Shown in pieces: positions 1-64,000 of a stretch of 64,000 bases of DNA. Below the pieces are notes generated by a model, which saw only the letters and a list, made by a program, of their open reading frames with translations, had not been told where the DNA came from and did no database searches. The stretch comes from Burkholderiales bacterium (GTDB lineage Bacteria; Pseudomonadota; Gammaproteobacteria; Burkholderiales; Casimicrobiaceae). How positions within the stretch are numbered: position 1 is the first letter of the stretch; every line of letters begins with the position of its first letter. The stretch lies in assembly GCA_020851235.1 (NCBI GenBank), contig JADZDD010000004.1, positions 62,001 to 126,000 on the forward strand. The letters are read 5' to 3'. A program made the translations under genes and the position numbers.

Positions 1-547
1 GGGTCAGCTTCAAATGCGCGAGGCTAGCGAGGAGTTCCGACGCCATGTGCTGCGTCGTTCCAGAACCGGGTGACCCGTAGTTCAACGGATTGGACCTTTG
101 CCGCGCCGTATTGAGCAGATCTTGAACGGACTTGAAGGGTGAGTCCGCACGCACGACGAGCACGCTCGGCGTAACAGCGAGCGACGCGACGGGGATGAAG
201 CTCTTGATGGGATCATAAGTGATCGTCGGGAAAAGCGCTCGCGCCGACGAATGCGTGCCGGGTGTTCCAAGTGCAAGCGTGTACCCGTCAGGAACAGCAT
301 TCGCAACCGAACTGGTGCCGATCGTTCCGCCGGCCCCTGGGCGGTTGACCACAACCACCGGCTGTCCAAGCGACTCTCCCAGTTGAGCGCCAACGGTACG
401 AGCGAGAATATCCGACGCACCGCCTGCGCCATATGACACAACCAACTCGACCGGCCGCGTAGGATACGTTTGCGCGGCGGCAACTGCCGCGCTCAAGCCG
501 AGTACTGTCGAAACGATCCCCAACCCAATTCGCCTGATACACATCAT
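1..547 (-). CDS. Bug-family tripartite tricarboxylate transporter substrate-binding protein (partial, runs off left edge)
   Basis: This is the periplasmic receptor of a TctABC-type uptake system and would capture a small carboxylate. Translating the minus strand from 547 gives an N-terminal signal peptide ending near AVAAAQ. The family core follows: YPTRPVELVV, then GGASDILAR, then VVNRPGAGG with GT and PDGYTL, and later NPLNYGSPGSGT. These are the hallmark blocks of Bug receptors, which are usually about 320 residues. About 180 residues are visible before the window edge, so the C-terminal part is missing only because of the cut. Tandem ATGs at 547, 544 and an in-frame ATG at 556 are possible starts. 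A GGAG lies 6 nt upstream of the 544 codon. The ligand cannot be told from sequence. An SDR pseudogene and an intact SDR lie upstream. Confidence 0.88.
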   Translation of the reverse strand, partial: MMCIRRIGLGIVSTVLGLSAAVAAAQTYPTRPVELVVSYGAGGASDILARTVGAQLGESLGQPVVVVNRPGAGGTIGTSSVANAVPDGYTLALGTPGTHSSARALFPTITYDPIKSFIPVASLAVTPSVLVVRADSPFKSVQDLLNTARQRSNPLNYGSPGSGTTQHMASELLASLAHLKLT

Positions 548-591
548 CGTCTCCATGAACGTTCACTATCCAATTCCCAGACCGTACACAC

Positions 592-1135
592 CTAACCCAT
601 TCTTCCACCTATGATGTGCATCGCGTCGCCCTTCACAAACCGAGATGCTGGCGGCGCATAGAAGATAATTCCACTCACGATGTCGTCGACCGAACCTGGT
701 CGCTTGATCGACTGTCTTTCCTGAGCACGCTCGTTGAGATCCACGTATCGCGGTTGAGCACGAACTCGCTTCGTGAGCGCCATACCAGGCTCGCTTGCAT
801 TAATCGTGATGGCGTGCTTGCCGAGTTCGATTGCGTTCGTTCGAATCAGACCCAAGACCCTTGCCCTGGCCGATGCGTCAACCGTCGCCATTCGCGGAGA
901 TGTGGTTCGTTCTATACGAATCCGGCACCTTGCTCACGACTACGTTCACATCGGCTCTTCTCGCTGTTGGTCCGTACAGTGCAGTGCCGTCGTCACTCGT
1001 GTCTGGGTTTGTCTTGACAACGTGATCTGCGGCACCGTGATGCCCCTCCGCCGCGGCATCTTTGCAGTCTTGCTCAGCGAGCGCTCTCGCCGCCGCTCCA
1101 TCATGACCTTGCCCAACGGCGGTGACTCGTTCGAC
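592..1135 (-). pseudogene. Decayed short-chain dehydrogenase/reductase (SDR) gene
   Basis: The C-terminal 99 residues (592-891) are an SDR tail. VLGLIRT...IELGKH aligns with the helix after the catalytic lysine, followed by INASEPGMALTKRVRAQP and RPGSVDDIV, and it ends in a HIIGGRMG cofactor-side motif. Upstream, around 1050-1135, a different frame still reads VERVTAVGQG then AAARALAEQ. This is recognisably the eroded nucleotide-binding motif VALVTGAGxGIG. In-frame stops interrupt the two parts, and the central NNAG and catalytic YxxxK region is gone. The real start and extent are uncertain. I infer a deletion plus frameshifts. The remaining ORF is too short to be an active SDR. Confidence 0.7.
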
Positions 1136-1299
1136 TTATCCATGAGGCCCCCGCAAGCCGCCCAAGCACGCCTTGGGCTCACGTCTTTTCAGTAGACGAT
1201 CCTGAGGGTCATTCGCGAATCCGCGAACGCCACCGTTGCCGCCCACCCCCGTGCCGGCGGCACCCAAGGCAACCCGACCCTCCGACGAGGCAGCGCGCG

Positions 1300-2049
1300 T
1301 CATTGAATCAGTCGACCGCAGTCAATGACCAGATCAGCTCCGTGGATCATCCGCGCGTCGTTGGAGCTCAGGAATGCAACCGCCGCAGCCACATCATGCG
1401 GCTCGACCAACCTGCCGAGCGGATTCATCTTCCGTACAGCATCGAGACCGGCCTGTTCGCTACCGTATTCTCTTGCCAAGCGACCCTTGACCAGCGGCGT
1501 CCAGACATAGCTGGGGTGAACGGAATTAATGCGAATGTCGTAGCCAAGGCGCGCCACGCTGATCGCCGCCTGCTTGGTGATGCTGCGGACCGTCGCCTTG
1601 CTTGCGCCGTATGCGCTTGCTTTGTTTACACCGTAGTACCCGGCAATCGAGCCAATATTGACGATGAATCCCGGTCCCGAGCGCGTCTTCATGATCTTGA
1701 TCGCCTCCCGCGTCCCGATAAAGACGCCCTCCGCGTTAACGGAGAACAGCTCCCTCCACTCGTCCAAGGTGACTTCCTCGAAATCGAGCGGCGCGGGTGA
1801 CGTTATCCCTGCGTTGTTGACGAGGATGTCCAATTGCCCATGCCGGGTGAGGACTTGCTCCAGGGCGGCCGTCCAACTCGCTTCCGAGGTAACGTCCAGC
1901 AGCACCGCTTCGGGCACCGATGGATTACTCTTGACGTCCCCGGCAACCACCCGCGCTCCCTCGTCGGTCAGTCGCTGGCATATCGCTCGCCCCAACGCGC
2001 CGCACCCCCCGGTGACAAGAGCGACCTTGTCTTCCAGTCGCTTGATCAT
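1300..2049 (-). CDS. SDR family NAD(P)-dependent oxidoreductase
   Basis: This is a classical SDR of 249 residues when started at the ATG at 2049, which has GAGG 5 nt upstream. A longer in-frame N-terminus to 2112 is possible but would add about 21 non-conserved residues. It shows the cofactor motif VTGGCGALG, the structural NNAG, the catalytic Ser in NIGSIAG, and YGASK (YxxxK). Near the C-terminus there is an IHGADLVIDCG substrate-side segment. The substrate is unknown. The family includes 3-oxoacyl-ACP reductases and hydroxysteroid or sugar-alcohol dehydrogenases. It lies next to an SDR pseudogene and a Bug receptor, which suggests a small catabolic accessory locus. Codon use is less GC-extreme than in genes to the right. 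Confidence 0.85.
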   Translation of the reverse strand: MIKRLEDKVALVTGGCGALGRAICQRLTDEGARVVAGDVKSNPSVPEAVLLDVTSEASWTAALEQVLTRHGQLDILVNNAGITSPAPLDFEEVTLDEWRELFSVNAEGVFIGTREAIKIMKTRSGPGFIVNIGSIAGYYGVNKASAYGASKATVRSITKQAAISVARLGYDIRINSVHPSYVWTPLVKGRLAREYGSEQAGLDAVRKMNPLGRLVEPHDVAAAVAFLSSNDARMIHGADLVIDCGRLIQ

Positions 2050-2893
2050 CGGTGCCTCGCCCTGCCCACCCGATCGAACTCGGGCATTGGGTCCCGCGCT
2101 CTCTTGGCTCATGCTTCTGCCTCCGCATCCATGTACGTGGTGACGGCGCCGATCCTCAACTTGACAATCACGAGTCGGTTCCCATCATGACTCGGCTCCT
2201 GATATTGCCTTGCAGTTTGTAACGTCGAGTCCACAGCAAAGGACGTGACCATTCGGACGGGCGGCCGACCCTCCTGCGTGACTCTACAAACTTGACGGTA
2301 ACCCTTCCGCCAGCGGATCTGCGATCGTCCGCGACCTCCAATTCATGAAGGCTAATCATCAGTTATTTCTCGCGATGCGATAATGATTACCTATTTCTAT
2401 GGTGATGTCAAGGGATTAGATCCACGTCAATATCATCTAGTGAGGATTAATGACACTCGACATGCGGTAGGTCTCTACCTCCACACTCGTGCCCGACGAG
2501 GGTTCAACCGTGAAGTCCGCCGTACACAGCGTGAGCGCTTGACGTCGTTTGGACTTACGTCGCGAGGTCGGAACGGACATTCCTCGAAAACGCGAGAAAC
2601 TACCCAGTGCAGCACTGCGTCGATGGTAGATACCATCCGCACACAAGGGGATATACCATCGTCAGCGGGGCTGGCTTCCCCCTCCCCGACAACTGGGAAC
2701 ATCCGCTGGGCCTTTGTTCCAGCGTGAGTCGAGATGGATTCGTCGCGCTGTCTCAGGTCGCCTCCCGCCAGGGACGTTGATGCCCGTCACTGAACCAACG
2801 CGGATCGCAGATGCATTCGCTCACGACACAGGCCACGATCAACACACCGGTGGCATGATCCCAATGATGCCCGAATCACCTCGTCAGAGGATG
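2050..2893. other. Gene-poor stretch, relatively AT-rich
   Basis: About 840 bases with no credible gene. Short ORFs occur on both strands, but none shows a recognisable motif, a good ribosome-binding site or the codon bias of its neighbours. The part around 2370-2470 is clearly AT-rich for this genome. It separates the lower-GC left segment from the high-GC nnrS gene and may hold decayed genes. I see no IS ends or tRNA. Confidence 0.6.
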
Positions 2894-4153
2894 TCACTCC
2901 GCCTCGTGCGGCCTCGGGACGCGGTTCGCGACCGCGCGTGCGCAAGGGGCGATGAGCCACAGCGCGGCGAGGCAGCCCGCGGACCAGCACGTCGCCGCAG
3001 CGATGAGAAGGAGTGTTGCTTGCGATGGATCGACGGCGGCGGCCACGCGCAGTAGCGCGGCAGCACCGATCAGTACGGTGGCCGCGATCGGGATGCGCTC
3101 GGCGGCCGCCGGGCGCCTCAGGCGCAGGAGCAAGGTGCTCGCCATGACGTTCAAGGTGAGCGTGCCGAGCGCGCCGATGGTGATGAGGTGCAAGGCGGCG
3201 GTTCGCGCGGAGCCGGGCGCGGTGCTCGCAACCGCGAGCAACCCCACGCCGAGCCAGGCATACCCCGCGCCGAGACACAGGAGATCGGGGCGGCCGCGGC
3301 ACGCGGGCAGGCGCCAGCGCACGAGACGCGCGAGCGCAAGCGCGCCCGCAGCGGCGCACGCCACGCGAAGCCCCGCATCCCACGAGGGCAGCGCGACGAG
3401 AGCCACCGCGATGGCCATGACGACGAGAAGCGCGCCTTCCAGACGTGGTTGCACCCGTGCCGCGAGCGTTTCGCCCTGGCGGTAGCGCTGGCCGGCCGCG
3501 GCGGGGGCGATGATGCGGCCACCCATGAAGAGCATGAGCGTCGTGAGCACGAGCACGACCGCGGTCGCGAGCGCCTGCAGCGTCGTGACGCCGGCGACGA
3601 GCAATGCCGCGTCGAAGCCCACCGCGCCAAGGCACAGCGCGGTCAGGACGAGCGGCAGACCCTGGTTGCGCAACTTCTTTGCCGACCGGAAGAGGCGCGG
3701 CGCGACGTGCAACGCCAGCACCACGGCAAACGCGATGTCGAAGACGACCGCGAGGACGCCTTCGAGCGCCAGGAACGCGACCCGGGCCGCGACCCACAAG
3801 GCGAACAGCCCGAGCGCGCGCGAGCGCGCCATGGGCGGGAGCTGATAGCCGGCCACGACCGCGAGCGCGTACCCGAGCAGCATCTCGTGCGCGTGGCCGA
3901 ACGGCGTCGCGAGCGACGCCGGCGCCGCAGCGATACGAAGCATCGCCGCGACCGACCACGGCAGGAGCAATGCGCCGAACAGCGCGGCCGCGGGGAAGAA
4001 CACGACGTGCGGCGCGAAGCGCACGCGCGGCGCGACAGCAGGCACGGACGCCGGCGGATCACCGGGAGGTGACCGCCGGGACGCGGACGCGCGCGCGACG
4101 GCGTGCACGCGCGGCGGCGCCTTGGCGACCCGTGACTGCGGCGTAAGGTCCAT
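2894..4153 (-). CDS. nnrS: NnrS family multi-spanning membrane protein
   Basis: NnrS proteins are polytopic heme/copper membrane proteins induced by nitric oxide that lessen nitrosative damage. The 419-residue product has about 12 hydrophobic segments. It carries the family signatures FGHAHEMLLGYA near residue 85, with the conserved histidines, and LMLFMGGRIIAP near residue 205. A second conserved His-containing helix, LHLITIGALGT, lies near residue 320. The N-terminal 45 residues are Pro/Ala-rich and not typical of the family, so a later start is possible. It is divergent from a small hypothetical gene and fdxA. An NsrR-type repressor, an Fnr-type regulator and a cytochrome lie within 4 kb, which supports a nitric-oxide role. 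Confidence 0.9.
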   Translation of the reverse strand: MDLTPQSRVAKAPPRVHAVARASASRRSPPGDPPASVPAVAPRVRFAPHVVFFPAAALFGALLLPWSVAAMLRIAAAPASLATPFGHAHEMLLGYALAVVAGYQLPPMARSRALGLFALWVAARVAFLALEGVLAVVFDIAFAVVLALHVAPRLFRSAKKLRNQGLPLVLTALCLGAVGFDAALLVAGVTTLQALATAVVLVLTTLMLFMGGRIIAPAAAGQRYRQGETLAARVQPRLEGALLVVMAIAVALVALPSWDAGLRVACAAAGALALARLVRWRLPACRGRPDLLCLGAGYAWLGVGLLAVASTAPGSARTAALHLITIGALGTLTLNVMASTLLLRLRRPAAAERIPIAATVLIGAAALLRVAAAVDPSQATLLLIAAATCWSAGCLAALWLIAPCARAVANRVPRPHEAE

Positions 4154-4318
4154 GGGATGCGATCGGCGCTGGCAGCGTCAAGACCAATGCCGAACCATAG
4201 CGCGACATCGCGGACGACGGAATGACGATTGTCATCGGCGGTGCCGGGCGGCAATGCTGGTATCGTCACGCTGCATGAACCACGACGCGCGGATGGCGCC
4301 CGACCCGCAACGAACGCA

Positions 4319-4621
4319 ATGACGCCTGCCGATACGAAGCGACCCCACGACGCGTCCGACATCGCGTCGGTGACGCCACAGCGTTATCCGTACGAAGCCG
4401 CGCGCATCGCCTTCCTCTGCGCCCGCGACGGGATCGCTGCGGCGGCCGACTATTGCGATCGCACCCGCCGAATCTACCGCGCGGCGGTTCTCGCGAATGG
4501 CAAGCGCGGGCATCGTCACGCGCACTTTGCATCGTTGCCCGATTACCGGGCGAAGTTCATCGGCAGCTACTGCGACTTCAAGCGCTTCCATCTCGCGCAT
4601 CGCGCCCGTTCCGGCGCGTGA
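4319..4621 (+). CDS. Small hypothetical protein of the NO-response cluster
   Basis: A 100-residue product starting at the ATG at 4319. The readable core is YPYEAARIAFLCARDG, then RIYRAAVL, then HFASLPDYRAKFIGSYCDFKRF, a charged, helical, soluble-looking protein with no signal peptide or membrane span. It sits between nnrS (divergent) and fdxA (same strand). Family and function are not recognised. The conserved-looking aromatic/Arg pattern and the codon bias suggest it is a real gene. It may be co-expressed with the ferredoxin 118 nt downstream. Confidence 0.55.
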   Translation: MTPADTKRPHDASDIASVTPQRYPYEAARIAFLCARDGIAAAADYCDRTRRIYRAAVLANGKRGHRHAHFASLPDYRAKFIGSYCDFKRFHLAHRARSGA

Positions 4622-4631
4622 TATTTGTCAT
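4618..4631 (+). promoter_or_regulatory. Weak FNR/Dnr-like box upstream of fdxA
   Basis: The imperfect dyad GTGAT-ATTT-GTCAT resembles the FNR/CRP-family box TTGAT-N4-ATCAA with three mismatches. It lies 108 nt before the fdxA ATG. The nearby Crp/Fnr regulator has an ExxSR recognition helix, which fits such a site. This is a visual match only. Confidence 0.25.
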
Positions 4632-4738
4632 TCCCGAAAACGGCAGCGTCGCCTATCGTGCACGCATCCGCGCTGTCGTCGTGCCGTGGCTTGCAGTGCC
4701 ACGTGGTCGGCAGCGGATTCGAAGCCAACGGAGCGCCC

Positions 4739-5062
4739 ATGACTTTTGTCGTCACCGAAGCGTGCATCAAGTGCAAGTACACCGATTGCGTCGATGTCTG
4801 CCCGACCGACGCCTTTCGCGAAGGCCCCAACTGTCTCGTCATCGACCCCGACGACTGCATCGACTGCACGCTGTGCGTCGCCGAGTGCCCCGTCGAGGCG
4901 ATCTACGCCGACAGTGACGTGCCATCCGACCAGCAGGACTTCATTCCCCTGAACGAGGAACTCGCCAAGGTCTGGCCCGTCATCGTCGACAAGAAGGCGC
5001 CGCCTGACGATGCCGACGCGTGGGGCAAGGTCAAGGACAAGCGGGCGCTCCTCGAACGCTGA
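4739..5062 (+). CDS. fdxA: 7Fe ferredoxin ([3Fe-4S][4Fe-4S]), FdxA/FdI type
   Basis: A small cytoplasmic electron carrier of 107 residues, the same size as Azotobacter ferredoxin I, which it resembles along its whole length. The N-terminal cluster motif reads CIKCKYTDCVDVCP, giving C9, C12, C17 and C21. The second is CIDCTLCVAECP. The C-terminal cap FIPLNEELAKVWP is typical of the long FdI-type tail. The spacing C-x7-C-x3-CP followed by CxxCxxCxxxCP is that of one 3Fe and one 4Fe cluster. The ORF extends upstream of 4739, but homology begins exactly at this ATG. The redox partner is unknown. The location between nnrS and an Fnr-type regulator suggests use under low oxygen or nitrosative stress. 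Confidence 0.93.
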   Translation: MTFVVTEACIKCKYTDCVDVCPTDAFREGPNCLVIDPDDCIDCTLCVAECPVEAIYADSDVPSDQQDFIPLNEELAKVWPVIVDKKAPPDDADAWGKVKDKRALLER

Positions 5063-5145
5063 AAGCGCCGCGACGTGCGCGCCGCTTCGCGCGACCACGA
5101 CGTGCGATGCGCCGCGGCAGTCGCGGCGACCGACCGTGCAAACCC

Positions 5146-5925
5146 TCAGACGTCGAGAATGCGTTGCAGCATGTCCACCCGTAGCACGTCGATCGTGCCG
5201 CGACCGCTGCGTAACCACCCGGCCTTCTGCCAGCGGCTCAAGATCCGACTCACCGTTTCCACCCGCGTGCTGACGTACCGGCCGATCTGCTCGCGCGTGA
5301 GCCCGATGCCAAGACGCACCCCTTCGGCGCCCAGGTCCTCGCCGAAGCGCGCGATGAGATGGAGGAACAGCGCGGCGAGGCGGCGTGGGACCGACCCCGC
5401 GGTGACGATCTCGATCTTTGCACGCAGGACGCCGCTGTGCCGGACGAGCGCGCGGTTCACCGCCATCGCGAGAGCGGGTGATTCGGCGAGCGCGGCGAGC
5501 ACGGGCTCCGCGCGGATGCGCAGGACTTCGCTGTCGGCGGTGAGCGCCACGGCATCGCTGCGGTAGCGCCCCCGCTCGAGGACCGTCGGCAGCCCGATGC
5601 TGTCGTCCACACCGAAGAGCCCGACGACGAACCCTTCGCCGTGGACCGTCATCTGCTCGACCTGGATGATGCCGCGGCCGACCAGCGTGAGATGGTCCGC
5701 GCGCTGCCCCGCCATCCACAGCGCCTCGCCAGCCGCAAGCCGCCGAATCGTGGCATCGCGCGCCAGTCGGGCGCGGCTCGTGGCGTCGACACCGGCGAAC
5801 ATCGCCATGGCCGCGAGGCTTCGTTCGAGGCCCGCGTCGACGCCCGCTGCCGTCGACGCCGGGGCGGGCGTCGTGCCCCGCGGACGCGTCACCGGGGGCG
5901 GCAGCCTCTCGAAGCAGGCGTCCAT
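5146..5925 (-). CDS. Crp/Fnr family transcriptional regulator
   Basis: About 259 residues. An N-terminal cyclic-nucleotide-binding-like beta-roll (LAAGEALWMAGQRADHLTLVGRG...) is followed by a long dimer helix and a C-terminal winged helix. The recognition helix reads LTREQIGRYVSTRVETVSRILSRW. Its ExxSR core is the FNR/Dnr DNA-reading motif and predicts TTGAT-N4-ATCAA-type targets. The N-terminus lacks the four-cysteine arrangement of oxygen-sensing Fnr, so it is more like Dnr/NnrR regulators or another class. ATG 5925 is chosen because the longer ORF would overlap the cytochrome gene upstream. A GTG nine nt earlier is an alternative. It is read after the cytochrome gene on the same strand. 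Confidence 0.88.
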   Translation of the reverse strand: MDACFERLPPPVTRPRGTTPAPASTAAGVDAGLERSLAAMAMFAGVDATSRARLARDATIRRLAAGEALWMAGQRADHLTLVGRGIIQVEQMTVHGEGFVVGLFGVDDSIGLPTVLERGRYRSDAVALTADSEVLRIRAEPVLAALAESPALAMAVNRALVRHSGVLRAKIEIVTAGSVPRRLAALFLHLIARFGEDLGAEGVRLGIGLTREQIGRYVSTRVETVSRILSRWQKAGWLRSGRGTIDVLRVDMLQRILDV

Positions 5926-6007
5926 CGCACCCACGTCAGTGCGCTCCCACACGAAACCGCGCGGTGCCGCGGTCGGGAGTCGTCGGATCCGGCATCGGAA
6001 GATCGCG

Positions 6008-6499
6008 CTAACGTCCCGCCGTCGAAGGGGGCGGCGCGAGCGCATAGCGCGCGTGGCAGGTCACGCACTGGCCCAGGAGCTCGGAGAGCGCGGTCAGCGT
6101 TTGCCGTGACGTTGCGCCCGCGTCGGCCGCGGCGGCGATCGCGTCGAAGCCGCGGTGTGTCGCGTAGGCGAGCGTCTTGAACTCGAGCGGCAACTTGCCC
6201 AGCATGCCGACCGGCACGCCGCGCGCCTTGGCGCTGCCCACGGCGCGGGCCGCGGCAGCGACGGCCGGCATGTCGTCGCGCGCGAGGGCACCGGTGACGC
6301 GCTCGACGCCGGCGACGAATTCGCGCATCTCGCGCAGCATGAGCGCGCGCTCGGCGGGGTCGAGGACGATGGCCACCCGTCCATCCGCAGCGGGTTGCGT
6401 CGAGCCGGCGACGACGAACGTGTAGACAAGCCCACCGATCACCACGAGGAGCACGACGATGATCGCGAGGTGGACCCGGTTCCAGGAAGCGGAGGTCAT
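6008..6499 (-). CDS. Membrane-anchored cytochrome c (cytochrome c'-like), C-terminal CXXCH
   Basis: 163 residues with one N-terminal membrane anchor (about 8-32, very hydrophobic). A helical periplasmic domain follows, with a single heme-attachment site CVTCH close to the C-terminus. A lone C-terminal CXXCH in a helical bundle is the layout of cytochrome c' and cytochrome c-556 proteins, some of which bind nitric oxide. The start at 6499 has a GGAG-like sequence nearby. A start four codons earlier is also open. It is transcribed away from the NsrR-type gene, with an AT-rich intergenic region between them, and towards the Crp/Fnr gene, which starts 82 nt downstream. A nitric-oxide-related redox role is inferred from context. 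Confidence 0.82.
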   Translation of the reverse strand: MTSASWNRVHLAIIVVLLVVIGGLVYTFVVAGSTQPAADGRVAIVLDPAERALMLREMREFVAGVERVTGALARDDMPAVAAAARAVGSAKARGVPVGMLGKLPLEFKTLAYATHRGFDAIAAAADAGATSRQTLTALSELLGQCVTCHARYALAPPPSTAGR

Positions 6500-6630
6500 G
6501 GCTGTGCGCACGCGGACGTCGTCCGGCCCTCACGCGCAGCGCGGCCGATGCGGACCGCGGCGTGTCGCCCCGGTCGATCGCATCGGGAGCCTGTACCGAA
6601 CGCGCCGTTTCACCATAGCACGGCTTCCCA

Positions 6631-6662
6631 CGATAAGCAATATATGCTATACACCTTATAAC
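6631..6662. promoter_or_regulatory. AT-rich divergent promoter/operator candidate between cytochrome c and nsrR
   Basis: A sharply AT-rich block in an otherwise 70% GC region. It contains the short dyad AGCA-ATATA-TGCT at 6636-6648 and a wider ATAAG...CTTAT pair. A TATAAC hexamer at 6657-6662 could be a -10 for nsrR, whose ATG is at 6686. NsrR-type repressors bind AT-rich dyads, so autoregulation and control of the divergent cytochrome/Fnr pair are plausible. Confidence 0.4.
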
Positions 6663-6685
6663 ACACCGGCACGGCGAGTCCCGCG

Positions 6686-7168
6686 ATGCGCCTCACGACC
6701 TTCTCCGACTACTCCTTGCGCGTGCTCATGTACCTGGGCGTCCACGACGAGGGGCTTTGCACCATCGGTGCCGTCGCCAAGGCGTACGGCGTGTCGGAGA
6801 ATCACCTCGTGAAGGTCGTCCATCACCTCGCACAGCGCGGTTACGTCGAGACGACGCGCGGCAAGGGCGGGGGGATGCGTCTCGCGCGCTTGCCGCAGGA
6901 GATCAACGTCGGCGACGTCGTGCGGAGCACGGAAGACAACCTGGCGCTCGCGGAATGCTTCGACCCGACACCGTCGACCTGTCGCATCGAGTCGGCGTGC
7001 CTGCTCAAAGGCGTCCTTGCCAGCGCGGTCGACGCCTTCTTTGCAACGCTCGACCGTTACACGCTCGCCGACCTCCTGGTGTCGCGACCGAAACTCGCCA
7101 AACTGCTCTTACCTGTCGCAACGCGTTCGGATCGCGCGCCGCTGCCGACGGACCCGTCCCGGCACTGA
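6686..7168 (+). CDS. nsrR: NsrR-type Rrf2 family nitric-oxide-sensing repressor
   Basis: 160 residues. The N-terminal winged helix reads MRLTTFSDYSLRVLMYL, then VSENHLVKVVHHL and GKGGGMRLA, as in Rrf2 proteins. Three cysteines C91, C99 and C105 (AECFD...TCRIESACLLK) are spaced like the [2Fe-2S]/[4Fe-4S] ligands of NsrR (C91/C96/C102 in E. coli), and the insert between the first two is longer. Nitric oxide attacks the cluster and releases DNA in this family. A GGCGAG lies upstream of the ATG. It heads the strand opposite the cytochrome c and Crp/Fnr genes and is close to nnrS, a classical NsrR target, so it is the likely local regulator. IscR is less likely because of the Cys pattern and context. 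Confidence 0.87.
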   Translation: MRLTTFSDYSLRVLMYLGVHDEGLCTIGAVAKAYGVSENHLVKVVHHLAQRGYVETTRGKGGGMRLARLPQEINVGDVVRSTEDNLALAECFDPTPSTCRIESACLLKGVLASAVDAFFATLDRYTLADLLVSRPKLAKLLLPVATRSDRAPLPTDPSRH

Positions 7169-7247
7169 CGCTGCGCGCCCCGTCGCCCTGCCCGCACCGC
7201 GCACGTATCTCGCGGCAACGCCGCCCACTCTCCGAGGAGCACCGCTC

Positions 7248-7592
7248 ATGGACCACTCGATCTATCCCGCCGCATCGAAGGAACTCGCGCAGAAGCGTCG
7301 CGAACTCGCGCCCGAGATCTACGACGCCTTCCGCGCCTTCGGCCAGCGCGTGTTCGCCGACGGCGCGCTGCCGGGGAAGACGAAGCAGTTGATCGCCGTC
7401 GCCGTCGCACACGTGACGCAGTGCCCCTACTGCATCCGCGGCCACACCGACCTCGCCGTCAAGAAGGGCGCGACGCCCGAGGAGATCATGGAGGCGATCT
7501 GGGTCGCCGCCGAGATGCGGGCGGGCGGCGCGTACGCGCACTCGCTGCTGGCGATCGACGCCATGCCGGAAGCGCCTAAGCCCGCTGCGTAG
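7248..7592 (+). CDS. Carboxymuconolactone decarboxylase family / AhpD-like protein
   Basis: 114 residues beginning at an ATG preceded by GAGGAG. The core AVAHVTQCPYCIRGHTDLAVKKGATPEEIMEAIWVA is the AhpD/CMD family signature. It has the redox CxxC pair C59/C62 and the following His66. Such proteins act as alkylhydroperoxidases or electron relays in oxidative defence. The N-terminal fold is the usual helical bundle, and the protein is probably a cytoplasmic oligomer. It lies 79 nt after nsrR on the same strand and may be co-transcribed. Its 3' end overlaps the 3' end of the convergent EamA transporter gene by 17 nt. Confidence 0.88.
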   Translation: MDHSIYPAASKELAQKRRELAPEIYDAFRAFGQRVFADGALPGKTKQLIAVAVAHVTQCPYCIRGHTDLAVKKGATPEEIMEAIWVAAEMRAGGAYAHSLLAIDAMPEAPKPAA

Positions 7593-8484
7593 CCGTGCTC
7601 GGAAGCGCCAGCGCGACGCCGCTTAGCACCAGCGCGAGCGCCGCCCATTGCGTCGGACCGAGCGCCTCTCCCAGGAAGAGCGCACCGGCAACCACGCCAA
7701 CGACCGGCGTCACGAGCGTGCCGAGCGACGCGGTCGACGGCGGCAAGCGACGCAGCGCCGCGAACCAGGCGAGGTAGCACACGCCCATCGCGACCACCGT
7801 CATGTAGACGAACGCGGCGAGTCCGCCCGGGGACAGCGCGCTGAGGGCCGGGCGCTCGACGGCGATACCGTAGACGAGCATCGGGGCGCAGCCGAGCGCG
7901 AGTTGCCAGGCGAGATGGGCAAAGGGTCCCAGCGGCAACGGACGGATGGCGACCGTACCCAGGGCAAAGAGCGCGGCGGCGAGAAGCGCGAAGGCGATCC
8001 CCGGCCACTGCGCGAGCCCGAAAGCCGCGCCGTGCGCACCGGCAAGAAAGGCGATGCCCGCCATGCACAGCACGAGCCCGAGCACGCCACCGACGCGGGG
8101 GCGGTGACCGCGCAAGGGCCAGGCGAAGAGCATCGCCCAGACGGGCATCGTGTAGACGAGCATCGCCGCCTGGCCCGCGGTGAGCCAGACGAGCGACAGC
8201 GTCGAAAACCCCATCCACGCAAAGACGCTGCAACCTGCGCTGGCGACGAGCCGGGGCACGCTGCGCGCGGGCACGCGCAACGTCTCCCCGAGCGCCCAGG
8301 CAATGGCACCGATCGCCATCGCCGCGATGACCCCGGACAGGCCACGCGCGAACAGCGGTGGCCATTGCGTCAGCAGGAATTTCATCGCCGCCCAGTTGAA
8401 CCCCCACCCCGCCGACGTGACCAGCAGGAACTGCAGGCCCACGCGCCGACCGCCGCGATCGGGCGTCGCCGCCGTCGCGTTCAT
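7576..8484 (-). CDS. EamA/DMT family transporter
   Basis: 302 residues with about ten transmembrane helices arranged as two EamA repeats. The first begins at SAGWGFNWAAMKFLL. The second holds LGTLVTPVVGVVAGALFLGE, the typical end-of-repeat Pro/Gly/Glu pattern. The family exports amino acids, nucleosides or other metabolites, and the substrate cannot be predicted here. The start at 8484 overlaps the stop of the small upstream membrane gene (ATGA), which indicates translational coupling. The longer reading frame upstream is just overlap with that gene. Confidence 0.85.
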   Translation of the reverse strand: MNATAATPDRGGRRVGLQFLLVTSAGWGFNWAAMKFLLTQWPPLFARGLSGVIAAMAIGAIAWALGETLRVPARSVPRLVASAGCSVFAWMGFSTLSLVWLTAGQAAMLVYTMPVWAMLFAWPLRGHRPRVGGVLGLVLCMAGIAFLAGAHGAAFGLAQWPGIAFALLAAALFALGTVAIRPLPLGPFAHLAWQLALGCAPMLVYGIAVERPALSALSPGGLAAFVYMTVVAMGVCYLAWFAALRRLPPSTASLGTLVTPVVGVVAGALFLGEALGPTQWAALALVLSGVALALPSTATQRA

Positions 8485-8708
8485 TCGCGCGCCGGCTTGA
8501 GCGCTGCGACCGCAAAGCCCGCGACGATGTTGAGGAGTCCGACGAGGGCGGCCACCGTGGCGCCCACGATGCGCAGGAGCGGGACGATCGCGTGCTCGAC
8601 CGGGGCGCCCCCCAACGGATCGCTCGGCCAGAGTGCGAGCGCGCCATAACAAAGCGCCGCTCCGCAGGCGACGATGAACAAACCCAGGAGGCGAATCCGC
8701 AGCGTCAT
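8481..8708 (-). CDS. Small two-helix membrane protein upstream of EamA transporter
   Basis: 75 residues: MTLRIRLLGLF, then two hydrophobic helices (about 5-27 and 43-68) joined by a Pro/Gly-rich loop. It has a short basic/acidic tail (KPARE). No named family is recognised. The 4-nt ATGA overlap with the EamA gene suggests the two proteins are made together, possibly as partner subunits, although classical EamA proteins work alone. Confidence 0.6.
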   Translation of the reverse strand: MTLRIRLLGLFIVACGAALCYGALALWPSDPLGGAPVEHAIVPLLRIVGATVAALVGLLNIVAGFAVAALKPARE

Positions 8709-8842
8709 CCCGCCACTTTACCCTTGCCTCCTCGTGGCGGCGTCCCGCGCGTGCAATCTCGTTGCCGCATGGCCGCGGCGCACGGATCGGTACGCGGCCC
8801 GGGGCGCGCTACAATGCGCGCCGCTCGCCGGAGGATCACGCG

Positions 8843-10414
8843 ATGAGTACCGCATCGAACCCGCACTGCTGCCGACGGTCGCGCCGGCAGGCGCCGCAAC
8901 GCGCGACGATTCCACCCTGCCCATCGCCCGCGCGGACGCCTTCCTTTTCCGGGCCTGGCCGCGTCGCTGCGGCGCTGTTGGCGAGCCTCGTGCTCGCGGC
9001 CTGCGCGAGTCGCCCGATCAATCCTCCGCTCTCGCACGTCGACCCGGCGCACGTCGAGGTGATCGGTCGTCCGTCACCCATCGCGGAAGACAACGACACG
9101 CTCGTCGTCCTCGCCTTCTCGGGGGGTGGCACACGCGCCGCCGCCTTCTCCTACGGCGTGCTCGAAACGCTGCGCGACATGGTGACGACGAGCCGCAGCG
9201 GCCGGCAGGTGCGCGTCCTCGATGCCGTCGACGTCATCACCGGCATCTCCGGCGGCAGCTTCACCGCACTCGCCTACGGTCTGTACGGGGAAAAGCTCTT
9301 CGACGTGTACGAGCACGCCTTCCTCAAGCGTGACGTGCAAGGTGAACTCATCGCACGGGCGCTCAACCCCTTCAACTGGGGAGCGCTGGCATCGCAAGGC
9401 TGGGGCCGCTCGGAGCTCGCGGCCAACTTCTACGACGAGATCCTCTTCAAGGGCGCGACCTATGGCGATCTCAAGAAAGACGGCCCGCGCATCCTGGTCT
9501 CCGCCACCGACTTGGCCGACGGCACGCGCGTCATGTTCAGCCAGGCGAACTTCGACGTCCTGTGTGCCGACCTTTCCAGCATGCGGCTTGCGCGTGCCGC
9601 AGCGGCGTCGTCGGCGGTCCCCGTGGTGCTCTCGGCCATCACCATCGACAACTACGGCGGCACCTGCGGCTTCGAGGAGCCGGCGTGGACGCGGCTCTTC
9701 CTCGATGGCCCCCATCTCCCGCGGCCGGCCGCACGGACCGTGAAGCGCCTCGAAGAGCTGCAGGCTTTCGCCGACCGCGACGCGCGCCCGTACCTGCATC
9801 TCGTCGACGGCGGCGTGTCCGACAACGTCGGCATGCGTGCCGTGCTCGACGTCATGTCGACCTTCGAGGCGCTGCACATCGCCGGCAAGAAGACGCCGTA
9901 CGACAGAGTGCGCAACATGTACGTCTTCGTCGTCAATTCGCTCGCAACCCCTCCCAACGACTGGGACAGGCATGAGAGCCCGCCGGGCATCCTCGACGTT
10001 CTCCTGAAGGCGACCGGAACGCCGATCGACCGGTACTCGTACGACACCGTGGAGACGCTCAGGGACATCCAGTCCCGCTGGGCGATGCTGCGCGACGTGC
10101 GCGCCGCCATCGCGCCGTATCCCGATCTCGCGGCCAAGCTGCAAGGCGTGATGCGCGCGCCCAACATCGTCATCCACGTCATCGACGTCTCGTTCGCAGC
10201 GGTGCCCGACCCGGCCGAGCGGGCCTACCTCAATACGTTGCCGACTTCCTTCGCCTTGAGCGACGAAGCGGTCGATCGTCTGCGCGTCGCCGCCAAGGAT
10301 GCGATTCTCGCCTCGCCGGAGGTCAAGCGCGCCATCGTCCAGAACGGCCTGCACATGACCGGACCCGGACCCCGCGTCGGTCCCCGCAATACGGCATCGC
10401 AAGCGGCGCAATGA
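8843..10414 (+). CDS. Patatin-like phospholipase lipoprotein
   Basis: 523 residues. The basic N-terminus and hydrophobic segment end in the lipobox LVLAAC, so the protein is probably anchored in the outer or inner membrane. The patatin domain shows the oxyanion loop SGGGTRAAAFSYG, the nucleophile elbow GISGG (Ser136), and the second half of the Ser-Asp dyad in VDGGVSDN (Asp322). This predicts acyl hydrolase activity on phospholipids or lysolipids. The ATG at 8843 has GGAGG eight nt upstream. About 200 residues after the dyad form an extra C-terminal region without a recognisable domain. It appears to be a single-gene unit. Confidence 0.88.
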   Translation: MSTASNPHCCRRSRRQAPQRATIPPCPSPARTPSFSGPGRVAAALLASLVLAACASRPINPPLSHVDPAHVEVIGRPSPIAEDNDTLVVLAFSGGGTRAAAFSYGVLETLRDMVTTSRSGRQVRVLDAVDVITGISGGSFTALAYGLYGEKLFDVYEHAFLKRDVQGELIARALNPFNWGALASQGWGRSELAANFYDEILFKGATYGDLKKDGPRILVSATDLADGTRVMFSQANFDVLCADLSSMRLARAAAASSAVPVVLSAITIDNYGGTCGFEEPAWTRLFLDGPHLPRPAARTVKRLEELQAFADRDARPYLHLVDGGVSDNVGMRAVLDVMSTFEALHIAGKKTPYDRVRNMYVFVVNSLATPPNDWDRHESPPGILDVLLKATGTPIDRYSYDTVETLRDIQSRWAMLRDVRAAIAPYPDLAAKLQGVMRAPNIVIHVIDVSFAAVPDPAERAYLNTLPTSFALSDEAVDRLRVAAKDAILASPEVKRAIVQNGLHMTGPGPRVGPRNTASQAAQ

Positions 10415-10497
10415 GGGCGCGATCTGCATCCACCGCGCGAGGCCTGGCGCCGGATGCTCTATCCTTATTGGTTTCCCACGTTTGGTGAGGATTGGCC

Positions 10498-11385
10498 ATG
10501 AATGCACAACAAGCCACGAAGATGACGTCCGGCAAGGGCTTCATCGCCGCACTCGACCAGTCGGGTGGCAGCACGCCCAAGGCGCTCTCGCTGTATGGAA
10601 TCAAGCCCGAAAGCTATTCCGGCGAGGCGCAGATGTTCGATCTCGTCCACGCGATGCGCACACGGATCGTGACGAGCCCCGCCTTCACCGGTGAGCGCAT
10701 CGTCGGCGCGATCCTCTTCGAGCAGACGATGGACCGTGACGTCGCAGGGCGCAGCACCGCGGACTACCTGTGGAACGTGAAGCAGGTCGTCCCGTTCCTC
10801 AAGGTCGACAAGGGGCTCGCCGACGAGGCCGACGGCGTGCAACTCATGAAACCGATGCCCGGGCTCGCGGCGCTCCTCGCGCGCGCCAAGGCCAAGGGCA
10901 TCTTCGGCACCAAGATGCGCTCGGTCGTCAAGCGCGCCAACGCGGCGGGGATCGGCGCCGTGGTCGACCAGCAGTTCGCGCTTGCCCACGAGATCCTGGC
11001 CACCGACCTCGTGCCGATCGTCGAACCCGAGGTCGACATCAAGGCGCCCGACAAGGCCGCCGCGGAGGATCTGCTCAAGCCGGCGCTGCGCAAGCACCTC
11101 GACGCGCTGCCCGCGGGGCGGAAGGTCATGCTGAAGCTGACGCTGCCATCGGTGGACGGCTTCTACGCCGATCTCGTCCGGCATCCGAACGTGATGCGGG
11201 TCGTCGCACTCTCCGGCGGCTATTCGCGCGAGCAGGCAAACGCCCTCCTCGCCCGCAACCCCGGCGTGATCGCAAGCTTCTCGCGCGCGCTCACCGAGGG
11301 CCTCACGGCCCAGCAGACCGACGACGAATTCAACGCGACGCTCGACGCGGCCATCGGCAGCATCTACGCCGCATCGATCACGTAA
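10498..11385 (+). CDS. Class I fructose-bisphosphate aldolase
   Basis: 295 residues. It cleaves fructose 1,6-bisphosphate to glyceraldehyde 3-phosphate and dihydroxyacetone phosphate through a Schiff base. Recognisable blocks are [28 protein letters not shown] and FLKVDKG. VEPEVDI follows, then KLTLPS with the Schiff-base Lys, then [10 protein letters not shown], as in the bacterial class I enzymes. Length is normal. ATG 10498 is preferred over the in-frame TTG at 10492, since GAGG precedes it. No glycolytic neighbours are present. The gene stands alone between the patatin gene and a convergent hydrolase gene. Confidence 0.9.
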
Positions 11386-11391
11386 GCGGCA

Positions 11392-13470
11392 TCAGCGCGC
11401 AAGCGGCCCGCCGCGCAGACGGTCGAGGCGCTGGCGGAGCGCGCGCTTTTGCGGCGCTGGTCGCGCGAACCCCACGTCGGCTGCCGCAGTCGCACCGGGA
11501 AGCGCGCTCGTCGCAGGCCTCGGCGCGGCCGCTGCGGACATCGTCGCTCCCAGCACGCGCGCCAGGGTGGCGCGCACCGTGGCCACATCGTCGTCGAAGG
11601 CGCCGTGCCGGCGGGCGCGCGAGGCGTCCGCCGAGCCGATCGGTTGCGCATTCGGCGCGACGATCCATTGCGCGTTCGTGCCGGCACGAAACAGCGCCGC
11701 GAGCCGCGGATCCGCCATCACCGACCTTTGCAGGCCGACGAGCGGCTCACCCTCGGGGTGGATGAGCGGGATGCGAACCGTCGCCTCGAACGCATTCGAC
11801 ACGAGGTAGAGCAGCGACTTGTGATAGATGCCGGCGCAATCGTCGTCGCGCTCGACGTCGTCGCCCAGCGTGAAGAGCGTGAAGCGCGCGATCGCCGACA
11901 GTGCCGGCAGCCACGTCGCCGCGAAGGTTCCCGTGTTGATGGCGGGTGCCCACAGCGTCGCCGACTCGATCGGCCGGGCGAAACCCCGCTGCCCGGCGAG
12001 CGGACCCGCCGCGATCTTCGCGCCGCCCGTCCAAAGCTGCACGAGCGGCGCGAGGAAGATGCTCCCCGCGCTGTGCCCGACGACGTGCAGTTCGAACGGA
12101 TAGCCGGCCTGTGCGAGTTCCTGCAGCACGAGGCGCGCACCGCCGTCGGGGTGCGTCGTCGCGCCGAATGCGTTCTCCTTCATCTCGTCCCACATGAGCT
12201 TGCCGCCCAGCGCCCGCGCCAAGGGTTCGAGCGCGTCGTCGAGGCGATCGAGCATGAAATCCTTGGAGGCGTCGAGCGCACCCTCGGAACGGCGGCGGCC
12301 CGCGGCGTCCGACAGGATGTCGGTCAGCGTCGACCACACGTCGGAGTGCCACACGAATGCGAGCGGATAGCACTGCACGGGGAGCATCGTCTTGCGATAT
12401 TCGGCCACGCGCGCCAGCGCCTCCGCCTCGCCGACGAGCCCGCCATGCGCGTAGAGCACGATGCGCGTGCGCGCCCAGCCCGCGGTGATGCGCGGGATGT
12501 CGTGGTGGATGATCTCGCGCACGAGCCCGGGAGTGGTTCCGACGTTGCCGCGCGGATCGAGCCGGCCGTCGTTGCCGATGCTGATCACGTGCGGACGGAT
12601 CTCGTTGTAGAGGTATGACTTCGCCTGCACCGTGCCGGCGAACACGCGCGACGACGTCGAGACCCGATTCGGCAGTTCGATCGGTACCGCGAGGCGCGCG
12701 ACCCACGCGTCGGTCCCGTTGGCGAGCCAGTCCTCGTACGACAGGTGACCGAAGCCACCGGCACCCCACGCGGGACCCCACGAGTTGTGCACCCAAAATC
12801 CCTGCCGGTCGTAGCCCACGAGCGCAAAGGCATGCCCTCCCGTCGTGCCGTCGTGCCGGGTGATGCGGCCGTTCGATGCGACCGCGTCCCAACCCGCGTG
12901 GACGCTCGCGCTCGCGAAGAGCGTGCCGACCTCGGCGAGCGCGGCGTGCATCGCGACGAGGTCGCGATGATTCACGCGGAAGTACGCACCGAGCGGACGG
13001 CGGGCAGCGTCGTTGACGCGGGACTCCGAGAGCGTGGCGTCGCCACCCTCACCCCACAGCTCCCGCGTGCACACGCCGTGCTTGTGCCAGCCCTTCATCG
13101 CACCGCGGCAGCTCGACCCCTCGTAGCTCTCGCCGGCCCACTCGTCGTACCGCCTCGCCATCGCGTAGAGCATGTACGGGCTCACGGACTGCGTGTCCGG
13201 GTCGACCGCGCGCGTGCGCAGGAGGTAGTGCACGACGGCGGCAAGACCAAAGCCCGTGCACGCGCCATCGCGCCCCTGATCGAGGATCGGCACCCGAACC
13301 GCCCGATACCGCGCGAGTGGGCGCTCGGGCGGCACCTCGACCAGCGTGGGAACGTACATGCGATCGCGGAAATCGAGCGTGTCCGGCCGTGCATCGAGCA
13401 CCCGTGCGATCGGTGCGGCGCGCTTGCCCGCCCGCGTGCGGCGAGCAACCTTCCTCGGTGGCGTGTTCAT
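11392..13470 (-). CDS. Papain-like (C1) peptidase fused to an alpha/beta-hydrolase domain
   Basis: 692 residues with two catalytic modules. Residues about 55-265 are a papain-fold peptidase with Cys71 in DQGRDGACTGFG, His213 in TGGHAFALVGYD and Asn229 in VHNSWG. The second half (about 320-640) is a serine hydrolase: VLYAHGGLVGE gives the oxyanion-side segment and VVGHSAGS holds Ser467. A small tail follows. There is no signal peptide, and the N-terminus is Arg/Lys-rich. AAGGAGG lies upstream of the ATG, giving a strong start. No obvious operon partner is present. It might process peptides and esters jointly or act as a toxin-like or defence effector, but function is not known. Confidence 0.8.
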   Translation of the reverse strand: MNTPPRKVARRTRAGKRAAPIARVLDARPDTLDFRDRMYVPTLVEVPPERPLARYRAVRVPILDQGRDGACTGFGLAAVVHYLLRTRAVDPDTQSVSPYMLYAMARRYDEWAGESYEGSSCRGAMKGWHKHGVCTRELWGEGGDATLSESRVNDAARRPLGAYFRVNHRDLVAMHAALAEVGTLFASASVHAGWDAVASNGRITRHDGTTGGHAFALVGYDRQGFWVHNSWGPAWGAGGFGHLSYEDWLANGTDAWVARLAVPIELPNRVSTSSRVFAGTVQAKSYLYNEIRPHVISIGNDGRLDPRGNVGTTPGLVREIIHHDIPRITAGWARTRIVLYAHGGLVGEAEALARVAEYRKTMLPVQCYPLAFVWHSDVWSTLTDILSDAAGRRRSEGALDASKDFMLDRLDDALEPLARALGGKLMWDEMKENAFGATTHPDGGARLVLQELAQAGYPFELHVVGHSAGSIFLAPLVQLWTGGAKIAAGPLAGQRGFARPIESATLWAPAINTGTFAATWLPALSAIARFTLFTLGDDVERDDDCAGIYHKSLLYLVSNAFEATVRIPLIHPEGEPLVGLQRSVMADPRLAALFRAGTNAQWIVAPNAQPIGSADASRARRHGAFDDDVATVRATLARVLGATMSAAAAPRPATSALPGATAAADVGFARPAPQKRALRQRLDRLRGGPLAR

Positions 13471-13524
13471 CGGCTTGCCTCCTTCGCCTGTCGCGTGTCG
13501 TCACGTCCTCCGTGCGAGCGGCGG

Positions 13525-14379
13525 CTAGGACGCAAGGAACAACGCGGGATCGACCATCGCACGGTTGAGCGTGACGCCCCAGTGCAGATGCGGGCCCGTC
13601 ACGCGTCCCGTGGCGCCGACGCGGCCCAGCGTGTCGCCGGTCGCAAGGCGCGCACCGGGTTCGACGTCGATCGCGGACAGGTGGCAGTACATCGTGACGA
13701 GCCCCTGGCCGTGATCGACGATCACCGTGCCGCCGTTGAAGAAGTAGTCACCGGTCGCCACGACGCGCCCACCGAGGGGCGCTGCGATCGGCGTGCCGGT
13801 GGCCGCGGCGATGTCCATCCCCGTGTGCGGCGCGCGCGGCTGGCCATTGAAGACGCGTCGCATCCCGAACGAGCTCGATCGCGGCCCGGCCACCGGCGCC
13901 TGCAGGCGCAGCGTCGCCGGCGGCGTGGAGCTGAACGTGGCGAGCGCGGCCTGGATGAGCGGTCGCTCGCGCTCGACGCGCGCGAGGTCCGCACGGGAGA
14001 GTTCGACCATGGCCGGTGCCACGCGGAGCTTCTGCTCCACGTAACGCTTGGGTGCGATCGTCAGCGCAACCGAAGTCCGCGCGCCACCGGCACGCGACAC
14101 GACGAGCTCGATGCGGCCCGGTCGCGTCGAAAGCGGGATGCCGACCACCGCAAGCCAGCCGGAAGCGTGCGCGCGAACCATCACCGCCGCCTCCCCCAGT
14201 GTCACCGCGGGGGCGTGGGCGACCGGCGCCTCGAGCGGGACCCGCGCCACACCGCCGGGAACGAGACTCTGCCGCGGCAGGACCGAAGCGGCCGCCGCCG
14301 CGTCGCCTGCCGCCCGCGCCCGGGGCGTGACGACGAGCCCGGCGAGCGCGATGGCGCACTGGCGGCGAAGGTGATTCAT
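13525..14379 (-). CDS. M23 family metallopeptidase (LytM-like), exported
   Basis: 284 residues from the ATG at 14379. The N-terminus (MNHLRRQCAIALAGLVV...ARA) looks like a signal peptide. The C-terminal half is an M23/LytM domain with HTGMDIAA (zinc ligands H-x3-D), VDHGQGLVTMYCHLS, and HLHWG (the HxH ligand pair). All metal ligands appear intact, so peptidoglycan endopeptidase activity is expected. The N-terminal half looks like a beta-sandwich domain. It is transcribed divergently from the acetylglutamate-kinase-like gene 92 nt away. Confidence 0.88.
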   Translation of the reverse strand: MNHLRRQCAIALAGLVVTPRARAAGDAAAAASVLPRQSLVPGGVARVPLEAPVAHAPAVTLGEAAVMVRAHASGWLAVVGIPLSTRPGRIELVVSRAGGARTSVALTIAPKRYVEQKLRVAPAMVELSRADLARVERERPLIQAALATFSSTPPATLRLQAPVAGPRSSSFGMRRVFNGQPRAPHTGMDIAAATGTPIAAPLGGRVVATGDYFFNGGTVIVDHGQGLVTMYCHLSAIDVEPGARLATGDTLGRVGATGRVTGPHLHWGVTLNRAMVDPALFLAS

Positions 14380-14471
14380 GGCGACGGTGGGCACGCGGTG
14401 GCGCCTGGATCTTACGCCAGCGCGCGCAGCGCCGACATGGCGCCCGGGGGCGCGCATGCTCTAATAGCGCC

Positions 14472-15383
14472 ATGACCCCCTCGCAGAAAGCCGGCATCCT
14501 CGCCGAAGCGCTCCCGTACCTGCGCGCCTTCCACGGCACGACGATCGTCGTCCGCTTCGGCGGCGAGGCGATGGCCGATGCCCGGCTCAAGGCAGGATTC
14601 GCCCGCGACGTCGCGCTCTTGCGCCTCGTCGGCATGAAGCCCGTCGTCGTTCACGGCGGCGGCTGGGGTATCGACCGGCTCCTCGACCAGATGGGGATGC
14701 CCGCCCGACGCTACCGCGGGCACCGCATCACCGACGAGCGCACGCTCAACGTGGTCGAGATGGCGTTGTCGGAGCTCAACCAGGACCTCACCTCGCTCAT
14801 CAATCGCGAGGGTGGACGCGCCGTCGGCGTCGACGGCCACGACGGCGCGTGCATCGCCGCGCGCCCGCTCGTGCTCGGCAGCGACGATGCCGATGCTCCG
14901 GAGCTCGGTTTCGTCGGTGAAGTCGAGGCGATCGACCCCGCGTACATCGACCTTCTCCTCACGCGCGGCTTCGTCCCCGTCGTGATCCCGATCGGCGTGG
15001 GCCGCGACGGGGCGACGTATCACATCAACTCGGACCTCCTCGCCGGGCAACTCGCGCGCGCACTGGCCGCGGAGAAGCTCGTGCTGATGACCAACACCGA
15101 CGGCGTCGTCGATCGCACGGGTCGTGTTGCGCCGATCCTCACGGCAGCGCAGGCCGAGGCGCTGTTGCGCGAAGGTGTCGTCCATGGCGGCATGGTGCCG
15201 CGCGTGCGGGCTGCGCTCCAGGCGATCGCCCAGGGCGTGCGCTCGGTCCACATCATCGACGGCTCCGTCCCGAGCGCCCTGCTCCTCGAGGTCCTCACCG
15301 CCGAGGGCGTGGGGACCGCGCTTCGCAGCGACGCCGCACCCAATTTCTTCGCAGCGAGCCGCGCCTACCTCCTCGCAACCTGA
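14472..15383 (+). CDS. Divergent acetylglutamate kinase-like protein (amino-acid kinase family)
   Basis: 303 residues of the ArgB fold. VVVHGGGWGIDRLL, the GHRITDERTLNVVEM segment, HINSDLLAGQLA and NTDGVVDRTG followed by GGMVPRVRAAL match the NAG-kinase layout. Key positions differ from canonical ArgB. The first catalytic lysine (KYGGNAM in ArgB) is Arg28 in VVRFGGEAM. The second (GMIPK) is Arg244 in GMVPR. HGGGPQ is changed to HGGGWG and the GxVN motif to SELN. These changes may mean a different substrate or a non-catalytic role, so I do not assign argB. The RNase II-like gene follows 56 nt downstream on the same strand. Confidence 0.75.
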   Translation: MTPSQKAGILAEALPYLRAFHGTTIVVRFGGEAMADARLKAGFARDVALLRLVGMKPVVVHGGGWGIDRLLDQMGMPARRYRGHRITDERTLNVVEMALSELNQDLTSLINREGGRAVGVDGHDGACIAARPLVLGSDDADAPELGFVGEVEAIDPAYIDLLLTRGFVPVVIPIGVGRDGATYHINSDLLAGQLARALAAEKLVLMTNTDGVVDRTGRVAPILTAAQAEALLREGVVHGGMVPRVRAALQAIAQGVRSVHIIDGSVPSALLLEVLTAEGVGTALRSDAAPNFFAASRAYLLAT

Positions 15384-15439
15384 TCGACGCGGGCAGCCCG
15401 CCTACAATGGCGGCCGGTCCTGCCCTTGCTCCCGCCCCC

Positions 15440-16915
15440 ATGTCGACCTCCGCCCGCCGCTTTCGCGGTGATACGCGCCTGTCGCGCATCGCGCATCAGG
15501 TGATGCGCGACCGTGGACTCCTCCCGACGTATTCGGCCGACGTCATGGCCGAGGTGACGGCACTGAACACGCCCGCCACCACGTCGCCACTCGAGCTCCG
15601 GGACCTGCGCGAGCTCCTCTGGGCGTCGATCGACAACGATGATTCGCGCGACCTCGACCAGCTCTCGGTGGCAGGCTCGCGCGAAGGCGGCCTCGACACG
15701 ATCTACGTCGCCGTGGCCGACGTCGACGCGCTGGTCAAGCGCGGCTCGGCGATCGACGCCCACGCCGCCACCAACACGACGTCGGTGTACACCGCCGCCG
15801 AGATCTTCCCCATGCTCCCGGAGAAGCTCTCGACGAACTTGACCTCGCTCAATCCGGACAGCGACCGGCTCGCCATCGTGGTCGAGATGGCCGTCGACGG
15901 TGACGGCGAGGTGCAGCGCTCGGCAATCTACGCGGCACAGGTGCGCAACCGCGCGAAGCTCGCGTACAACGGCGTCGCCGCGTGGCTTGCCGGTGGACCG
16001 GCGCCCCCGGCGCTCGCGGTCCTCCCCGGCCTCGACGAGCAGTTGCGCCGGCAGGACCGCGTCGCGCAGGCACTCAAGCGGCGACGCGCCGAGCGCGGCG
16101 CGCTCGAACTCGACACGCTCGAGTCACGCCCGATCATCTACGACGGCGTGCTGGCCGACCTCGCCCCCGATGCATCGAACCGCGCGAAGGAGATCATCGA
16201 GGACTTCATGGTGGCCGCCAACGGCGTCGTCGCGACCTACCTCGCCGGCAAGGGGATCGCCTCGCTGCGCCGCGTGCTGCGCGTCCCGCAGCGCTGGGAC
16301 CGGATCGTCGCGCTCGCCGGGCAATACGGCGGCACGCTGCCTGCGGCTCCCGACGCGGTGCCGCTGCTCGCCTTCCTGCGTGAACGGCGGCGCGCCGATC
16401 CGACGCGCTTTGCCGATCTCTCCCTCGCGGTGGTGAAGCTCCTCGGCGCCGGCCAGTACGCGCTCGACGTCCCGGGTCAACCCGGCCCGGGCCACTTCGC
16501 GCTGGCCGTCTCCGAATACACGCATTCGACCGCGCCGAACCGCCGCTACCCCGACCTCATCACGCAGCGCATCCTCAAGGCGGCGCTCGGCCGCGCCGCG
16601 CAGCCGTACTCGCGGGTCGAACTCGATCGCCTCGCCACGCACTGCACGATCCAGCAACACAACGCCGAGAAGATCGAGCGTCGGGTCGCCAAATCGGCGG
16701 CGGCGTACATCCTCTCCTCCCGCGTCGGAGCGACGTTCCCGGGGATCGTCACCGGTGCCTCGGACAAGGGCACGTGGGTGCGCATCAGCAAGCCGACGAC
16801 CGAAGGCCGCGTGATACGCGGAGCGCGAGGCCTCGACGTGGGCGACCGCGTCGTCGTGAAGCTCGTCGACACCGACGTCGAGCGTGGTTTCATCGACTTC
16901 GCGGTCACGGGATAG
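15440..16915 (+). CDS. RNB-domain (RNase II/R family) ribonuclease
   Basis: 491 residues, shorter than RNase II/R, with no cold-shock domains at the N-terminus. The RNB domain shows IDNDDSRDLDQL (the Mg-binding acidic cluster, with the last Asp of the usual DFDDA replaced by Gln). ADVDALV follows, then LLGAGQYAL and the substrate-channel motif EYTHSTAPNRRYPDLI. The C-terminus (about 425-491, FPGIVTGASDKGTWVRI) is an S1-like RNA-binding fold. It should degrade RNA 3' to 5'. ATG 15440 is chosen over the ORF start since homology begins there. The LOG gene starts 5 nt after the stop, so the two are co-transcribed. Confidence 0.85.
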   Translation: MSTSARRFRGDTRLSRIAHQVMRDRGLLPTYSADVMAEVTALNTPATTSPLELRDLRELLWASIDNDDSRDLDQLSVAGSREGGLDTIYVAVADVDALVKRGSAIDAHAATNTTSVYTAAEIFPMLPEKLSTNLTSLNPDSDRLAIVVEMAVDGDGEVQRSAIYAAQVRNRAKLAYNGVAAWLAGGPAPPALAVLPGLDEQLRRQDRVAQALKRRRAERGALELDTLESRPIIYDGVLADLAPDASNRAKEIIEDFMVAANGVVATYLAGKGIASLRRVLRVPQRWDRIVALAGQYGGTLPAAPDAVPLLAFLRERRRADPTRFADLSLAVVKLLGAGQYALDVPGQPGPGHFALAVSEYTHSTAPNRRYPDLITQRILKAALGRAAQPYSRVELDRLATHCTIQQHNAEKIERRVAKSAAAYILSSRVGATFPGIVTGASDKGTWVRISKPTTEGRVIRGARGLDVGDRVVVKLVDTDVERGFIDFAVTG

Positions 16916-16919
16916 ACCC

Positions 16920-17687
16920 ATGGACGCCGACGCCACCCCGCGCACTCCACTTGCGTATCGCAACGCATCGTTTCTCGACAGCGACGATGCCCGACCGCTG
17001 CGCATCCTTTCCGAGTACCTGCAGCCGCTGCAGGCGTTCCGTCGCGAGCGCGTGTGCGGCACGATCGTCTTCTTCGGCTCGGCGCGCATCGCGCCCAACG
17101 GCGCGCTCGCCCGCTACTACGCGGAAGCGCGCGAACTCGCGCGGCTCGTCACCTTGTGGTCGGCGGGGCTCTCACCCGAGGTGTGTCACTGCGTCGTGTG
17201 CACGGGTGGGGGCGGCGGCATCATGGAAGCCGCCAACCGCGGTGCGGCGGACGCCGGTGGCAAGTCGATCGGTCTCAACATCGGCCTGCCGCACGAGCAG
17301 CAACCCAATCCGTACATCACGCCGTCGCTCGCCTTCGAGTTTCGCTACTTCTTCATGCGCAAGCTCTGGTTCGCGCATCTCGCGCGGGCGCTGGTCGTCT
17401 TTCCCGGCGGCTTCGGCACGCTCGACGAGTTGACCGAGGTCTTGACGCTCATGCAAACGGAGAAGCTCGGGCGCCGCATTCCGATCGTCATGTACGGCAC
17501 GTCGTACTGGAACGAGGTCATCGACTTCAAGGCACTCGTGCGCCACGAGACGATCGACCGCGCCGATCTCGACCTTTTCGCGTACGCCGACGACCCGGCG
17601 ACGGCGCTCGCCCTGATGCAGCGTGGGATCGCGCCCTGCGCCCCGACCGGCTTGCCCGAACTCGCACCCTCGCGCTTCACGGTGTAA
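16920..17687 (+). CDS. LOG family protein (lysine-decarboxylase-like, nucleotide N-ribosidase fold)
   Basis: 255 residues. A Rossmann-like core with CTGGGGGIMEAANRGA (the GGGxGxME-type phosphate loop) is followed by VVFPGGFGTLDELTEVLTLMQ. PGGxGTxxE is the catalytic signature of LOG phosphoribohydrolases, which release cytokinin-like bases from nucleotide monophosphates or act on general purine/pyrimidine nucleotides. The ATG lies 5 nt after the RNase gene, giving a two-gene unit with a shared nucleotide/RNA-turnover theme. A GC-rich hairpin follows the stop. Confidence 0.87.
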   Translation: MDADATPRTPLAYRNASFLDSDDARPLRILSEYLQPLQAFRRERVCGTIVFFGSARIAPNGALARYYAEARELARLVTLWSAGLSPEVCHCVVCTGGGGGIMEAANRGAADAGGKSIGLNIGLPHEQQPNPYITPSLAFEFRYFFMRKLWFAHLARALVVFPGGFGTLDELTEVLTLMQTEKLGRRIPIVMYGTSYWNEVIDFKALVRHETIDRADLDLFAYADDPATALALMQRGIAPCAPTGLPELAPSRFTV

Positions 17688-17693
17688 GCCGCC

Positions 17694-17722
17694 GCGGCCG
17701 CCCCGCAGAAGGGGCCGGCCGC
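17694..17722 (+). terminator. GC-rich hairpin after the LOG gene
   Basis: GCGGCCG-CCCC, loop GCAGAA, GGGG-CCGGCCGC forms a long stem with one bulge directly after the LOG stop at 17687. No T-tract follows, so it is a candidate terminator or RNA-stabilising stem rather than a proven intrinsic terminator. Confidence 0.35.
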
Positions 17723-17852
17723 CCGGGCTGGCCGCCACCTCCGTCGTCATCCCTCGGCCGTCCGCGACACCCCGCGGCACGTCGCCGCATCCCCCACCCC
17801 CTCGCGGGAAGAGGCGCGGCGCCGCCGCGTGACCAGGGCCGCATCCCGAGGC

Positions 17853-17883
17853 TTGCCTTTTTATTGCATACCGTATACGATAC
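17853..17883 (+). promoter_or_regulatory. Promoter with overlapping GTATAC operator for the 2-hydroxyisobutyrate operon
   Basis: TTGCCT (17853-17858), a 17-nt spacer and TACGAT (17876-17881) form a sigma70-like promoter in an AT-rich island. CCGTATACGA, whose core is the palindrome GTATAC at 17873-17878, overlaps the -10. GTATAC-centred dyads are typical operators of GntR/FadR-type regulators, so repression relieved by substrate is plausible. It lies 80-110 nt upstream of hcmB. No regulator gene is in the immediate neighbourhood. Confidence 0.5.
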
Positions 17884-17962
17884 GACCTCGACGCATCGAA
17901 TTCGTACCCGATCTCGACGGTCCCGCCGGCATCCGCCGTCGGGCAAGCTCATAGGAGGCAAC

Positions 17963-18379
17963 ATGCAAAGCAACGGCGATCGCATCCGTGTGATCATTGC
18001 CAAGGTCGGCCTCGACGGCCATGACCGCGGCGTCAAGATCGTCGCGCGCACCCTGCGCGACGCCGGCATGGACGTCATCTACACGGGCCTGCATCGCACG
18101 CCCGAGGAGGTGGTGGAAGCCGCGGTACAGGAAGACGTCGACGTGATCGGCGTGTCGATCCTGTCCGGGGCGCACATGACGGTCTTCCCCCGCATCCTCG
18201 ATGCGCTGAAGGCCAAGAAGGCCGACGACATCCTGGTTGTCGGTGGCGGCGTCATTCCCGACGACGAATGCGAGGCGTTGAAGAAACTGGGCGTCAAGGA
18301 AATCCTCCTCCAGGACACCCCGCCCGCAGAGATCGTTGCCATGGTCAAGCGCGTGGTGACCGAGCGCGGCACACGCTAG
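17963..18379 (+). CDS. hcmB: 2-hydroxyisobutyryl-CoA mutase small (B12-binding) subunit
   Basis: 138 residues forming the cobalamin-binding domain of an acyl-CoA mutase. Lower-ligand histidine: D18-x-H20-xx-G23 in VGLDGHDRG. SILSGAH and VVGGGVIP complete the B12 Rossmann-type pocket. In methylmalonyl-CoA mutase the domain is usually fused to the large subunit. The separate small subunit is the arrangement of HcmAB and IcmAB. AGGAGG sits 4 nt before the ATG. It is the first gene of hcmB-hcl-meaH-hcmA, and the next gene starts 10 nt downstream. Because the catalytic subunit carries the HcmA-specific residues, I assign hcmB rather than a methylmalonyl-CoA or isobutyryl-CoA mutase subunit. Confidence 0.85.
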   Translation: MQSNGDRIRVIIAKVGLDGHDRGVKIVARTLRDAGMDVIYTGLHRTPEEVVEAAVQEDVDVIGVSILSGAHMTVFPRILDALKAKKADDILVVGGGVIPDDECEALKKLGVKEILLQDTPPAEIVAMVKRVVTERGTR

Positions 18380-18389
18380 GGAGGGTGCC

Positions 18390-19814
18390 ATGGAGCAGTG
18401 GTCGTTTCCCCCCAAGTTCGACCCCAACTACCTGCCGCCCGCGGGTTCGCGCTACTGGTTCCCGAAGCGCGAGACGATGCCCGCGGCCGACCGCGACCAG
18501 GCCATCCTCGAACGGCTCAAGGTCGTCACGCGCTATGCCTGGGACCATTCGCCGATGTATCGGCGCAAGTGGGAAGAGGCGGGATTCCACCCCGACCAGT
18601 TGAAGTCGCTGGAGGACTTCGAAGCGCGCGTCCCGGTGCTCACGAAGAAGGATCTGCGCGAGGCGCAGGCGAAGACGCCGCCGTTCGGTGACTACCTGTG
18701 CGTCCCCGACAGCGAAGTCCATCACATCCACGGCACGTCGGGCACGACCGGGCGTCCGACCGCATTCGCCATCGGTCGCGAGGACTGGGACTCGATCGCC
18801 AACGCGCACGCACGCATCATGTGGGGCATGGGGCTGCGTCCGGGCGACACCGTCTTCATCGCCGCGATCTTCAGCCTGTACATGGGGTCCTGGGGTGCGC
18901 TGTCCGGCGCGGAGCGCTTGCGTGCCAAGGCCTTTCCCTTCGGCGCCGGCGCCTCCGGCATGACCGCACGCGCCGCGATGTGGCTCGATCTCACCCGCCC
19001 GCAGGGACTCTACGCCACGCCGTCGTTTGCGCTGCGCCTGGGTGAAGTCGCGCGCACCGAGGGCTACGACCCGCGGCAATTCGGCCTCAAGGTGATGTTC
19101 TTCTCCGGCGAGCCCGGCGCCTCGGTACCGGCGGTGCGCGACCGCATCGCCGACATGTACGGGGCCCGCGTGATCGATTGCGGATCGATGGCCGAAGTGA
19201 CGCCGTTCATGAACATCTCCGGCACGGCCGAGACCGACGGCATGCTGCTGTGGCAGGACGTCGTCTATACCGAGGTGTGCGACCCCGCGACGTTTCGCCG
19301 CGTCCCCTACGGGCAGCGCGGCACGCCCGTGTACACGCACCTCGAGCGGACGTCGCAGCCGATGATCCGCCTGATGTCGGGCGACCTCACGCTGTGGGAG
19401 AACGGCCCCAATCCGTGCGGGCGCACGTACCCGCGCCTGCCGCAGGGCGTGTTCGGCCGGATCGACGACATGTTCACGATCCGCGGCGAAAACGTCTACC
19501 CGAGCGAGGTGGAAGCCGTGATCGCCAAGCTCGACGACTATGGCGGCGAGCACCGGATCGTCATTTCGCGTGACGGCACGATGGATGAACTCCTCGTTCG
19601 TGTCGAGGCGAGCCCCGAGTGTGTCGCCCGTGGCGAGGAGGCGCAGGCCGCGCTGCGCGCGACGACGGGCAAGGCGCTGCAGACGCTGCTCGGCCTGCGC
19701 GCCAAGGTCGAGATCGTGCCCCCCAACACCTTTCCGCGCACCGATTTCAAGGCACGCCGCGTGATCGACGATCGCGAGGTGTTCCGCGAGATGAATGCGC
19801 GCCTGCAGAACTAG
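18390..19814 (+). CDS. hcl: 2-hydroxyisobutyrate-CoA ligase (PaaK-like AMP-forming acyl-CoA synthetase)
   Basis: 474 residues of the phenylacetate-CoA-ligase-like adenylating family. The P-loop-like motif HGTSGTTGRPTAF lies near residue 115. FFSGEPGAS and the SMAEVTP segment follow. GRIDDMFTIRGENVYPSEVE is the hinge region, and the PaaK-type C-terminal domain comes last with PRTDFKARR. It should activate 2-hydroxyisobutyrate to its CoA thioester with ATP. In Methylibium and Aquincola a ligase gene of this kind sits between the small mutase subunit and the G-protein, the same place as here. The gene starts 10 nt after hcmB. Substrate assignment rests on operon context, since the sequence alone would say phenylacetate-CoA ligase family. 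Confidence 0.75.
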   Translation: MEQWSFPPKFDPNYLPPAGSRYWFPKRETMPAADRDQAILERLKVVTRYAWDHSPMYRRKWEEAGFHPDQLKSLEDFEARVPVLTKKDLREAQAKTPPFGDYLCVPDSEVHHIHGTSGTTGRPTAFAIGREDWDSIANAHARIMWGMGLRPGDTVFIAAIFSLYMGSWGALSGAERLRAKAFPFGAGASGMTARAAMWLDLTRPQGLYATPSFALRLGEVARTEGYDPRQFGLKVMFFSGEPGASVPAVRDRIADMYGARVIDCGSMAEVTPFMNISGTAETDGMLLWQDVVYTEVCDPATFRRVPYGQRGTPVYTHLERTSQPMIRLMSGDLTLWENGPNPCGRTYPRLPQGVFGRIDDMFTIRGENVYPSEVEAVIAKLDDYGGEHRIVISRDGTMDELLVRVEASPECVARGEEAQAALRATTGKALQTLLGLRAKVEIVPPNTFPRTDFKARRVIDDREVFREMNARLQN

Positions 19815-19832
19815 AAGGAGGACAGAGCGGAC

Positions 19833-20795
19833 ATGGCCTACATACCTTCCGTTGACCTCGTGCCCCGGGCACTGGCCGGTGACGAGCGCGCGATCGCGCG
19901 CCTTCTGACCCGCGCCGAGAACGGCACCGCCGAAGCGCGCCCGGCTTTCGACACGCTCTTCGCCCGGGCCGGTCGTGCACACGTCGTTGGCATCACGGGC
20001 GTCCCGGGCTCGGGCAAGTCGACGCTGGTGTCCAAGCTCGCCAAGGCGATTCGCGCGACGGGGCGCACCGTCGCCATCGTCGCCATCGATCCCTCCTCGC
20101 CATTCTCGGGGGGATCGATCCTGGGTGATCGCATCCGCATGGGTGACCTGGGTGGCGATCCCGGTGTCTTCATGCGCAGCATGGCCACGCGTGGCGCCCT
20201 CGGCGGACTCGCCCGCGGCACGCTCGAAGCCGTCGACATCCTCGATGCCGCCGGCTACGACATGGTGCTGATCGAGACCGTCGGTGTGGGCCAGGACGAG
20301 GTCGACATCGCCCGTGCGGCACACACGACCGTCGTGGTGTCGGCACCGGGCCTGGGAGACGAGATCCAGGCGATCAAGGCCGGCGTGCTCGAGATCGCCG
20401 ACATCCACGTCGTGAGCAAGTGCGACAAGCCCGACGCCAACAAGACGATCGCCGACCTGAAGAACATGCTGATGTTGGGCATGGTCGCCGGCAAGCCCGC
20501 GTGGCGTCCGATGGTGATCCCGACGAGTGCGCCGCAGGACCAGGGTGTGACCGAACTGCTGGCCGCGATCGACCGGCACCGCGTCGCGCTCGACACCTCC
20601 GGCGAGATCAGCGCCCGGCGCGCGATGATCGACGAGCGCCGCCTCATCAAGGCGAGCGAGGAGATCCTGCGCGACCGCTTCGAACAGCATCGCCACGGGC
20701 GGCTCGCGGCGCTGCTTGGCAACGTTTCCCGCCGCGAGATGAGTCCCCATTCCGCCGCAACGCGGCTCATTGCCGAACTTGGAGAATACGCGTGA
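19833..20795 (+). CDS. meaH: MeaB/ArgK-type G-protein chaperone of the acyl-CoA mutase
   Basis: 320 residues. A GTPase that loads and protects adenosylcobalamin-dependent mutases. P-loop GVPGSGKST (residues 56-64), a Mg/base segment VAIDPSSPFSGG and ILGDRIRM, then VLIETVGVGQDEVD (switch region), and SKCDKPDAN in place of NKxD for base recognition. The C-terminal dimerisation helices are present. The operon position between ligase and large mutase subunit matches MeaH of 2-hydroxyisobutyrate degraders. The last codons overlap the GTG start of hcmA (GTGA), so the two proteins are translationally coupled, as fits a chaperone and its client. Confidence 0.87.
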   Translation: MAYIPSVDLVPRALAGDERAIARLLTRAENGTAEARPAFDTLFARAGRAHVVGITGVPGSGKSTLVSKLAKAIRATGRTVAIVAIDPSSPFSGGSILGDRIRMGDLGGDPGVFMRSMATRGALGGLARGTLEAVDILDAAGYDMVLIETVGVGQDEVDIARAAHTTVVVSAPGLGDEIQAIKAGVLEIADIHVVSKCDKPDANKTIADLKNMLMLGMVAGKPAWRPMVIPTSAPQDQGVTELLAAIDRHRVALDTSGEISARRAMIDERRLIKASEEILRDRFEQHRHGRLAALLGNVSRREMSPHSAATRLIAELGEYA

Positions 20796-22513
20796 ACGAT
20801 ACGACCCTTAGCAAGAATCGACCGTCGGCGACCGTTGGCGCCACGGCTGCACAGCAACTCGAGCGCGACGTCGCGTCCTGGGAAGGCACCGAGGTCGCGA
20901 AGTTCATCAGCAAGGCGCCCGAGCGCCAGGCCACCTTCACGACGCAAGGCGGCTTCCCGATCAAGCGCAGCTACACGGCGCTCGACCTCGCCGACACCCC
21001 CCTCGAGGACATCGGCCTTCCCGGCCGCTTCCCGTACACCCGGGGCCCGTACCCGACGATGTACCGCGGGCGGACCTGGACGATGCGCCAGATCGCGGGC
21101 TTCGGCACGGCCGACGACACCAACGAGCGCTTCAAGTACCTGATCGAGCACGGGATGACCGGCCTGTCGACCGACTTCGACATGCCGACCCTCATGGGCT
21201 ACGACAGCGACCACCCGATGAGCGAAGGCGAGGTTGGCCGTGAAGGTGTCGCCATCGACACGCTTGCCGACATGGAGCGCCTGTTCGCCGGCATCGATCT
21301 GACCAAGATCTCGGTGTCGCTGACGATCAATCCCAGCGCGTGGATCATGCTCGCGATGTACGTGGCGCTGGCCAAGCGGCGCGGCTACGACCTGAATGCG
21401 CTGTCCGGCACCATCCAGGCCGACATCCTGAAGGAATTCCAGGCGCAGAAGGAGTGGATCTACCCAATCGCGCCGTCGGTGCGCATCGTGCGCGACTGCA
21501 TCACGTACTGCGCGCAGAACATGAAGCGCTACAACCCGATCAACATCTCCGGCTACCACATCTCGGAGGCCGGTGGCTCGCCGCTCGACGAGGTCGCCTT
21601 CACGATGTGCAACCTCATCGCCTACGTCGAGGAGGTGCAAAAGACCGGGATGCACGTCGACGAGTTCGCGCCGCGGCTCGCGTTCTTCTACGTCTGCCAG
21701 GCCGACTTCTTCGAGGAAATCGCCAAGTTCCGCGCCGTGCGTCGCGTCTACGCCAAGATCATGCGCGACCGCTTCGGCGCCAAGAACCCCGAGTCGATGC
21801 GGCTGCGCTTCCACTGCCAGACGGCGGCGGCCTCGCTCACCAAGCCGCAGTACGAGATCAACGTCGTGCGCACCGGATTGCAGGCGCTCTCGGCGGTCCT
21901 CGGTGGAGCGCAGAGCCTGCACACCAACGGTCGCGACGAGGCGTTCGCGATCCCGACCGAGGAAGCGATGCGCATCGCGCTGCGCACGCAGCAGATCATC
22001 GCCGACGAATCGGGCGTGGCCGACGTCGTCGACCCGCTCGGCGGCTCGTACTTCCTCGAGAGCCTGACGACCCAGTACGAGAAGGCGATCTTCAAGATCA
22101 TCGACGAGGTCGACGCGCAGGGTGGCACGATCAAGCTCACCGACGAGAACTGGTTCCAGCGCCGCATCGCCGACTTTGCGTACGAGACGGCGATCAAGAA
22201 GGCAAGCGGCGAGAAGCCGGTCATCGGCGTCAACAAGTACGTCCTCGCCGACGAGAAGTTCGACATCGAGCTGCACCCGTACGACGAGACGACCGCGAAG
22301 CGGCAGATCGCGGGACTCAACAAGGTGCGCAAGGAGCGCGACAACGCGAAGGTCGCGAAGCTCCTCGACGAGCTCATCGCCGTGGCGAAGGATCCGACGA
22401 AGAACATCATGCCGGTGACGATCGAGCTGGTCGATGCCGGAGCCTCGATGGGCGACATCGTCGAGAAGCTGAAGACGCTCTGGGGCACCTACCGCGAAAA
22501 ACCGGTGTTCTGA
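20792..22513 (+). CDS. hcmA: 2-hydroxyisobutyryl-CoA mutase large (catalytic) subunit
   Basis: 573 residues. The TIM-barrel subunit of a B12-dependent CoA-carbonyl mutase, lacking a B12 domain. Substrate loop: [17 protein letters not shown]. The position that is Tyr89 in methylmalonyl-CoA mutase is Ile101 here (RQIAGFG). The Ala of the AFDLPT motif is Asp128 (TDFDMPT). These equal Ile90 and Asp117 of the Aquincola HcmA, both with the same offset of 11, and are the reported determinants for 2-hydroxyisobutyryl-CoA. The expected product is 3-hydroxybutyryl-CoA. A GTG start overlaps meaH by 4 nt. The longer upstream reading frame lies wholly inside meaH and is rejected. It is not a methylmalonyl-CoA mutase despite strong overall similarity. 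Confidence 0.88.
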
Positions 22514-22647
22514 CGCACCACGGTACGGCCCTTGCCGGCAGCCGGGGCGATCCCGGCCCGCCGGCGCATCGTGGCAAGGCCGCGCGCGGGAAGGGATCAC
22601 AGCGTCCGCCGCGGCCGGCAGCCATTCTTGATCACGCTCCGCCCGCT

Positions 22648-22672
22648 CCGCCATCGCCGCCCGCGATGGCGG
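22648..22672 (+). promoter_or_regulatory. Perfect 10-bp hairpin between hcmA and the MFS gene
   Basis: CCGCCATCGC and GCGATGGCGG pair perfectly around a CGCCC loop. It ends 29 nt before the MFS start codon in a 188-nt gap. There is no T-tract, so it could be an attenuator, an mRNA-stabilising stem or a processing site that sets the level of the transporter relative to the mutase genes. Confidence 0.45.
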
Positions 22673-22701
22673 GACGGACCTCGTCCTCAGGAGGGCATGC
22701 A

Positions 22702-24006
22702 ATGACCCCAAGCACGACCGCCGCCACCCTCGGGCAGCAGCCCGATCGCGACGCCATCTACTCGCGCGTCACGTGGCGTCTCATCCCTTTCCTGCTCTTT
22801 TGCTACCTGTGCTCGTACCTCGACCGCATCAACGTCGGGTTCGCGAAGCTGCAGATGCTCAACGACCTGCAGTTCAGCGAGACCGTCTACGGTCTCGGCG
22901 CGGGGATCTTCTTCGTCGGCTACGTGATCTTCGAGATTCCGAGCAACCTCGTCATGATCCGCGTCGGCGCCCGCGTGTGGATCGCCCGCATCATGGTGAC
23001 GTGGGGCATCCTGTCCGGCGCGACGATGTTCGTGACGACGCCGATGGAGTTCTACGTCGTGCGCTTCCTCCTCGGTGTCGCCGAAGCCGGATTCATCCCC
23101 GCGATCCTCTACTACCTCACGATCTGGTATCCGTCGGATCGACGCGGCAAGGTAACGGCGCTCTTCCTCGCCGGCATCCCGCTCGCCGGCATGCTCGGCG
23201 GCCCGCTGTCCGGCTGGATCATGGTCGCCTTCGACGGCACGCACGGCCTCGCCGGCTGGCAGTGGATGTTTCTCCTCGAAGCGGTGCCGACGGTGATCGC
23301 CGGAGTCGTCGCCTTCTTCTACCTCGACAGCAGCGTCGAAAAGGCGAAGTGGCTCGCCGACGACGAGAAGGAGCGGATCGCACGCGACCTGCGCGAAGAG
23401 GCGAGTGGCAAGGCGCTGCACTCGGTCCGCCAGGGTCTCACCGACCCCAAGGTCTGGCTGCTGTCCTTCATCTATTTCTTCTTCACGATGGGCCTGTACG
23501 GCGTGAGCTTCTGGCTGCCGAGCATCATTCGCGCGAGCGGCGTGCAGGATCCGCTCACGGTCGGCCTCCTGACCGCGATCCCGTACACGGCGGCGCTCAT
23601 CACGATGTACCTCGTGGGACGCAGCTCCGACGCGCGGCGCGAGCGGCGCTGGCACCTCGCGGTGCCTGCGATCGTCGGCGCGGTCGGTCTCACCATGAGC
23701 GCCGTCTACGATACGCATACCGTCTTTGCGATGATCGCCCTGACCGTGGCCACCGCCGGCATCATCACCTGCATTCCACAGTTCTACACGTTGCCGCCCG
23801 CGATCCTGGCCGGGGCCGCAGCCGCGATGGGCATCGCGCTCGCCAACTCGGTGGGCAGCCTCGCGGGCTTCGTGAGCCCCTATCTCCTCGGCTGGATCAA
23901 GGACCTCACCGGAAGCACCAACGGCGGTGTGATCACGCTCGCGGCGACGCTCGTGATCGGCGCCGCCCTCGTCTTCACCGTCCCGGCTAGACTCGTCAAT
24001 CGTTGA
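22702..24006 (+). CDS. MFS transporter, anion:cation symporter type (candidate 2-hydroxyisobutyrate uptake)
   Basis: 434 residues, 12 predicted helices. The N-terminus RVTWRLIPFLLFCYLCSYLDRINVGFAKLQM is the signature of the ACS subfamily, which imports hydroxy- and aromatic carboxylates (tartrate, glucarate, phthalate). The loop 2-3 region (GYVIFEIPSNLVMIRVGAR) and the LGVAEAGFIPAILYYLTIWYPS segment match as well. AGGAGG precedes the ATG. It lies 188 nt downstream of hcmA in the same direction and is followed by the ThDP enzyme 25 nt later. Uptake of 2-hydroxyisobutyrate or a related hydroxyacid is inferred from the operon. Sequence alone only supports an organic-anion symporter. Confidence 0.85.
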   Translation: MTPSTTAATLGQQPDRDAIYSRVTWRLIPFLLFCYLCSYLDRINVGFAKLQMLNDLQFSETVYGLGAGIFFVGYVIFEIPSNLVMIRVGARVWIARIMVTWGILSGATMFVTTPMEFYVVRFLLGVAEAGFIPAILYYLTIWYPSDRRGKVTALFLAGIPLAGMLGGPLSGWIMVAFDGTHGLAGWQWMFLLEAVPTVIAGVVAFFYLDSSVEKAKWLADDEKERIARDLREEASGKALHSVRQGLTDPKVWLLSFIYFFFTMGLYGVSFWLPSIIRASGVQDPLTVGLLTAIPYTAALITMYLVGRSSDARRERRWHLAVPAIVGAVGLTMSAVYDTHTVFAMIALTVATAGIITCIPQFYTLPPAILAGAAAAMGIALANSVGSLAGFVSPYLLGWIKDLTGSTNGGVITLAATLVIGAALVFTVPARLVNR

Positions 24007-24031
24007 ACGCCCCACCCAAGCAGGAGGCACC

Positions 24032-25780
24032 ATGAATCCATCGCCCGACCATGCCGCGAGCGTCGTCGCCCGCTCACTGAAAGCACGCGGCGTCGATCGC
24101 GTCTTCGGCCTGTGCGGAGGCCACATCATGCCGTTGTGGATGGCCATCGACGCCGAAGGCATCGGCATCGTCGACGTGCGCGACGAGCGGGCGGCCGTGT
24201 ACATGGCGCACGCGTACGGCGAGCTGCGCGGCATGCCGGGCGTCGCACTCGTCACCGCGGGACCCGGCGTCACCAATGCGATGACCGGGATCGCCAATGC
24301 GCACGTCGCGCGAGCGAGCGTGGTCGTCCTGTCGGGGACCCCGCCGCGAGCGCAGGACAACCGCGGCGCGCTGCAGGACATCGACCACGTCGGCATGGTG
24401 CGCGGCATCACGCGCTACGCGCGCACGGTGCGTGATGCTTCGCTCGTGCCGCAGGAACTCGACGAGGCGTTCGCCCGCGCCCGCGGCGACGGCGGCGAGC
24501 CCGGTCCCGTCTACCTCGACTTTCCCACCGACGTGCTGCGGCAGGACGTTCCAGCGGCGCTGCAACGCCCCGAGCATCTCGCCGGCAAGGAACGCATCGC
24601 GCAGCCGCCGGCACCGGCAGCAGTGCAGTCGGCGGTCGACCTCCTCTGGTCGGCGCAGCGCCCGCTCGTGATCGGTGGGCGCGGTCTCAAGGGTCACGGT
24701 GCGGCGCTCGTGCGATTCCTCGACGCGCTCGGCGCCGTGTATCTCGATACCGGAGAATGCAAGGGCCTCGTGCCCTCGACGCATCCGTCGGTCGTCGGCG
24801 CCATGCGCGGGCAGGTGATGGGTGCGGCCGACGTCGTCGTGACCGTGGGGCGTCGCCTCGACTTCCAGCTGGCGTACGGCTCGCCCGCCATCTTCGGCAA
24901 GGCGCGCTTCGTGCGCCTCGCCGACGTCACGGCGGAACTGCGCGACAACCGGCGCGGCGAGGTCGAGATCCTCGCCGACTGCGGACTGGCGCTGGACGCG
25001 ATCGTCGCTGCCGCGGGGGGCCGCACCCCCGCTGTCGATCGGGCCTGGGCCTCCGGCCTGCGCGCCCAGCACGAGGCGCGCGCCGGCAAGCTGCGGGCCT
25101 CGATGCGCGCCGCGGAGTCGGCGCCCGACGGCAAGATCCACCCCAACCGGGTGCTCGCCTGCGTGCAGGATGCGCTCGACGCGCGCCGCGACGATGCGAT
25201 CGTCGTCGCCGATGGCGGTGACTTCCTCTCGTTTGCGCGCGTCGGGCTCGAAGCGCCGACGTACCTCGACCCGGGGCCCCTCGGCTGCATCGGCATCGGC
25301 ACGGCGTTCGGCATCGGTGCGGCGCTCGCCTGTCCCGATCGCACCGTCGTGGTCGCCACCGGCGACGGCTCGTTCGGCTTCAATGCCATGGAGATCGACA
25401 CCGCCGTGCGCCATCGCGTGCCCGTGCTCGTCGTCGTTGCCAACAACGGCGCCTGGCAGATCGAAGTCAGCGACCAGCAGCAGTCATGGGGGCGCGTCGT
25501 CGGCACGAACCTGCAGTTTGCCGATCACGCGGCGATGGCGCGGGCCTTCGGCATGCACGCCGAGCGCGTCACCGATGCCGCGCAGCTCCCGGCTGCGATC
25601 GAGCGGGCGCTCGCGCACCGTCCGGCGCTGCTCGATGTCGTCGTGCGCACCGACGTCATGTCGGCCGACGGCAAGTCGGGGCTCGCCGTGGTCCCCGACC
25701 TGCAGCCCCTCGCGGCGTGGGACGAGGCCGAGCGGCGTTTTCGTGCGGGCGACGCCCAGGGTCCGCGACCACCATGCTGA
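24032..25780 (+). CDS. Thiamine-diphosphate-dependent enzyme of 2-hydroxyacyl-CoA lyase / oxalyl-CoA decarboxylase / acetolactate synthase type
   Basis: 582 residues in the Pyr-central-PP domain order. The catalytic Glu52 sits in VRDERAAVYMAHAYG. TAGPGVTNAMTGIANAH follows, then SGTPPRAQDNRGALQDIDHV, and the cofactor motif GDG(444-446)-x24-NN(471-472). Acetolactate synthases share these features, but no regulatory subunit or ilv gene is nearby. Its place directly after the 2-hydroxyisobutyrate mutase operon and transporter suggests a 2-hydroxyacyl-CoA lyase. In Actinomycetospora such an enzyme splits 2-hydroxyisobutyryl-CoA into acetone and formyl-CoA. AGGAGG lies 4 nt before the ATG. The next gene overlaps it by 7 nt. 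Confidence 0.72.
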   Translation: MNPSPDHAASVVARSLKARGVDRVFGLCGGHIMPLWMAIDAEGIGIVDVRDERAAVYMAHAYGELRGMPGVALVTAGPGVTNAMTGIANAHVARASVVVLSGTPPRAQDNRGALQDIDHVGMVRGITRYARTVRDASLVPQELDEAFARARGDGGEPGPVYLDFPTDVLRQDVPAALQRPEHLAGKERIAQPPAPAAVQSAVDLLWSAQRPLVIGGRGLKGHGAALVRFLDALGAVYLDTGECKGLVPSTHPSVVGAMRGQVMGAADVVVTVGRRLDFQLAYGSPAIFGKARFVRLADVTAELRDNRRGEVEILADCGLALDAIVAAAGGRTPAVDRAWASGLRAQHEARAGKLRASMRAAESAPDGKIHPNRVLACVQDALDARRDDAIVVADGGDFLSFARVGLEAPTYLDPGPLGCIGIGTAFGIGAALACPDRTVVVATGDGSFGFNAMEIDTAVRHRVPVLVVVANNGAWQIEVSDQQQSWGRVVGTNLQFADHAAMARAFGMHAERVTDAAQLPAAIERALAHRPALLDVVVRTDVMSADGKSGLAVVPDLQPLAAWDEAERRFRAGDAQGPRPPC

Positions 25781-26808
25781 TCCCGTACCTTGCGTATCAC
25801 CCGTCGATCCCGGCCGATGCCCGCTTCGGGGTCCACGCGCTCATCGCCGGGCGCGCCACCGCGGGCCCCGGGCTCGTCCTCGGCGACTACGCCACGGTGC
25901 GCGCCGATGGCGAGTCGGTGACGATGGGCGCCCACGTCTTCCTCGGGGTGCGGGCCACGGTGCACATCGCGCACGATGTCTACGCGACGCACATCGGCGA
26001 CGGCGTCAGTGTCGGCCGCTACGGCCTCATCCACGCCTGCACGCTGGGCGACGGCGTGGTGGTCGGTGATGCGGCAACGGTGATGGACGGCGCGATCGTC
26101 GGCGCGCATGCGCTCGTGCTGCCCGGCGCGATGGTGCCACCGCGCAAGACGCTCGCCGGTGGCCTCGTCTACGCGGGCAGTCCCGCGCAGCCGCTGCGCG
26201 CGCTCGAGCCCGGCGAACTCGCGCGCTGGCACGCCGCGCTGCGCGCGCACCGCTCGCCCGAACCCGCACCGCAGACCGATCTGTCGCCCGACGCGCCAGC
26301 ACTGCCCGGCGCCGCGTTGCGGCTCGTCCACCCCGGACCGGTCTTCGTTGCCGCCACCGCACACTGCGGTGGCGCGCTCGAACTCGCCGACGACGCGTCG
26401 ATCTACTTCGCCTGTGTCGTCGACGCGCACGATGCCAGGATCGTCCTCGGTCGGCGTACCAACGTTCAAGACGGCTCCCTGCTCGCAGCCTCGCGCGCGA
26501 CGGGCGACCTCGTCGTCGGCGATGACGTGACGATCGGGCACAACGTGCGCATCGGCGCCGGCCGCATCGGCCACCGCGCGCTCGTGGGCATGAGCGCGAT
26601 CATCGCCGATGGCGTGGTCGTCGAGGACGATGCCTGCGTGGGCGCCGGCGCCTTCGTCGAGCCCGGCACGCGCGTGCCTTCCGGCTGGATCTGGGCCGGC
26701 CGCCCGGCGCGACCCTTCCGCGAATTGCGCGCGGCCGAGCGTGAAGGCTTCGCCGACATCATCACCGTCTACGCGCAGTACAGCGCAACCTACCGCGGTG
26801 GCGGCTGA
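25774..26808 (+). CDS. Tandem gamma-carbonic-anhydrase-like (left-handed beta-helix) protein with split metal ligands
   Basis: 344 residues made of two hexapeptide-repeat domains (about 1-160 and 180-344), each resembling a gamma-class carbonic anhydrase. The three zinc His of the family are divided between them. Repeat one has His64 and His87 but Arg82 at the middle position. Repeat two has His256 at the middle position but Ala238 and Gly261 at the others. In gamma-class enzymes the metal is bound by two His of one subunit and one His of the neighbour, so the two halves are complementary. Its ATG overlaps the ThDP gene stop (ATGCTGA), so it belongs to that operon. Function is unknown. CO2/bicarbonate handling or a non-catalytic scaffold are both possible. 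Confidence 0.75.
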   Translation: MLIPYLAYHPSIPADARFGVHALIAGRATAGPGLVLGDYATVRADGESVTMGAHVFLGVRATVHIAHDVYATHIGDGVSVGRYGLIHACTLGDGVVVGDAATVMDGAIVGAHALVLPGAMVPPRKTLAGGLVYAGSPAQPLRALEPGELARWHAALRAHRSPEPAPQTDLSPDAPALPGAALRLVHPGPVFVAATAHCGGALELADDASIYFACVVDAHDARIVLGRRTNVQDGSLLAASRATGDLVVGDDVTIGHNVRIGAGRIGHRALVGMSAIIADGVVVEDDACVGAGAFVEPGTRVPSGWIWAGRPARPFRELRAAEREGFADIITVYAQYSATYRGGG

Positions 26809-26829
26809 CGCCCCGGGCGCCCGCCCACG

Positions 26830-28737
26830 CTATCGGTAGCCCGCGGCCTGCAGTTCGAAGAGCTCGGCGTAGCGCCCCTTCTGGGCGAGGAGTTCGTCGT
26901 GGGTCCCGACCGCCTCGACGCGACCGTCGACGAGGACCGCGATCCGATCCGCCATGCGCACCGACGAGAAGCGGTGCGAGATGAGCAGCGTGGTCTTCGC
27001 CGCCGACAGCTCCTGGAAGCGCCGGAAGACTTCGAACTCGGCGCGCGCGTCGAGCGCCGCCGTGGGCTCGTCCAGGACGAGCACCGGCGCGTCGCGCATG
27101 TACGCGCGGGCGATCGCGATCTTCTGCCATTCCCCTCCGGACAGGTCGACCCCGCTACGAAAGCGCCGTCCGAGCACCTGATCGTAGCCGTCCGCGAGAC
27201 GCTCGACGACCTCGTCGGCAAGGCTGCGCCGGGCCGCGTCGACGATGCGGGCAGCGTCGTCGCGGGCGTCAATGCGCCCCACCGCGATGTTGTCCGCCGC
27301 GCTCAGGTGATAGCGCACGAAATCCTGGAAGATCACGCCGACGTTCGCGCGCAGTGCCGCGAGATCGTACTCGCGCAGATCGTGACCCTCGAGGAGGACG
27401 CGTCCCTCGTCGGGATCGTAGAGCCGCGTGAGGAGCTTGACGAGCGTCGTCTTGCCCGCGCCGTTCTCGCCGACGAGCGCGAGCGTCTCGCCCGCGCGCA
27501 CCGTGAGCGAGAGGCCCCGCACGGCCCATGCCTTCGCCCCGGGATAGCGGAAGCCGACGTTGTCGAAGACGTAGCCTTCGCGCAACGTCGCGGGGAACGG
27601 TCGCGGCGACGGCGCGACCGGTAGCCGCGGCGCAACGGCAAAGAACGAGAAGAGATCGTCGAGGTAGAGCGCCTGTCCGGCGACCTGCGAGAAGCCGGTG
27701 AGCAGGCTCTCGAGCAACGCGTTGAGGCGCCGGAACGAGCCCGCGAGGAAGGTGAGATCGCCGATCGAGAAATCGCCGTGGAGCGTGCGCCACACGATGT
27801 AGACGTACGCGGCGTAGTACGCGGCCGTCCCCAGCGCGGACAGCAGGCTGCCCCACCCCGCGCGGCGCCAGGCGAGGCGACGGTTCGCCGCGTAGAAGGC
27901 CTCGGCCACTGCTCGATAACGCGCGATGAGGAAGGCGTTGAGGCCGAAGATCTTCACCTCCTTCGCGGTCTCGGCCGACGCCGCGGTCTGGCGCAGGTAG
28001 TCGAGTTCGCGCCGCTGCGGCGTGCGCCGGTAGTTGAGCGCGTAGACCTCGGCGTTGAAGTGAGCCTCGCCGATGAATGCGGGGACGAGGGCCACGGCGA
28101 GGAGTGCGATGAGCCACGGTGCGTAGATGACGAGGCCCGCGGCGAAGGTCGCCACGGTGAGCGCGTCCTGCGCCTGGCCGAAGAGCTGGCCGATGAGGCT
28201 CGTGCGTCCCGACGCCTGTCGGCGGGCGCGCTCGAGGCGATCCTGGAAGTCGCTGTCCTCGAAGTCCTCGAGGTCCACCGTCGCCGCATGCGCCATCAGG
28301 CGCAGGCTCGTCTCGTTGCTGAATCTCTCGGCGAGCATCGCCTCGGCAAAGGCGATGCCCCGCCCCAGCACGTCGGAGACGACGGCAAGCGCGAACTCGA
28401 CCCCGACGAGGAGCGCGAGACCATCGAGGTCACCGGCCCGGACGCGCTCGGGCAGCGCAGCGGCGATCCCCGGCACCTGCACGAGGCGCACGACCTCGTC
28501 GATGATGAGCTTGCCGACGAAGAGGGTCGCCACCGGCAGCAGCGCGCGCACGACGCGCAGCACGCCTTGGGTGAGCGTCAGCGCCGGACTCGTCTGCCAC
28601 AGGAGCCGCAGGAAGGGCGGTAGGTGACGCAGCGCGCCGAAACGCTCGCGCCACGAGCGCGACGCGGCGGCCGCGGCGGCCGCGGCATCGAGGGCCGAAG
28701 GAGTGGGCGAGGATGCGGAGCCCGTCGATGACGACAT
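26830..28737 (-). CDS. ABC exporter half-transporter (permease + ATPase)
   Basis: 635 residues. An N-terminal membrane domain of about six helices (45-340) is followed by an ATPase domain: Walker A GENGAGKTT, Q-loop IFQDFVRY, signature LSGGEWQK, Walker B VLVLDEPTAALD, and H-loop ISHRFSS. This is a type I exporter half (MsbA/LmrA-like) that would act as a dimer. The 33-residue N-terminus is Ala/Ser-rich and cytoplasmic. No partner gene is present. It is convergent with the gamma-CA-like gene, 21 nt apart. The substrate is unknown, with lipids, peptides or drugs typical. Confidence 0.88.
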   Translation of the reverse strand: MSSSTGSASSPTPSALDAAAAAAAASRSWRERFGALRHLPPFLRLLWQTSPALTLTQGVLRVVRALLPVATLFVGKLIIDEVVRLVQVPGIAAALPERVRAGDLDGLALLVGVEFALAVVSDVLGRGIAFAEAMLAERFSNETSLRLMAHAATVDLEDFEDSDFQDRLERARRQASGRTSLIGQLFGQAQDALTVATFAAGLVIYAPWLIALLAVALVPAFIGEAHFNAEVYALNYRRTPQRRELDYLRQTAASAETAKEVKIFGLNAFLIARYRAVAEAFYAANRRLAWRRAGWGSLLSALGTAAYYAAYVYIVWRTLHGDFSIGDLTFLAGSFRRLNALLESLLTGFSQVAGQALYLDDLFSFFAVAPRLPVAPSPRPFPATLREGYVFDNVGFRYPGAKAWAVRGLSLTVRAGETLALVGENGAGKTTLVKLLTRLYDPDEGRVLLEGHDLREYDLAALRANVGVIFQDFVRYHLSAADNIAVGRIDARDDAARIVDAARRSLADEVVERLADGYDQVLGRRFRSGVDLSGGEWQKIAIARAYMRDAPVLVLDEPTAALDARAEFEVFRRFQELSAAKTTLLISHRFSSVRMADRIAVLVDGRVEAVGTHDELLAQKGRYAELFELQAAGYR

Positions 28738-28897
28738 GTGGGGTGCAAGGCGCGCACCTGGAACCGACCGGGCGCGGAGTCTTGCCCACGATACCGCAGG
28801 TCTGGCCTATCCGTGCCCGCGACGGTCAGGATCCGGGTTGCAGGCGGCGGGAAGGCTCCACCGCGACGCCAACGCGGCGGCGTTTGCGCAGTTGGGC

Positions 28898-30118
28898 CTA
28901 CTGGAGCGCCACCGCGGCGCGATCGGCGTGCCCGCGGCACTTCTCGTCCACCGCGGAAACCTGGCGCAGCGCCGTATAGCCATCGCGCGCCGGCGCAAGC
29001 TGGGTCAGTCCCTGCCGCAGGCACGTCGTCAGGGTGTCCCCCGGCTGCACGGCAAGGGCGCGATCGAGCGCGACCCTCACCTCCTGCGGCTGGCCCAGCC
29101 GCGCGGCGAGGAGGCCGATCGCCTGCAGGCTCGCGACGTCGTTGCCGTCGCGCGCGACCGCCTCGCGAAACGCGACCAGCGCCGCAGCGGGGTCGTCGAG
29201 CGCAATCTGGACCTCCCCCACGTGGCGGCGCAGCGCGGGATCGTCGGGAGCAAGCCGCACCGCCGTTTTCGCGGCAGCAAGCGCATCGTCGTACTGACGC
29301 AGATGGACATATCCTGCGCGCAGTTCGTCCCACGCCGCAGCGCTGGTCGGCTCGCGCCGCGTCCACTCGACCGCGTGCAGCACGAGGACGTTCCAGTTAC
29401 CCGCCGCGCGCAGCGTGTCGATCTTCGTGCGCAGCAGGGCGAGCGAGCGTGCCGCATCCGCCCCCGCTCCGGTCGAAACCCCAGGCGCATCGCTGCCTGG
29501 CGTCGCGGCCGACCGGTTCACCGCGTCGCGCGGTGCAGGCACCCGCGACGTCGGCGCCGCCGCTTCGACGACGGCAACGTCCGCAGGTCGGGAGGGATCG
29601 GATGGGATGAGGTAGTACACGCTCGTCGCCGCGATGGCGAGAAGCGCGAGCGCGCCGAGTGCCGGCGTGCGGTAGCGCGTGAACGCGGCGCGGCGCGTCA
29701 CGCGGCGACGGTCCGGCGCGGGCGCGTCCGGGGTGAGCGTGGGCAGGGGTTGGGTCGCACCCGTGCGCCGGTCACGGTCGAAAAGACGCAGCGCGGTCCC
29801 GCGGGCTCGGACGTAGATCGCAGCGGCGGCCGTCCGGTCGCCTTGTGCCTGCGCAATGGCGCGGTCCCACAGCGGCTGGTCGACGTGCCCCTGCGCGTAT
29901 TCGCGGGCCGCCTGCTGCGCGTAGGGATCGACTTTCACGGCGGGGCCCTGCGTGATCGGCACCGCACGCTCGACCGGCTTCAGGTCGATGGTGACGTCGG
30001 CCGACGCGTCGAGCGTCGGCGCAAGCGTGATGTCGTCGTCGGGTGCCGGGGTCGGTGGCGCCTTGGCGGCAGGATCGTCGATCTCGACCAGTGTGAGGGG
30101 ACCCGGTTTGCTGTCCAT
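28898..30118 (-). CDS. Membrane-anchored TPR-repeat protein
   Basis: 406 residues from the ATG at 30118. The acidic/proline N-terminal part (about 1-135) is cytoplasmic. A single membrane segment (ALGALALLAIAATSVYYLI) follows, then a linker and three or four TPR-like repeats. The repeats include WNVLVLHAVEWTRREP, AAWDELRAGYVHL and LRRHVGEVQIALDDPAAALVAFREAV. Such proteins serve as protein-interaction scaffolds at the envelope. No enzymatic motif is seen. The pilin-like gene lies upstream on the same strand (130 nt), so a link with pilus or secretion assembly is possible but unproven. Confidence 0.65.
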   Translation of the reverse strand: MDSKPGPLTLVEIDDPAAKAPPTPAPDDDITLAPTLDASADVTIDLKPVERAVPITQGPAVKVDPYAQQAAREYAQGHVDQPLWDRAIAQAQGDRTAAAAIYVRARGTALRLFDRDRRTGATQPLPTLTPDAPAPDRRRVTRRAAFTRYRTPALGALALLAIAATSVYYLIPSDPSRPADVAVVEAAAPTSRVPAPRDAVNRSAATPGSDAPGVSTGAGADAARSLALLRTKIDTLRAAGNWNVLVLHAVEWTRREPTSAAAWDELRAGYVHLRQYDDALAAAKTAVRLAPDDPALRRHVGEVQIALDDPAAALVAFREAVARDGNDVASLQAIGLLAARLGQPQEVRVALDRALAVQPGDTLTTCLRQGLTQLAPARDGYTALRQVSAVDEKCRGHADRAAVALQ

Positions 30119-30248
30119 GTCCACAGGGAAGCAACTTGGGTGCCAGGATGTCGCGCATCGGCGTCGAAACAGTGCGATCCCCGAGGCGGCGCCGCGGATG
30201 ACCGCCATGGGCGTACGGCACGCTGCCGTGCCACGCGCCCGACGAGCG

Positions 30249-30749
30249 TCAGCGACAATTGACCGGCAGCACCGGGGACGGCACGTTCGTGCGGTCCTCG
30301 CCACGCACACTCATCCCGCCGGGCGGCGCACTGCCCGCGCACACCCATGCCACCGGCACCATGGGCGTGTCCTCGACGACAGCAGGCCGGAACGTGAGGA
30401 TCTTGCCGGCGAGCGCGCCGCTCGCCTTGTTGCCGAATTCGACGTCGATCACGCCGTCGCGAACGACGATCGAGCGCACGTAGTTGCCCACGAGCTTGTC
30501 CGGTGCCGGCAGTCCGGCGTCGAGATTGTTGCGCGGCATCGTGCCGCTTCCAGCCCAGTAGGCAGCGACCTTCTTGCGCGCGGTGTCGATGAGCGGCGAC
30601 GACTCGATGACCTGATCGCGCACGAGGCCGTCGTACAGGCCCGGGAGCGCGAGGGTTGCCAGGACCCCGACGATCGCGAGCGCAATGAGGATCTCCATCA
30701 ACGAGAAGCCATCGATGCTGCGGCGCTGCGGCGTCGGCGGTAGGCGCAT
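30249..30749 (-). CDS. Type IV pilin / pseudopilin-like protein
   Basis: 166 residues from the ATG at 30749, with a 14-residue basic leader (MRLPPTPQRRSIDG). PilD-type cleavage is before Phe: G|FSLMEILIALAIVGVLATLALP. Glu at mature position 5 is present. The exposed domain has a Cys pair (VCAGS...PVNCR) near the C-terminus like the disulphide loop of pilins. No other pilus assembly genes are in the window, so it may be an orphan minor pilin assembled by machinery coded elsewhere. A TPR membrane protein follows on the same strand. Confidence 0.8.
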   Translation of the reverse strand: MRLPPTPQRRSIDGFSLMEILIALAIVGVLATLALPGLYDGLVRDQVIESSPLIDTARKKVAAYWAGSGTMPRNNLDAGLPAPDKLVGNYVRSIVVRDGVIDVEFGNKASGALAGKILTFRPAVVEDTPMVPVAWVCAGSAPPGGMSVRGEDRTNVPSPVLPVNCR

Positions 30750-30871
30750 GCGCGCATTGTCACCGATGTGTGCGCCCAGCGTGACGCCACCGGGCCGCGC
30801 GCTGGCGCACCCGACGCGCGCCACGGTTGCCATCGCGCCGCGCGCGCGGCGCGACGCCGGCGCCAGAGCGC

Positions 30872-31654
30872 TCAACCGTCGCCCGGAACGCGCCCGATCC
30901 CGGGGAGCTTCAGCCCCGGGTGGCGAAGATCGATGCCGGTGACGAGGCCCAGCACGTTGAGCTCGAGCCCTTCATCCCACGCCGCGGTGATGCCCACCAG
31001 CCCGAAGAGCGAGATCGCGATCCCGGTGTGGCTGGGCGGCGGGCCCACGATCTGCGCGAGCGGGACGTAATCCTTGCCGACCGCCGTCGACGGCATCACG
31101 AGGCGCAACTCGGGAATCGAGCGTCCAAGGTAGGCAATGAACGTGTTGCTGTTCGGGCCGGGCCACACCCGGTATGTCGTCGGATACGGATACGCCGCGA
31201 CGGCAGCGTCGAGTTTGGCGAGCACGGCCTGCGCCTCGCTTCCGCGCAGGTCGCGCACGAGGCGCGGGGGCGCCCCGAACCATTCGGCATCCGGGGCACG
31301 CTGGCTCGACACCGACACCACCGGGCGCGCACCGCCACCGTACCAGCCGATGACTTCGTAGCGCGTGTAGTGATCCGCGTCCGCCGGCTTGACGGCGACC
31401 CAGGTGTGATCGGCAAACGCACCGCGCCAGGCGAAGGCGCGGCTCGCATAGACCTGGACGACGGGTTCAGGGTGCGTGGCCGGGTCGGGGGCAAGACCGG
31501 CGGCACGATGTGTCGCCGTGCGCCAGTCCCCCTGCAGCGACGCCTTGCCGAAGGCGAGCGCAAAAAGGGGGCCTGCGAGCAGCAGCAGGAGCGGAGCAAG
31601 GAACCACAGGGTGGCGCGCCCGAACCGGCGCGCCGGGATGAACGACGTCGACAT
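30872..31654 (-). CDS. DUF3750 family membrane protein
   Basis: 260 residues. An N-terminal membrane helix (LWFLAPLLLLLAGPLFALAF) is followed by a periplasmic domain with SRAFAWRGAFADHTWVAVK, then YEVIGWY and VWPGPNSNTF. The WPGPNSNTF segment is the mark of DUF3750. A later small hydrophobic stretch (GIAISLFGLVGITAAWDEG) may touch the membrane. Molecular function is unknown. It is divergent from the thiolase gene (63 nt). Confidence 0.75.
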   Translation of the reverse strand: MSTSFIPARRFGRATLWFLAPLLLLLAGPLFALAFGKASLQGDWRTATHRAAGLAPDPATHPEPVVQVYASRAFAWRGAFADHTWVAVKPADADHYTRYEVIGWYGGGARPVVSVSSQRAPDAEWFGAPPRLVRDLRGSEAQAVLAKLDAAVAAYPYPTTYRVWPGPNSNTFIAYLGRSIPELRLVMPSTAVGKDYVPLAQIVGPPPSHTGIAISLFGLVGITAAWDEGLELNVLGLVTGIDLRHPGLKLPGIGRVPGDG

Positions 31655-31717
31655 GAAGACCACCGACCACAAAACGCAAGCGGAGTTCGCTGCTCGAGGC
31701 GCCTATCATAGTCCGCC

Positions 31718-33034
31718 ATGACTGCCACGCCGCGATCGTCGCCATCGGCGCCCGGGCGCCCCGACGTCTGGCTCGTCGCCGGCGTGCGCACGCCCTTCGC
31801 CCGCGCCGGGGGGCCGTTGGCGTCGCTCGACGCGATCGCGCTGTCCTTGCCCGTCGTGCAGCACATGTTCGACCGTCTCGACGGCGGCGTTCCCGATCTT
31901 TTCGTCTGGGGCGCGGTCATGCCCAACCTCACGTGGAACAATCTCGCCCGCGAGGTCCTGCTCGACGCCGGCGCGCCGGCGACGATTCCCGCGTTCTCGA
32001 CGACGATGGCGTGCTCGACCAGCATGATCGGCGCCCTCGAGGCGGCGAGCATGCTCGACCTGCACACGCGCACGCTCGCGCTGGTCGGCGGCAGCGAGAG
32101 CCTCTCGCGCGTCCCGATCGGGCTCGCGCAGCCTCTGGCCGATCGACTTCGCGCCGTGTCCACGGCACGCGGCCTGGGTGCCAAGCTCGCGCAGCTGGCG
32201 CGGCTCTCCCCGCGCGAGGTGCGCCTGTTCATCCCTGCCGTCGCCAACCGGACGACCGGCAAGAGCATGGGCGAGCACATGGAGATCACGGCGAAGGCGT
32301 GGGGGATCGACCGTGCGGCGCAGGACGCGGTCGCGCTCGCGAGTCACGAGCGCGCCGTGGCCGCGTGGGAACGCAGCTTCTTCGCCGATCTCGTGATTCC
32401 CGTCGCGGGCCTCAGCCGCGACACGTTACCGCGCCGCGACACATCGCTTGCCAAGCTCGCAGCGCTCACGCCGGCGTTCGACCGTACGAGCGGCGCCGGA
32501 ACGCTCACCGCCGGCAACTCGTCGCCGCTCACCGATGGCGCCGCCGCGCTGTGGGTCGCCACGACGCCGGGGCTTGCGCGGCTTCCCTCGTCGCTGCCCC
32601 GCGTGCGCCTCGTCGACTGGGAAGTCGCGGCGGTCGATTTTCGCACCGAGGGTCTGCTGATGGCGCCGGCGTATGCGATCCCGCGCCTGCTCGCGCGCCA
32701 CGGGCTCGCGTACGCGGACATCGATCTGTGGGAGATCCACGAGGCGTTCGCCGCGCAGGTCGTCGCGCACGTGGCGGCGCTGACGAGCGAGACGTTCCTG
32801 CGCGAGCGCGTGGGCACGACGGCGGACTTCGGCGCGTTTCCCACGGAGTGCGTGAATCCGAACGGTGGGAGCGTGGCGCTGGGGCACCCCTTCGGCGCCA
32901 CGGGCGCGCGCATCCTGTCGCAGGCGGTCAAGGCGTTGGCCGCACGTGCGGCGGGAACGCGTGCGATCGTCAGCATCTGCGCGGACGGCGGACTCGGGAC
33001 GGTGGCGCTGCTCGCGTCCGAATCGGCCGGGTAG
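31718..33034 (+). CDS. Thiolase (acetyl-CoA C-acyltransferase, FadI-like)
   Basis: 438 residues. The nucleophile Cys99 is in TMACSTSMIGALEAAS. The second active-site block is WEIHEAFAAQV (His), and the third is GGSVALGHPFGATGAR. It cleaves 3-ketoacyl-CoA or, in reverse, condenses acyl-CoAs. The length and the loops around NRTTGKSMGEHMEITAK match the long FadI/trifunctional-type thiolases. The usual partner hydratase/dehydrogenase (FadJ) is not adjacent. It could serve the acetoacetyl-CoA step downstream of the 3-hydroxybutyryl-CoA made by HcmAB, but it is 9 kb away and that link is only inference. Confidence 0.87.
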   Translation: MTATPRSSPSAPGRPDVWLVAGVRTPFARAGGPLASLDAIALSLPVVQHMFDRLDGGVPDLFVWGAVMPNLTWNNLAREVLLDAGAPATIPAFSTTMACSTSMIGALEAASMLDLHTRTLALVGGSESLSRVPIGLAQPLADRLRAVSTARGLGAKLAQLARLSPREVRLFIPAVANRTTGKSMGEHMEITAKAWGIDRAAQDAVALASHERAVAAWERSFFADLVIPVAGLSRDTLPRRDTSLAKLAALTPAFDRTSGAGTLTAGNSSPLTDGAAALWVATTPGLARLPSSLPRVRLVDWEVAAVDFRTEGLLMAPAYAIPRLLARHGLAYADIDLWEIHEAFAAQVVAHVAALTSETFLRERVGTTADFGAFPTECVNPNGGSVALGHPFGATGARILSQAVKALAARAAGTRAIVSICADGGLGTVALLASESAG

Positions 33035-33053
33035 GCGCGGCGCAGGGGGCGTC

Positions 33054-33141
33054 GCGAAGATCTTCTGCGTAGGGGCAGCGGTGCGGGAGGCCCTCCGCGG
33101 GACGGTGCCCGCTTCGTGCGCCCCGCCCCGCTGACTGACGC
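33054..33141 (+). repeat. Module A copy 1
   Basis: GCGAAGATCTTC...GGGGCAGCGGTGCG, then CCTCCGCGGGACGGTGCCCG, ending GCTGACTGACGC. It contains the palindrome GAAGATCTTC. Two bases differ from copy 3 in the first 20. Confidence 0.85.
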
Positions 33142-33282
33142 AGACAGCCGATTCGCGGCGAAGGTCAACCGGTTCGCGGGCGACGCCTTCGCGCGATGAC
33201 CCCGGCGCCGTGACCGTGCACCTCCAGTGGCTCGCAACCGCGCCACGCACTGCGAAGATCTTCGGCGCAGGGGCAGCGGTGC

Positions 33283-33410
33283 GTGCCGCGCCAAAGCGTC
33301 GAGGCGACGGTGGGGACGCAAGAAGCGCGCTCCCGCGCGCGGAGAGCGTCACCGCCGGCGCCCCCGGCACCGTGACCGTGCACCTCCCGTGGCTCGCAAC
33401 CGCGCCACGC
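33283..33410 (+). repeat. Module B copy 1
   Basis: Starts GTGCCGCGCCAAAGCGTCG and runs through GAAGCGCGCTCCCGCGCGCG to CTCGCAACCGCGCCACGC. A truncated module A (33252-33282) lies directly before it. Confidence 0.85.
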
Positions 33411-33413
33411 GCT

Positions 33414-33501
33414 GCGAAGATCTTCGGCGCAGGGGCAGCGGTGCGTGACGCCCTCCGCGGGACGGTGCCCGCTTCGTGCGCCCCGCCCCGCTGACTGACG
33501 C
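33414..33501 (+). repeat. Module A copy 3
   Basis: Full-length module A, same start GCGAAGATCTTCGG and same end GCTGACTGACGC as copy 1. It directly follows module B copy 1. Confidence 0.85.
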
Positions 33502-33644
33502 TGGCAGCCGATCCGCGGCGAAGGCGAGTCGGTTCGTGGCGAAGGCCAGCCGGTTCGCGGCGCAAGGCACGCCGTCCGAGGAGCGCCCCCGTCGCCGTGC
33601 GTCGCACTGTCCCGCGATGGCTCTGTGCTTGCGTCTTTCGCCGC

Positions 33645-33767
33645 GTGCCGCGCCAAAGCGTCGAGGCGACGGTGGGGACGCAAGAAGCGCGCTCCCGCGC
33701 GCGGAGAGCGTCACCGCCGGCGCCCCCCGCACCGTGTCCATGCACCCCAGTGGCTCGCAACCGCGCC
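33645..33767 (+). repeat. Module B copy 2
   Basis: Near-identical to copy 1 over about 115 bases, starting GTGCCGCGCCAAAGCG. A few substitutions occur near ACCGTGTCCATGCACC. Confidence 0.85.
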
Positions 33768-33845
33768 GCGCGCGGAGAGCGTCACCGCCGGCGCCCCCGG
33801 CACCGTGACCGTGCACCCCCAGTCGCTCGCAACCGCGACGCGCGC
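33768..33845 (+). repeat. Module B partial copy 3
   Basis: The second half of module B again, from CGCGCGGAGAGCGTCACC to CTCGCAACCGCGACG, in direct tandem with copy 2. Confidence 0.8.
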
Positions 33846-33846
33846 T

Positions 33847-33922
33847 GCGAAGATCTTCGGCGCAGGGGCAGCGGTGCGGGAGGCCCTCCGCGGGACGGTG
33901 CCCGCTTCGTGCGCCCCGCCCC
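33847..33922 (+). repeat. Module A copy 4
   Basis: Module A from GCGAAGATCTTCGGCGCAGG to GCCCCGCCCC. It lacks the terminal GCTGACTGACGC, so it is truncated where the TonB-like gene ends. Confidence 0.8.
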
Positions 33923-33939
33923 TTGCAGCGGAAGGGTCG

Positions 33940-34899
33940 TCAGCGCGGCTCCATCGAATCGGTGAAGAACTCCTTCATCATGAAGGCCTCCAGTTCCCCC
34001 GTATCCTCGAGCCGCGCCGACAGCACCAGATCGCGTCCCAGCCGCTTCGAGTGCCAGCGAAAGTCTCCCGGTTCGTGGTCCCGGATGATCGCGATGATCT
34101 TGCGCACGATCGCGATGTTGATCGTCGGATTCGCACCGCGCTCCACGTCGATCACCTGGAACATCCGACGGTTGATCGCGCGGTTCCACCCGTAGAAGGT
34201 GAACTGCGCCTCGGCAGAGTCGAGGTGTCGGATCTGGAACGTTCCGCCACCATTTTGTGGCGCACTGGCGACCCCGTTCGAATTGAGCGTGGCGAGGTTC
34301 TGCGCCACGATCCGATCACGGCGGGCCGCTTCACTCTCCGCCGCACTCGGCGCGTCACTGGCCTCGCCGCGCGCCGCGCGGCGTTGCTGGATGTACGACG
34401 ACAAGTCTCCCGTCACCGGCGGCGACGGCTCGAGGCGTGGCGTCGCCGCGATCGGCGGTACCGGCGGCGGCTCCGGCGTGGGTGGTGCGACCACGGGCGG
34501 GTCGGGTGGACGCTGTGGCGCCACGACGATGGGCGGCGCCACCTTCGGCGTGGTGATGACCGATGGCGGCACCCGCTTCGGTGGCGGTCGGCGCACCGGA
34601 CGCGGCCGGACGATCGGCGCCGGCGGCTCCGATTGCACCGTCGGCGGCGGCGCGGGTGACGCCGGCGTTGCCGGCGGCGGTGACGGTCGTGGCGTCGGCT
34701 GCGCGAGGCGTGCCACCAGGGCGGGCTCGGGTCTCGCTGCGGCGTCGCCCGGCAGCAGCAAGGGCTCACGGGGAAACCATTCGTAGGCCGCGATCAGGTG
34801 CAGCAGCAGCGAGACGACGATGGCGATCTCGACGCGGCGGCGCAGCCGATCCGCCTCGCGCGCACGCACGAGGTCGAGCACGGTCGTGACAGTGGACAT
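33940..34899 (-). CDS. Proline-rich TonB-like inner-membrane protein
   Basis: 319 residues from the ATG at 34899 (a GTG nine nt earlier is open). One N-terminal membrane helix (VEIAIVVSLLLHLIAAYEWF) is followed by a long Pro/Val-rich spacer (about 50-155) rich in PP and PRP. A charged helix comes next, then a folded C-terminal domain (QIRHLDSAEAQFTFYGWNRAINRRMFQ onward). The topology matches TonB-like energy transducers or related envelope-spanning proteins, but the C-terminal domain is not a recognisable TonB domain. No ExbB/ExbD genes are near. The 3' end abuts the mosaic repeat region. The Mrr-like gene is 42 nt upstream on the same strand. Confidence 0.65.
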   Translation of the reverse strand: MSTVTTVLDLVRAREADRLRRRVEIAIVVSLLLHLIAAYEWFPREPLLLPGDAAARPEPALVARLAQPTPRPSPPPATPASPAPPPTVQSEPPAPIVRPRPVRRPPPKRVPPSVITTPKVAPPIVVAPQRPPDPPVVAPPTPEPPPVPPIAATPRLEPSPPVTGDLSSYIQQRRAARGEASDAPSAAESEAARRDRIVAQNLATLNSNGVASAPQNGGGTFQIRHLDSAEAQFTFYGWNRAINRRMFQVIDVERGANPTINIAIVRKIIAIIRDHEPGDFRWHSKRLGRDLVLSARLEDTGELEAFMMKEFFTDSMEPR

Positions 34900-34941
34900 A
34901 CGACTCACGGACCCGGACGGTCCGGGCGAGGTTCCGCCGTG

Positions 34942-35514
34942 TCAGCGCCCTGCCGGCAGCAGGCGCGCGAGTTCGGCGCCGTCGACGAGCCGGATCGAGT
35001 GCTTGGCCGCGAAGGCGCGCGCCTGATCCGTCACTTCGCCCAACGCGACGTAGATCGCGTCCTGCGCGTCCACCGCGTCGCGTGCGGCCACGACCTCGCG
35101 CAACGGATCGACGCCGGTTCGCGCCACCTTGAAGCGGCGGCAGGCGACCACGGCCTGTCGATACGCCTTGCGTGCGGTGAAATCGTAGCCGCCACCTCCG
35201 GCTGCATCGACGTCGTAGCCGTCGCGACGAAAGCCGTCGATCAGCGCCCGCTTGAAGTCCGCCGCGGACATCGCCTGCGCCGCAGTCACGGCGCGTTCGA
35301 TACGCGCGGACGAGGGCAGCCGCCACTGCCGCCACGCCGCGATCGACCCGATCACGATGAACGGCATGCCCATGAGCCAGCCGGCGACGGAGTACGGCTT
35401 GGGCAGGAGCGCGACGGCCACGGCCGTGATCCCGATCGCGAGCGCGAAACTCACCCACCAGCGCGAGCGCAGCAGGATCGCGAAGAGCGAGTTCTCGTTC
35501 ATCGTCCACTGCAT
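34942..35514 (-). CDS. Membrane-anchored Mrr/restriction-endonuclease-like protein
   Basis: 190 residues. Two N-terminal membrane helices (about 15-60) are followed by a domain of the Mrr_cat type with GFRRDGYDVDAAGGGGYDFTARKAYRQAVVACRRFK. The Asp of YDF and the CRRFK (in place of QxK) mark the PD-(D/E)xK-like core. The catalytic lysine pattern is imperfect (ACRR instead of QCKR), so nuclease activity is uncertain. GGAAGG precedes the ATG. Similar two-helix Mrr-domain proteins are common but uncharacterised. Confidence 0.65.
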   Translation of the reverse strand: MQWTMNENSLFAILLRSRWWVSFALAIGITAVAVALLPKPYSVAGWLMGMPFIVIGSIAAWRQWRLPSSARIERAVTAAQAMSAADFKRALIDGFRRDGYDVDAAGGGGYDFTARKAYRQAVVACRRFKVARTGVDPLREVVAARDAVDAQDAIYVALGEVTDQARAFAAKHSIRLVDGAELARLLPAGR

Positions 35515-35792
35515 GTGCCGTCACCTTCCCGCGCGTCGCGGCTGTCGAATCGGAAAGTATAGGCGATCGCCATGGCGCGACCGCGCCGCATGGGTGCGGC
35601 CCGCGCTGCGCGCCCGCCGCTCGACGTTTGGCATCGCCGCGACGGGGCCATGCGCCGCGGTGCTATCGTAGTTCCCCGCTTCGGCCCGATTGGCGCATCG
35701 ACCCCGACATGACTCGACCCACTTGCTCCCGCCGCGCGTCGCTCCACCGGGAACGGCCGCGGGATCGGCCGTAGGCGGCAGCGGGCTGGCGC

Positions 35793-36113
35793 ATGCTCGA
35801 ACTCGCCGCGATCGCACTCGTCAGCGCGATCACCTGGTTCATCTGGGACAGTCTCAAGGCGCGCGAGGCCGCCAACGCGGCGATTCGCCCGGCGTGCCGC
35901 GCGGTCGGACTGCTCTTCCTCGACGACACGGTCGCGCTCGAGCGAATCCGCCCGGCGCGTGACGAGGATGGCCGCATGCGCGTGGAGCGCGTGTATCGCT
36001 TCGACTACAGCGACACGGGCGACAATCGGCGGCGCGGACACGTGGCGCTGCTTGGTGCGCGCGTCCTGAACGTCGATCTGGGTGGCGGCGGGGGCGGGTC
36101 CCCACCGCCCTGA
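35793..36113 (+). CDS. DUF3301 family small membrane protein
   Basis: 106 residues: a single N-terminal helix (LAAIALVSAITWFIWDSL), then KAREAANAAIRPACRAVGLLFLDDTVALERIR and VYRFDYSDTGDNRRRGHVALLG. The W-x-D-S-x-KAREAA and LDDTV segments are the DUF3301 signature. Function is unknown, with a Gly/Pro-rich tail. It is convergent with the lytic transglycosylase gene. Confidence 0.8.
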   Translation: MLELAAIALVSAITWFIWDSLKAREAANAAIRPACRAVGLLFLDDTVALERIRPARDEDGRMRVERVYRFDYSDTGDNRRRGHVALLGARVLNVDLGGGGGGSPPP

Positions 36114-36142
36114 CACGGTCGCGCCGCCAACGGCGCACGCGG

Positions 36143-36847
36143 TCAGGCGCGGTTGTCGTGACGCGGCAAGGCGCGCTCGATGCGTCGCTGCTCGTCGAGG
36201 ACGCGATTGGCGTAGGCGCGCGTGTCGTCGTCGACGGCGCCGTTGTACAGTTGCAGCCCGGCAGCGACGTCGGTGCCACCGCGCTTGATGGCATCCTTGA
36301 GGATCCGCACTCCGACGGCGATGTTCGCGTCGGGTCGCAGCAGCGCGGCGACACCGATCGACGCAAGCTTGTCCATGTGGAAGCGCGGCACGACCTGCAT
36401 GAGGCCCAAGGCACCCTGCTCGCTCGCGGCGATCGGGTTGAAGCGCGACTCGACGGCAATCACCGCGAGGACGAGCAACGGATCCAGGCCGTGCGTGCGC
36501 GTCTCCTTCAGTACGGCGTCGACGACTTGCCCTGCGGCGCCATCGGCCACCCGGTAGCGCCTGGCCACGAGTTTGGCGAGGTCGCGTTCCCGGGTCGATC
36601 CCTTGGCGGTATCGACCGGTGTTGCTTCGAGGCGGGCCGGTGCCGACGTGGCCACGGTGCCAGTTTGCAGGGTCAGGGCCTCGGCAGGGGCCGGGGTCCG
36701 ATGCATCCAGGGGTGGGATGCGGCCGTGACAGCGAAGGTCACGGCGAAAAAGCCCGCCAGGGACAGGTTGTAGGCGGGGCCAGACTCGGATCGCCGACGG
36801 CATCGATGGCGCGACGCCGGCGGGCGGTTAGGTCGACTGGACATCAT
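36143..36847 (-). CDS. Lytic transglycosylase (SLT domain), membrane-anchored
   Basis: 234 residues from the ATG at 36847, preceded by AGGAG. An N-terminal anchor or signal (YNLSLAGFFAVTFAVTAAS) is followed by a goose-lysozyme-type SLT domain: VIAVESRFNPIAASEQGALGLMQVVP carries the catalytic Glu and the ESR/GLMQ motifs. VGVRILKDAIKRGGTDVAAGLQLYNG follows. It cleaves peptidoglycan glycan strands to 1,6-anhydro ends. The ORF extends upstream, but those residues are not conserved. It is a lone gene. The 270-nt upstream gap shows no further gene. Confidence 0.87.
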   Translation of the reverse strand: MMSSRPNRPPASRHRCRRRSESGPAYNLSLAGFFAVTFAVTAASHPWMHRTPAPAEALTLQTGTVATSAPARLEATPVDTAKGSTRERDLAKLVARRYRVADGAAGQVVDAVLKETRTHGLDPLLVLAVIAVESRFNPIAASEQGALGLMQVVPRFHMDKLASIGVAALLRPDANIAVGVRILKDAIKRGGTDVAAGLQLYNGAVDDDTRAYANRVLDEQRRIERALPRHDNRA

Positions 36848-37121
36848 GGGGAGTGCTCCTTCGAGGCGGCATTCCACGACACGGCCTCGCCGTGGCGCGA
36901 AAGGTGCTCGTTTTCTGGCAGGCCGGTCAAGACGGCGACCGGCCGGTGTTACTCCTTGCGTACGCCTCCTTGGCCCATCGGGCCATGCTGCGCCGTGGAG
37001 ATCCCGGCGCTCGTAGGGTCGCCGGCCGGGATCGACAAGCCGGCAAGTGTAACACAGTCGATGCCCCCGACCGCCGCACCCCCCATCGGGGCCGCGACGG
37101 GCGACCCTGCCCCGGGCGCAG

Positions 37122-38045
37122 CTAGCGCCCCCAGCGCAGCGCGAGCGGCGAAACCTCGCGCGCGAGTTCGAGCAGTCCGGCGCGGGTGGCGGGGTCCAAC
37201 GGAAGGAGCGGATGGCGCACGGCGTCACTCGCGATCACGCCACCTTCCTGCATCACGGCCTTGGTGGCGCGCAGGCCGCACTGCCTGTTCTCAAAATTGA
37301 CGAGCGGCAGGATGCGCGCATACGCCGCAGCGGCGTCGGCGCGTCGCCCCGCCCGATGCGCGAGGAGGATCGGGCGGATGAGATCCGGTGCGAGCGCACT
37401 CGGCATGGTGCCGGTGGCGCCGGCGTCGAGGTCGGCCATCAGCGTGATCGATTCCTCGCCGTCGAGCGGCCCGGCGATCGCCTCCCCCCCGACCTCGATC
37501 AGCGCCCGCAGCTTGGCGGCCGTGCCGGGGACCTCGATCTTGAAATAGCGTACGCCCGGCACCTCGCGGGCGAGCCGGACCAGGAAGGGCACCGACAGCG
37601 CGACGCCGGACATCGGTGCGTCCTGCACCATGATCGGCAACCCCGAGACTTGGGCGACGTGCGCGAAATGCGCGAGCATTCCCGCCTCGTCCGTGCGCAG
37701 CGTCATCCCGTGGTACGGCGGCATCAGCATCAGCATCGACGCCCCCGCGGCCGCGGCCGCCCGCCCCCGCTCACCGGCCACGCGCGTGCTGAAATGGCTG
37801 CACGTGACGATGACCGGCCGCCGGCCCGCCACGTGGCTCATCGTGAGGTCGACGAGGGTGGCTCGCTCGGTGTCGGTGAGCAGGAATTGCTCGGAGTAGT
37901 TGGCAAGGATGCAAATGCCATCGACCCCCTGATCGATCATGCAGTCGAGCACGCGACGCATGCCCGGCAGGTCGAGGTCACCGTTGGCCTGGAACGGGGT
38001 CGGGGCGATCGGATGCACGCCGGTGAACGGCTGCGGCAGCGTCAT
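37122..38045 (-). CDS. DapA-superfamily aldolase/dehydratase, L-2-keto-3-deoxyarabonate dehydratase-like
   Basis: 307 residues, a DHDPS-fold Schiff-base enzyme. GICILANYSEQFLLTD replaces the GTTGE motif of dihydrodipicolinate synthase. The catalytic Lys is in RYFKIEVPG, followed by IAGPLDGEESITLMADLDAGATG and ENRQCGLRATKAVMQEGGVIASD. These blocks match Azospirillum L-2-keto-3-deoxyarabonate dehydratase (AraD, EC 4.2.1.43) rather than DapA. The family converts the keto-deoxy acid to 2,5-dioxovalerate. No arabinose or pentonate neighbours are found, so the physiological substrate could differ. Confidence 0.75.
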   Translation of the reverse strand: MTLPQPFTGVHPIAPTPFQANGDLDLPGMRRVLDCMIDQGVDGICILANYSEQFLLTDTERATLVDLTMSHVAGRRPVIVTCSHFSTRVAGERGRAAAAAGASMLMLMPPYHGMTLRTDEAGMLAHFAHVAQVSGLPIMVQDAPMSGVALSVPFLVRLAREVPGVRYFKIEVPGTAAKLRALIEVGGEAIAGPLDGEESITLMADLDAGATGTMPSALAPDLIRPILLAHRAGRRADAAAAYARILPLVNFENRQCGLRATKAVMQEGGVIASDAVRHPLLPLDPATRAGLLELAREVSPLALRWGR

Positions 38046-38150
38046 GGCACACCTCGCGAGAAGACGACCTCGATTCTACCGGCACCGCGTCCCGCGCCGC
38101 CCGCCGTCTGCGCGCAGCGCCGCACCTGCGCCGCACCGGCGCCGCGAGCC

Positions 38151-38180
38151 GCCGCAGGCCGCGGCAGGCCGCGGCAGGAG
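38151..38180. repeat. Short tandem GC-rich repeat
   Basis: Three consecutive copies of an approximately 10-bp unit (GCCGCGGCAG-like) lie in the gap between the dehydratase and bactofilin genes. It is close to the bactofilin stop, and a role in transcription ending is possible. Confidence 0.5.
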
Positions 38181-38192
38181 GGGCGCTGCACG

Positions 38193-38744
38193 CTACGCCG
38201 CGCCCGTCTCCAGGCGCTTGACGTCACCCGTCAATTCGCCGCCTTCGGCCACGATGAGCTTGCCGTAGCGGATCGTGCCGGAGACACGTCCCGTGCCGTG
38301 GATGACGAGGCGCGTCCGCGCGGTGAGTTCGCCAACGAATTCGCCGTGCACCTCGGCGACGTCGATCTCGGCATTGCCCTTGAGCGTTCCGGGTCGCGCG
38401 ATCTCCATCGCCTTGCTATGGACGGTCGCCTCCACTTCACCTTCGATGGCAAGCACGTCGCAGTCGGTGATCTCGACGCCCTTGAGCTTGATGTTCGCGC
38501 CGACGAAGAGCTTGCTCTCCGGCGCGTCGCCGGTGCCGGCCCGGGAGGGCGGCACCGTGCCCGCGAGCGCTCCCGGCGCCGGCGGGATGGCCCGGGAGCC
38601 CCCCTCGGTGGGCGTGCCCGCGCGCCCCGTCGTGCCGGAAAGCGTGGGGATCGCCGCCGACGGTTCGTAAACGGCGGGCTTCAACGCGGGCTTCGCGCCG
38701 TCGGCAGGGTCCGCGGCTCGGTCGCGGCGATTGAGATTGAGCAT
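38193..38744 (-). CDS. Bactofilin (polymer-forming cytoskeletal protein)
   Basis: 183 residues. The Pro/Ala-rich disordered N-terminus (1-75) is followed by the bactofilin beta-helix (about 78-175). It shows LFVGANIKLKGVEITDCDVLAIEGEVEATVHSKAMEIARPGTLKG, then VAEVHGEFVGELTARTRLVIHGTGRVSG. Bactofilins polymerise without nucleotide and position wall enzymes or polar structures. AAGGAGG sits 4 nt before the ATG. A good promoter and a dyad lie just upstream. It is a single-gene unit. Confidence 0.9.
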   Translation of the reverse strand: MLNLNRRDRAADPADGAKPALKPAVYEPSAAIPTLSGTTGRAGTPTEGGSRAIPPAPGALAGTVPPSRAGTGDAPESKLFVGANIKLKGVEITDCDVLAIEGEVEATVHSKAMEIARPGTLKGNAEIDVAEVHGEFVGELTARTRLVIHGTGRVSGTIRYGKLIVAEGGELTGDVKRLETGAA

Positions 38745-38782
38745 GCAGCCTCCTTGGCGCGGTGCGCCTTAATGACGACGTC

Positions 38783-38811
38783 ATTATTGCGGGAACGCCG
38801 GTTGCACGCAA
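38783..38811 (-). promoter_or_regulatory. Sigma70-like promoter of the bactofilin gene with adjacent dyad
   Basis: On the minus strand TTGCGT, a 17-nt spacer and AATAAT lie about 40 nt before the bactofilin ATG. The dyad AATGAC-GAC-GTCATT (38771-38785) overlaps the expected start of transcription and could be an operator. Confidence 0.45.
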
Positions 38812-39029
38812 CGATTCGTGTCCTACAACGCGCGTGCGGCCATCGCCCGATGCGGCCGGCCGAACGCGAAGACGCGCGATAATCGCATCGCGCGACACCA
38901 TTGCGCCGCCGGTGCGCGTCGATGCGGCGGCACCGGCCCGCGCGCGACGACCTTGCCGCGCACGTCATCCGACGTGCCGCGGGTCTTGAACATCAGCGTC
39001 ATGCGCGACGCCGCGACTCGAGAGTCACC

Positions 39030-39467
39030 ATGCAAATCGCCTGCCCCCACTGCCTTGCCCGCAACCGCGTTCCCGACGCGCGCCTCGACGACGATCCCCA
39101 GTGTGGGCAATGTCACCGCCCACTCCTGCCGGGAGCGCCGGTCGCGATCTCGGGCAACGACATCGGGCGCTTCGTTGCCGGCACCGCGTTGCCGGTGATC
39201 GCCGACTTCTGGGCGCAGTGGTGTGGACCGTGCACGATGATGGCGCCGCAGTTTGCCGCCGCAGCGAAGGCGCGCCCGCACGTCCAGTTCATCAAGATCG
39301 ACACCGAAGAGGCGCCGCAGGCGTCCGCGCAGTTCGCCATTCGCAGCATCCCCACGCTCGTGCTCTTCCGCGACGGCGCCGAGAGCGCGCGCATTTCGGG
39401 GGCGATGTCCGCGGCGCAACTCACCGCCTGGCTCGACGCTGAACTCGCGTCAAGACGGCGGGCATGA
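39030..39467 (+). CDS. trxC: Thioredoxin 2 (zinc-ribbon thioredoxin)
   Basis: 145 residues. The N-terminal zinc ribbon has two CxxC pairs (CPHC and CGQC), then the thioredoxin fold with the redox centre WCGPC in ADFWAQWCGPCTMMAP. The cis-Pro is in RSIPTLVLF. The zinc ribbon is the mark of TrxC, which reduces cytosolic disulphides, often under oxidative stress. The chosen ATG is that of MQIACPHC. The upstream ORF extension lacks similarity. Confidence 0.92.
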   Translation: MQIACPHCLARNRVPDARLDDDPQCGQCHRPLLPGAPVAISGNDIGRFVAGTALPVIADFWAQWCGPCTMMAPQFAAAAKARPHVQFIKIDTEEAPQASAQFAIRSIPTLVLFRDGAESARISGAMSAAQLTAWLDAELASRRRA

Positions 39468-39517
39468 CGCCGCGCCTTCTGCCGTCGCCGGGTGGCCCCG
39501 GCGGCGCGGGGCGCCGA

Positions 39518-40825
39518 TCAGTAATCCTGGACGACGACGATCGCGAGGCCGCCGACGGCGCCCACGAGGTACACCGATAACGTCTGGAACGCGGTGATGA
39601 CGACGTTCTCCTGCGTGGCGAGGACCGCACCCGATGCCGCGTCGGTGAAGACCACCGTCCCCGTCGTTGCGGGAAGCGACGTGTAACCCGAGCCCTTGCC
39701 GTACGCGACATTGGCACCGATCGGGGCGCCGTTGATCGCGGCATTGACCGCGCCGGAGTTCCACGACGCATTTACGACGCGCAGCCGCGTCGATCCCGGC
39801 GCCGGCGCGACGTTGAGATCCTGCAGCAGGAACGCCTGCTGATTGCCCATCGGACCGGCGATGAACGTCGATGCGTCCGTCCCCGGCGTGAGCGTTGCGG
39901 GCAGCGCCGCAAGCGCGGCACCGGGCACCGCGCTCGACTCGAAGCTCAACGTCGTCGGGCCCTGCGGGCCCTGCGTGTACGGCGACGCGCTCGCGAAGTT
40001 CACGTTGCTGTTGACCACGAGCGGCCCGATGAACTGGTTCACCTGCGCCACGTCGGGCGTCGCGTTGAACGCCCGGATGCGCGCAAAGATCGTATCCAGC
40101 GGGCTCACCGGGCCGTTCGCCTGGAGCACCTGCGCGTTGACGAGCGTGCCGCTGCCACGCGAATAAGTGATGAACGACAAGGCGACGTTGGGCGTGAGCG
40201 CGCTGCCGCCCGAGTCGTAGATGACGGTCTTCGTCCCCTGGCTCGTCACGCGCACCTGATACGTTCCGGGCTGGAACTGGACCGCGGTCGTGGTTCCGCC
40301 GTACGCCACGGCGAAGAAGTTCGGGCCGACGTTGGCGATGTCCGTGCCGGGCGGCGTCACGTAGACGTCGACGCCGCCGGCATTGGCCGCGGCATTGAAG
40401 ATCGTGAGCTGGATGTTGCCGTTGGTCGGCGAGTTGCCGATCTCGGCCACCATCGTGAGCTCGGGCGCCGCCAACGCGCCGTACACCACGACGGTGTACG
40501 GCTGGTCGCCGGCAAGCGGAAAACTGAAAGTCGCAAGCGTCGTCGACGTGCCGGACACCATCACCGCGAACGACGTGGTCCGATTGTCGTACTCCTGGTA
40601 GCCGCTGATGCTCTCGAAGGCGATCCCGGTAAACGCCAGCGTGTCGTTGATCGCGAGATCGATTGCAGCCACGTCCGGCATGAGGTTCATCACCCGCACC
40701 TTCGCCGGATGCGAAGGGAACGAATTGATCGAGTTGACCTTGCAGCCGCCGGCGATGGCGGCCGCACCGATCGCGGTGGACGCGAGCAAGCGGCGACGAG
40801 TGCGAAAACGAGCGGTCACGGCCAT
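39518..40825 (-). CDS. DUF4397 domain lipoprotein
   Basis: 435 residues. The N-terminus RTRRRLLASTAIGAAAIAGGC has a twin-arginine-like stretch and a lipobox-like IAGGC, so it is probably a surface or periplasmic lipoprotein. The rest is two or more beta-sandwich repeats of the DUF4397 kind: VRVMNLMPDVAAIDLAIND, TYQVRVTSQGT and STRLRVVNASWNSGAVNAAINGAPI. It is rich in Asn/Thr/Gly/Val, typical of secreted adhesion-like domains. Function is unknown. It is convergent with trxC. Confidence 0.8.
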   Translation of the reverse strand: MAVTARFRTRRRLLASTAIGAAAIAGGCKVNSINSFPSHPAKVRVMNLMPDVAAIDLAINDTLAFTGIAFESISGYQEYDNRTTSFAVMVSGTSTTLATFSFPLAGDQPYTVVVYGALAAPELTMVAEIGNSPTNGNIQLTIFNAAANAGGVDVYVTPPGTDIANVGPNFFAVAYGGTTTAVQFQPGTYQVRVTSQGTKTVIYDSGGSALTPNVALSFITYSRGSGTLVNAQVLQANGPVSPLDTIFARIRAFNATPDVAQVNQFIGPLVVNSNVNFASASPYTQGPQGPTTLSFESSAVPGAALAALPATLTPGTDASTFIAGPMGNQQAFLLQDLNVAPAPGSTRLRVVNASWNSGAVNAAINGAPIGANVAYGKGSGYTSLPATTGTVVFTDAASGAVLATQENVVITAFQTLSVYLVGAVGGLAIVVVQDY

Positions 40826-40972
40826 GGGCAGTAGGTCGGAACGACACGCGCGACGGCGCGTGTGGAGCGCCGCATTATGCCATGCGGAACATGGCGCCTC
40901 CCGCCGCACGGACGCGCGTGCGGCGAAACACCGTGCCGCCCTTCGGTGGCGACGCCGCGCGACGAAGCGAGG

Positions 40973-41398
40973 TCAGTACGGCGCGTCTTCGTGCTGCTGG
41001 AGCGCGATGCGCAGGTCGGCAAGGTCGTCGTCGAGCGCGTCACGCACCGAGACGAGGCCGAGCGGCCGATCGAATTCGACCACGGGCAGGTGCCGAAAAC
41101 GCCCACGATGCATCGTGCGCAGCGCGTCGATGAACGGCGCGTCGGGATGGATCGTCGACGGTTGCGTCGTCATCACCTCGGCAAGTTCGGTCGTGCCAGG
41201 ATCGCGACCTTCGGCGAGCACCCGGAACAACGCATCGCGTTCGGTGAAGATCCCGACGAGCCGCGTGCCATCGACGACCATGAGCGCGCCGATGTTGCTC
41301 GCCTTCATCGTGCGCGCGGCCTCGCGGACGGTGAGCGACTTGCGTGCGGTGACCGGGACCTGGTCGGCGACGATGCTGCGCAGGGAACGGATGGGCAT
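40973..41398 (-). CDS. CBS-pair domain protein
   Basis: 141 residues made of two CBS motifs: SLTVREAARTMKASNIGALMVVDGTRLVGIFTERDAL and STIHPDAPFIDALRTMHRGRFRHLPVV...GLVSVRDAL. Stand-alone CBS pairs bind adenosine nucleotides and signal energy state. GGAG lies upstream of the ATG at 41398. It follows the spermidine-synthase-like gene on the same strand (93 nt). Confidence 0.87.
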   Translation of the reverse strand: MPIRSLRSIVADQVPVTARKSLTVREAARTMKASNIGALMVVDGTRLVGIFTERDALFRVLAEGRDPGTTELAEVMTTQPSTIHPDAPFIDALRTMHRGRFRHLPVVEFDRPLGLVSVRDALDDDLADLRIALQQHEDAPY

Positions 41399-41491
41399 GG
41401 TCAGTCTCCGGTCGGTGCGAATCATGTATTGGGCACGCGTCGCCCCGGCACGTCAAGCGGGCCGGGCGGCACGCGCGCTCGTGCGTGCCGA

Positions 41492-42232
41492 CTACAGGTG
41501 AAAGCTCGCCTCCTGCCCGGTGACAGCTCGCGCCACGGGCACGAGGTCGAGGCCCGTCGCGCGCTTGCATGCACGCGCACGGGCCATGAGGTCGCGCGCC
41601 TCGATCCCGATGTGCGGGCCGACGGCCGCGACGAGCACCACGTTGCCGCTCGCGCACCGCGGCAGCGCAGCGGCGCGGCCATCGAACGCCGCCCGCAGCC
41701 GATCGAGCGAACCCCGATGGCCGTGGTTGCGGGTGAGGAGATTGGCCGCGAGGAGGCCCCCGGCGCCGAGGCGCGCCTGCGCCTGGCAGTAGAACGGCAA
41801 CGTGTCGAGCGTGCCGGAGCGGCCGCGCGCGTCGAAGCCGTCGACGAGGATGAGGTCGAAGTCCCGCTCGCAGGCGGTGAGGTAGTCGTGGCCGTCGCCA
41901 ATCGTGATGGTGAGCCGCGGCCCCTCCGGTGGCAGCCGGAAGTGCTGGCGCGCCACATCGATCACCGCCGGCGTGATCTCGACCACGGTCTGCGCGGCGC
42001 GTGGACGGTGCCGATGCAGGAAGCGGGTGAACGAGGCCGCGCCGAGGCCGATCACGAGCACACGGCGCGGCCATGTGTCCGGCTGCAGGAGCAGCGGAAA
42101 CATCATGTGTTGCGTGTACTCGAGTTCGAGCCCGAACGGGCGCGCGACGCGCATCGCGCCCTGGATCCAGCGCGAGCCGAAATGGAGGTAGCGAACCCCC
42201 TCCTCCTCCGAGACCTCGATCGACGACGCCAT
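41492..42232 (-). CDS. Spermidine synthase-like (polyamine aminopropyltransferase fold) protein
   Basis: 246 residues of a class I methyltransferase fold like SpeE: RYLHFGSRWIQGAMRV, VLVIGLGAASFTRFLHRH (nucleotide-binding loop), VVEITPAVIDVARQHF, GDGHDYL and DLILVDGFDARG. SpeE has a GGGDG-type loop, and here it is GLGAAS, as in the many spermine-synthase-like proteins of unproven substrate. No SpeD partner is seen. A protein that uses decarboxylated SAM or SAM is possible. Confidence 0.72.
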   Translation of the reverse strand: MASSIEVSEEEGVRYLHFGSRWIQGAMRVARPFGLELEYTQHMMFPLLLQPDTWPRRVLVIGLGAASFTRFLHRHRPRAAQTVVEITPAVIDVARQHFRLPPEGPRLTITIGDGHDYLTACERDFDLILVDGFDARGRSGTLDTLPFYCQAQARLGAGGLLAANLLTRNHGHRGSLDRLRAAFDGRAAALPRCASGNVVLVAAVGPHIGIEARDLMARARACKRATGLDLVPVARAVTGQEASFHL

Positions 42233-42465
42233 GCGATCGCCTACGTGTGCGCGCCGGCGCGGCGGACGGTGTGCGTCATGCGACGACGGCGATCGTGAGT
42301 ATGGAAAAAAGCGACATGGGGGCGGTGCGAGCGCGGCCGCGACGCTGCATCGTACGCGGTCGACGAAATCCGATGGTATGCTCCTGTCATATCGCGCGCA
42401 TCGGCCGTCCCATGCGGTGGCCGGCCGCAGCGCCTTCCTGTCGTCATGCCTGCCGAGGTCATCGC

Positions 42466-43107
42466 GTGAACCAGCGCACGCTCGTTGCCGACCGCCTGTA
42501 CTACGGGCTCGAGCCCACCCATTTGCGCGCCGCCAGTGCGCGCGCCCTCACCCGTGTCGTGGGCCTCGCCCCCGAGCGGGCACGGATCAGCGATGCCCAT
42601 CTGTACCACGACTTCGCGCTGGACCCGGCACAGGGTGCGGCGCTCGTCGAAGCGCTCGTCGCGCACGGTGCGCTCGAACCCCCGGGAGAGGGTCAGGCCG
42701 GATACGGACTCACCGCCGAGTTCGTGGCCATCGCGCAGGCGCGCATCGTCGAACCATTGCCGCGCCCGCGCGCCCGGCAACTGGTCGACGCCGCCTGCGC
42801 CCTCGCGAGGGAAATCAACGAGGACGACGCGCACAATCCGCTGTCGATCGCAGCCCTCGCCGTCTTCGGCGATTACATGACGCGACACGCGCGCCTGGCC
42901 GAGTTGTCCTTCGGCGTCGTCGTCGACCTGCGTGCGCCGACCTGGCGAACCCGCTTCGGCCGCCGCCAGCAAAAGGCCGAAGGCGCGCGTTCGCTGCGTA
43001 ACGCGTTTCGTGCGCTCTCGTCGTTCGTGCGCGTGCGCGTGGTCACCGAGCTTCCCGCGCTGCCTCGCCCGTTCAGCGTCGTCTACGACGCCAGCAGCGC
43101 GCGGTAA
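42466..43107 (+). CDS. Hypothetical protein, possible winged-helix N-terminus
   Basis: 213 residues from a GTG with GAGG seven nt upstream. The N-terminal half (LRAASARALTRVVGLAPERARISDAHLYHDFALDPAQGAALVEALVAHGALEPPG...GYGLTAEF) looks like a winged-helix domain. The second half (VDAACALAREINEDDAHNPLSIAALAVFGDYMTRHARLAELSFGVVVDLR) resembles a nucleotidyltransferase-like module with a G-D-Y pattern. I do not recognise a named family. It is possibly a DNA- or nucleotide-linked regulator. Confidence 0.5.
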   Translation: MNQRTLVADRLYYGLEPTHLRAASARALTRVVGLAPERARISDAHLYHDFALDPAQGAALVEALVAHGALEPPGEGQAGYGLTAEFVAIAQARIVEPLPRPRARQLVDAACALAREINEDDAHNPLSIAALAVFGDYMTRHARLAELSFGVVVDLRAPTWRTRFGRRQQKAEGARSLRNAFRALSSFVRVRVVTELPALPRPFSVVYDASSAR

Positions 43108-43173
43108 GTCCCCCGGGGCGACGCGGCCGGCGCGCACCGACGGTTCGCGTCCGGTTGCGGCGGTGCGCCGGGG

Positions 43174-44589
43174 TTGCGGCCGCTTTGTATGATGGCGGCC
43201 ATCGCGCCGGTTCTTCGCCCTGCCGCCTTGCGCCCCCTCACGCGCCTTGCCACGTCTTGCGTGCTTCGCCTCCTGCTCGGCGCGGCCGGTGTGGCGTGGG
43301 CCGGGGCGGCGCCTGGCGCCATGGAGCCGTTGCGGGTGGCGACGTGGAACGTCGGCTGGCTCATGGATGCGACGACGCACGGCCGATGGGTGGAAGCCTG
43401 CCGCCGGCACGGCTGGCCCACGAACCCGGCGGCATCGACACCCGCGGCGCATGCCGACCTCGTGGGCCTGCCGTACTGCGACGTGCACAACGGCATGGTC
43501 TTCCCCCGCGAGCGCTGCACGAGCGAGCACGACGACTGGCCGCGCGCGGCACGCTACCCAGTGACGCATCGCTGCCGCGACTCGGCGGACCTTGCCGACC
43601 CTGCCGCGTACGCGCGCAAGATCGACGCGCTGCGCGCGATGTTCGTGCGCCTCGATGCGACCGGGGTGCGCGTCGTTGCGCTGCAGGAGGTCTTCGACGC
43701 CGCTGCCGTGCGGGCGATCCTGCCGCCGCACTGGTCGGTGACGACCACCCGCGAACTCGCGGGGACCCCGGCCATCGCCCAGCACGTGGCCGTGGCCTGG
43801 CGCGAACCGGCCGTCGTGCGCGACGTGCGCGCCGTCACCACGCTCGCGGCGAGCGGGTTTGCGAACCGGCCGCTGCGCCCGGGCCTTGCGTTCACGGTGC
43901 GGGTCGGCGGCAAGCCCGTGCGCGCCCTCGTGGTGCACCTGAAGGCCGGTTGTCGCAGCCGTGATCTCGACATCCCGACGACGCCGCGCGACGCGACGCT
44001 CGCGCCCGCCCGATACGATGCCATCGTGACCGACTGCGCGATCCTGCGCTACCAGTTGCCCGCGCTCGAAGCATGGGTCGACGCGCAGGCCGCTCGCGAC
44101 TTTGCGGTGCTGGGTGATTTCAACCGCCTGCTGCTGCGCGAGCCCGTCGCCGATTCCGCGACGTATCGCACGCGCCTGGACGGAACGGCTGCCTCGGCGC
44201 CGCTTGGCACCTGCACGATCGCGCGCGACGGCGGCAAGGCGCTCTTGCGCTGTCCGACGCGCACGCGTGCCCTGTTTCCCGAACTCAACGACGGGGAGCC
44301 ACCCGGCGCCGTCCTGTGGCGCGCCCGGCCGCGGTCGGCCACCGGCCAGGGCAAGGCGCCACGTTGCACGCTCGCCGGTGCGCGCGGCAACCTCGCGCAC
44401 AACGGCATCGACCACGTGCTCATCAGCGCTTCGCTCAAGGCGCGGCTCACCGCGACCGCGCTCGACCTCGACATCGTGAATTACGATGCTGCCGGTGCCG
44501 CGCTCGAGGTCGATGCCGCGACGGCATTGCCTTCCGACCACTGTCCACACGTCGTCACGTGGACGCCACGCCAGGATCCAACGCGATGA
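43174..44589 (+). CDS. Exported endonuclease/exonuclease/phosphatase (EEP) family protein
   Basis: 471 residues. The hydrophobic N-terminal segment (about 25-48) is a signal peptide or anchor. EEP motifs follow: ATWNVGW, LQEVFD, VVHLKAGC, LGDFNRLLL, and SDHCPHV near the end. These carry the metal- and phosphate-binding residues of the DNase I-like fold, so phosphodiester or phosphomonoester hydrolysis is likely. The long insert (about 65-155) with many Cys is unusual. The last codons overlap the ATG of the aminotransferase gene (ATGA), making it first in a three-gene unit. Confidence 0.83.
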   Translation: MRPLCMMAAIAPVLRPAALRPLTRLATSCVLRLLLGAAGVAWAGAAPGAMEPLRVATWNVGWLMDATTHGRWVEACRRHGWPTNPAASTPAAHADLVGLPYCDVHNGMVFPRERCTSEHDDWPRAARYPVTHRCRDSADLADPAAYARKIDALRAMFVRLDATGVRVVALQEVFDAAAVRAILPPHWSVTTTRELAGTPAIAQHVAVAWREPAVVRDVRAVTTLAASGFANRPLRPGLAFTVRVGGKPVRALVVHLKAGCRSRDLDIPTTPRDATLAPARYDAIVTDCAILRYQLPALEAWVDAQAARDFAVLGDFNRLLLREPVADSATYRTRLDGTAASAPLGTCTIARDGGKALLRCPTRTRALFPELNDGEPPGAVLWRARPRSATGQGKAPRCTLAGARGNLAHNGIDHVLISASLKARLTATALDLDIVNYDAAGAALEVDAATALPSDHCPHVVTWTPRQDPTR

Positions 44590-45899
44590 ACGCCACTCCA
44601 GCACAGCGCCAGGCTGCCCTTCTTGCCACCGCCGGTCGTGTCCTCGCCGGAGGCGGTCTGGGTCTATTTGTCCTGCCGCCCGAGCTCAACGTCGTCGTCG
44701 CCCGTGGCGAAGGCAGCCACGTGTGGGACGTTGCCGGTCGCGAGTACATCGACTATCACCTGGGTTCGGGGCCCGTGCTCCTGGGTCACGGCCATCCCGC
44801 GATCACGCGCGCCGTCGCCGAGCAGTTGCCGAAGGGGACGACCTACTATTTCCTGAACGAAGCCGAGATCGAGCTCGCGCGTCGCCTCGTCGACGCGGTG
44901 CCCTGCGCCGACGCCGTGCATTACACGGGCTCGGGCACCGAGGCGACGTTCTATGCGCTACGCATGGCGCGCGCTTTCACCGGGCGCGAGAAGGTGCTCA
45001 AGTTCGAAGGGGCGTGGCACGGCATGCACGACTACGGCCTGTGGGGCACCGTTCCCGCCGCGGCGTCGCCGTATCCGCGCGCCGCGCCGGACTCGATCGG
45101 TGTCCCGGCGGCGACCGGGGACACGGTGCTCGTGGCGCCGTTCAACGATGCCACGCGGGCGGTGGAATTGATCGAGCAGCACGCGCACGAACTGGCGGCG
45201 GTCATCGTCGAGCCACTGCAGCGTGTCCTCCTGCCCGAACCCGGCTTCCTCGCCGCGCTGCGCGCGGTCACGGCCAAGCACGGCATCGTGCTCGTGTTCG
45301 ACGAGATCGTCACCGGCTTTCGCATCGCCTGGGGTGGCGCGCAGGAGAAGTACGGCGTGGTCCCCGACGTTGCGACCTACGGCAAGGCGGTCAGCGGTGG
45401 CCTGCCGCTCGCCGTGATCGCCGGCCGCCACGACGTGATGGCGACGCTCGATGCCCGGCACCAGCCGCGCGAGCGCGTCGTGTGGGCCACGCACACGCTC
45501 AACGGCAATCCGATCTGTGCCGCCGCGGGCTGCGCCGCGCTCGACGTCCTCGGTGCACCGGGTGTCTACCCGCGGCTCGCCGCGACTGGCCGGCGCCTGC
45601 GCGAAGGGATCGTCGAGGCCGGCACGCGACACGGCTTCACCGTGCAGGCCCCTGGCGAGGATGCGGTGTTCGGAGTCCGCTTCACCGCGCGGCGGCCGCT
45701 GCGCAACTGGATCGACCTCACGACCGCGGACAAGGACCTGGGGCTGCGCTGGGCGCTCGAGCTTCTGCGCCGCGGCCTGCTCGTCAATCCCAATGAGAAG
45801 TTCTACGTCTCGATCGCGCACAGCGACGCCGACGTCGATCGCACGCTCGACGTCGTCGACGCGGCGTTTGCCGCGCTCGCGAGAGAGGTCGGGCGGTGA
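44586..45899 (+). CDS. Class III PLP-dependent aminotransferase / glutamate-1-semialdehyde aminomutase-like
   Basis: 437 residues. The fold-type I PLP core shows HYTGSGTEATFYALRMARAFTGREKVLKFEGAWHG, LVFDEIVTGFRIAWGG, and the Schiff-base Lys267 in TYGKAVSGGLPLAVIAG. THTLNGNPI follows. The pattern is closest to GSA aminomutases and related class III enzymes. No heme-biosynthesis context exists, so it is probably a secondary-metabolism or amino-acid aminotransferase. It overlaps the EEP gene upstream (ATGA) and the exported methyltransferase downstream (GTGA). Confidence 0.82.
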   Translation: MNATPAQRQAALLATAGRVLAGGGLGLFVLPPELNVVVARGEGSHVWDVAGREYIDYHLGSGPVLLGHGHPAITRAVAEQLPKGTTYYFLNEAEIELARRLVDAVPCADAVHYTGSGTEATFYALRMARAFTGREKVLKFEGAWHGMHDYGLWGTVPAAASPYPRAAPDSIGVPAATGDTVLVAPFNDATRAVELIEQHAHELAAVIVEPLQRVLLPEPGFLAALRAVTAKHGIVLVFDEIVTGFRIAWGGAQEKYGVVPDVATYGKAVSGGLPLAVIAGRHDVMATLDARHQPRERVVWATHTLNGNPICAAAGCAALDVLGAPGVYPRLAATGRRLREGIVEAGTRHGFTVQAPGEDAVFGVRFTARRPLRNWIDLTTADKDLGLRWALELLRRGLLVNPNEKFYVSIAHSDADVDRTLDVVDAAFAALAREVGR

Positions 45900-46744
45900 G
45901 ACGCCGCCACGCGCTGCGCACGCTCGCGGGTGGGGTCGTCCTCGTGACCGGGCTGGCCCGCGGCCAGGCGTTTCCCAGGTACGGCGACGAGCGCTACGAG
46001 CCGCGCCTGCGTCAGCCCGGCAAGGACGTGATGTGGCTGCCCACGCCCGAAGCCATGGTCAGGCGCATGCTGGAGATGGCGAAGGTCGGACGCGACGACG
46101 TGGTCTACGACCTCGGCGCCGGCGAGGGTCGCATTCCGATCGCGGCGGCGCGGGACTTCGGCGCCACGGCGATAGGCATCGAATACGACCCGCAGCTCGC
46201 CGCGCTCGCCCGGCGCAATGCGCAGCGTGCCGGCGTGGCCGATCGGGTCACGATCATCACCGGCGACATCTTCAAGGAGGACTTCAGCCGCGCCTCGGTG
46301 GTGAGTCTCTACCTGCTGCCCGACCTCAACCAGCAGCTGCGCCCGCAGCTTCTCGCGCTCCGGCCCGGCACGCGCGTCGTGTCGTACCGTTGGGACATGG
46401 GCGAGTGGGAGCCCGATGACGTCGCGACGATCGACGGCAACGAGGCCTTCCTGTGGCTCGTTCCGGCGCGCGTGGCCGGACGCTGGAAGCTCACCGACGA
46501 CGTCTTCCTTGCCGCGGAGGTCGAGTTCGTGCAGTACTTCCAGCGCATCGGCGGCACGATCACGATTCGCGGGACGACGAGCGCGCTCGCCGGCGCCTTC
46601 GCCGAGGGGCCCGCCATCGGCTTCACGTTCAAGGACGTCGACGGCGCGATTCGCAGCGTGCGCGCGCGCGTCGACGGCGATCGGCTCACGGGTGAGGTCC
46701 GCTTTCCGGGCAACGTGCGGCCCCTGACCGGCCGGCGGCAGTAG
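45896..46744 (+). CDS. SAM-dependent methyltransferase fold protein with N-terminal export signal
   Basis: 282 residues from a GTG that overlaps the aminotransferase stop. The first 24 residues (MRRRHALRTLAGGVVLVTGLARGQA) look like a signal peptide, with twin arginines. Class I SAM motifs follow: VVYDLGAGEGRIPIAAARDFG, GIEYDPQLAALA and ITGDIFKEDF. After them comes VVSLYLLPDLNQQLRPQLLALRPGTRVVSYRW, as in protein-lysine or histone-type DOT1-like folds. A SAM enzyme in the periplasm would be surprising, so the leader may be an artefact of start choice. The C-terminal 100 residues form a beta-rich extra domain. Confidence 0.75.
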   Translation: MRRRHALRTLAGGVVLVTGLARGQAFPRYGDERYEPRLRQPGKDVMWLPTPEAMVRRMLEMAKVGRDDVVYDLGAGEGRIPIAAARDFGATAIGIEYDPQLAALARRNAQRAGVADRVTIITGDIFKEDFSRASVVSLYLLPDLNQQLRPQLLALRPGTRVVSYRWDMGEWEPDDVATIDGNEAFLWLVPARVAGRWKLTDDVFLAAEVEFVQYFQRIGGTITIRGTTSALAGAFAEGPAIGFTFKDVDGAIRSVRARVDGDRLTGEVRFPGNVRPLTGRRQ

Positions 46745-46847
46745 CGCGCGCCACCGCTCCACGGCCGGAGTTGGCAGCGAGCGCCAAGCTGGCATACGAT
46801 CGCATGCATCGCGCGTGAGGCTCGCGCGCGCCCCCGGAGCTTCGACC

Positions 46848-47273
46848 ATGCGTCACGCCCTGCCTGTTGCCCTCCTTCTCGCCGTCGCTGCGGCGCCGGC
46901 ACTCGCTGCGCCCTGCTACGTCATCTACGATCGCAACGACGCGGTGATCTACCGCGACTACGAGCCGCCGTTCGACCTGAGCGACGACAACAGTCCGCAA
47001 CGCGCGCAGTTGCGCCGCCAGGGACAGCATCTCGTCGTCGCCGAATTCGACAACTGCAATCCGGTGGGTTACATCTCGGCGACGACCGGCGGCACCACGG
47101 CGACCGTCGACGAGATCGTGATGCAGCTCAAGCCTGCGATCGGCACGACGGTCACCGGAATGACGATGGCGCCGCTGCAGGTGAACTCCGGACGGCGACC
47201 TCCCGACGCGCCGCGCGTCGATCCGGCCGCCATCACCGTGACGACCGGAGGCGGTGGGGTCAGCGCACGCTAG
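46848..47273 (+). CDS. Hypothetical exported protein
   Basis: 141 residues from the ATG at 46848. A clear signal peptide (MRHALPVALLLAVAAAPALAA) precedes a small domain beginning PCYVIYDRNDAVIYRDYEPPFDLSD, with two Cys that could form a disulphide. The C-terminus is Thr/Gly-rich. No family is recognised. It follows the methyltransferase gene by about 100 nt and could be part of the same unit. Confidence 0.65.
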   Translation: MRHALPVALLLAVAAAPALAAPCYVIYDRNDAVIYRDYEPPFDLSDDNSPQRAQLRRQGQHLVVAEFDNCNPVGYISATTGGTTATVDEIVMQLKPAIGTTVTGMTMAPLQVNSGRRPPDAPRVDPAAITVTTGGGGVSAR

Positions 47274-47339
47274 GCTGAGCACGCGCCCCTGACTCGGGGC
47301 GCGTTGCGGGCACGTAGCCCCCGGGCCGGCGGTCTGCCG

Positions 47340-48899
47340 TCAGTCGGGCCGCGCGGCGTCGGGGTCGTCCTTCGCCCAATCGAGCCGCGGCACCGTCGTC
47401 GCGAGGAGTGCGCCGGTGGCCGCAACGCACGCGAGAACCACAAACGCGACGCGATAGGCGGCGTTGACGCCGTCGACGAGCAGGGTCCGCTCGGCGGCAC
47501 TCATGCGGGCGATGAAGGCCGAACCTCCGGTCAGGGCCTCGTGCAACAGCGCGGCGGCGGCGTTCTGCTCGCGGTCGACGAGCGCGAACAGGACGGCGCC
47601 GACGAGCGCGACACCGATCGCGCCACCGATCGCACGCGCGAGCGAGATCGAACCCGTCGCCACGCCGAGCGCCTGCCGGCCGGCGACCGTCTGCACCTGG
47701 ACCTGGGTGGGCGGCATCACCATGCCCAGTCCCACTCCGACGAGGACCGTGAGCGCGAGGATCACGGACGTCGGCGCGTGTGCCACGGCAAAGGCCAGCG
47801 CGGCAAACGTGACGCTGACCAACGACAGGCCCACGATCGGGAAGCGGCGCACTTCGCCCGTGACGGTCACGAGGTGCCCGACGACGGCGGCGGAGGTCGC
47901 CTGCGACAGCGTGATCGGGAGGAGCAGCAGACCCGAGGCGCCGATGCCGAGGCCGCGCCCGAGTTGCAGGAAGATCGGCAGATAGACGATGGTGGCAAAA
48001 AGCGAGGCCCCGAAGCACAGGACGACCGCGTCGGAACGCGCGATCGCCGGGACGCGCAGGAAGTGGATGGGAATCACCGGATCGTGGTGATTGCGCTCCC
48101 AGAAGGCCAGCACGACGAAGGCGAGCGCCGAGCCCCCGACGAGCGCGCCCATCGGCCAGGAGAACCACGAGAAGCGGTGCCCGCCGGAAGAAATCGCGAA
48201 GAGGAACGATGCCGTCGCCGCGCAAAAGAGGATCGCCCCGACGGCATCGGGCCGGAAGCGTCCACCTTGTCGGGCTGGGGCCACGTGCGGCAGGCGCAGC
48301 GCAAGCAGCGCGGCCACGACCCCGAGCGGGATGTTGATGACGAAGATCGCGCGCCACGAGAAGATCTCGGTGAGGTAGGCGCCGAGCACCGGACCCAGCG
48401 TGCTCGCAGTGGCGAACAGCGTCGCGAAATATCCGGCGTAGCGGCCGCGCTCGCGCGGTGCCACGTACTCACCGATCAGTGCCTGCGACAGCGTCATGAG
48501 CCCGCCGCCACCCAGGCCCTGCACCGCGCGCAGGATCACGAGAGCGCCGAAGCTCGATGCCAGGGCACAACCCACCGACGCTCCGGTGAAGACCGCGAGC
48601 GCGAAGAGCAGCGCGCGGCGCCGGCCGAGGCGGTCGCCGAGGTAACCGTACAGCGGCGCGGCGACGGTCGCCGCAAGGAGATACGCCACCACGACCCACG
48701 ACAGGTCGGTGACTGCGTCGAGCGCGTTGGCGATGCTCGGCAACGCGCTCGCGAGGATCGTCTGGTCGATCGCGGCCAAGAACATCGCGACGACGACGCC
48801 CGAGAAGACACGGCGGAATCCGCGTGCGCTCGCGACCGGGTCGCGGGCGCTTCGGTGACTGAGGCTCAATGGATCACGGCGGGACGCTCGCGGCACCAT
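47340..48899 (-). CDS. MFS multidrug exporter, DHA2 (14-TM, EmrB/QacA) family
   Basis: 519 residues with 14 predicted helices. [19 protein letters not shown] is the DHA2 motif 'LDxTIVNVALP'-like, followed by the loop [10 protein letters not shown] and [26 protein letters not shown]. The [12 protein letters not shown] motif is present. Export of drugs or hydrophobic compounds by proton antiport is expected. No EmrA or OprM-like partner is adjacent. The start is uncertain within the first 40 residues. It is convergent with the hypothetical exported gene. Confidence 0.87.
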
Positions 48900-49084
48900 C
48901 GCATCCGCTGCGCGACTCCACCATCGGGGCAAGCGCGCATTCTACGCGCGCCGCCCGCGTGGCTGGTTACAATCGCAGGCGGGCGCTTGCGATGGACACG
49001 CGGCGTCGCGTCGTTGCCGCCGCGCGCACGTCGCCGGTGGCGCAGTCCACCGCGCGCAACGTGGATCAGGGAGGAAGGAACCCG

Positions 49085-49831
49085 ATGAAGACCGCCATCG
49101 TCACCGGCGCGGGCAGCGGCATCGGCCGCGCCGTCGCCACCGCGCTCCTGCAGCACGGCTATCGCGTCGCACTCGCCGGGCGGCGCCGCGAGCCGCTCGA
49201 GCAAGCGATCGCTGCCGCCGGTGCCGCGCCCGATGCGGCGCTCGCCGTGCCCACCGACGTCGCGAACCCCGAGGCCGTCGCCGCGCTCTTCGCCGAAGTC
49301 AAGGCACGCTTCGGTCGGCTCGACGTGCTCTTCAACAACGCCGGAGTCAACGCGCCGGCCGTCGAGATGGACGAGATCACGTTCGAGCAATGGAAGAGCG
49401 TCGTCGACGTCAACCTGACGGGCGTGTTCCTGTGCACGCAGCAGGCCATCCGGCTCATGAAGTCGCAGTCGCCACGGGGGGGGCGCATCATCAACAACGG
49501 ATCGATCTCGGCGCACGCCCCTCGCCCCTACTCCGCGCCCTACACGGCAACCAAGCACGCGATCACCGGGCTCACGAAGTCGACCTCGCTCGATGGCCGC
49601 AAGTACGACATCGCGTGCGGCCAGATCGACATCGGCAACGCATCGACCGACATGGCCGCACGGATGGCCACGGGCGTGCCGCAGGCCAACGGCGAGATCG
49701 CCGTCGAGCCGTTGATGGACGTCGCGCACGTGGCGAGTGCCGTCGTCTACATGGCCGGGCTGCCGCTCGACGCCAACGTGCAGTTCATGACGATCATGGC
49801 CACCAAGATGCCGCTCGTCGGACGCGGCTAG
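49085..49831 (+). CDS. SDR family oxidoreductase
   Basis: 248 residues. GGAGGAAGG precedes the ATG. The NAD(P) motif is VTGAGSGIG, the structural NNAG is in LFNNAGVN, catalytic Ser is in [10 protein letters not shown], and YTATK provides YxxxK. The C-terminus ([34 protein letters not shown]) is of the short, loop-ended kind often annotated as 'SDR family oxidoreductase' without known substrate. It is convergent with the minus-strand lipid cluster, and the stop codons overlap. Confidence 0.85.
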
Positions 49832-50841
49832 GTACCCGCCCGGACCCCCGGACGACGCTGCGCGCGAAACGACGCCAGGATCGCCTCCATCACGCGGGCC
49901 GTGCGCAACGCGGTCTCGCCGGTGCTGGGGCACCTGCCTATCCCGTTCATCTCGTCGACGATCGTCTGGATGAGCGGCTGGTGGACGTGCTCGGGGTCGC
50001 CCAGCGGGCGCTCCTCGATCGTGTCGCCGCGACACAGCAAAAGCGGCCGTGGCGAGAGCGTCGCAAAGCGCAGGCGAGCGCGCGTGCCGATGAGTTCGGT
50101 GTAGTCGTCGTCGCGGTCGGCGTCGTAGCACCACGCGCCGCTGCCGAGCGCGCCCGACGCGAAGCGATACGTCGCACCTACCGCATCCTCGGCGTCGTAG
50201 AGCCCCGCCTGATTGGCGGCGATGCCGTGCACCTCGGTGATGGGACCCAGCAGGAAGTCGAGGAAGTCGAAGGTGTGGCACACCGCCTCGAAGAAAAAGC
50301 CGCCCCCCGACAACGCCGGATTCACGCGCCACGGCACCACACCGCCGGCGAACGCGGCCGCAGGCGGGCGCGGTTGCGTGAGGTACGTCACCGCCATGCG
50401 AACCTCGCCGATCGCGCCGTCGGCGACCAGGTCGCGCACGGCCAGAAGCCGCGGCAGGGCTCGCCGGTAGTAGCCCACCCACAGCGGGACCGCGGCGGCG
50501 CGGCACGCGGCGATCATCTCCTCGCACTGCGCCGGATCGAGGGCCATCGGCTTTTCCACGTACACGGGCTTCCCCGCCGCGGCGCAACGCAATGCGTAGT
50601 CGCGGTGCGTGTCGGTCAGGGTGGCGATGTAGACGGCGTCGATGTCGTCGGCCTCGATGATCGCATCCGCATCGGTGTGCCAGCGCGGCACGCCATGCCG
50701 GCGCGCGTAATCCTCGGCCCGTGCCGCCGTGCGCCGCATGACCGCGCGCAGTTCCGAGTTGCGCGCCTTCGCGAACCCCGGGCCGCTCTTGCGCTCGGTG
50801 ACGTCGCCGCAGCCGATGATGCCCCAGCGGATGGTCCTCAT
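49828..50841 (-). CDS. Gfo/Idh/MocA family oxidoreductase
   Basis: 337 residues. The N-terminal Rossmann domain reads [23 protein letters not shown], then the family motif [10 protein letters not shown], with an alpha/beta C-terminal domain ([21 protein letters not shown]). It oxidises or isomerises sugar-type or inositol-type substrates with NAD(P). The ATG overlaps the end of the TerC gene (ATGA), so both are co-translated. It is the last gene of the long minus-strand run. Whether it belongs functionally to the lipid genes is unclear. Confidence 0.85.
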
Positions 50842-51602
50842 TTCGGGCCCCGGCTGTCGCGGTCGCTGAAGTGGGGTCGCAGCCGGATGGCTCGCGGGCG
50901 ACTGCGCCGCATGCGCAGGTTGAGCATCTCCACCATGACCGAGAACGCCATCGCGAAGTAGATGTAGCCCTTGGGCACGGTCTTGTCGAAGCCCTCGGCG
51001 ATGAGCGCAACTCCCACCACGAAGAGGAACGAGAGCGCGAGCATCTTGATCGTCGGATGCGCCGACACGAAGCGGCCGATCACCCCGGCGAACGCCATCA
51101 TGAGCGCCACCGATGCGATCACCGCGGCCACCATCACCGCGATCTCGCTCACCATGCCCACCGCGGTGATGATCGAGTCGAGCGAGAACACGAGGTCGAT
51201 GACGACCACCTGCAGGATCACGGCGGTGAACGTCGCCTTCGCCGCGCCCGAGGCATGGTCCTCGCCGCCTTCGGTGAGCTGATGGATCTCCATCGTGCTC
51301 TTCCACAGCAGGAAGATGCCACCGAAGATCAGGATCAGGTCGCGCCCCGAGATGTCCTGTTGCAAGACGGTGAACAAGGGGGCGGTGAGCCCGATGAGCC
51401 ACGACAGCAGCAAGAGCAGCCCCAGGCGCATGAACATCGCGAGGAACAGGCCGAGCCGCCGCGCAAACTCGCGCTGGTCGACCGGGAGCTTGTCGACGAG
51501 GATCGAGATGAAGATCACGTTGTCGATGCCCAGGACGAGCTCGAGCGAGGTCAGCATGGCAAAGGCGATCCATGCCTCGGGACTGGTCAGGAGGTCGAGC
51601 AT
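50838..51602 (-). CDS. TerC family integral membrane protein
   Basis: 254 residues with seven predicted helices. TerC signatures are LELVLGIDNVIFISIL with the membrane Asp, DLILIFGGIFLLWKSTMEIH, and VVVIDLVFSLDSIITAVGM. TerC-like proteins export or manage metals (Mn) or act with tellurite-resistance systems. The LpxO-like gene lies 31 nt upstream, so this gene is in the same transcript as the lipid cluster. A link could be metallation of an exoenzyme or a metal-dependent step, but this is a guess. Confidence 0.88.
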   Translation of the reverse strand: MLDLLTSPEAWIAFAMLTSLELVLGIDNVIFISILVDKLPVDQREFARRLGLFLAMFMRLGLLLLLSWLIGLTAPLFTVLQQDISGRDLILIFGGIFLLWKSTMEIHQLTEGGEDHASGAAKATFTAVILQVVVIDLVFSLDSIITAVGMVSEIAVMVAAVIASVALMMAFAGVIGRFVSAHPTIKMLALSFLFVVGVALIAEGFDKTVPKGYIYFAMAFSVMVEMLNLRMRRSRPRAIRLRPHFSDRDSRGPK

Positions 51603-51632
51603 CGGGGGCTCCTGTCGGGCAGGCGGGTTGGG

Positions 51633-52580
51633 TCAGCGCACGAAGAAGGCGAAGATCACGATGGCAACGAGGAGCGCGAACTTGGCGGCGTAGTAGACGT
51701 ACTTGTTCCAGCGCTTGAGCGCCTTCGCCGGGAGGCGCACGTAGTACACCCAGGAGAAGACGCGATTGAGCATCCCGATCTTGTCGCCCGGGGCGTTCTC
51801 GGTCTGCGTGGCGCGCACGATCGTGCGCTCGACCCAGTGATTGAGCCGCGTGAGCCAGCGGCTGCGCAACGGCCGCTCCACGTCGCAGAAGAGGATGAGG
51901 CGGTCGGTATCGGTGCGATTCTCCGCCCAATGGATGAACGTCTCGTCGAAGAGCACGCCTTCGCCGTCGCGGTACGCGTAGGGCACGCCGTCGACGATGA
52001 TGCGGCAGCGCTCGCTGTTGGGCGTGGCCAGACCCAGGTGGTAGCGCAGCGAGCCCGCGAATGGATCGCGGTGGCGGCCGAGGTCGCCGCCGGCCGGCAG
52101 CATGGCGAACATCGCCCCGTTGACGTTGGGAATCGACTGGACGAGCGCGACGGTCTTGGGACAAAGCGCGCGCGCCGACTCGAGCGGCGTGTCGTACCAT
52201 TTGAGGTAGAAGCGCTTCCAGCCACGGCGAAAGAACGAGTTGAAGCCGAGATCGGTGTAGCCGGTGGCCGCGCGGATGTGGCCCTCGTCGAAGAGCTTGA
52301 GCGCCTCGTCGCGAATCGTCGTCCAGTTGCGCTGCAGCGGCGCAAGCTCGGGAAACGGATCGAGTTTCAGGAACGGCGCGTTCGGCACCGCGGAAAACCC
52401 GTACATGAGCGCGTTGTACGGCGCGACGATCGTCGAATGATCGGTGAGCTGCTTCACGAAACGATGCCGCTCGCGTCCGCGCCAGTGGATGAACAGCGCC
52501 CACGAGACGTAGCCGTAGACGATGGCTGCCTTCCACGACAGGAGCGAGGCGGCGATCAGGGACGAAGTCGACGGTTCCAT
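51633..52580 (-). CDS. LpxO/OlsC-like Fe(II)/2-oxoglutarate acyl-chain hydroxylase
   Basis: 315 residues of the aspartyl/asparaginyl beta-hydroxylase family. An N-terminal membrane segment (WKAAIVYGYVSWALFIHW) and a C-terminal one (YAAKFALLVAIVIFAFFV) flank the jelly-roll core. The core has metal ligands GRHRDPFAGSLRYHLGL (HxD) and the distal His in DETFIHWAENRTDTDRLILFCDVERP. LpxO hydroxylates lipid A acyl chains and OlsC hydroxylates ornithine lipids. The protein sits 11 nt after the PPTase-acyltransferase gene, so it should modify the acyl product of this cluster. The start ATG at 52580 is set by the extent of homology. Confidence 0.82.
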   Translation of the reverse strand: MEPSTSSLIAASLLSWKAAIVYGYVSWALFIHWRGRERHRFVKQLTDHSTIVAPYNALMYGFSAVPNAPFLKLDPFPELAPLQRNWTTIRDEALKLFDEGHIRAATGYTDLGFNSFFRRGWKRFYLKWYDTPLESARALCPKTVALVQSIPNVNGAMFAMLPAGGDLGRHRDPFAGSLRYHLGLATPNSERCRIIVDGVPYAYRDGEGVLFDETFIHWAENRTDTDRLILFCDVERPLRSRWLTRLNHWVERTIVRATQTENAPGDKIGMLNRVFSWVYYVRLPAKALKRWNKYVYYAAKFALLVAIVIFAFFVR

Positions 52581-52591
52581 GCGCTTTCGGA

Positions 52592-53881
52592 TCAGGAGGC
52601 CGCGGCCGGGCGCTTGCGCCGCCGCGCCACGGCGTGCTTCCAGCGGCGATGCACCCAGTACCACTGCTCCGGACGGCGCAGCACGAAGCGCTCGAGCGCC
52701 GCGTTGTAGGCGCGGGTGGTGAGCCGGATCGCCTCGGTCGTCTGCGCGTGCTCGACCGCGGGGATCGGCGCCTCGAAGCGTAGCACGTGCGTGCCGTCGG
52801 GCTCGCGCCAGCTCGTTGCGGGCAACACCGGCGCGCCGGTCGCAAGCGCGATCACGGCGAGGCTCTTGAACGTCCAGGCCGGCGTGCCGAAAAAATCGAC
52901 CGCGATGCCATCGGGCGGGCTCGCGTGCTGGTCGAAGGGAAAGACGATGGCGTCGCCCTGTGCCAGCGCGGCCAGCATCGCATCGAGCGAGCCGCGCTTC
53001 TTGAAGACGCCGAAGCCCGCACGCTGGAATCGCCGCGTGACGAGCCCATCGAGCCAGTCCGGCTTCACCGCGCGCCGCACGAAGTGGAATCGCCCGCGCA
53101 TGTGCGGAAAGCTCGCGATGCCGGCGACCGTTGCCACCTCCCAGTTGCCGAAGTGGCCGGTGAGGAGGAGCACGCCCTTGCCGCGATGGTAGGCGTCGGC
53201 GAAGGCGTCGACGTTCTCGACCCGGACGAGGGCGAGCTTGCGTGCGGTCGAGAGCCAACGAAAGCGCAGGAACTCACCGGCAAGACGCCACAGGTGGGCG
53301 TAATGCGCCTGCGCGAGACGCTCGATCGCTGCCGCATCGAGCGTCGCGCCGTAGACGCGGCGCAGGTTGTCGAGGATCACGCGGCGACGCAACGGCACGC
53401 ATCGATAGAGGAAACGCCCGGCGGCGGGAACCTCGAGGGCGACAGGCTGCGTGATCGCCACGGCCTTGGCTGCCGTTCGGTCGTGCGTCATCGACAGCGC
53501 GATCGGTCCGAGGCGATGGCGTCCGACGAGCGCCTCGGCCCGGGGCCCCAGCAGCACGCGGGGTGCGCCGAAGTCATCGCGGACCACGGAGAAGTCGGAG
53601 GGTTCGATCTGGACCCGCGCCGCCTCGGGAGGAAAGAGCTTGACGCACGCCTCCTTGGCGGCAAAGCGCGCGGCGAGGCTCGCGGCACGGCCCGGACCCT
53701 CGCCGGCATCCGCGAGCTCGCGCTCGGTGAAAAAGCGCAGCAAGGCCGCGCGATCGCTCTCGCGCAGCAACCGTTCGATGCGCACGATCTCGACCGAGTC
53801 GATGCCGCAGCGATACGCGGGATCGACGGCCGGCGCGGCGGTACCGGTGGCGAAGCCGGACGCGACGACGCCGTCGACCAT
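52592..53881 (-). CDS. Phosphopantetheinyl transferase fused to an LpxL-like lysophospholipid acyltransferase
   Basis: 429 residues with two enzymes in one chain. Residues 20-140 are an AcpS/Sfp-type phosphopantetheinyl transferase (GIDSVEIVRIERLL with Asp28, ARFAAKEACVKLF with K76/E77/K81) that would activate the cluster ACP. Residues about 150-429 are an acyltransferase of the LpxL/HtrB fold: GHFGNWE (H243, E248) is the HX4E catalytic motif, followed by FPFDQHASPPDGIAVDFFGTPAW. It starts 7 nt after KS-2. The ORF could be read further upstream in this frame, but that lies within the KS-2 gene. Fusion of these two activities couples carrier activation to acyl transfer and is unusual. Confidence 0.83.
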   Translation of the reverse strand: MVDGVVASGFATGTAAPAVDPAYRCGIDSVEIVRIERLLRESDRAALLRFFTERELADAGEGPGRAASLAARFAAKEACVKLFPPEAARVQIEPSDFSVVRDDFGAPRVLLGPRAEALVGRHRLGPIALSMTHDRTAAKAVAITQPVALEVPAAGRFLYRCVPLRRRVILDNLRRVYGATLDAAAIERLAQAHYAHLWRLAGEFLRFRWLSTARKLALVRVENVDAFADAYHRGKGVLLLTGHFGNWEVATVAGIASFPHMRGRFHFVRRAVKPDWLDGLVTRRFQRAGFGVFKKRGSLDAMLAALAQGDAIVFPFDQHASPPDGIAVDFFGTPAWTFKSLAVIALATGAPVLPATSWREPDGTHVLRFEAPIPAVEHAQTTEAIRLTTRAYNAALERFVLRRPEQWYWVHRRWKHAVARRRKRPAAAS

Positions 53882-53888
53882 CGCACGG

Positions 53889-55157
53889 TCACGACGCGCG
53901 CACGAGGAGCGCGGCGTTGGTGCTCGCAAAGCCCCGGCACAGCACGAGCGCCACGTCGCTGCGGGGAACCTGTGCGGTCGCTGCCACGGTAAGCCCCGCG
54001 CACGCCGGGTCGAGCGTACGCAGCGTCGCGATCCCTGGCACCACCTTCGCCTGCAGTGCCGCGAGCGTAACGACGGTCTCGACGATGCCGGCGGCGGCGA
54101 TGAGGTGCCCGAACGACCACTTGAAGCCGGTAACCGGCGGCAGGTCGTCACCGAAGACGCGCCGCAGCGCGACCGCCTCGGACGCGTCCGACGCCCGCGT
54201 CCCGTTGCCGTGCGCGACGACCATGCCGACGTCACGGGGCGAAAGCCCGGCGTCGGCGAGCGCCTCGTCGATGGCGCGGACGAGACCGTCGCCGTCCTCG
54301 CGAATGGCGAGCAACCCCTGCGCTTCGCTCGCAAGACCACCGCCCAGGACCTCACCGAGCACGGGGGCGCCGCGCTCGAGCGCGGATGCTTCCGTCTCGA
54401 TGACGAGCGCGCCCGCGCCTTCACCGAACTGACTGCCATCGCGCCCGGCATCGAACGGTCGCAGCACACCCGCCGACATGAGGCCGAGCCCGTGATAGTA
54501 GAGCACCATCTGCGGCTCGATCGGCGTCTCGTGTCCGACCGCGACGATCCGATCGGCTTCGGCGGCACGCAAGGCGGCGAGCGCCTCGATGACCGCCACG
54601 AGCCCGCCAACACTGTGGCTCGTGATGCACGCATTGGTGCCCTTGAGCCCGTACTTGATTCCGATATGGCCGAGCACGTTGTTGGGCAGCGTGCGCAGGA
54701 GCCACATCGGATTGACGGTATTGGCGAGTTCGCGGCCAAATGCGCCGAGGTCACCGCCGGCTTGCGTCATCAGCGGAAGGAAGTCGTACTGGTTCTCGAA
54801 GTTGCCGCCCCCCGAACCGACGATCACGCCGCTGCGGTCGCTGTACGCCGCAGCGGCCGGCGGCGGCAGCGTGTCCCGATGCGCGACGAGGCCCGATTGC
54901 TCGAGCGCGCACCCCGCCGCGTAGAGGCCCACGAGGTCGGTGCGCCGGATGAGCTTGTGCAGCTTGCGGTCGGCGACCATCGCCCGCGCGTCGAAGTCGG
55001 GGATCTCCGCTGCGACCTGCGCGGGCCAGTGCGTGGTGTCCCACTGTTCGATCCGGCGCAGCGACGAGGTCCCGGCGCGCACCGCAGCGAGGATTTCTGC
55101 CGGCTGGCGCCCGGCGGCGCACACGGCGCCGCTTCCGGTGATGACGATGCGCGTCAT
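53889..55157 (-). CDS. Beta-ketoacyl-ACP synthase (second KS of the cluster)
   Basis: 422 residues, KAS I/II fold. The active site Cys177 is in TNACITSHSVGGL, the two His in VVAHGNGTRASD and KWSFGHLIAAAG, so the Cys-His-His triad is intact and it is not a chain-length factor. The oxyanion-side segment (TSHS rather than SGGQ) is unusual. The gene overlaps KS-1 by 4 nt (ATGA), and the PPTase-acyltransferase gene follows 7 nt after its stop. A separate role from KS-1, such as chain initiation or a different chain length, is likely. Confidence 0.86.
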   Translation of the reverse strand: MTRIVITGSGAVCAAGRQPAEILAAVRAGTSSLRRIEQWDTTHWPAQVAAEIPDFDARAMVADRKLHKLIRRTDLVGLYAAGCALEQSGLVAHRDTLPPPAAAAYSDRSGVIVGSGGGNFENQYDFLPLMTQAGGDLGAFGRELANTVNPMWLLRTLPNNVLGHIGIKYGLKGTNACITSHSVGGLVAVIEALAALRAAEADRIVAVGHETPIEPQMVLYYHGLGLMSAGVLRPFDAGRDGSQFGEGAGALVIETEASALERGAPVLGEVLGGGLASEAQGLLAIREDGDGLVRAIDEALADAGLSPRDVGMVVAHGNGTRASDASEAVALRRVFGDDLPPVTGFKWSFGHLIAAAGIVETVVTLAALQAKVVPGIATLRTLDPACAGLTVAATAQVPRSDVALVLCRGFASTNAALLVRAS

Positions 55158-56482
55158 GGCCCCGCCTCCTCGCCCCGGCCGCCGGGACGGCCGTCGACCT
55201 CCTCCGGATGGCGCAGGACGAGACAGCTGTTGGAGCCGCCGAAGCCGAACGAATTGGACAGCGCAGCACGGACCCGCGTGCGCGTGGGCGTGGTCACGAG
55301 GTTGAGGTCGCAGTCGGCATCGCGCTCGCGCAGGTTCGCGTTGACGGGAAGCTCGCCCCGCGCGATCGCGAGCGCGCAAAGCGCCCCTTCGACCGCACCC
55401 GCCGCAGCGATGAGGTGCCCCATCGTGCTCTTGGTCGAACTCACCGGAACGCTGCGACCGCGCGCACCGAAGACGGCGTGCAGCGCGGCCGTCTCGCTGC
55501 GGTCGTTCATGAGCGTCGAGGTGCCGTGCGCGTTGACGTAGTCGATGGTATCGACCGTGGCGCCGGCGTCGGCCAACGCCGCGCGCATCGCCTGGATCGG
55601 GCCGTCGCCGTCGGGCGGCGAGTCGGTGATGCGGTACGACGACAGCGAATTGCCGTCCCCCGCGAGTTCCGCGTAGATCCGGGCGCCACGGGCGCGGGCG
55701 AGCGCCCAGTCCTCGAGCACGACGAACCCCGCCCCCTCGCCGAGCAGGAATCCGTTGCGGGTGGCGTCGAACGGCCGGCTCGCGCGCTCGGGCGTGTCGT
55801 TGTCGGTCGACAGCGCCGAGAGCAGGCAAAAGCCGCTGATGCCGATCGGGCTGATCATCGAATCGAAGCCGCCGGCGAGCACGCGGTCGACGCGGCCGCG
55901 CCGAAGCGCCTTGAGCGCCGTGCCGAGCGCCTGGCCGCCGGAGGCACAGGCCGTATGCACCGACGTCGTGTATCCGGCGATGCCGAAGCGGCGCGTGAGC
56001 AGGGCGAGACCCTGCGCCGCCTGGCCCCGGCAGAAGACGAGCGGATCGTTGGCGGCGTCGTCGCTCAGCAGCAGCCCCGCGTCGAGCGTGCCGTCGGCAG
56101 CCGCGTGCGCGTGCGTGCGCTCGAGGTCGGCGAAGTCCGCGGTCATCATGCCCGCCCCGACGGCGCAGCCCCAGCGCGGCGCCGTCTCGGCCGTGGGTCG
56201 AACCCCGGCGTCGACGAGCGCCTGCTCGGCCGCCTCGAGGGCGAAGTGGTGCGAGCGGTTGGCGAGCTTGAGCAACCGCCGATCGGTGACGAGCCGGTTG
56301 CGAAAGTCCTTGACCTCGGCCGCGATGCGCGTCGCGAAGCCCGACGCATCGAAGAGCGTGATGGGCGCGCCGCCGCTGCGACCGGCAAGCAGCGCTCGCC
56401 ACGTCGTGGCGACGTCGTTGCCGACCGGCGTCACGAGGCCGATCCCGGTGATCGCCACCCGCCGCCGCGCCGGCGCGCTCAT
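55154..56482 (-). CDS. Beta-ketoacyl-ACP synthase, FabF-like (first KS of the cluster)
   Basis: 442 residues. MSAPARRRVAITGIGLVTPVGND opens the KAS fold. The nucleophile Cys179 is in VHTACASGGQALG. His residues are in VNAHGTSTLMND and KSTMGHLIAAAG. The C-terminal motif SNSFGFGGSNSCLVLR is complete. It elongates acyl-ACP with malonyl-ACP. Start and stop overlap the neighbouring dehydratase and KS-2 genes (ATGA on both sides), which means tight translational coupling. It differs from housekeeping FabF mainly by context. Confidence 0.88.
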   Translation of the reverse strand: MSAPARRRVAITGIGLVTPVGNDVATTWRALLAGRSGGAPITLFDASGFATRIAAEVKDFRNRLVTDRRLLKLANRSHHFALEAAEQALVDAGVRPTAETAPRWGCAVGAGMMTADFADLERTHAHAAADGTLDAGLLLSDDAANDPLVFCRGQAAQGLALLTRRFGIAGYTTSVHTACASGGQALGTALKALRRGRVDRVLAGGFDSMISPIGISGFCLLSALSTDNDTPERASRPFDATRNGFLLGEGAGFVVLEDWALARARGARIYAELAGDGNSLSSYRITDSPPDGDGPIQAMRAALADAGATVDTIDYVNAHGTSTLMNDRSETAALHAVFGARGRSVPVSSTKSTMGHLIAAAGAVEGALCALAIARGELPVNANLRERDADCDLNLVTTPTRTRVRAALSNSFGFGGSNSCLVLRHPEEVDGRPGGRGEEAGP

Positions 56483-57330
56483 GCCGCACCTCCGGCCGCG
56501 ACGGGACCGATGACGACTCGCGCTGTGGCGACGGTGCGCTCGGACGCCTGCGCCGTGAGGAAGAACGTGGCCTCGTCGTCGCCCACCTCGCGCCGTTGCG
56601 CCGAAAGTTCGAGCGTCGCGCCGGGCGGCGTGAACGAGCGCACCTTGACGTGCGTCATCCGTCGCGGCGCGAGTCGCGCGTCCCTCGGCCAGGGCCCCGC
56701 GCTGCGGGCAAGGCGCAATGCCACGTCGATCTGCGCTTCGAGCATGAGCGTGGCAGGAAACACCGGGCGCCGTGGAAAGTGATCGTTGAAGAACGCCGCG
56801 GTGGACGGCACCGCGAGCGTGGCGCGGGCCCAATCGGGCTGCGTGACGGGGAGCGCCACCGGAGCGGCAAGGTCGATACCCCGAAAGCGGCCCGGTGCGG
56901 CGCCGTCGCCGGTGAGCGTGCCGAGAAAGGCGCGCAGCGCCGCCGGATCGTCGAACTCGGCCAACGGCAGCATCGGTCCCAGACAGTCGACGAGCTCGAT
57001 CGCGCGCTCGCCGGCGATTTCGGCGTGACCGTGATACGCGACCGCCTCGTCGTCGCAATGCTCGATCTCGACCGCGAGCGTGAGCGTGTCGCCGGGCAAC
57101 GCGCCGCGCCGGAAGCGCGTCGTCGTCGCCAGCGCGGCGACGGGACGTCCGCGAAAGTCGATCTGCGCCATCGCCACCCACGCCGCGAGCTGACCCACCG
57201 CCTCGGCCACGAGGCACGGCGGAAACGCCGCCACGTGCCGCGGAATGGCAAACGTCGCCCGCGCCCGCAGCGGCGGCTCGAAGACGTCGATGCGATCGAC
57301 GAACGAGAAGGCGGCAAAGTGATCAGGCAT
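56479..57330 (-). CDS. Double-hotdog 3-hydroxyacyl-ACP dehydratase (tandem FabA/FabZ-like)
   Basis: 283 residues with two hotdog folds. The second (about 165-283) carries the FabZ/FabA active-site pattern FFNDHFPRRPVFPATLMLEAQIDVAL, with catalytic His and Glu. The first (1-130) has a degenerate FAIPRHVAAFPPCLVAEAVGQLAAW, with the Glu kept. Tandem hotdog dehydratases occur in polyunsaturated-fatty-acid, aryl-polyene and related secondary lipid pathways. It overlaps KS-1 by 4 nt and follows the ACP gene (44-nt gap). Confidence 0.82.
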   Translation of the reverse strand: MPDHFAAFSFVDRIDVFEPPLRARATFAIPRHVAAFPPCLVAEAVGQLAAWVAMAQIDFRGRPVAALATTTRFRRGALPGDTLTLAVEIEHCDDEAVAYHGHAEIAGERAIELVDCLGPMLPLAEFDDPAALRAFLGTLTGDGAAPGRFRGIDLAAPVALPVTQPDWARATLAVPSTAAFFNDHFPRRPVFPATLMLEAQIDVALRLARSAGPWPRDARLAPRRMTHVKVRSFTPPGATLELSAQRREVGDDEATFFLTAQASERTVATARVVIGPVAAGGAA

Positions 57331-57374
57331 CCGTCAATCCGGCACCCGCGCCGACGCGGGCGGCACGCGATCGT

Positions 57375-57800
57375 TCAGCTCGCGGCACCCGTCTCGCGCT
57401 GCGCCTGCAAGACGAGCTTGCAAAACGTCTCGGGCGTGAACAGGCGCGGGATGTCGGCAACCTTGAGCGGCGTCTTGAAGCGGTCCGCGGGAACCTCGGA
57501 CAGGTACGCCTTGAGCTGCACCATCCCGCCGTCGGTCACGAGGCCCTTCTGCTCGAACTCGGCCTCGGAGAGCGTGCCGCGCGCGTTCTCCACGATCTTT
57601 CCGCGCGGGATCTTCACCTTGAACGCGCGCTCGAGGCGAAACACCATGTCGAGGAAGTCGATCGACTCGGCGTTGAGATCGTTGATCAGCGACGCCGTGG
57701 GCTTCACTTCGTCGAGCTCGACGCCAAGCGCGTCGGCGATGGTCTGCGCCACGGTGGGGTACACCGCGTCGATGTCAGCCTGCGTGATGGGTGTGGCCAT
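57375..57800 (-). CDS. Acyl carrier protein with C-terminal extension
   Basis: 141 residues. The N-terminal 80 residues form an ACP: LGVELDEVKPTASLINDLNAESIDFLDMVFRLERAF. Ser46 in AES-I-D is the phosphopantetheine site, and the helix II is acidic. The last 60 residues (LKAYLSEVPADRFKTPLKVADIPRLFTPETFCKLVL) are not found in FAS ACPs (about 78 aa) and may dock partner enzymes. The FabG-type gene lies 9 nt upstream. It should be activated by the PPTase domain of the fused protein downstream. Confidence 0.85.
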   Translation of the reverse strand: MATPITQADIDAVYPTVAQTIADALGVELDEVKPTASLINDLNAESIDFLDMVFRLERAFKVKIPRGKIVENARGTLSEAEFEQKGLVTDGGMVQLKAYLSEVPADRFKTPLKVADIPRLFTPETFCKLVLQAQRETGAAS

Positions 57801-57809
57801 GTCTTCCTC

Positions 57810-58580
57810 TCATTCCATTTTGAATCCGCCGTCGACCGTGAGCACCTGCCCCGTGATGTAGCTCGCAAGATCCGAGCACAGGAACCACACGGCATGGGCA
57901 ACCTCGGCGGCGGTACCGAATCGCTTCATCAGGATGCGCGCCTTGACGTCGTCGCCGGCGAGCTCGCGCACCGCCTGCGACATCTCGGTGTCGATCACGC
58001 CCGGCGCCACCGCGTTCACCGCGATCTTGCGCGCGGCGAGCTCGACGGCGAGCGCGCGCGTGAAGGCATCGATCGCCCCCTTGCTCGCCGCGTAGTTCGT
58101 CTGCCCGCGCCCGCCCTTGGCCCCCGACACCGACGAAATGTTCACGATGCGCCCGCGGCGCCGCGAGATCATGTGCGGCACCACCGCGCGCGTGACGTTG
58201 AACACGCCCGTCACATTGGTTGCGAGCACGTCGGCGACGTCGTCGTCGCTCATGCCCGCGAGCGGGTTGTCGCGGATCAGTCCGGCGTTGTTGACCAGCA
58301 CGTCGATGCGCTCGGCGCGCTCGACGAGCGCCTCGACCGCCTGCGCGCAGGCCGCCATGTCACGCACGTCGACCTGGACCGCGGTCAGCGCATGCCCCTT
58401 CGCCGCCTCAGCGGCCACGAGCGCCTGCGCCGCCTCGTGATGGCCACGATAGAAGAAGGTGACCTGCGCGCCGTCGGCGGCAAGCGTCTGGACGATCGCT
58501 CGCCCGATGCCGCGGCTGCCGCCCGTGACCAGCGCGACCTTGCCCTGCAAGCCGGAAGCGATCGGCACCGCCACGCTCAT
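57810..58580 (-). CDS. 3-oxoacyl-ACP reductase, FabG-type SDR
   Basis: 256 residues. VTGGSRGIGRA cofactor motif, NNAGLIRDNPLAGMSDDD, NISSVSGAKGGRGQTNYAASKGAIDAF (catalytic Ser and YxxxK), and VAPGVIDTEM. VLTVDGGFKM ends the chain, all as in FabG. It reduces the beta-keto group made by the ketosynthases. The start at 58580 overlaps the FabL stop by 4 nt. The longer upstream frame is inside the FabL gene. Confidence 0.88.
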   Translation of the reverse strand: MSVAVPIASGLQGKVALVTGGSRGIGRAIVQTLAADGAQVTFFYRGHHEAAQALVAAEAAKGHALTAVQVDVRDMAACAQAVEALVERAERIDVLVNNAGLIRDNPLAGMSDDDVADVLATNVTGVFNVTRAVVPHMISRRRGRIVNISSVSGAKGGRGQTNYAASKGAIDAFTRALAVELAARKIAVNAVAPGVIDTEMSQAVRELAGDDVKARILMKRFGTAAEVAHAVWFLCSDLASYITGQVLTVDGGFKME

Positions 58581-59332
58581 CCCGAGATGGCAAAGCCGCC
58601 GTCGACGACGAGCGTGTGGCCGTTGATCATCGCCGCCTCGGGCAAGCACAGCAGGTACACCGCACCTGCAACGTCGTCCACCGTGAGCGTCGGTCCCGCC
58701 GGCGTGCGCGCGGCGAAGTCGGCCAGCAGCGCATCGCGATTGGGAAAATGCGCGAGCGCATCGGTGTCGACGACGCCGGCGCTCACGACGTTGACGCGAA
58801 TCCCGCGCGGCCCCAGTTCCTGCGCCAGCGCGCGGGCCAGGGCCTCGAGCGCGGCCTTGGACGCGCCCACGAAGCCGTACCCCGGCAGGGCGCGCTGCGC
58901 ACCGAGGCTCGACATCGCGATGATGCGCCCCCCGTTTCGCATGAGCGGCACGGCCCGCTGGGCGAGCAGATTGAGCGCCAGCGCATTGGTCTCGAGGCAC
59001 CAGCGCCAGTGCTTGAGCGTCATCTCCATCGTCGGCTTCAAGACGCCGCTCGCGGCGTTGGACACGACGATGTCGAGGCGGTCGAAATCCTTCGCGATCA
59101 CGGCAAAGAGCTCGTCGACGCTATCGGGCACCCCCACGCTCGCCTGCACGGCGACGGCGCGGCGCCCGAGCGCGCGGATCCCGGCGCACAGCGCCTCGGC
59201 TGGCTCGGCGCTGTTGTAGTAGTTGACGATGACGTCGCACCCCGCACCGGCGAGCTTGCGCGCCACCGCGCCGCCGATGCCACGCGCCGCACCCGTGACG
59301 AGTGCCACCTTGCCTGCCAATGCTCCCGCCAT
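58577..59332 (-). CDS. Enoyl-ACP reductase, FabL type
   Basis: 251 residues of the SDR fold with features of FabL, the Bacillus NADPH enoyl-ACP reductase III. It has SNAASGVLKPTMEM, MSSLGAQRALPGYGFVGASKAALEAL with Y152 and K159 spaced Y-x6-K (the enoyl-reductase spacing, not YxxxK), and VVSAGVVDTDALAHFPNRD. These segments match FabL almost residue by residue. This makes it the chain-saturating step of the cluster. It would overlap the role of a housekeeping FabI/FabV. Betaproteobacteria rarely carry fabL in their core FAS, so a dedicated lipid pathway is suggested. Confidence 0.85.
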   Translation of the reverse strand: MAGALAGKVALVTGAARGIGGAVARKLAGAGCDVIVNYYNSAEPAEALCAGIRALGRRAVAVQASVGVPDSVDELFAVIAKDFDRLDIVVSNAASGVLKPTMEMTLKHWRWCLETNALALNLLAQRAVPLMRNGGRIIAMSSLGAQRALPGYGFVGASKAALEALARALAQELGPRGIRVNVVSAGVVDTDALAHFPNRDALLADFAARTPAGPTLTVDDVAGAVYLLCLPEAAMINGHTLVVDGGFAISG

Positions 59333-59412
59333 CGCTCCTGCCCGATCCCTGCCCGCGTGCGCGCCGGTGACGCCGTGGCGCCGTCACCGGGCAGGCACGT
59401 AACGAAAGGGCG

Positions 59413-60558
59413 TCATTCTAACGTGCCACCCGCCGTCGTCGTGCGCATCGGCGCGGCTCGCAGGTAGCGCTGCGCCTCGATCACCCAGAATTTCTTGATC
59501 GTGTACCAGACGTCGGCGAGCCACGGAAGGTTGGGGGCCGCCGTTTCCGGCGGCGCGACGGTGGTCCCGGGGACGTAGGCGTCGATCCATTTCCGGGCCG
59601 CGGGGTCGCCGGGAACGTCGGCCCCCAGCGGGACGAAGATATGGTTGTTGGCCATCGACAACGTCATGTTGCGCACGCGCACCTTGTCGCTGCCGTAAAA
59701 ATCGCGTTCCTTCTCGGTTCCGGGGAACGTCCAGGCGATGAAATCGAAATCGACCCAGTAGCCGGTGAACTCTTCGACGGTGTCGGGGATCTCGCGCAGC
59801 TTGCCGATGAGGCTCCACTGGTTGGGGAGGAAGAAGGCGGCCCCGCCCGCGCTCAGCGCGCTGGCGTAGCCGATGCGCATGCCCACCACCGGCTGCGTGC
59901 GGCCGGTCAGCGGGTCGATGATGGCCGTGCGGTGCTCGGGGAAATCGGTCACCGGATCCCACACCGGCACCGCCCCGGCATACTCGCCGGCGAGAACGTG
60001 GAGCACCTTGACCGCCTGCATGCCTCCCTGGCTGTGCCCGACGAGCAACGGCGCGAGGCCGTCCTTCTCGTAGTACCACGCGACGATGCCGGCCAGGCGC
60101 TCCGCATCCTCGTAGGGGCTGTACGACCAGGCGCCGTCGCCCGGACGACGGATGCGATCCTCGGGGTAACCCATCGCGACGAGGAACTCGCCGAACGAGC
60201 GCATGATGAGATAGACGGGATAGATGCCGCCGTGCAGGAGCATGAGCCGCGGCGTCGGCCCCTGGGCGAGGAGTGCGACGTCGGCCGCCGTGACGTGGCC
60301 AGGATCGAGCGCGAGGATGCGCTTCGCGACCGGTGCCGGAACCTGCGCCCGTGGTGCCGCCGTGTCGGTGGCACGTGGTTGCGGCGCCGCGCAGGCAGCG
60401 AGCACCACCGTGAGCGCCACGACGAGGACGATGCGCCACGGCCTTGCCGCCTCGCGGTTGCCGGATCGCGGCCCGCCGCGGTACGCGATCGGCGGCGCCG
60501 ATCGGTCGCCCGGATGTCGATCCCGTCCCGTCAGCAGGACCCGAGCTTGCGTGCGCAT
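59413..60558 (-). CDS. Exported alpha/beta-hydrolase lipoprotein (second paralogue)
   Basis: 381 residues from the ATG at 60558. The N-terminal basic stretch and LVVALTVVLAAC lipobox predict a lipoprotein. The hydrolase core shows RLMLLHGGIYPVYLIMRSFGEFLVAMGYP, nucleophile elbow LVGHSQGGMQAV, and ANNHIF for the late His region. It is clearly related to the hydrolase at 61832-62821 (GHSQGG, MGYPE, DPVTG...RPVVG, EFTG). It overlaps the condensation-like gene by 28 nt. Esterase, lipase or acyl-transfer activity in the periplasm is inferred. Confidence 0.75.
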   Translation of the reverse strand: MRTQARVLLTGRDRHPGDRSAPPIAYRGGPRSGNREAARPWRIVLVVALTVVLAACAAPQPRATDTAAPRAQVPAPVAKRILALDPGHVTAADVALLAQGPTPRLMLLHGGIYPVYLIMRSFGEFLVAMGYPEDRIRRPGDGAWSYSPYEDAERLAGIVAWYYEKDGLAPLLVGHSQGGMQAVKVLHVLAGEYAGAVPVWDPVTDFPEHRTAIIDPLTGRTQPVVGMRIGYASALSAGGAAFFLPNQWSLIGKLREIPDTVEEFTGYWVDFDFIAWTFPGTEKERDFYGSDKVRVRNMTLSMANNHIFVPLGADVPGDPAARKWIDAYVPGTTVAPPETAAPNLPWLADVWYTIKKFWVIEAQRYLRAAPMRTTTAGGTLE

Positions 60559-61835
60559 GATTGCATCGCCGCCGTGATGCGATCGATCTCCGCGCGCGTG
60601 AACGCACTGGGCCGCCAGGACACGCCGATGTGCATGCCGTCGCCGACCGACGCCGGCGCCAGCACGAGCGGCGAGAACGGACCGGTGGAGATCGCCCGCA
60701 GATAGTGCAGGATCGGCGCCTCCCCCACCCCCGCCTTCCACATCGCCTCGACGTTGAGCGCCGAGACCCCGCCCCAGACGGGATACGCCTTGGCGTACAT
60801 CTGCTTGTGCTGCTCGGGGGTCATGAAGCGCCAGGCGACGCCGACTCCGCTCAGCAGGCACAGCGTCTGCAGGTAGAGCTTGCGCCGTCGCATGCGTTGT
60901 GTCTGCTCATGCACGGCGTGCGCGAGGGTTTCGAGGCTCGTTCCCGGCGGCACGAGGTGCGAGACGAAAAACGAGCTCAGGAACTGGCCGAACACCTCCC
61001 GGGTCCCCGGCTCGAGCTCGCCGCGCAGGTTGATGACGCAGGCGATGCCGACCTCGCGCCGGCGCGGGGCGGCAAGCCGGTCCGGAATCTGCGCAGCAAT
61101 CGCGTCCAGGAGCATCGCAAGCAGCATGTCGTTGACCGTCACGCCCCACTGCTTGGCCGTGCGGCGCACCGCGGCGTGGATCCCGGGCGTGAATTCGATC
61201 GAGGTGAACGCGTTGTACCGGCTCTCGCCGTGCGGGTAGCGCGGACGCACGAGACGTCGCGAGCGCAACAGCATCCAGGGCAGGAAGTGAAACCCGAGAT
61301 AGAACGCAAGGAGGTTGCGGCGGAAGAGTCGCCCATAGGGGCGCGGATACAGGTCGGGGGCCGGCTCGTTGTCGGGATAGGTCCCATCGTAACGGGCGGC
61401 GATGTCTTGCAGGAGCGCCACGATCGAATCGCCCCCGGCGATGACGTGATCGTAGGCCACGCCGACGTGGAAAGAGCCCCCGTTACGCACCGCGAAGAAG
61501 CGCAGCGGCTCGTACGCCGACTCCCCCGGTGCCGGTCCGAAGGGGGTATTGAGGTGTCGCTCCATCTCGCGCTCGAGGACGGACATCGCCTCGCCATTCG
61601 CATCGTGGACCGGCAACGTCACGCGCACGGCCCCTCCCGCATATTCGTAGCGCCGGCGCTTCGTATCGAGCGCGAGCCGCGTGATGCCCGTCGCCGCGAG
61701 ATGGGCCGCGATCGCGGCCTCGAGGCGTTCGGCGTCGAGCGTGCCGGGAAGCTCGGCGACGTGCACGGCGTTGTACGGGTAGAGCCCGCGCCAGCGCAGC
61801 ATCGCCGACTGGAAGAGGTTGAAGCGCCCCTTCAC
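60531..61835 (-). CDS. Condensation-domain-like acyltransferase (CoA-dependent acyltransferase superfamily)
   Basis: 434 residues from a GTG preceded by GGAGGAG that overlaps the stop of the upstream hydrolase gene. The chloramphenicol-acetyltransferase-like fold is shown by FNLFQSAMLRWRGLYPYNAVHVAEL at the start and GVAYDHVIAGGDSIVALL in the active site. The usual HHxxxDG is H130-xxx-G here: His kept, Asp changed to Gly. WGVTVNDMLLAMLLDAIA and a C-terminal WRPSAFTRAEIDRITAAM follow. PapA/WSD-like enzymes of this fold join acyl groups to an alcohol or amine. It could esterify the cluster's acyl-ACP product. Confidence 0.75.
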   Translation of the reverse strand: MKGRFNLFQSAMLRWRGLYPYNAVHVAELPGTLDAERLEAAIAAHLAATGITRLALDTKRRRYEYAGGAVRVTLPVHDANGEAMSVLEREMERHLNTPFGPAPGESAYEPLRFFAVRNGGSFHVGVAYDHVIAGGDSIVALLQDIAARYDGTYPDNEPAPDLYPRPYGRLFRRNLLAFYLGFHFLPWMLLRSRRLVRPRYPHGESRYNAFTSIEFTPGIHAAVRRTAKQWGVTVNDMLLAMLLDAIAAQIPDRLAAPRRREVGIACVINLRGELEPGTREVFGQFLSSFFVSHLVPPGTSLETLAHAVHEQTQRMRRRKLYLQTLCLLSGVGVAWRFMTPEQHKQMYAKAYPVWGGVSALNVEAMWKAGVGEAPILHYLRAISTGPFSPLVLAPASVGDGMHIGVSWRPSAFTRAEIDRITAAMQSCARKLGSC

Positions 61836-62821
61836 CGCGCCGACTCCTCCGTGCGCAACCGGCGCTGTCCCTCGACGCACCAGTGACGGCGAATCGAATG
61901 CCACAGATCGGCGGCGAGTTCGAGGTTGCGCACATCGACGCCTTCGGGGAGCGCTGGCGGCGCGTCGGGGCGCCAGGCGAGGATGTAGGCGCGCGTCGCG
62001 GGCTGGGCCGCGAGGTGCGCCATGAGCGGTGCGCCGATGTGGCTGTAGCGCGCCGGAAGCAGCACGTTACGCACATGGCTCGTACCGGTGGCGAGGTACG
62101 GCTCGTCCTCCGCGAGCGTGCCGGCGATGGGGTCCCAGGCAATGGCAAAGCCCGTGAACTCGAGCGCCGTGTCCGGCACCTTGCGCAGCAGCGGGAGCAT
62201 CGTCCATTGCCCGAGGAGCACGCGCGCGAGCTTGCCGGTGGCGATCGCCGCGGCGAAGGCGAGCGTCAGCCCGACGACCGGCCGCTCGATGCCCGTCACG
62301 GGATCGCGAATGACGGTGCGCGGCAGCGTCTCCCCCGTGGCCGGATCCACGAGTGCGATCGCCGGATCGAAGGCGCCGGCCAGCGTGTGCAGCGTGCGAA
62401 CGACGAGCATGCCGCCCTGGCTATGCCCGATGAGCATCGGGCGCAACCTGTCGTGCTCGTAATGCCAGGCGAGCATCCCGGCCACGTGGGCGCTGTCGCC
62501 GAAACTCGAGCGCGTGAGGCTGCCGTCCAGCGGGTCGCGCAACGACGACTCCGGATAGCCCATCGCGATGAGGAACCGTGCGAAGGGCTCCATCGTCACC
62601 ACGGGGATGCTGCCGTGCAGGAGCACGATGCGCGGTGCCGGCATTCCGGCGAGCACGACCGTCGCCTCGCCGTTGCCGAGCCGGTCGCAGTCGAGCGCGA
62701 GCAGCGCTGCGCGATGCGACGGTGCCGGAACTTGCGCACCGATCGCCGGGCCCGCGATCAGCGCCGCGACGGAGACGACAGCGACAACGAGCGCGCAGGC
62801 GGGGCAGGACAGGCGCGACAC
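61832..62821 (-). CDS. Exported alpha/beta-hydrolase (first paralogue)
   Basis: 329 residues. The signal peptide (MSRLSCPACALVVAVVSVAALIAGPAIGAQ) leads to a hydrolase with RIVLLHGSIPVVTMEPFARFLIAMGYPESSL, the elbow LIGHSQGGMLVV and VRNVLLPARYSHIGA near the expected His. It shares gene order and long sequence blocks with the hydrolase at 59413-60558, which suggests local duplication. It is the second gene in the minus-strand run (46-nt gap from the methyltransferase-like gene). The reaction is unknown, perhaps release or remodelling of the acylated product outside the cytoplasm. Confidence 0.75.
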   Translation of the reverse strand: MSRLSCPACALVVAVVSVAALIAGPAIGAQVPAPSHRAALLALDCDRLGNGEATVVLAGMPAPRIVLLHGSIPVVTMEPFARFLIAMGYPESSLRDPLDGSLTRSSFGDSAHVAGMLAWHYEHDRLRPMLIGHSQGGMLVVRTLHTLAGAFDPAIALVDPATGETLPRTVIRDPVTGIERPVVGLTLAFAAAIATGKLARVLLGQWTMLPLLRKVPDTALEFTGFAIAWDPIAGTLAEDEPYLATGTSHVRNVLLPARYSHIGAPLMAHLAAQPATRAYILAWRPDAPPALPEGVDVRNLELAADLWHSIRRHWCVEGQRRLRTEESAR

Positions 62822-62866
62822 GGCGACAACAGGAGCGGGCGCGAAGCTCGTGACGGAAAGGTCGAA

Positions 62867-63532
62867 TTATCGCAGGTGCCCCGTTTCGCCACCCGGTCGC
62901 GGCGAACGCGGGATGAAGCGCCCGGTATGCCGCATGTACGTCGCATAGCGCGCGCCGTGCCGGGCCAACAGGTGTCGCTCCTCGTTGTGCGCCTTGATCA
63001 CCATCATCGTGATGTGCGTGACGCCGATCGCCACCATGAGCCCCGTGGGTACGACGACCATCGTGCAGCCCATGAGCAGGATCGACAGCGCGTAGATCGG
63101 ATGGCGCACGCGCGAGAACATCCCTTCGGTGATGAGCATCTGCTCCTCGTCGGTGACGGCCATGCGCCAATGCCGGCCCATGCGCCGCCAGGACTGGATC
63201 GTCAGCACGAGGCAGGCGAGCGCCGTCACCATCGCGACGTGGCGCAGGGCGGCGTACGGCATGGCGCTCGCAAACGCCGGCAAGCCCAAAGGCGGCGTCG
63301 AACGGGACAAGGCGAGCCAGGGCAGCGCGACCCACGCGGCGACGACCGGCAGCCAGACGAGTCCCAGCACGCGTTCGAGCGGCTGGCGGGGCAACACGCG
63401 CGCCGGGCGGGCCCCGTGCTTGCGCGACCGGCGGCGGACGCGAACGATCATCGCGCCAACGCCGAACCAGTAGGCAGAAACGGTGATCGCGACGAGGGTG
63501 CCGGGAATGTCCATGACGAGTCGAGGCGCCAT
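62867..63532 (-). CDS. Isoprenylcysteine carboxyl methyltransferase (ICMT/PEMT)-like membrane protein
   Basis: 221 residues with about five helices. The SAM-side motif is GMFSRVRHPIYALSILLMG, followed by ERHLLARHGARYATYMRHTGRFIP at the C-terminus. Both are standard in bacterial ICMT-like and phospholipid methyltransferase-like proteins. It may methylate a lipid or isoprenoid carboxylate, or be a non-enzymatic member. It is first in the minus-strand run, 33 nt from the divergent protease-like gene. An ATG at 63514 is an alternative start. Confidence 0.78.
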   Translation of the reverse strand: MAPRLVMDIPGTLVAITVSAYWFGVGAMIVRVRRRSRKHGARPARVLPRQPLERVLGLVWLPVVAAWVALPWLALSRSTPPLGLPAFASAMPYAALRHVAMVTALACLVLTIQSWRRMGRHWRMAVTDEEQMLITEGMFSRVRHPIYALSILLMGCTMVVVPTGLMVAIGVTHITMMVIKAHNEERHLLARHGARYATYMRHTGRFIPRSPRPGGETGHLR

Positions 63533-63565
63533 TGTACGGACCGCCCCCCGCGCTATCCTTGACCG

Positions 63566-64000
63566 ATGCGCGCACCTCCCCCCTCGGCTGCGCTGTTCAT
63601 CCTGTACCTCACCGTCGCCACCAGCGGCTGCGACGGCGACGGTGCACGCGAGCGCACCGCGCAGGTGGCCCGCGTGACCTCGGGTCCGCAGGACTTTGCG
63701 GCGCGCTGCGCCGGGCTGCCGGACGCGGCGCCCAGCGTCACCGCTCAGCCGATCGACGTGCGCTTCGACGAGACGCGGTCGCTCGCCGAACTGACCGCGC
63801 TCTACGCGCGCGCCGCGCCGCACCATGCGACCCTCGGCCTCACGCACGCGCAACTCGCCTACGCGACCTCGCTCGTGGCCAACGGGTTGCGCCAGGGGCG
63901 CGAGGTCTGCATGCGCGTGCGCGTCCAGGTCGAGGTATCGCTCGCGCCAATGATCGTCTACATCGCCCGCGAGATCGCGACCGATCCCTGCCGGCGCGAG
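63566..64000 (+). CDS. DUF922-like predicted secreted zinc protease (partial, runs off right edge)
   Basis: 145 residues visible, open at the window edge. The N-terminus (ALFILYLTVATSGC) is a signal or lipoprotein-like leader. The segment IDVRFDETRSLAEL...GLTHAQLAYATSLVANG and VRVQVEVSLAPMIVYIAREIATDPC resembles the region before the HExxH motif of DUF922 secreted proteases. That motif would lie just past the window, so catalysis is not shown. It is divergent from the ICMT-like gene. Confidence 0.6.
   Translation, partial: MRAPPPSAALFILYLTVATSGCDGDGARERTAQVARVTSGPQDFAARCAGLPDAAPSVTAQPIDVRFDETRSLAELTALYARAAPHHATLGLTHAQLAYATSLVANGLRQGREVCMRVRVQVEVSLAPMIVYIAREIATDPCRRE

What the first reader, a model, noticed from the sequence alone, without database searches (positions are those of the whole stretch)
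51633..59332. Self-contained secondary fatty-acid-synthase cluster with PPTase, acyltransferase and hydroxylase
On one strand, with ATGA-type overlaps or short gaps, lie FabL-type enoyl reductase, FabG, ACP, double-hotdog dehydratase, two complete ketosynthases, a PPTase-acyltransferase fusion and an LpxO/OlsC-like hydroxylase. All steps of acyl-chain building, ACP activation, transfer and hydroxylation are present. Unlike aryl-polyene clusters it has an enoyl reductase and lacks LolA-like and MMPL genes. The product is expected to be a saturated, hydroxylated acyl group attached to a lipid.
Basis: partly seen in the sequence, partly recalled or inferred. Interest (0 to 1): 0.85.

Follow-up and report, generated by a model that had tools for sequence, protein, structure and literature searches.

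The report
Dedicated membrane fatty acid synthesis operon
This is a second set of fatty-acid-building genes, shared by several unrelated bacterial groups, that probably builds one special long saturated fat chain for the outer membrane; its counterpart in Legionella is a candidate maker of that genus's hallmark very long membrane fats.

Summary
One claim is wrong: only KS1 is a complete ketosynthase. KS2 has Ser182 where the catalytic cysteine belongs, so it looks like a chain-length-factor partner. LpxO is an accessory, beside the fusion in 12 of 27 fusion-bearing genomes. The core FabL-(FabG)-ACP-DH-KS1-KS2-AT recurs in order in Betaproteobacteria, Verrucomicrobiota, Synechococcus, NC10 and Legionellales. 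The layout parallels the rhizobial acpXL-lpxXL cluster for very-long-chain lipid A acids, but the four XL family cut-offs tested all fail. In the family that includes Legionella, known for 27-oxo-octacosanoic acid in lipid A, 69 of 77 genomes have this ACP and none reaches the AcpXL cut-off. Best explanation: a KS:CLF-type synthase makes a long or very long saturated chain on its own ACP, an LpxL/PatA-type enzyme transfers it to lipid A or a similar lipid, and LpxO hydroxylates it in some species. Chain length, acceptor and heterodimer are inferred, not shown. New variant of a known kind.

The parts
58577..59332 (-). FabL-type enoyl-ACP reductase (P0001, 251 aa), Tyr152-x6-Lys159
   Evidence: NCBIfam NF005975 336.5 bits, cut-off 328; Tyr 87 of 88, Lys 88 of 88 rows
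57810..58580 (-). FabG-type 3-oxoacyl-ACP reductase (P0002, 256 aa), Tyr-x3-Lys; overlaps fabL by 4 bases
   Evidence: next to the ACP in 32 of 32 non-Legionellales loci with enough flank, 0 of 19 Legionellales loci
57375..57800 (-). Dedicated acyl carrier protein (P0003, 141 aa), Ser46 in AESIDFLD, with extra residues (roughly 75-120) that look inserted between helix III and helix IV
   Evidence: Pfam PP-binding; Ser 97 of 97 rows; model pLDDT 93.6; ACP folds align over residues 7-139
56479..57330 (-). Double-hotdog 3-hydroxyacyl-ACP dehydratase (P0004, 283 aa), probably one composite Glu43/His184 site
   Evidence: Pfam FabA, NCBIfam FabZ matches below cut-off; columns
55154..56482 (-). KS1, complete FabF-family ketosynthase (P0005, 442 aa), Cys179/His319/Lys351/His356
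   Evidence: Cys in 84 of 84 readable rows of 88; one supported group, 100/99
53889..55157 (-). KS2, ketosynthase homologue without the nucleophile, chain-length-factor-like (P0006, 422 aa), Ser182
   Evidence: one supported group, 99/99
52592..53881 (-). Fusion of an AcpS-type phosphopantetheinyl transferase (about residues 20-145) and an LpxL/PatA-family acyltransferase (about 150-415, HFGNWE motif)
   Evidence: Pfam ACPS and Lip_A_acyltrans, the latter from profile position 42; model and fold matches to PatA, LpxM and AcpS; residues
51633..52580 (-). LpxO-like hydroxylase (P0008, 315 aa), accessory gene
   Evidence: NCBIfam LpxO 437.8 bits, cut-off 500; OlsC 104.8; tree with stand-alone copies
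59413..60558 (-). Putative lipoprotein/hydrolase-like protein with GHSQGG (P0009), upstream accessory module; start inferred, function by reading only
   Evidence: no Pfam match; beside the core in relatives and some Verrucomicrobiota
60531..61904 (-). Condensation/PapA-like acyltransferase homologue (P0010), upstream accessory module
   Evidence: Pfam Condensation and PapA_C, both below cut-off; 14 loci, window included, in two phyla
61832..62821 (-). Second hydrolase-like protein (P0011), upstream accessory module; function by reading only
   Evidence: no Pfam match
62867..63541 (-). PEMT/ICMT-like membrane methyltransferase (P0014), upstream accessory module; start inferred
   Evidence: Pfam PEMT 27.4 bits, cut-off 25

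Best explanation
The operon encodes a dedicated type II fatty acid synthase of the KS:CLF kind. The AcpS domain of the fusion loads phosphopantetheine on Ser46 of the operon's own ACP (inferred). KS1 pairs with KS2, which lacks the nucleophile and probably sets chain length (inferred). FabG, the double-hotdog DH and FabL complete each round, so the chain is saturated (active-site residues shown, activity inferred). Housekeeping enzymes supply malonyl-ACP and perhaps the starter (inferred). The finished chain, most likely long or very long, passes from this ACP to lipid A or a closely similar glycolipid by the LpxL/PatA-type domain (fold and HX4E motif shown; acceptor inferred). In this species the LpxO-like enzyme then hydroxylates the chain, by analogy with lipid A 2-hydroxylation (inferred). 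It works like the rhizobial acpXL-lpxXL system but is a separate lineage with its own enoyl reductase and carrier activation.
For: Complete reductive cycle with conserved active-site residues. KS2 nucleophile column: Ser 20, Thr 15, Ala 29, Gly 2, Cys 14 of 80 readable rows. KS1 and KS2 each form one supported group. Core order kept across phyla. Rhizobial-type XL loci share the layout, and their FabF2XL lacks the cysteine in the three rows aligned. KS2 and FabF2XL lie on one side of a 99/96 branch. In the family that includes Legionella tucsonensis, 69 of 77 genomes have this ACP and 0 of 77 reach the AcpXL cut-off; [quoted passage not shown] An LpxO-like gene, close to a lipid A hydroxylase family, adjoins the fusion in 12 of 27 genomes.
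Against: No lipid data for the window organism. The Legionella link is co-occurrence only, and there KS2, DH and AT are distant (about 40-45, 26-32 and 40-47% identity). The AT lacks the N-terminal stretch of LpxL and best matches PatA, which acylates a different lipid. The KS2-FabF2XL grouping involves a branch of length 3.4 and may be an artefact; KS1 with FabF1XL is unsupported (60/34). Verrucomicrobiota KS2 keep the cysteine (14 of 14 readable), and two Synechococcus ATs have lost the motif Glu. The ACP fold comparison does not single out AcpXL. LpxO scores below its cut-off. Very-long-chain acids in Synechococcus or Verrucomicrobiota were not searched for.
Confidence: 0.5

Rival explanations
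1. The same dedicated saturated acyl-ACP synthase, but the acceptor is not lipid A: the PatA-like transferase, with the upstream condensation/PapA-like protein, hydrolase-like proteins and methyltransferase, builds another surface glycolipid or secreted lipid.
For: The AT lacks the LpxL N-terminal stretch and best matches PatA in fold; the upstream module lies beside the core in Betaproteobacteria and some Verrucomicrobiota.
Against: The condensation-like gene was not found in the long-enough Synechococcus, NC10 and Legionellales loci, nor in the Alcaligenaceae and Akkermansiaceae loci, so it is not the core function. LpxO linkage and the Legionella pattern point to lipid A.
Confidence: 0.33
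2. A redundant or stress-induced backup of housekeeping fatty acid synthesis, or a FabL-based escape from enoyl-reductase inhibitors, making ordinary C16-C18 chains.
For: FabL gives triclosan resistance in Bacillus subtilis (PMC9260719, passages); most elongation enzymes are present.
Against: A backup needs no enlarged own ACP, cysteine-less KS partner, carrier-activating domain and acyltransferase kept together across phyla.
Confidence: 0.08
3. A variant aryl polyene or other unsaturated polyketide pathway.
For: KS:CLF pair, separate ACP, KR, DH and an acyltransferase resemble the aryl polyene layout (PMC8253772, passages).
Against: Enoyl reductase in 50 of 51 loci; no acyl-ACP synthetase, LolA-like or RND neighbour among the genes scanned; KS1 scores 421 bits for FabF and 217-236 for PRK07103, PRK09185 and PRK09116 (that these include aryl polyene enzymes is recall).
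Confidence: 0.04

Closest known systems
Rhizobial acpXL-fabZXL-fabF2XL-fabF1XL-adh-lpxXL cluster (very-long-chain lipid A fatty acids)
   Same: Own ACP, dehydratase, one complete and one cysteine-less ketosynthase and an LpxL-family acyltransferase together, in nearly the same order (order from PMC11901934 and PMC5613085, passages; loci)
   Different: Ours has FabL, an AcpS domain and a fused double-hotdog DH, no adh gene, and the complete KS comes first; ACP, both KS and AT fall below the XL cut-offs. FabG is no difference: three of six XL loci read carry a FabG-like SDR too
Aryl polyene (Ape) clusters
   Same: KS:CLF-type pair, KR, DH, ACP, acyltransferase
   Different: Enoyl reductase present; no acyl-ACP synthetase, LolA/LolB-like or RND gene seen nearby
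LpxO lipid A hydroxylase
   Same: Full-length match, 437.8 bits over profile 1-295 of 297
   Different: Below the curated cut-off of 500
PatA and LpxM acyltransferases; AcpS
   Same: Domain folds of the fusion
   Different: Fused in one chain, with the PPTase in front of an acyltransferase that lacks the first 41 profile positions
Legionella operon (in L. pneumophila probably around lpg0359-lpg0362: tags from PMC13200437 passages, assignment by recall; that species was not fetched)
   Same: FabL, ACP, DH, KS1, KS2, AT in order in other Legionella species
   Different: No adjacent FabG and no PPTase domain in the 19 loci counted, KS2 with Ala at the nucleophile column; in L038 two opposite-strand genes lie between FabL and ACP; L103 shows no FabL

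Membership tests
Rhizobial AcpXL/LpxXL VLCFA cluster | ACP over the NF005079 cut-off of 83 bits | tested here: not met
   42.9 bits. That NF005079 marks AcpXL rests on the loci behind its hits: KS pair, adh-like and LpxL-type genes follow the ACP in L141 and L145
Rhizobial AcpXL/LpxXL VLCFA cluster | KS pair over the NF005076 (629) and NF005084 (320) cut-offs | tested here: not met
   P0005 319.4, P0006 53.1 bits; the pair in L141 scores 759.8 and 606.8
Rhizobial AcpXL/LpxXL VLCFA cluster | Acyltransferase over the NF005120 cut-off (273) | tested here: not met
   92.7 bits; L141 485.8
Rhizobial AcpXL/LpxXL VLCFA cluster | Layout ACP-DH-two KS-LpxL-type AT with one cysteine-less KS | tested here: met
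Rhizobial AcpXL/LpxXL VLCFA cluster | Product is a very-long-chain acid on lipid A | not testable with these tools
   needs lipid analysis
Aryl polyene cluster | Acyl-ACP synthetase, LolA/LolB-like and RND transporter genes nearby | tested here: not met
   none among the 19 neighbours scanned with Pfam; list read in PMC8253772 passages. Genes further off in the window were not scanned
Aryl polyene cluster | No enoyl reductase (polyene product) | tested here: not met
   FabL over cut-off and conserved
KS:CLF systems | A KS with the Cys-His-His set next to a paralogue without the cysteine | tested here: met
   14 Verrucomicrobiota KS2 do have Cys
KS:CLF systems | Physical heterodimer | not tested
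   no complex prediction on hand
FabL enoyl reductase | NF005975 cut-off and Tyr-x6-Lys | tested here: met
   336.5 against 328 bits; Tyr152/Lys159
LpxO | NF033391 cut-off of 500 bits | tested here: not met
   437.8 bits, full length, E 1.6e-131; resembles LpxO, not filed as a member
LpxL/LpxM lipid A acyltransferase | HX4E motif and full LpxL-type domain including its N-terminal region | tested here: inconclusive
   motif and fold met; the Pfam match starts at profile position 42

The most novel reading that the evidence does not exclude
This operon family is the very-long-chain fatty acid synthase of Legionella lipid A, a second lineage of KS:CLF-type outer-membrane fatty acid synthases beside the rhizobial XL system, and its presence in Betaproteobacteria, Verrucomicrobiota, NC10 and Synechococcus predicts unusually long acyl chains, hydroxylated here by the LpxO-like enzyme, in their outer membranes.
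Probability: 0.4. Interest if true: 0.75.

Novelty: new variant of a known kind. Interest (0 to 1): 0.6.

Why it matters
Legionella's hallmark C28 lipid A acids are long known (PMC7867332 passages cite 1992 work). In the listings and passages I saw from searches, no specific gene set was assigned to them, and the AcpXL family is absent from the 77 genomes sampled. One passage cuts the other way: PMC5613085 says, citing Ardissone 2011 (not read), that a five-gene cluster is found in all bacteria that make such lipid A, so the Legionella operon may already have been noticed. The operon gives one testable candidate, extends dedicated outer-membrane fatty acid synthesis to several phyla, and its fusion couples carrier activation to chain delivery in one protein.

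Tried and rejected
The first count of KS2 residues was wrong: followed a cysteine five residues before the nucleophile column and suggested that most KS2 are intact (53 Cys, 27 Asn there). The joint alignment and an HMM alignment corrected this.

In one search, 21 FabG rows show Ile at the Tyr column; I read them as loci where the search took FabL for FabG and left them out of the FabG claims (not checked row by row).

Rows are not genomes: unnamed and named loci overlap in part. L029/L048, L033/L049, L045/L050 and L039/L122 are the same contigs by length and are counted twice; two LpxO rows are identical.

Dropped: aryl polyene pathway; OlsC function; TerC and MocA as cluster members (TerC lies beside the operon in 2 of the loci, L029 and L030). 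A promoter scan was not run.

29 of the 80 named loci were left out of the counts as too short. L073 was not held for the ketosynthase search, so 5 of 6 handles were searched.

Full report
What is there. Between 51633 and 59332, on the minus strand, eight genes follow each other: FabL, FabG, ACP, double-hotdog dehydratase, KS1, KS2, an AcpS-LpxL fusion and an LpxO-like hydroxylase. Three pairs overlap by four bases; the other gaps are 7 to 44 bases. The genome has a housekeeping set elsewhere: by reading, a FabG, a 79-residue AcpP and FabF side by side on contig C6, and two more LpxL-family matches on contig C38. So the block is a second fatty acid synthesis system.

Active sites (counts are rows with some duplicates). 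FabL exceeds its family cut-off and has the Tyr-x6-Lys spacing of enoyl reductases (rule from passages of PMC9260719). ACP Ser46 is in 97 of 97 rows. The dehydratase keeps Glu43 in 93 of 94 and His184 in 91 of 91 readable rows, while the second-domain acidic residue varies, which fits one composite site in a pseudo-dimer. The acyltransferase His is in 76 of 76 and the Glu in 74 of 76; both exceptions are Synechococcus. PPTase Asp, Glu and Lys are in 47, 46 and 47 of 47.

KS2 is not a complete ketosynthase. A joint alignment and an HMM alignment place Ser182 of KS2 at the position of the catalytic cysteine. Over 80 readable KS2 rows of 81 the residue is Ser in 20, Thr in 15, Ala in 29, Gly in 2 and Cys in 14; all 14 are Verrucomicrobiota. 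KS1 has Cys in 84 of 84 readable rows. My first count used the wrong column and is withdrawn. The pair resembles the KS and chain-length-factor pair ApeO-ApeC of aryl polyene synthesis (start of the abstract of PMC8358021; passages of PMC8253772). That the two proteins form a heterodimer is inference.

Distribution. With the fusion protein as query, 21 of 22 genomes of the genus (own included), 5 of 15 others of the family and 1 of 24 from other families of the order match at E below 1e-100 (some are partial at contig ends). In a class-wide sample 8 of 369 match at 1e-40, own included; six of the other seven match only the acyltransferase part. The ACP profile finds only the own genome among 398 sampled from the phylum, but 69 of 77 in the family of G101, taken as Legionellaceae (53 of the 58 best assemblies; two of the eight misses are 0.5 Mb genomes). 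Of these, 51 have enough flank. On the same strand, FabL lies within 6 kb upstream of the ACP in 50; DH follows in 50, KS1, KS2 and AT in 49 each; FabG adjoins in 32 of 32 outside Legionellales and 0 of 19 within; the PPTase domain is seen in 28 of 32 and 0 of 19; LpxO in 2. Groups: Betaproteobacteria and other Gammaproteobacteria 18, Verrucomicrobiota 11, Synechococcus 2, NC10 1, Legionellales 19. One Legionella-side locus outside this set, L041, does have FabG.

Lineage. In a tree of 64 ketosynthases, 22 KS1 and 22 KS2 rows each form one side of a supported branch (100/99 and 99/99), apart from 14 other ketosynthases and six XL rows. Within both, the Legionella side separates from the rest. 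FabF2XL, which lacks the cysteine and carries Glu there in the three rows aligned, lies on the KS2 side of a 99/96 branch, but on a branch of length 3.4, so long-branch attraction is possible; KS1 with FabF1XL has only 60/34.

Comparison with the rhizobial XL system. Its gene order, acpXL-fabZXL-fabF2XL-fabF1XL-adh-lpxXL, is described in PMC11901934 and PMC5613085 (passages). Six unnamed loci found with the NF005079 model were read; L145 shows ACP, FabZ-like, two KS, an SDR, adh-like and LpxL-like genes, and L141 two KS, adh-like and LpxL-like genes behind the ACP. The window proteins fail the XL cut-offs: ACP 42.9 against 83, KS1 319.4 against 629, KS2 53.1 against 320, AT 92.7 against 273 bits. 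L141 passes with 759.8, 606.8 and 485.8 bits for the two KS and the AT. So the operon works like that system but is not filed as a member.

The Legionella argument. [quoted passage not shown] None of the 77 genomes has an ACP over the AcpXL cut-off; 69 have weaker matches, and the same eight genomes miss in both searches; the rows compared lie at the same places as the operon ACP. One paper lists lpg0359 as a putative ACP and lpg0361 and lpg0362 as FabB-type enzymes without a special role (PMC13200437, passages); that these are the operon's genes is recall, since L. pneumophila was not fetched. The operon is thus my best candidate for those acids, by co-occurrence only. Against its being unnoticed: PMC5613085 says, citing Ardissone 2011, which I did not read, that a five-gene cluster is found in all bacteria with such lipid A.

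The fusion and the carrier. The fusion model (mean pLDDT 88.0) matches PatA, LpxM and AcpS folds. The acyltransferase match starts at profile position 42, and the 281-residue Legionella version also starts late in the LpxL-type profiles. This leaves the acceptor open. In the ACP model (mean pLDDT 93.6) known ACP folds align over residues 7-139 with mostly 70-85 residues, so the fourth helix seems to be 123-139 and the extra residues an insertion, not a tail.

Accessory genes. LpxO scores 437.8 bits, below its cut-off of 500, and only 104.8 for OlsC. Of the 27 fusion-bearing genomes, 12 have an LpxO match within about 1.2 kb on the same contig; some others, such as G018 and G016, have the fusion near a contig end. 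In a 21-row tree, nine of ten copies away from the operon form two supported groups without linked copies; the tenth (G023) lies at a contig end; the linked copies are not resolved as one group. 2-hydroxylation of lipid A is known for LpxO (recall; a title in the listing). Upstream, a PEMT-like, two hydrolase-like and a condensation/PapA-like gene continue the strand; the condensation-like family occurs in 14 loci, window included, of proteobacteria and Verrucomicrobiota and was not seen in the other groups, so it is optional.

Judgement. Shown: a conserved second synthase gene set with a saturating cycle, one KS with and one without the nucleophile, its own carrier and a membrane-lipid type acyltransferase. 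Inferred: heterodimer, chain length, acceptor, hydroxylation. I give 0.85 to a dedicated saturated acyl synthase with lipid transfer, and 0.5 to the fuller statement with long chains on lipid A or a similar glycolipid.

Noticed in passing
L141:2856-4076, L145:3633-4784 and L146 (FabF2XL): FabF2XL has Glu where the catalytic Cys belongs and no His in the usual HGT motif, so the rhizobial-type XL system also seems to use a KS plus a cysteine-less partner (three rows).
   Followed up: partly
L037:9209-10459: The PPTase domain of this fusion has Arg in place of the catalytic Glu while the acyltransferase motif is kept.
   Followed up: no
L059 and L062, acyltransferase: Both Synechococcus acyltransferases have Ala or Thr in place of the Glu of the HX4E motif.
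   Followed up: no
KS2 of Verrucomicrobiota (14 loci among L060-L081): Only Verrucomicrobiota KS2 have Cys at the nucleophile column (14 of 14 readable), so the loss elsewhere may be later, or regained.
   Followed up: partly
window 50838-51602 and 49828-50829: A TerC-family membrane protein and a GFO/IDH/MocA oxidoreductase follow on the same strand, TerC 30 bases after LpxO; TerC is kept beside it in L029 and L030 only among the loci.
   Followed up: partly
G000:C26, about 9.7-15.4 kb: Two very long ketosynthase-containing open frames (2294 and 1663 aa), perhaps a type I polyketide synthase, in the same genome.
   Followed up: no
L102 and L107: In these Legionella species the operon lies a few kb from ribosomal protein genes and an ssb-like gene.
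   Followed up: no
L090: The record title names Bordetella parapertussis, but its neighbouring genes are shared with bins titled Alcaligenaceae and Burkholderiaceae; the label of this metagenome bin is doubtful.
   Followed up: no
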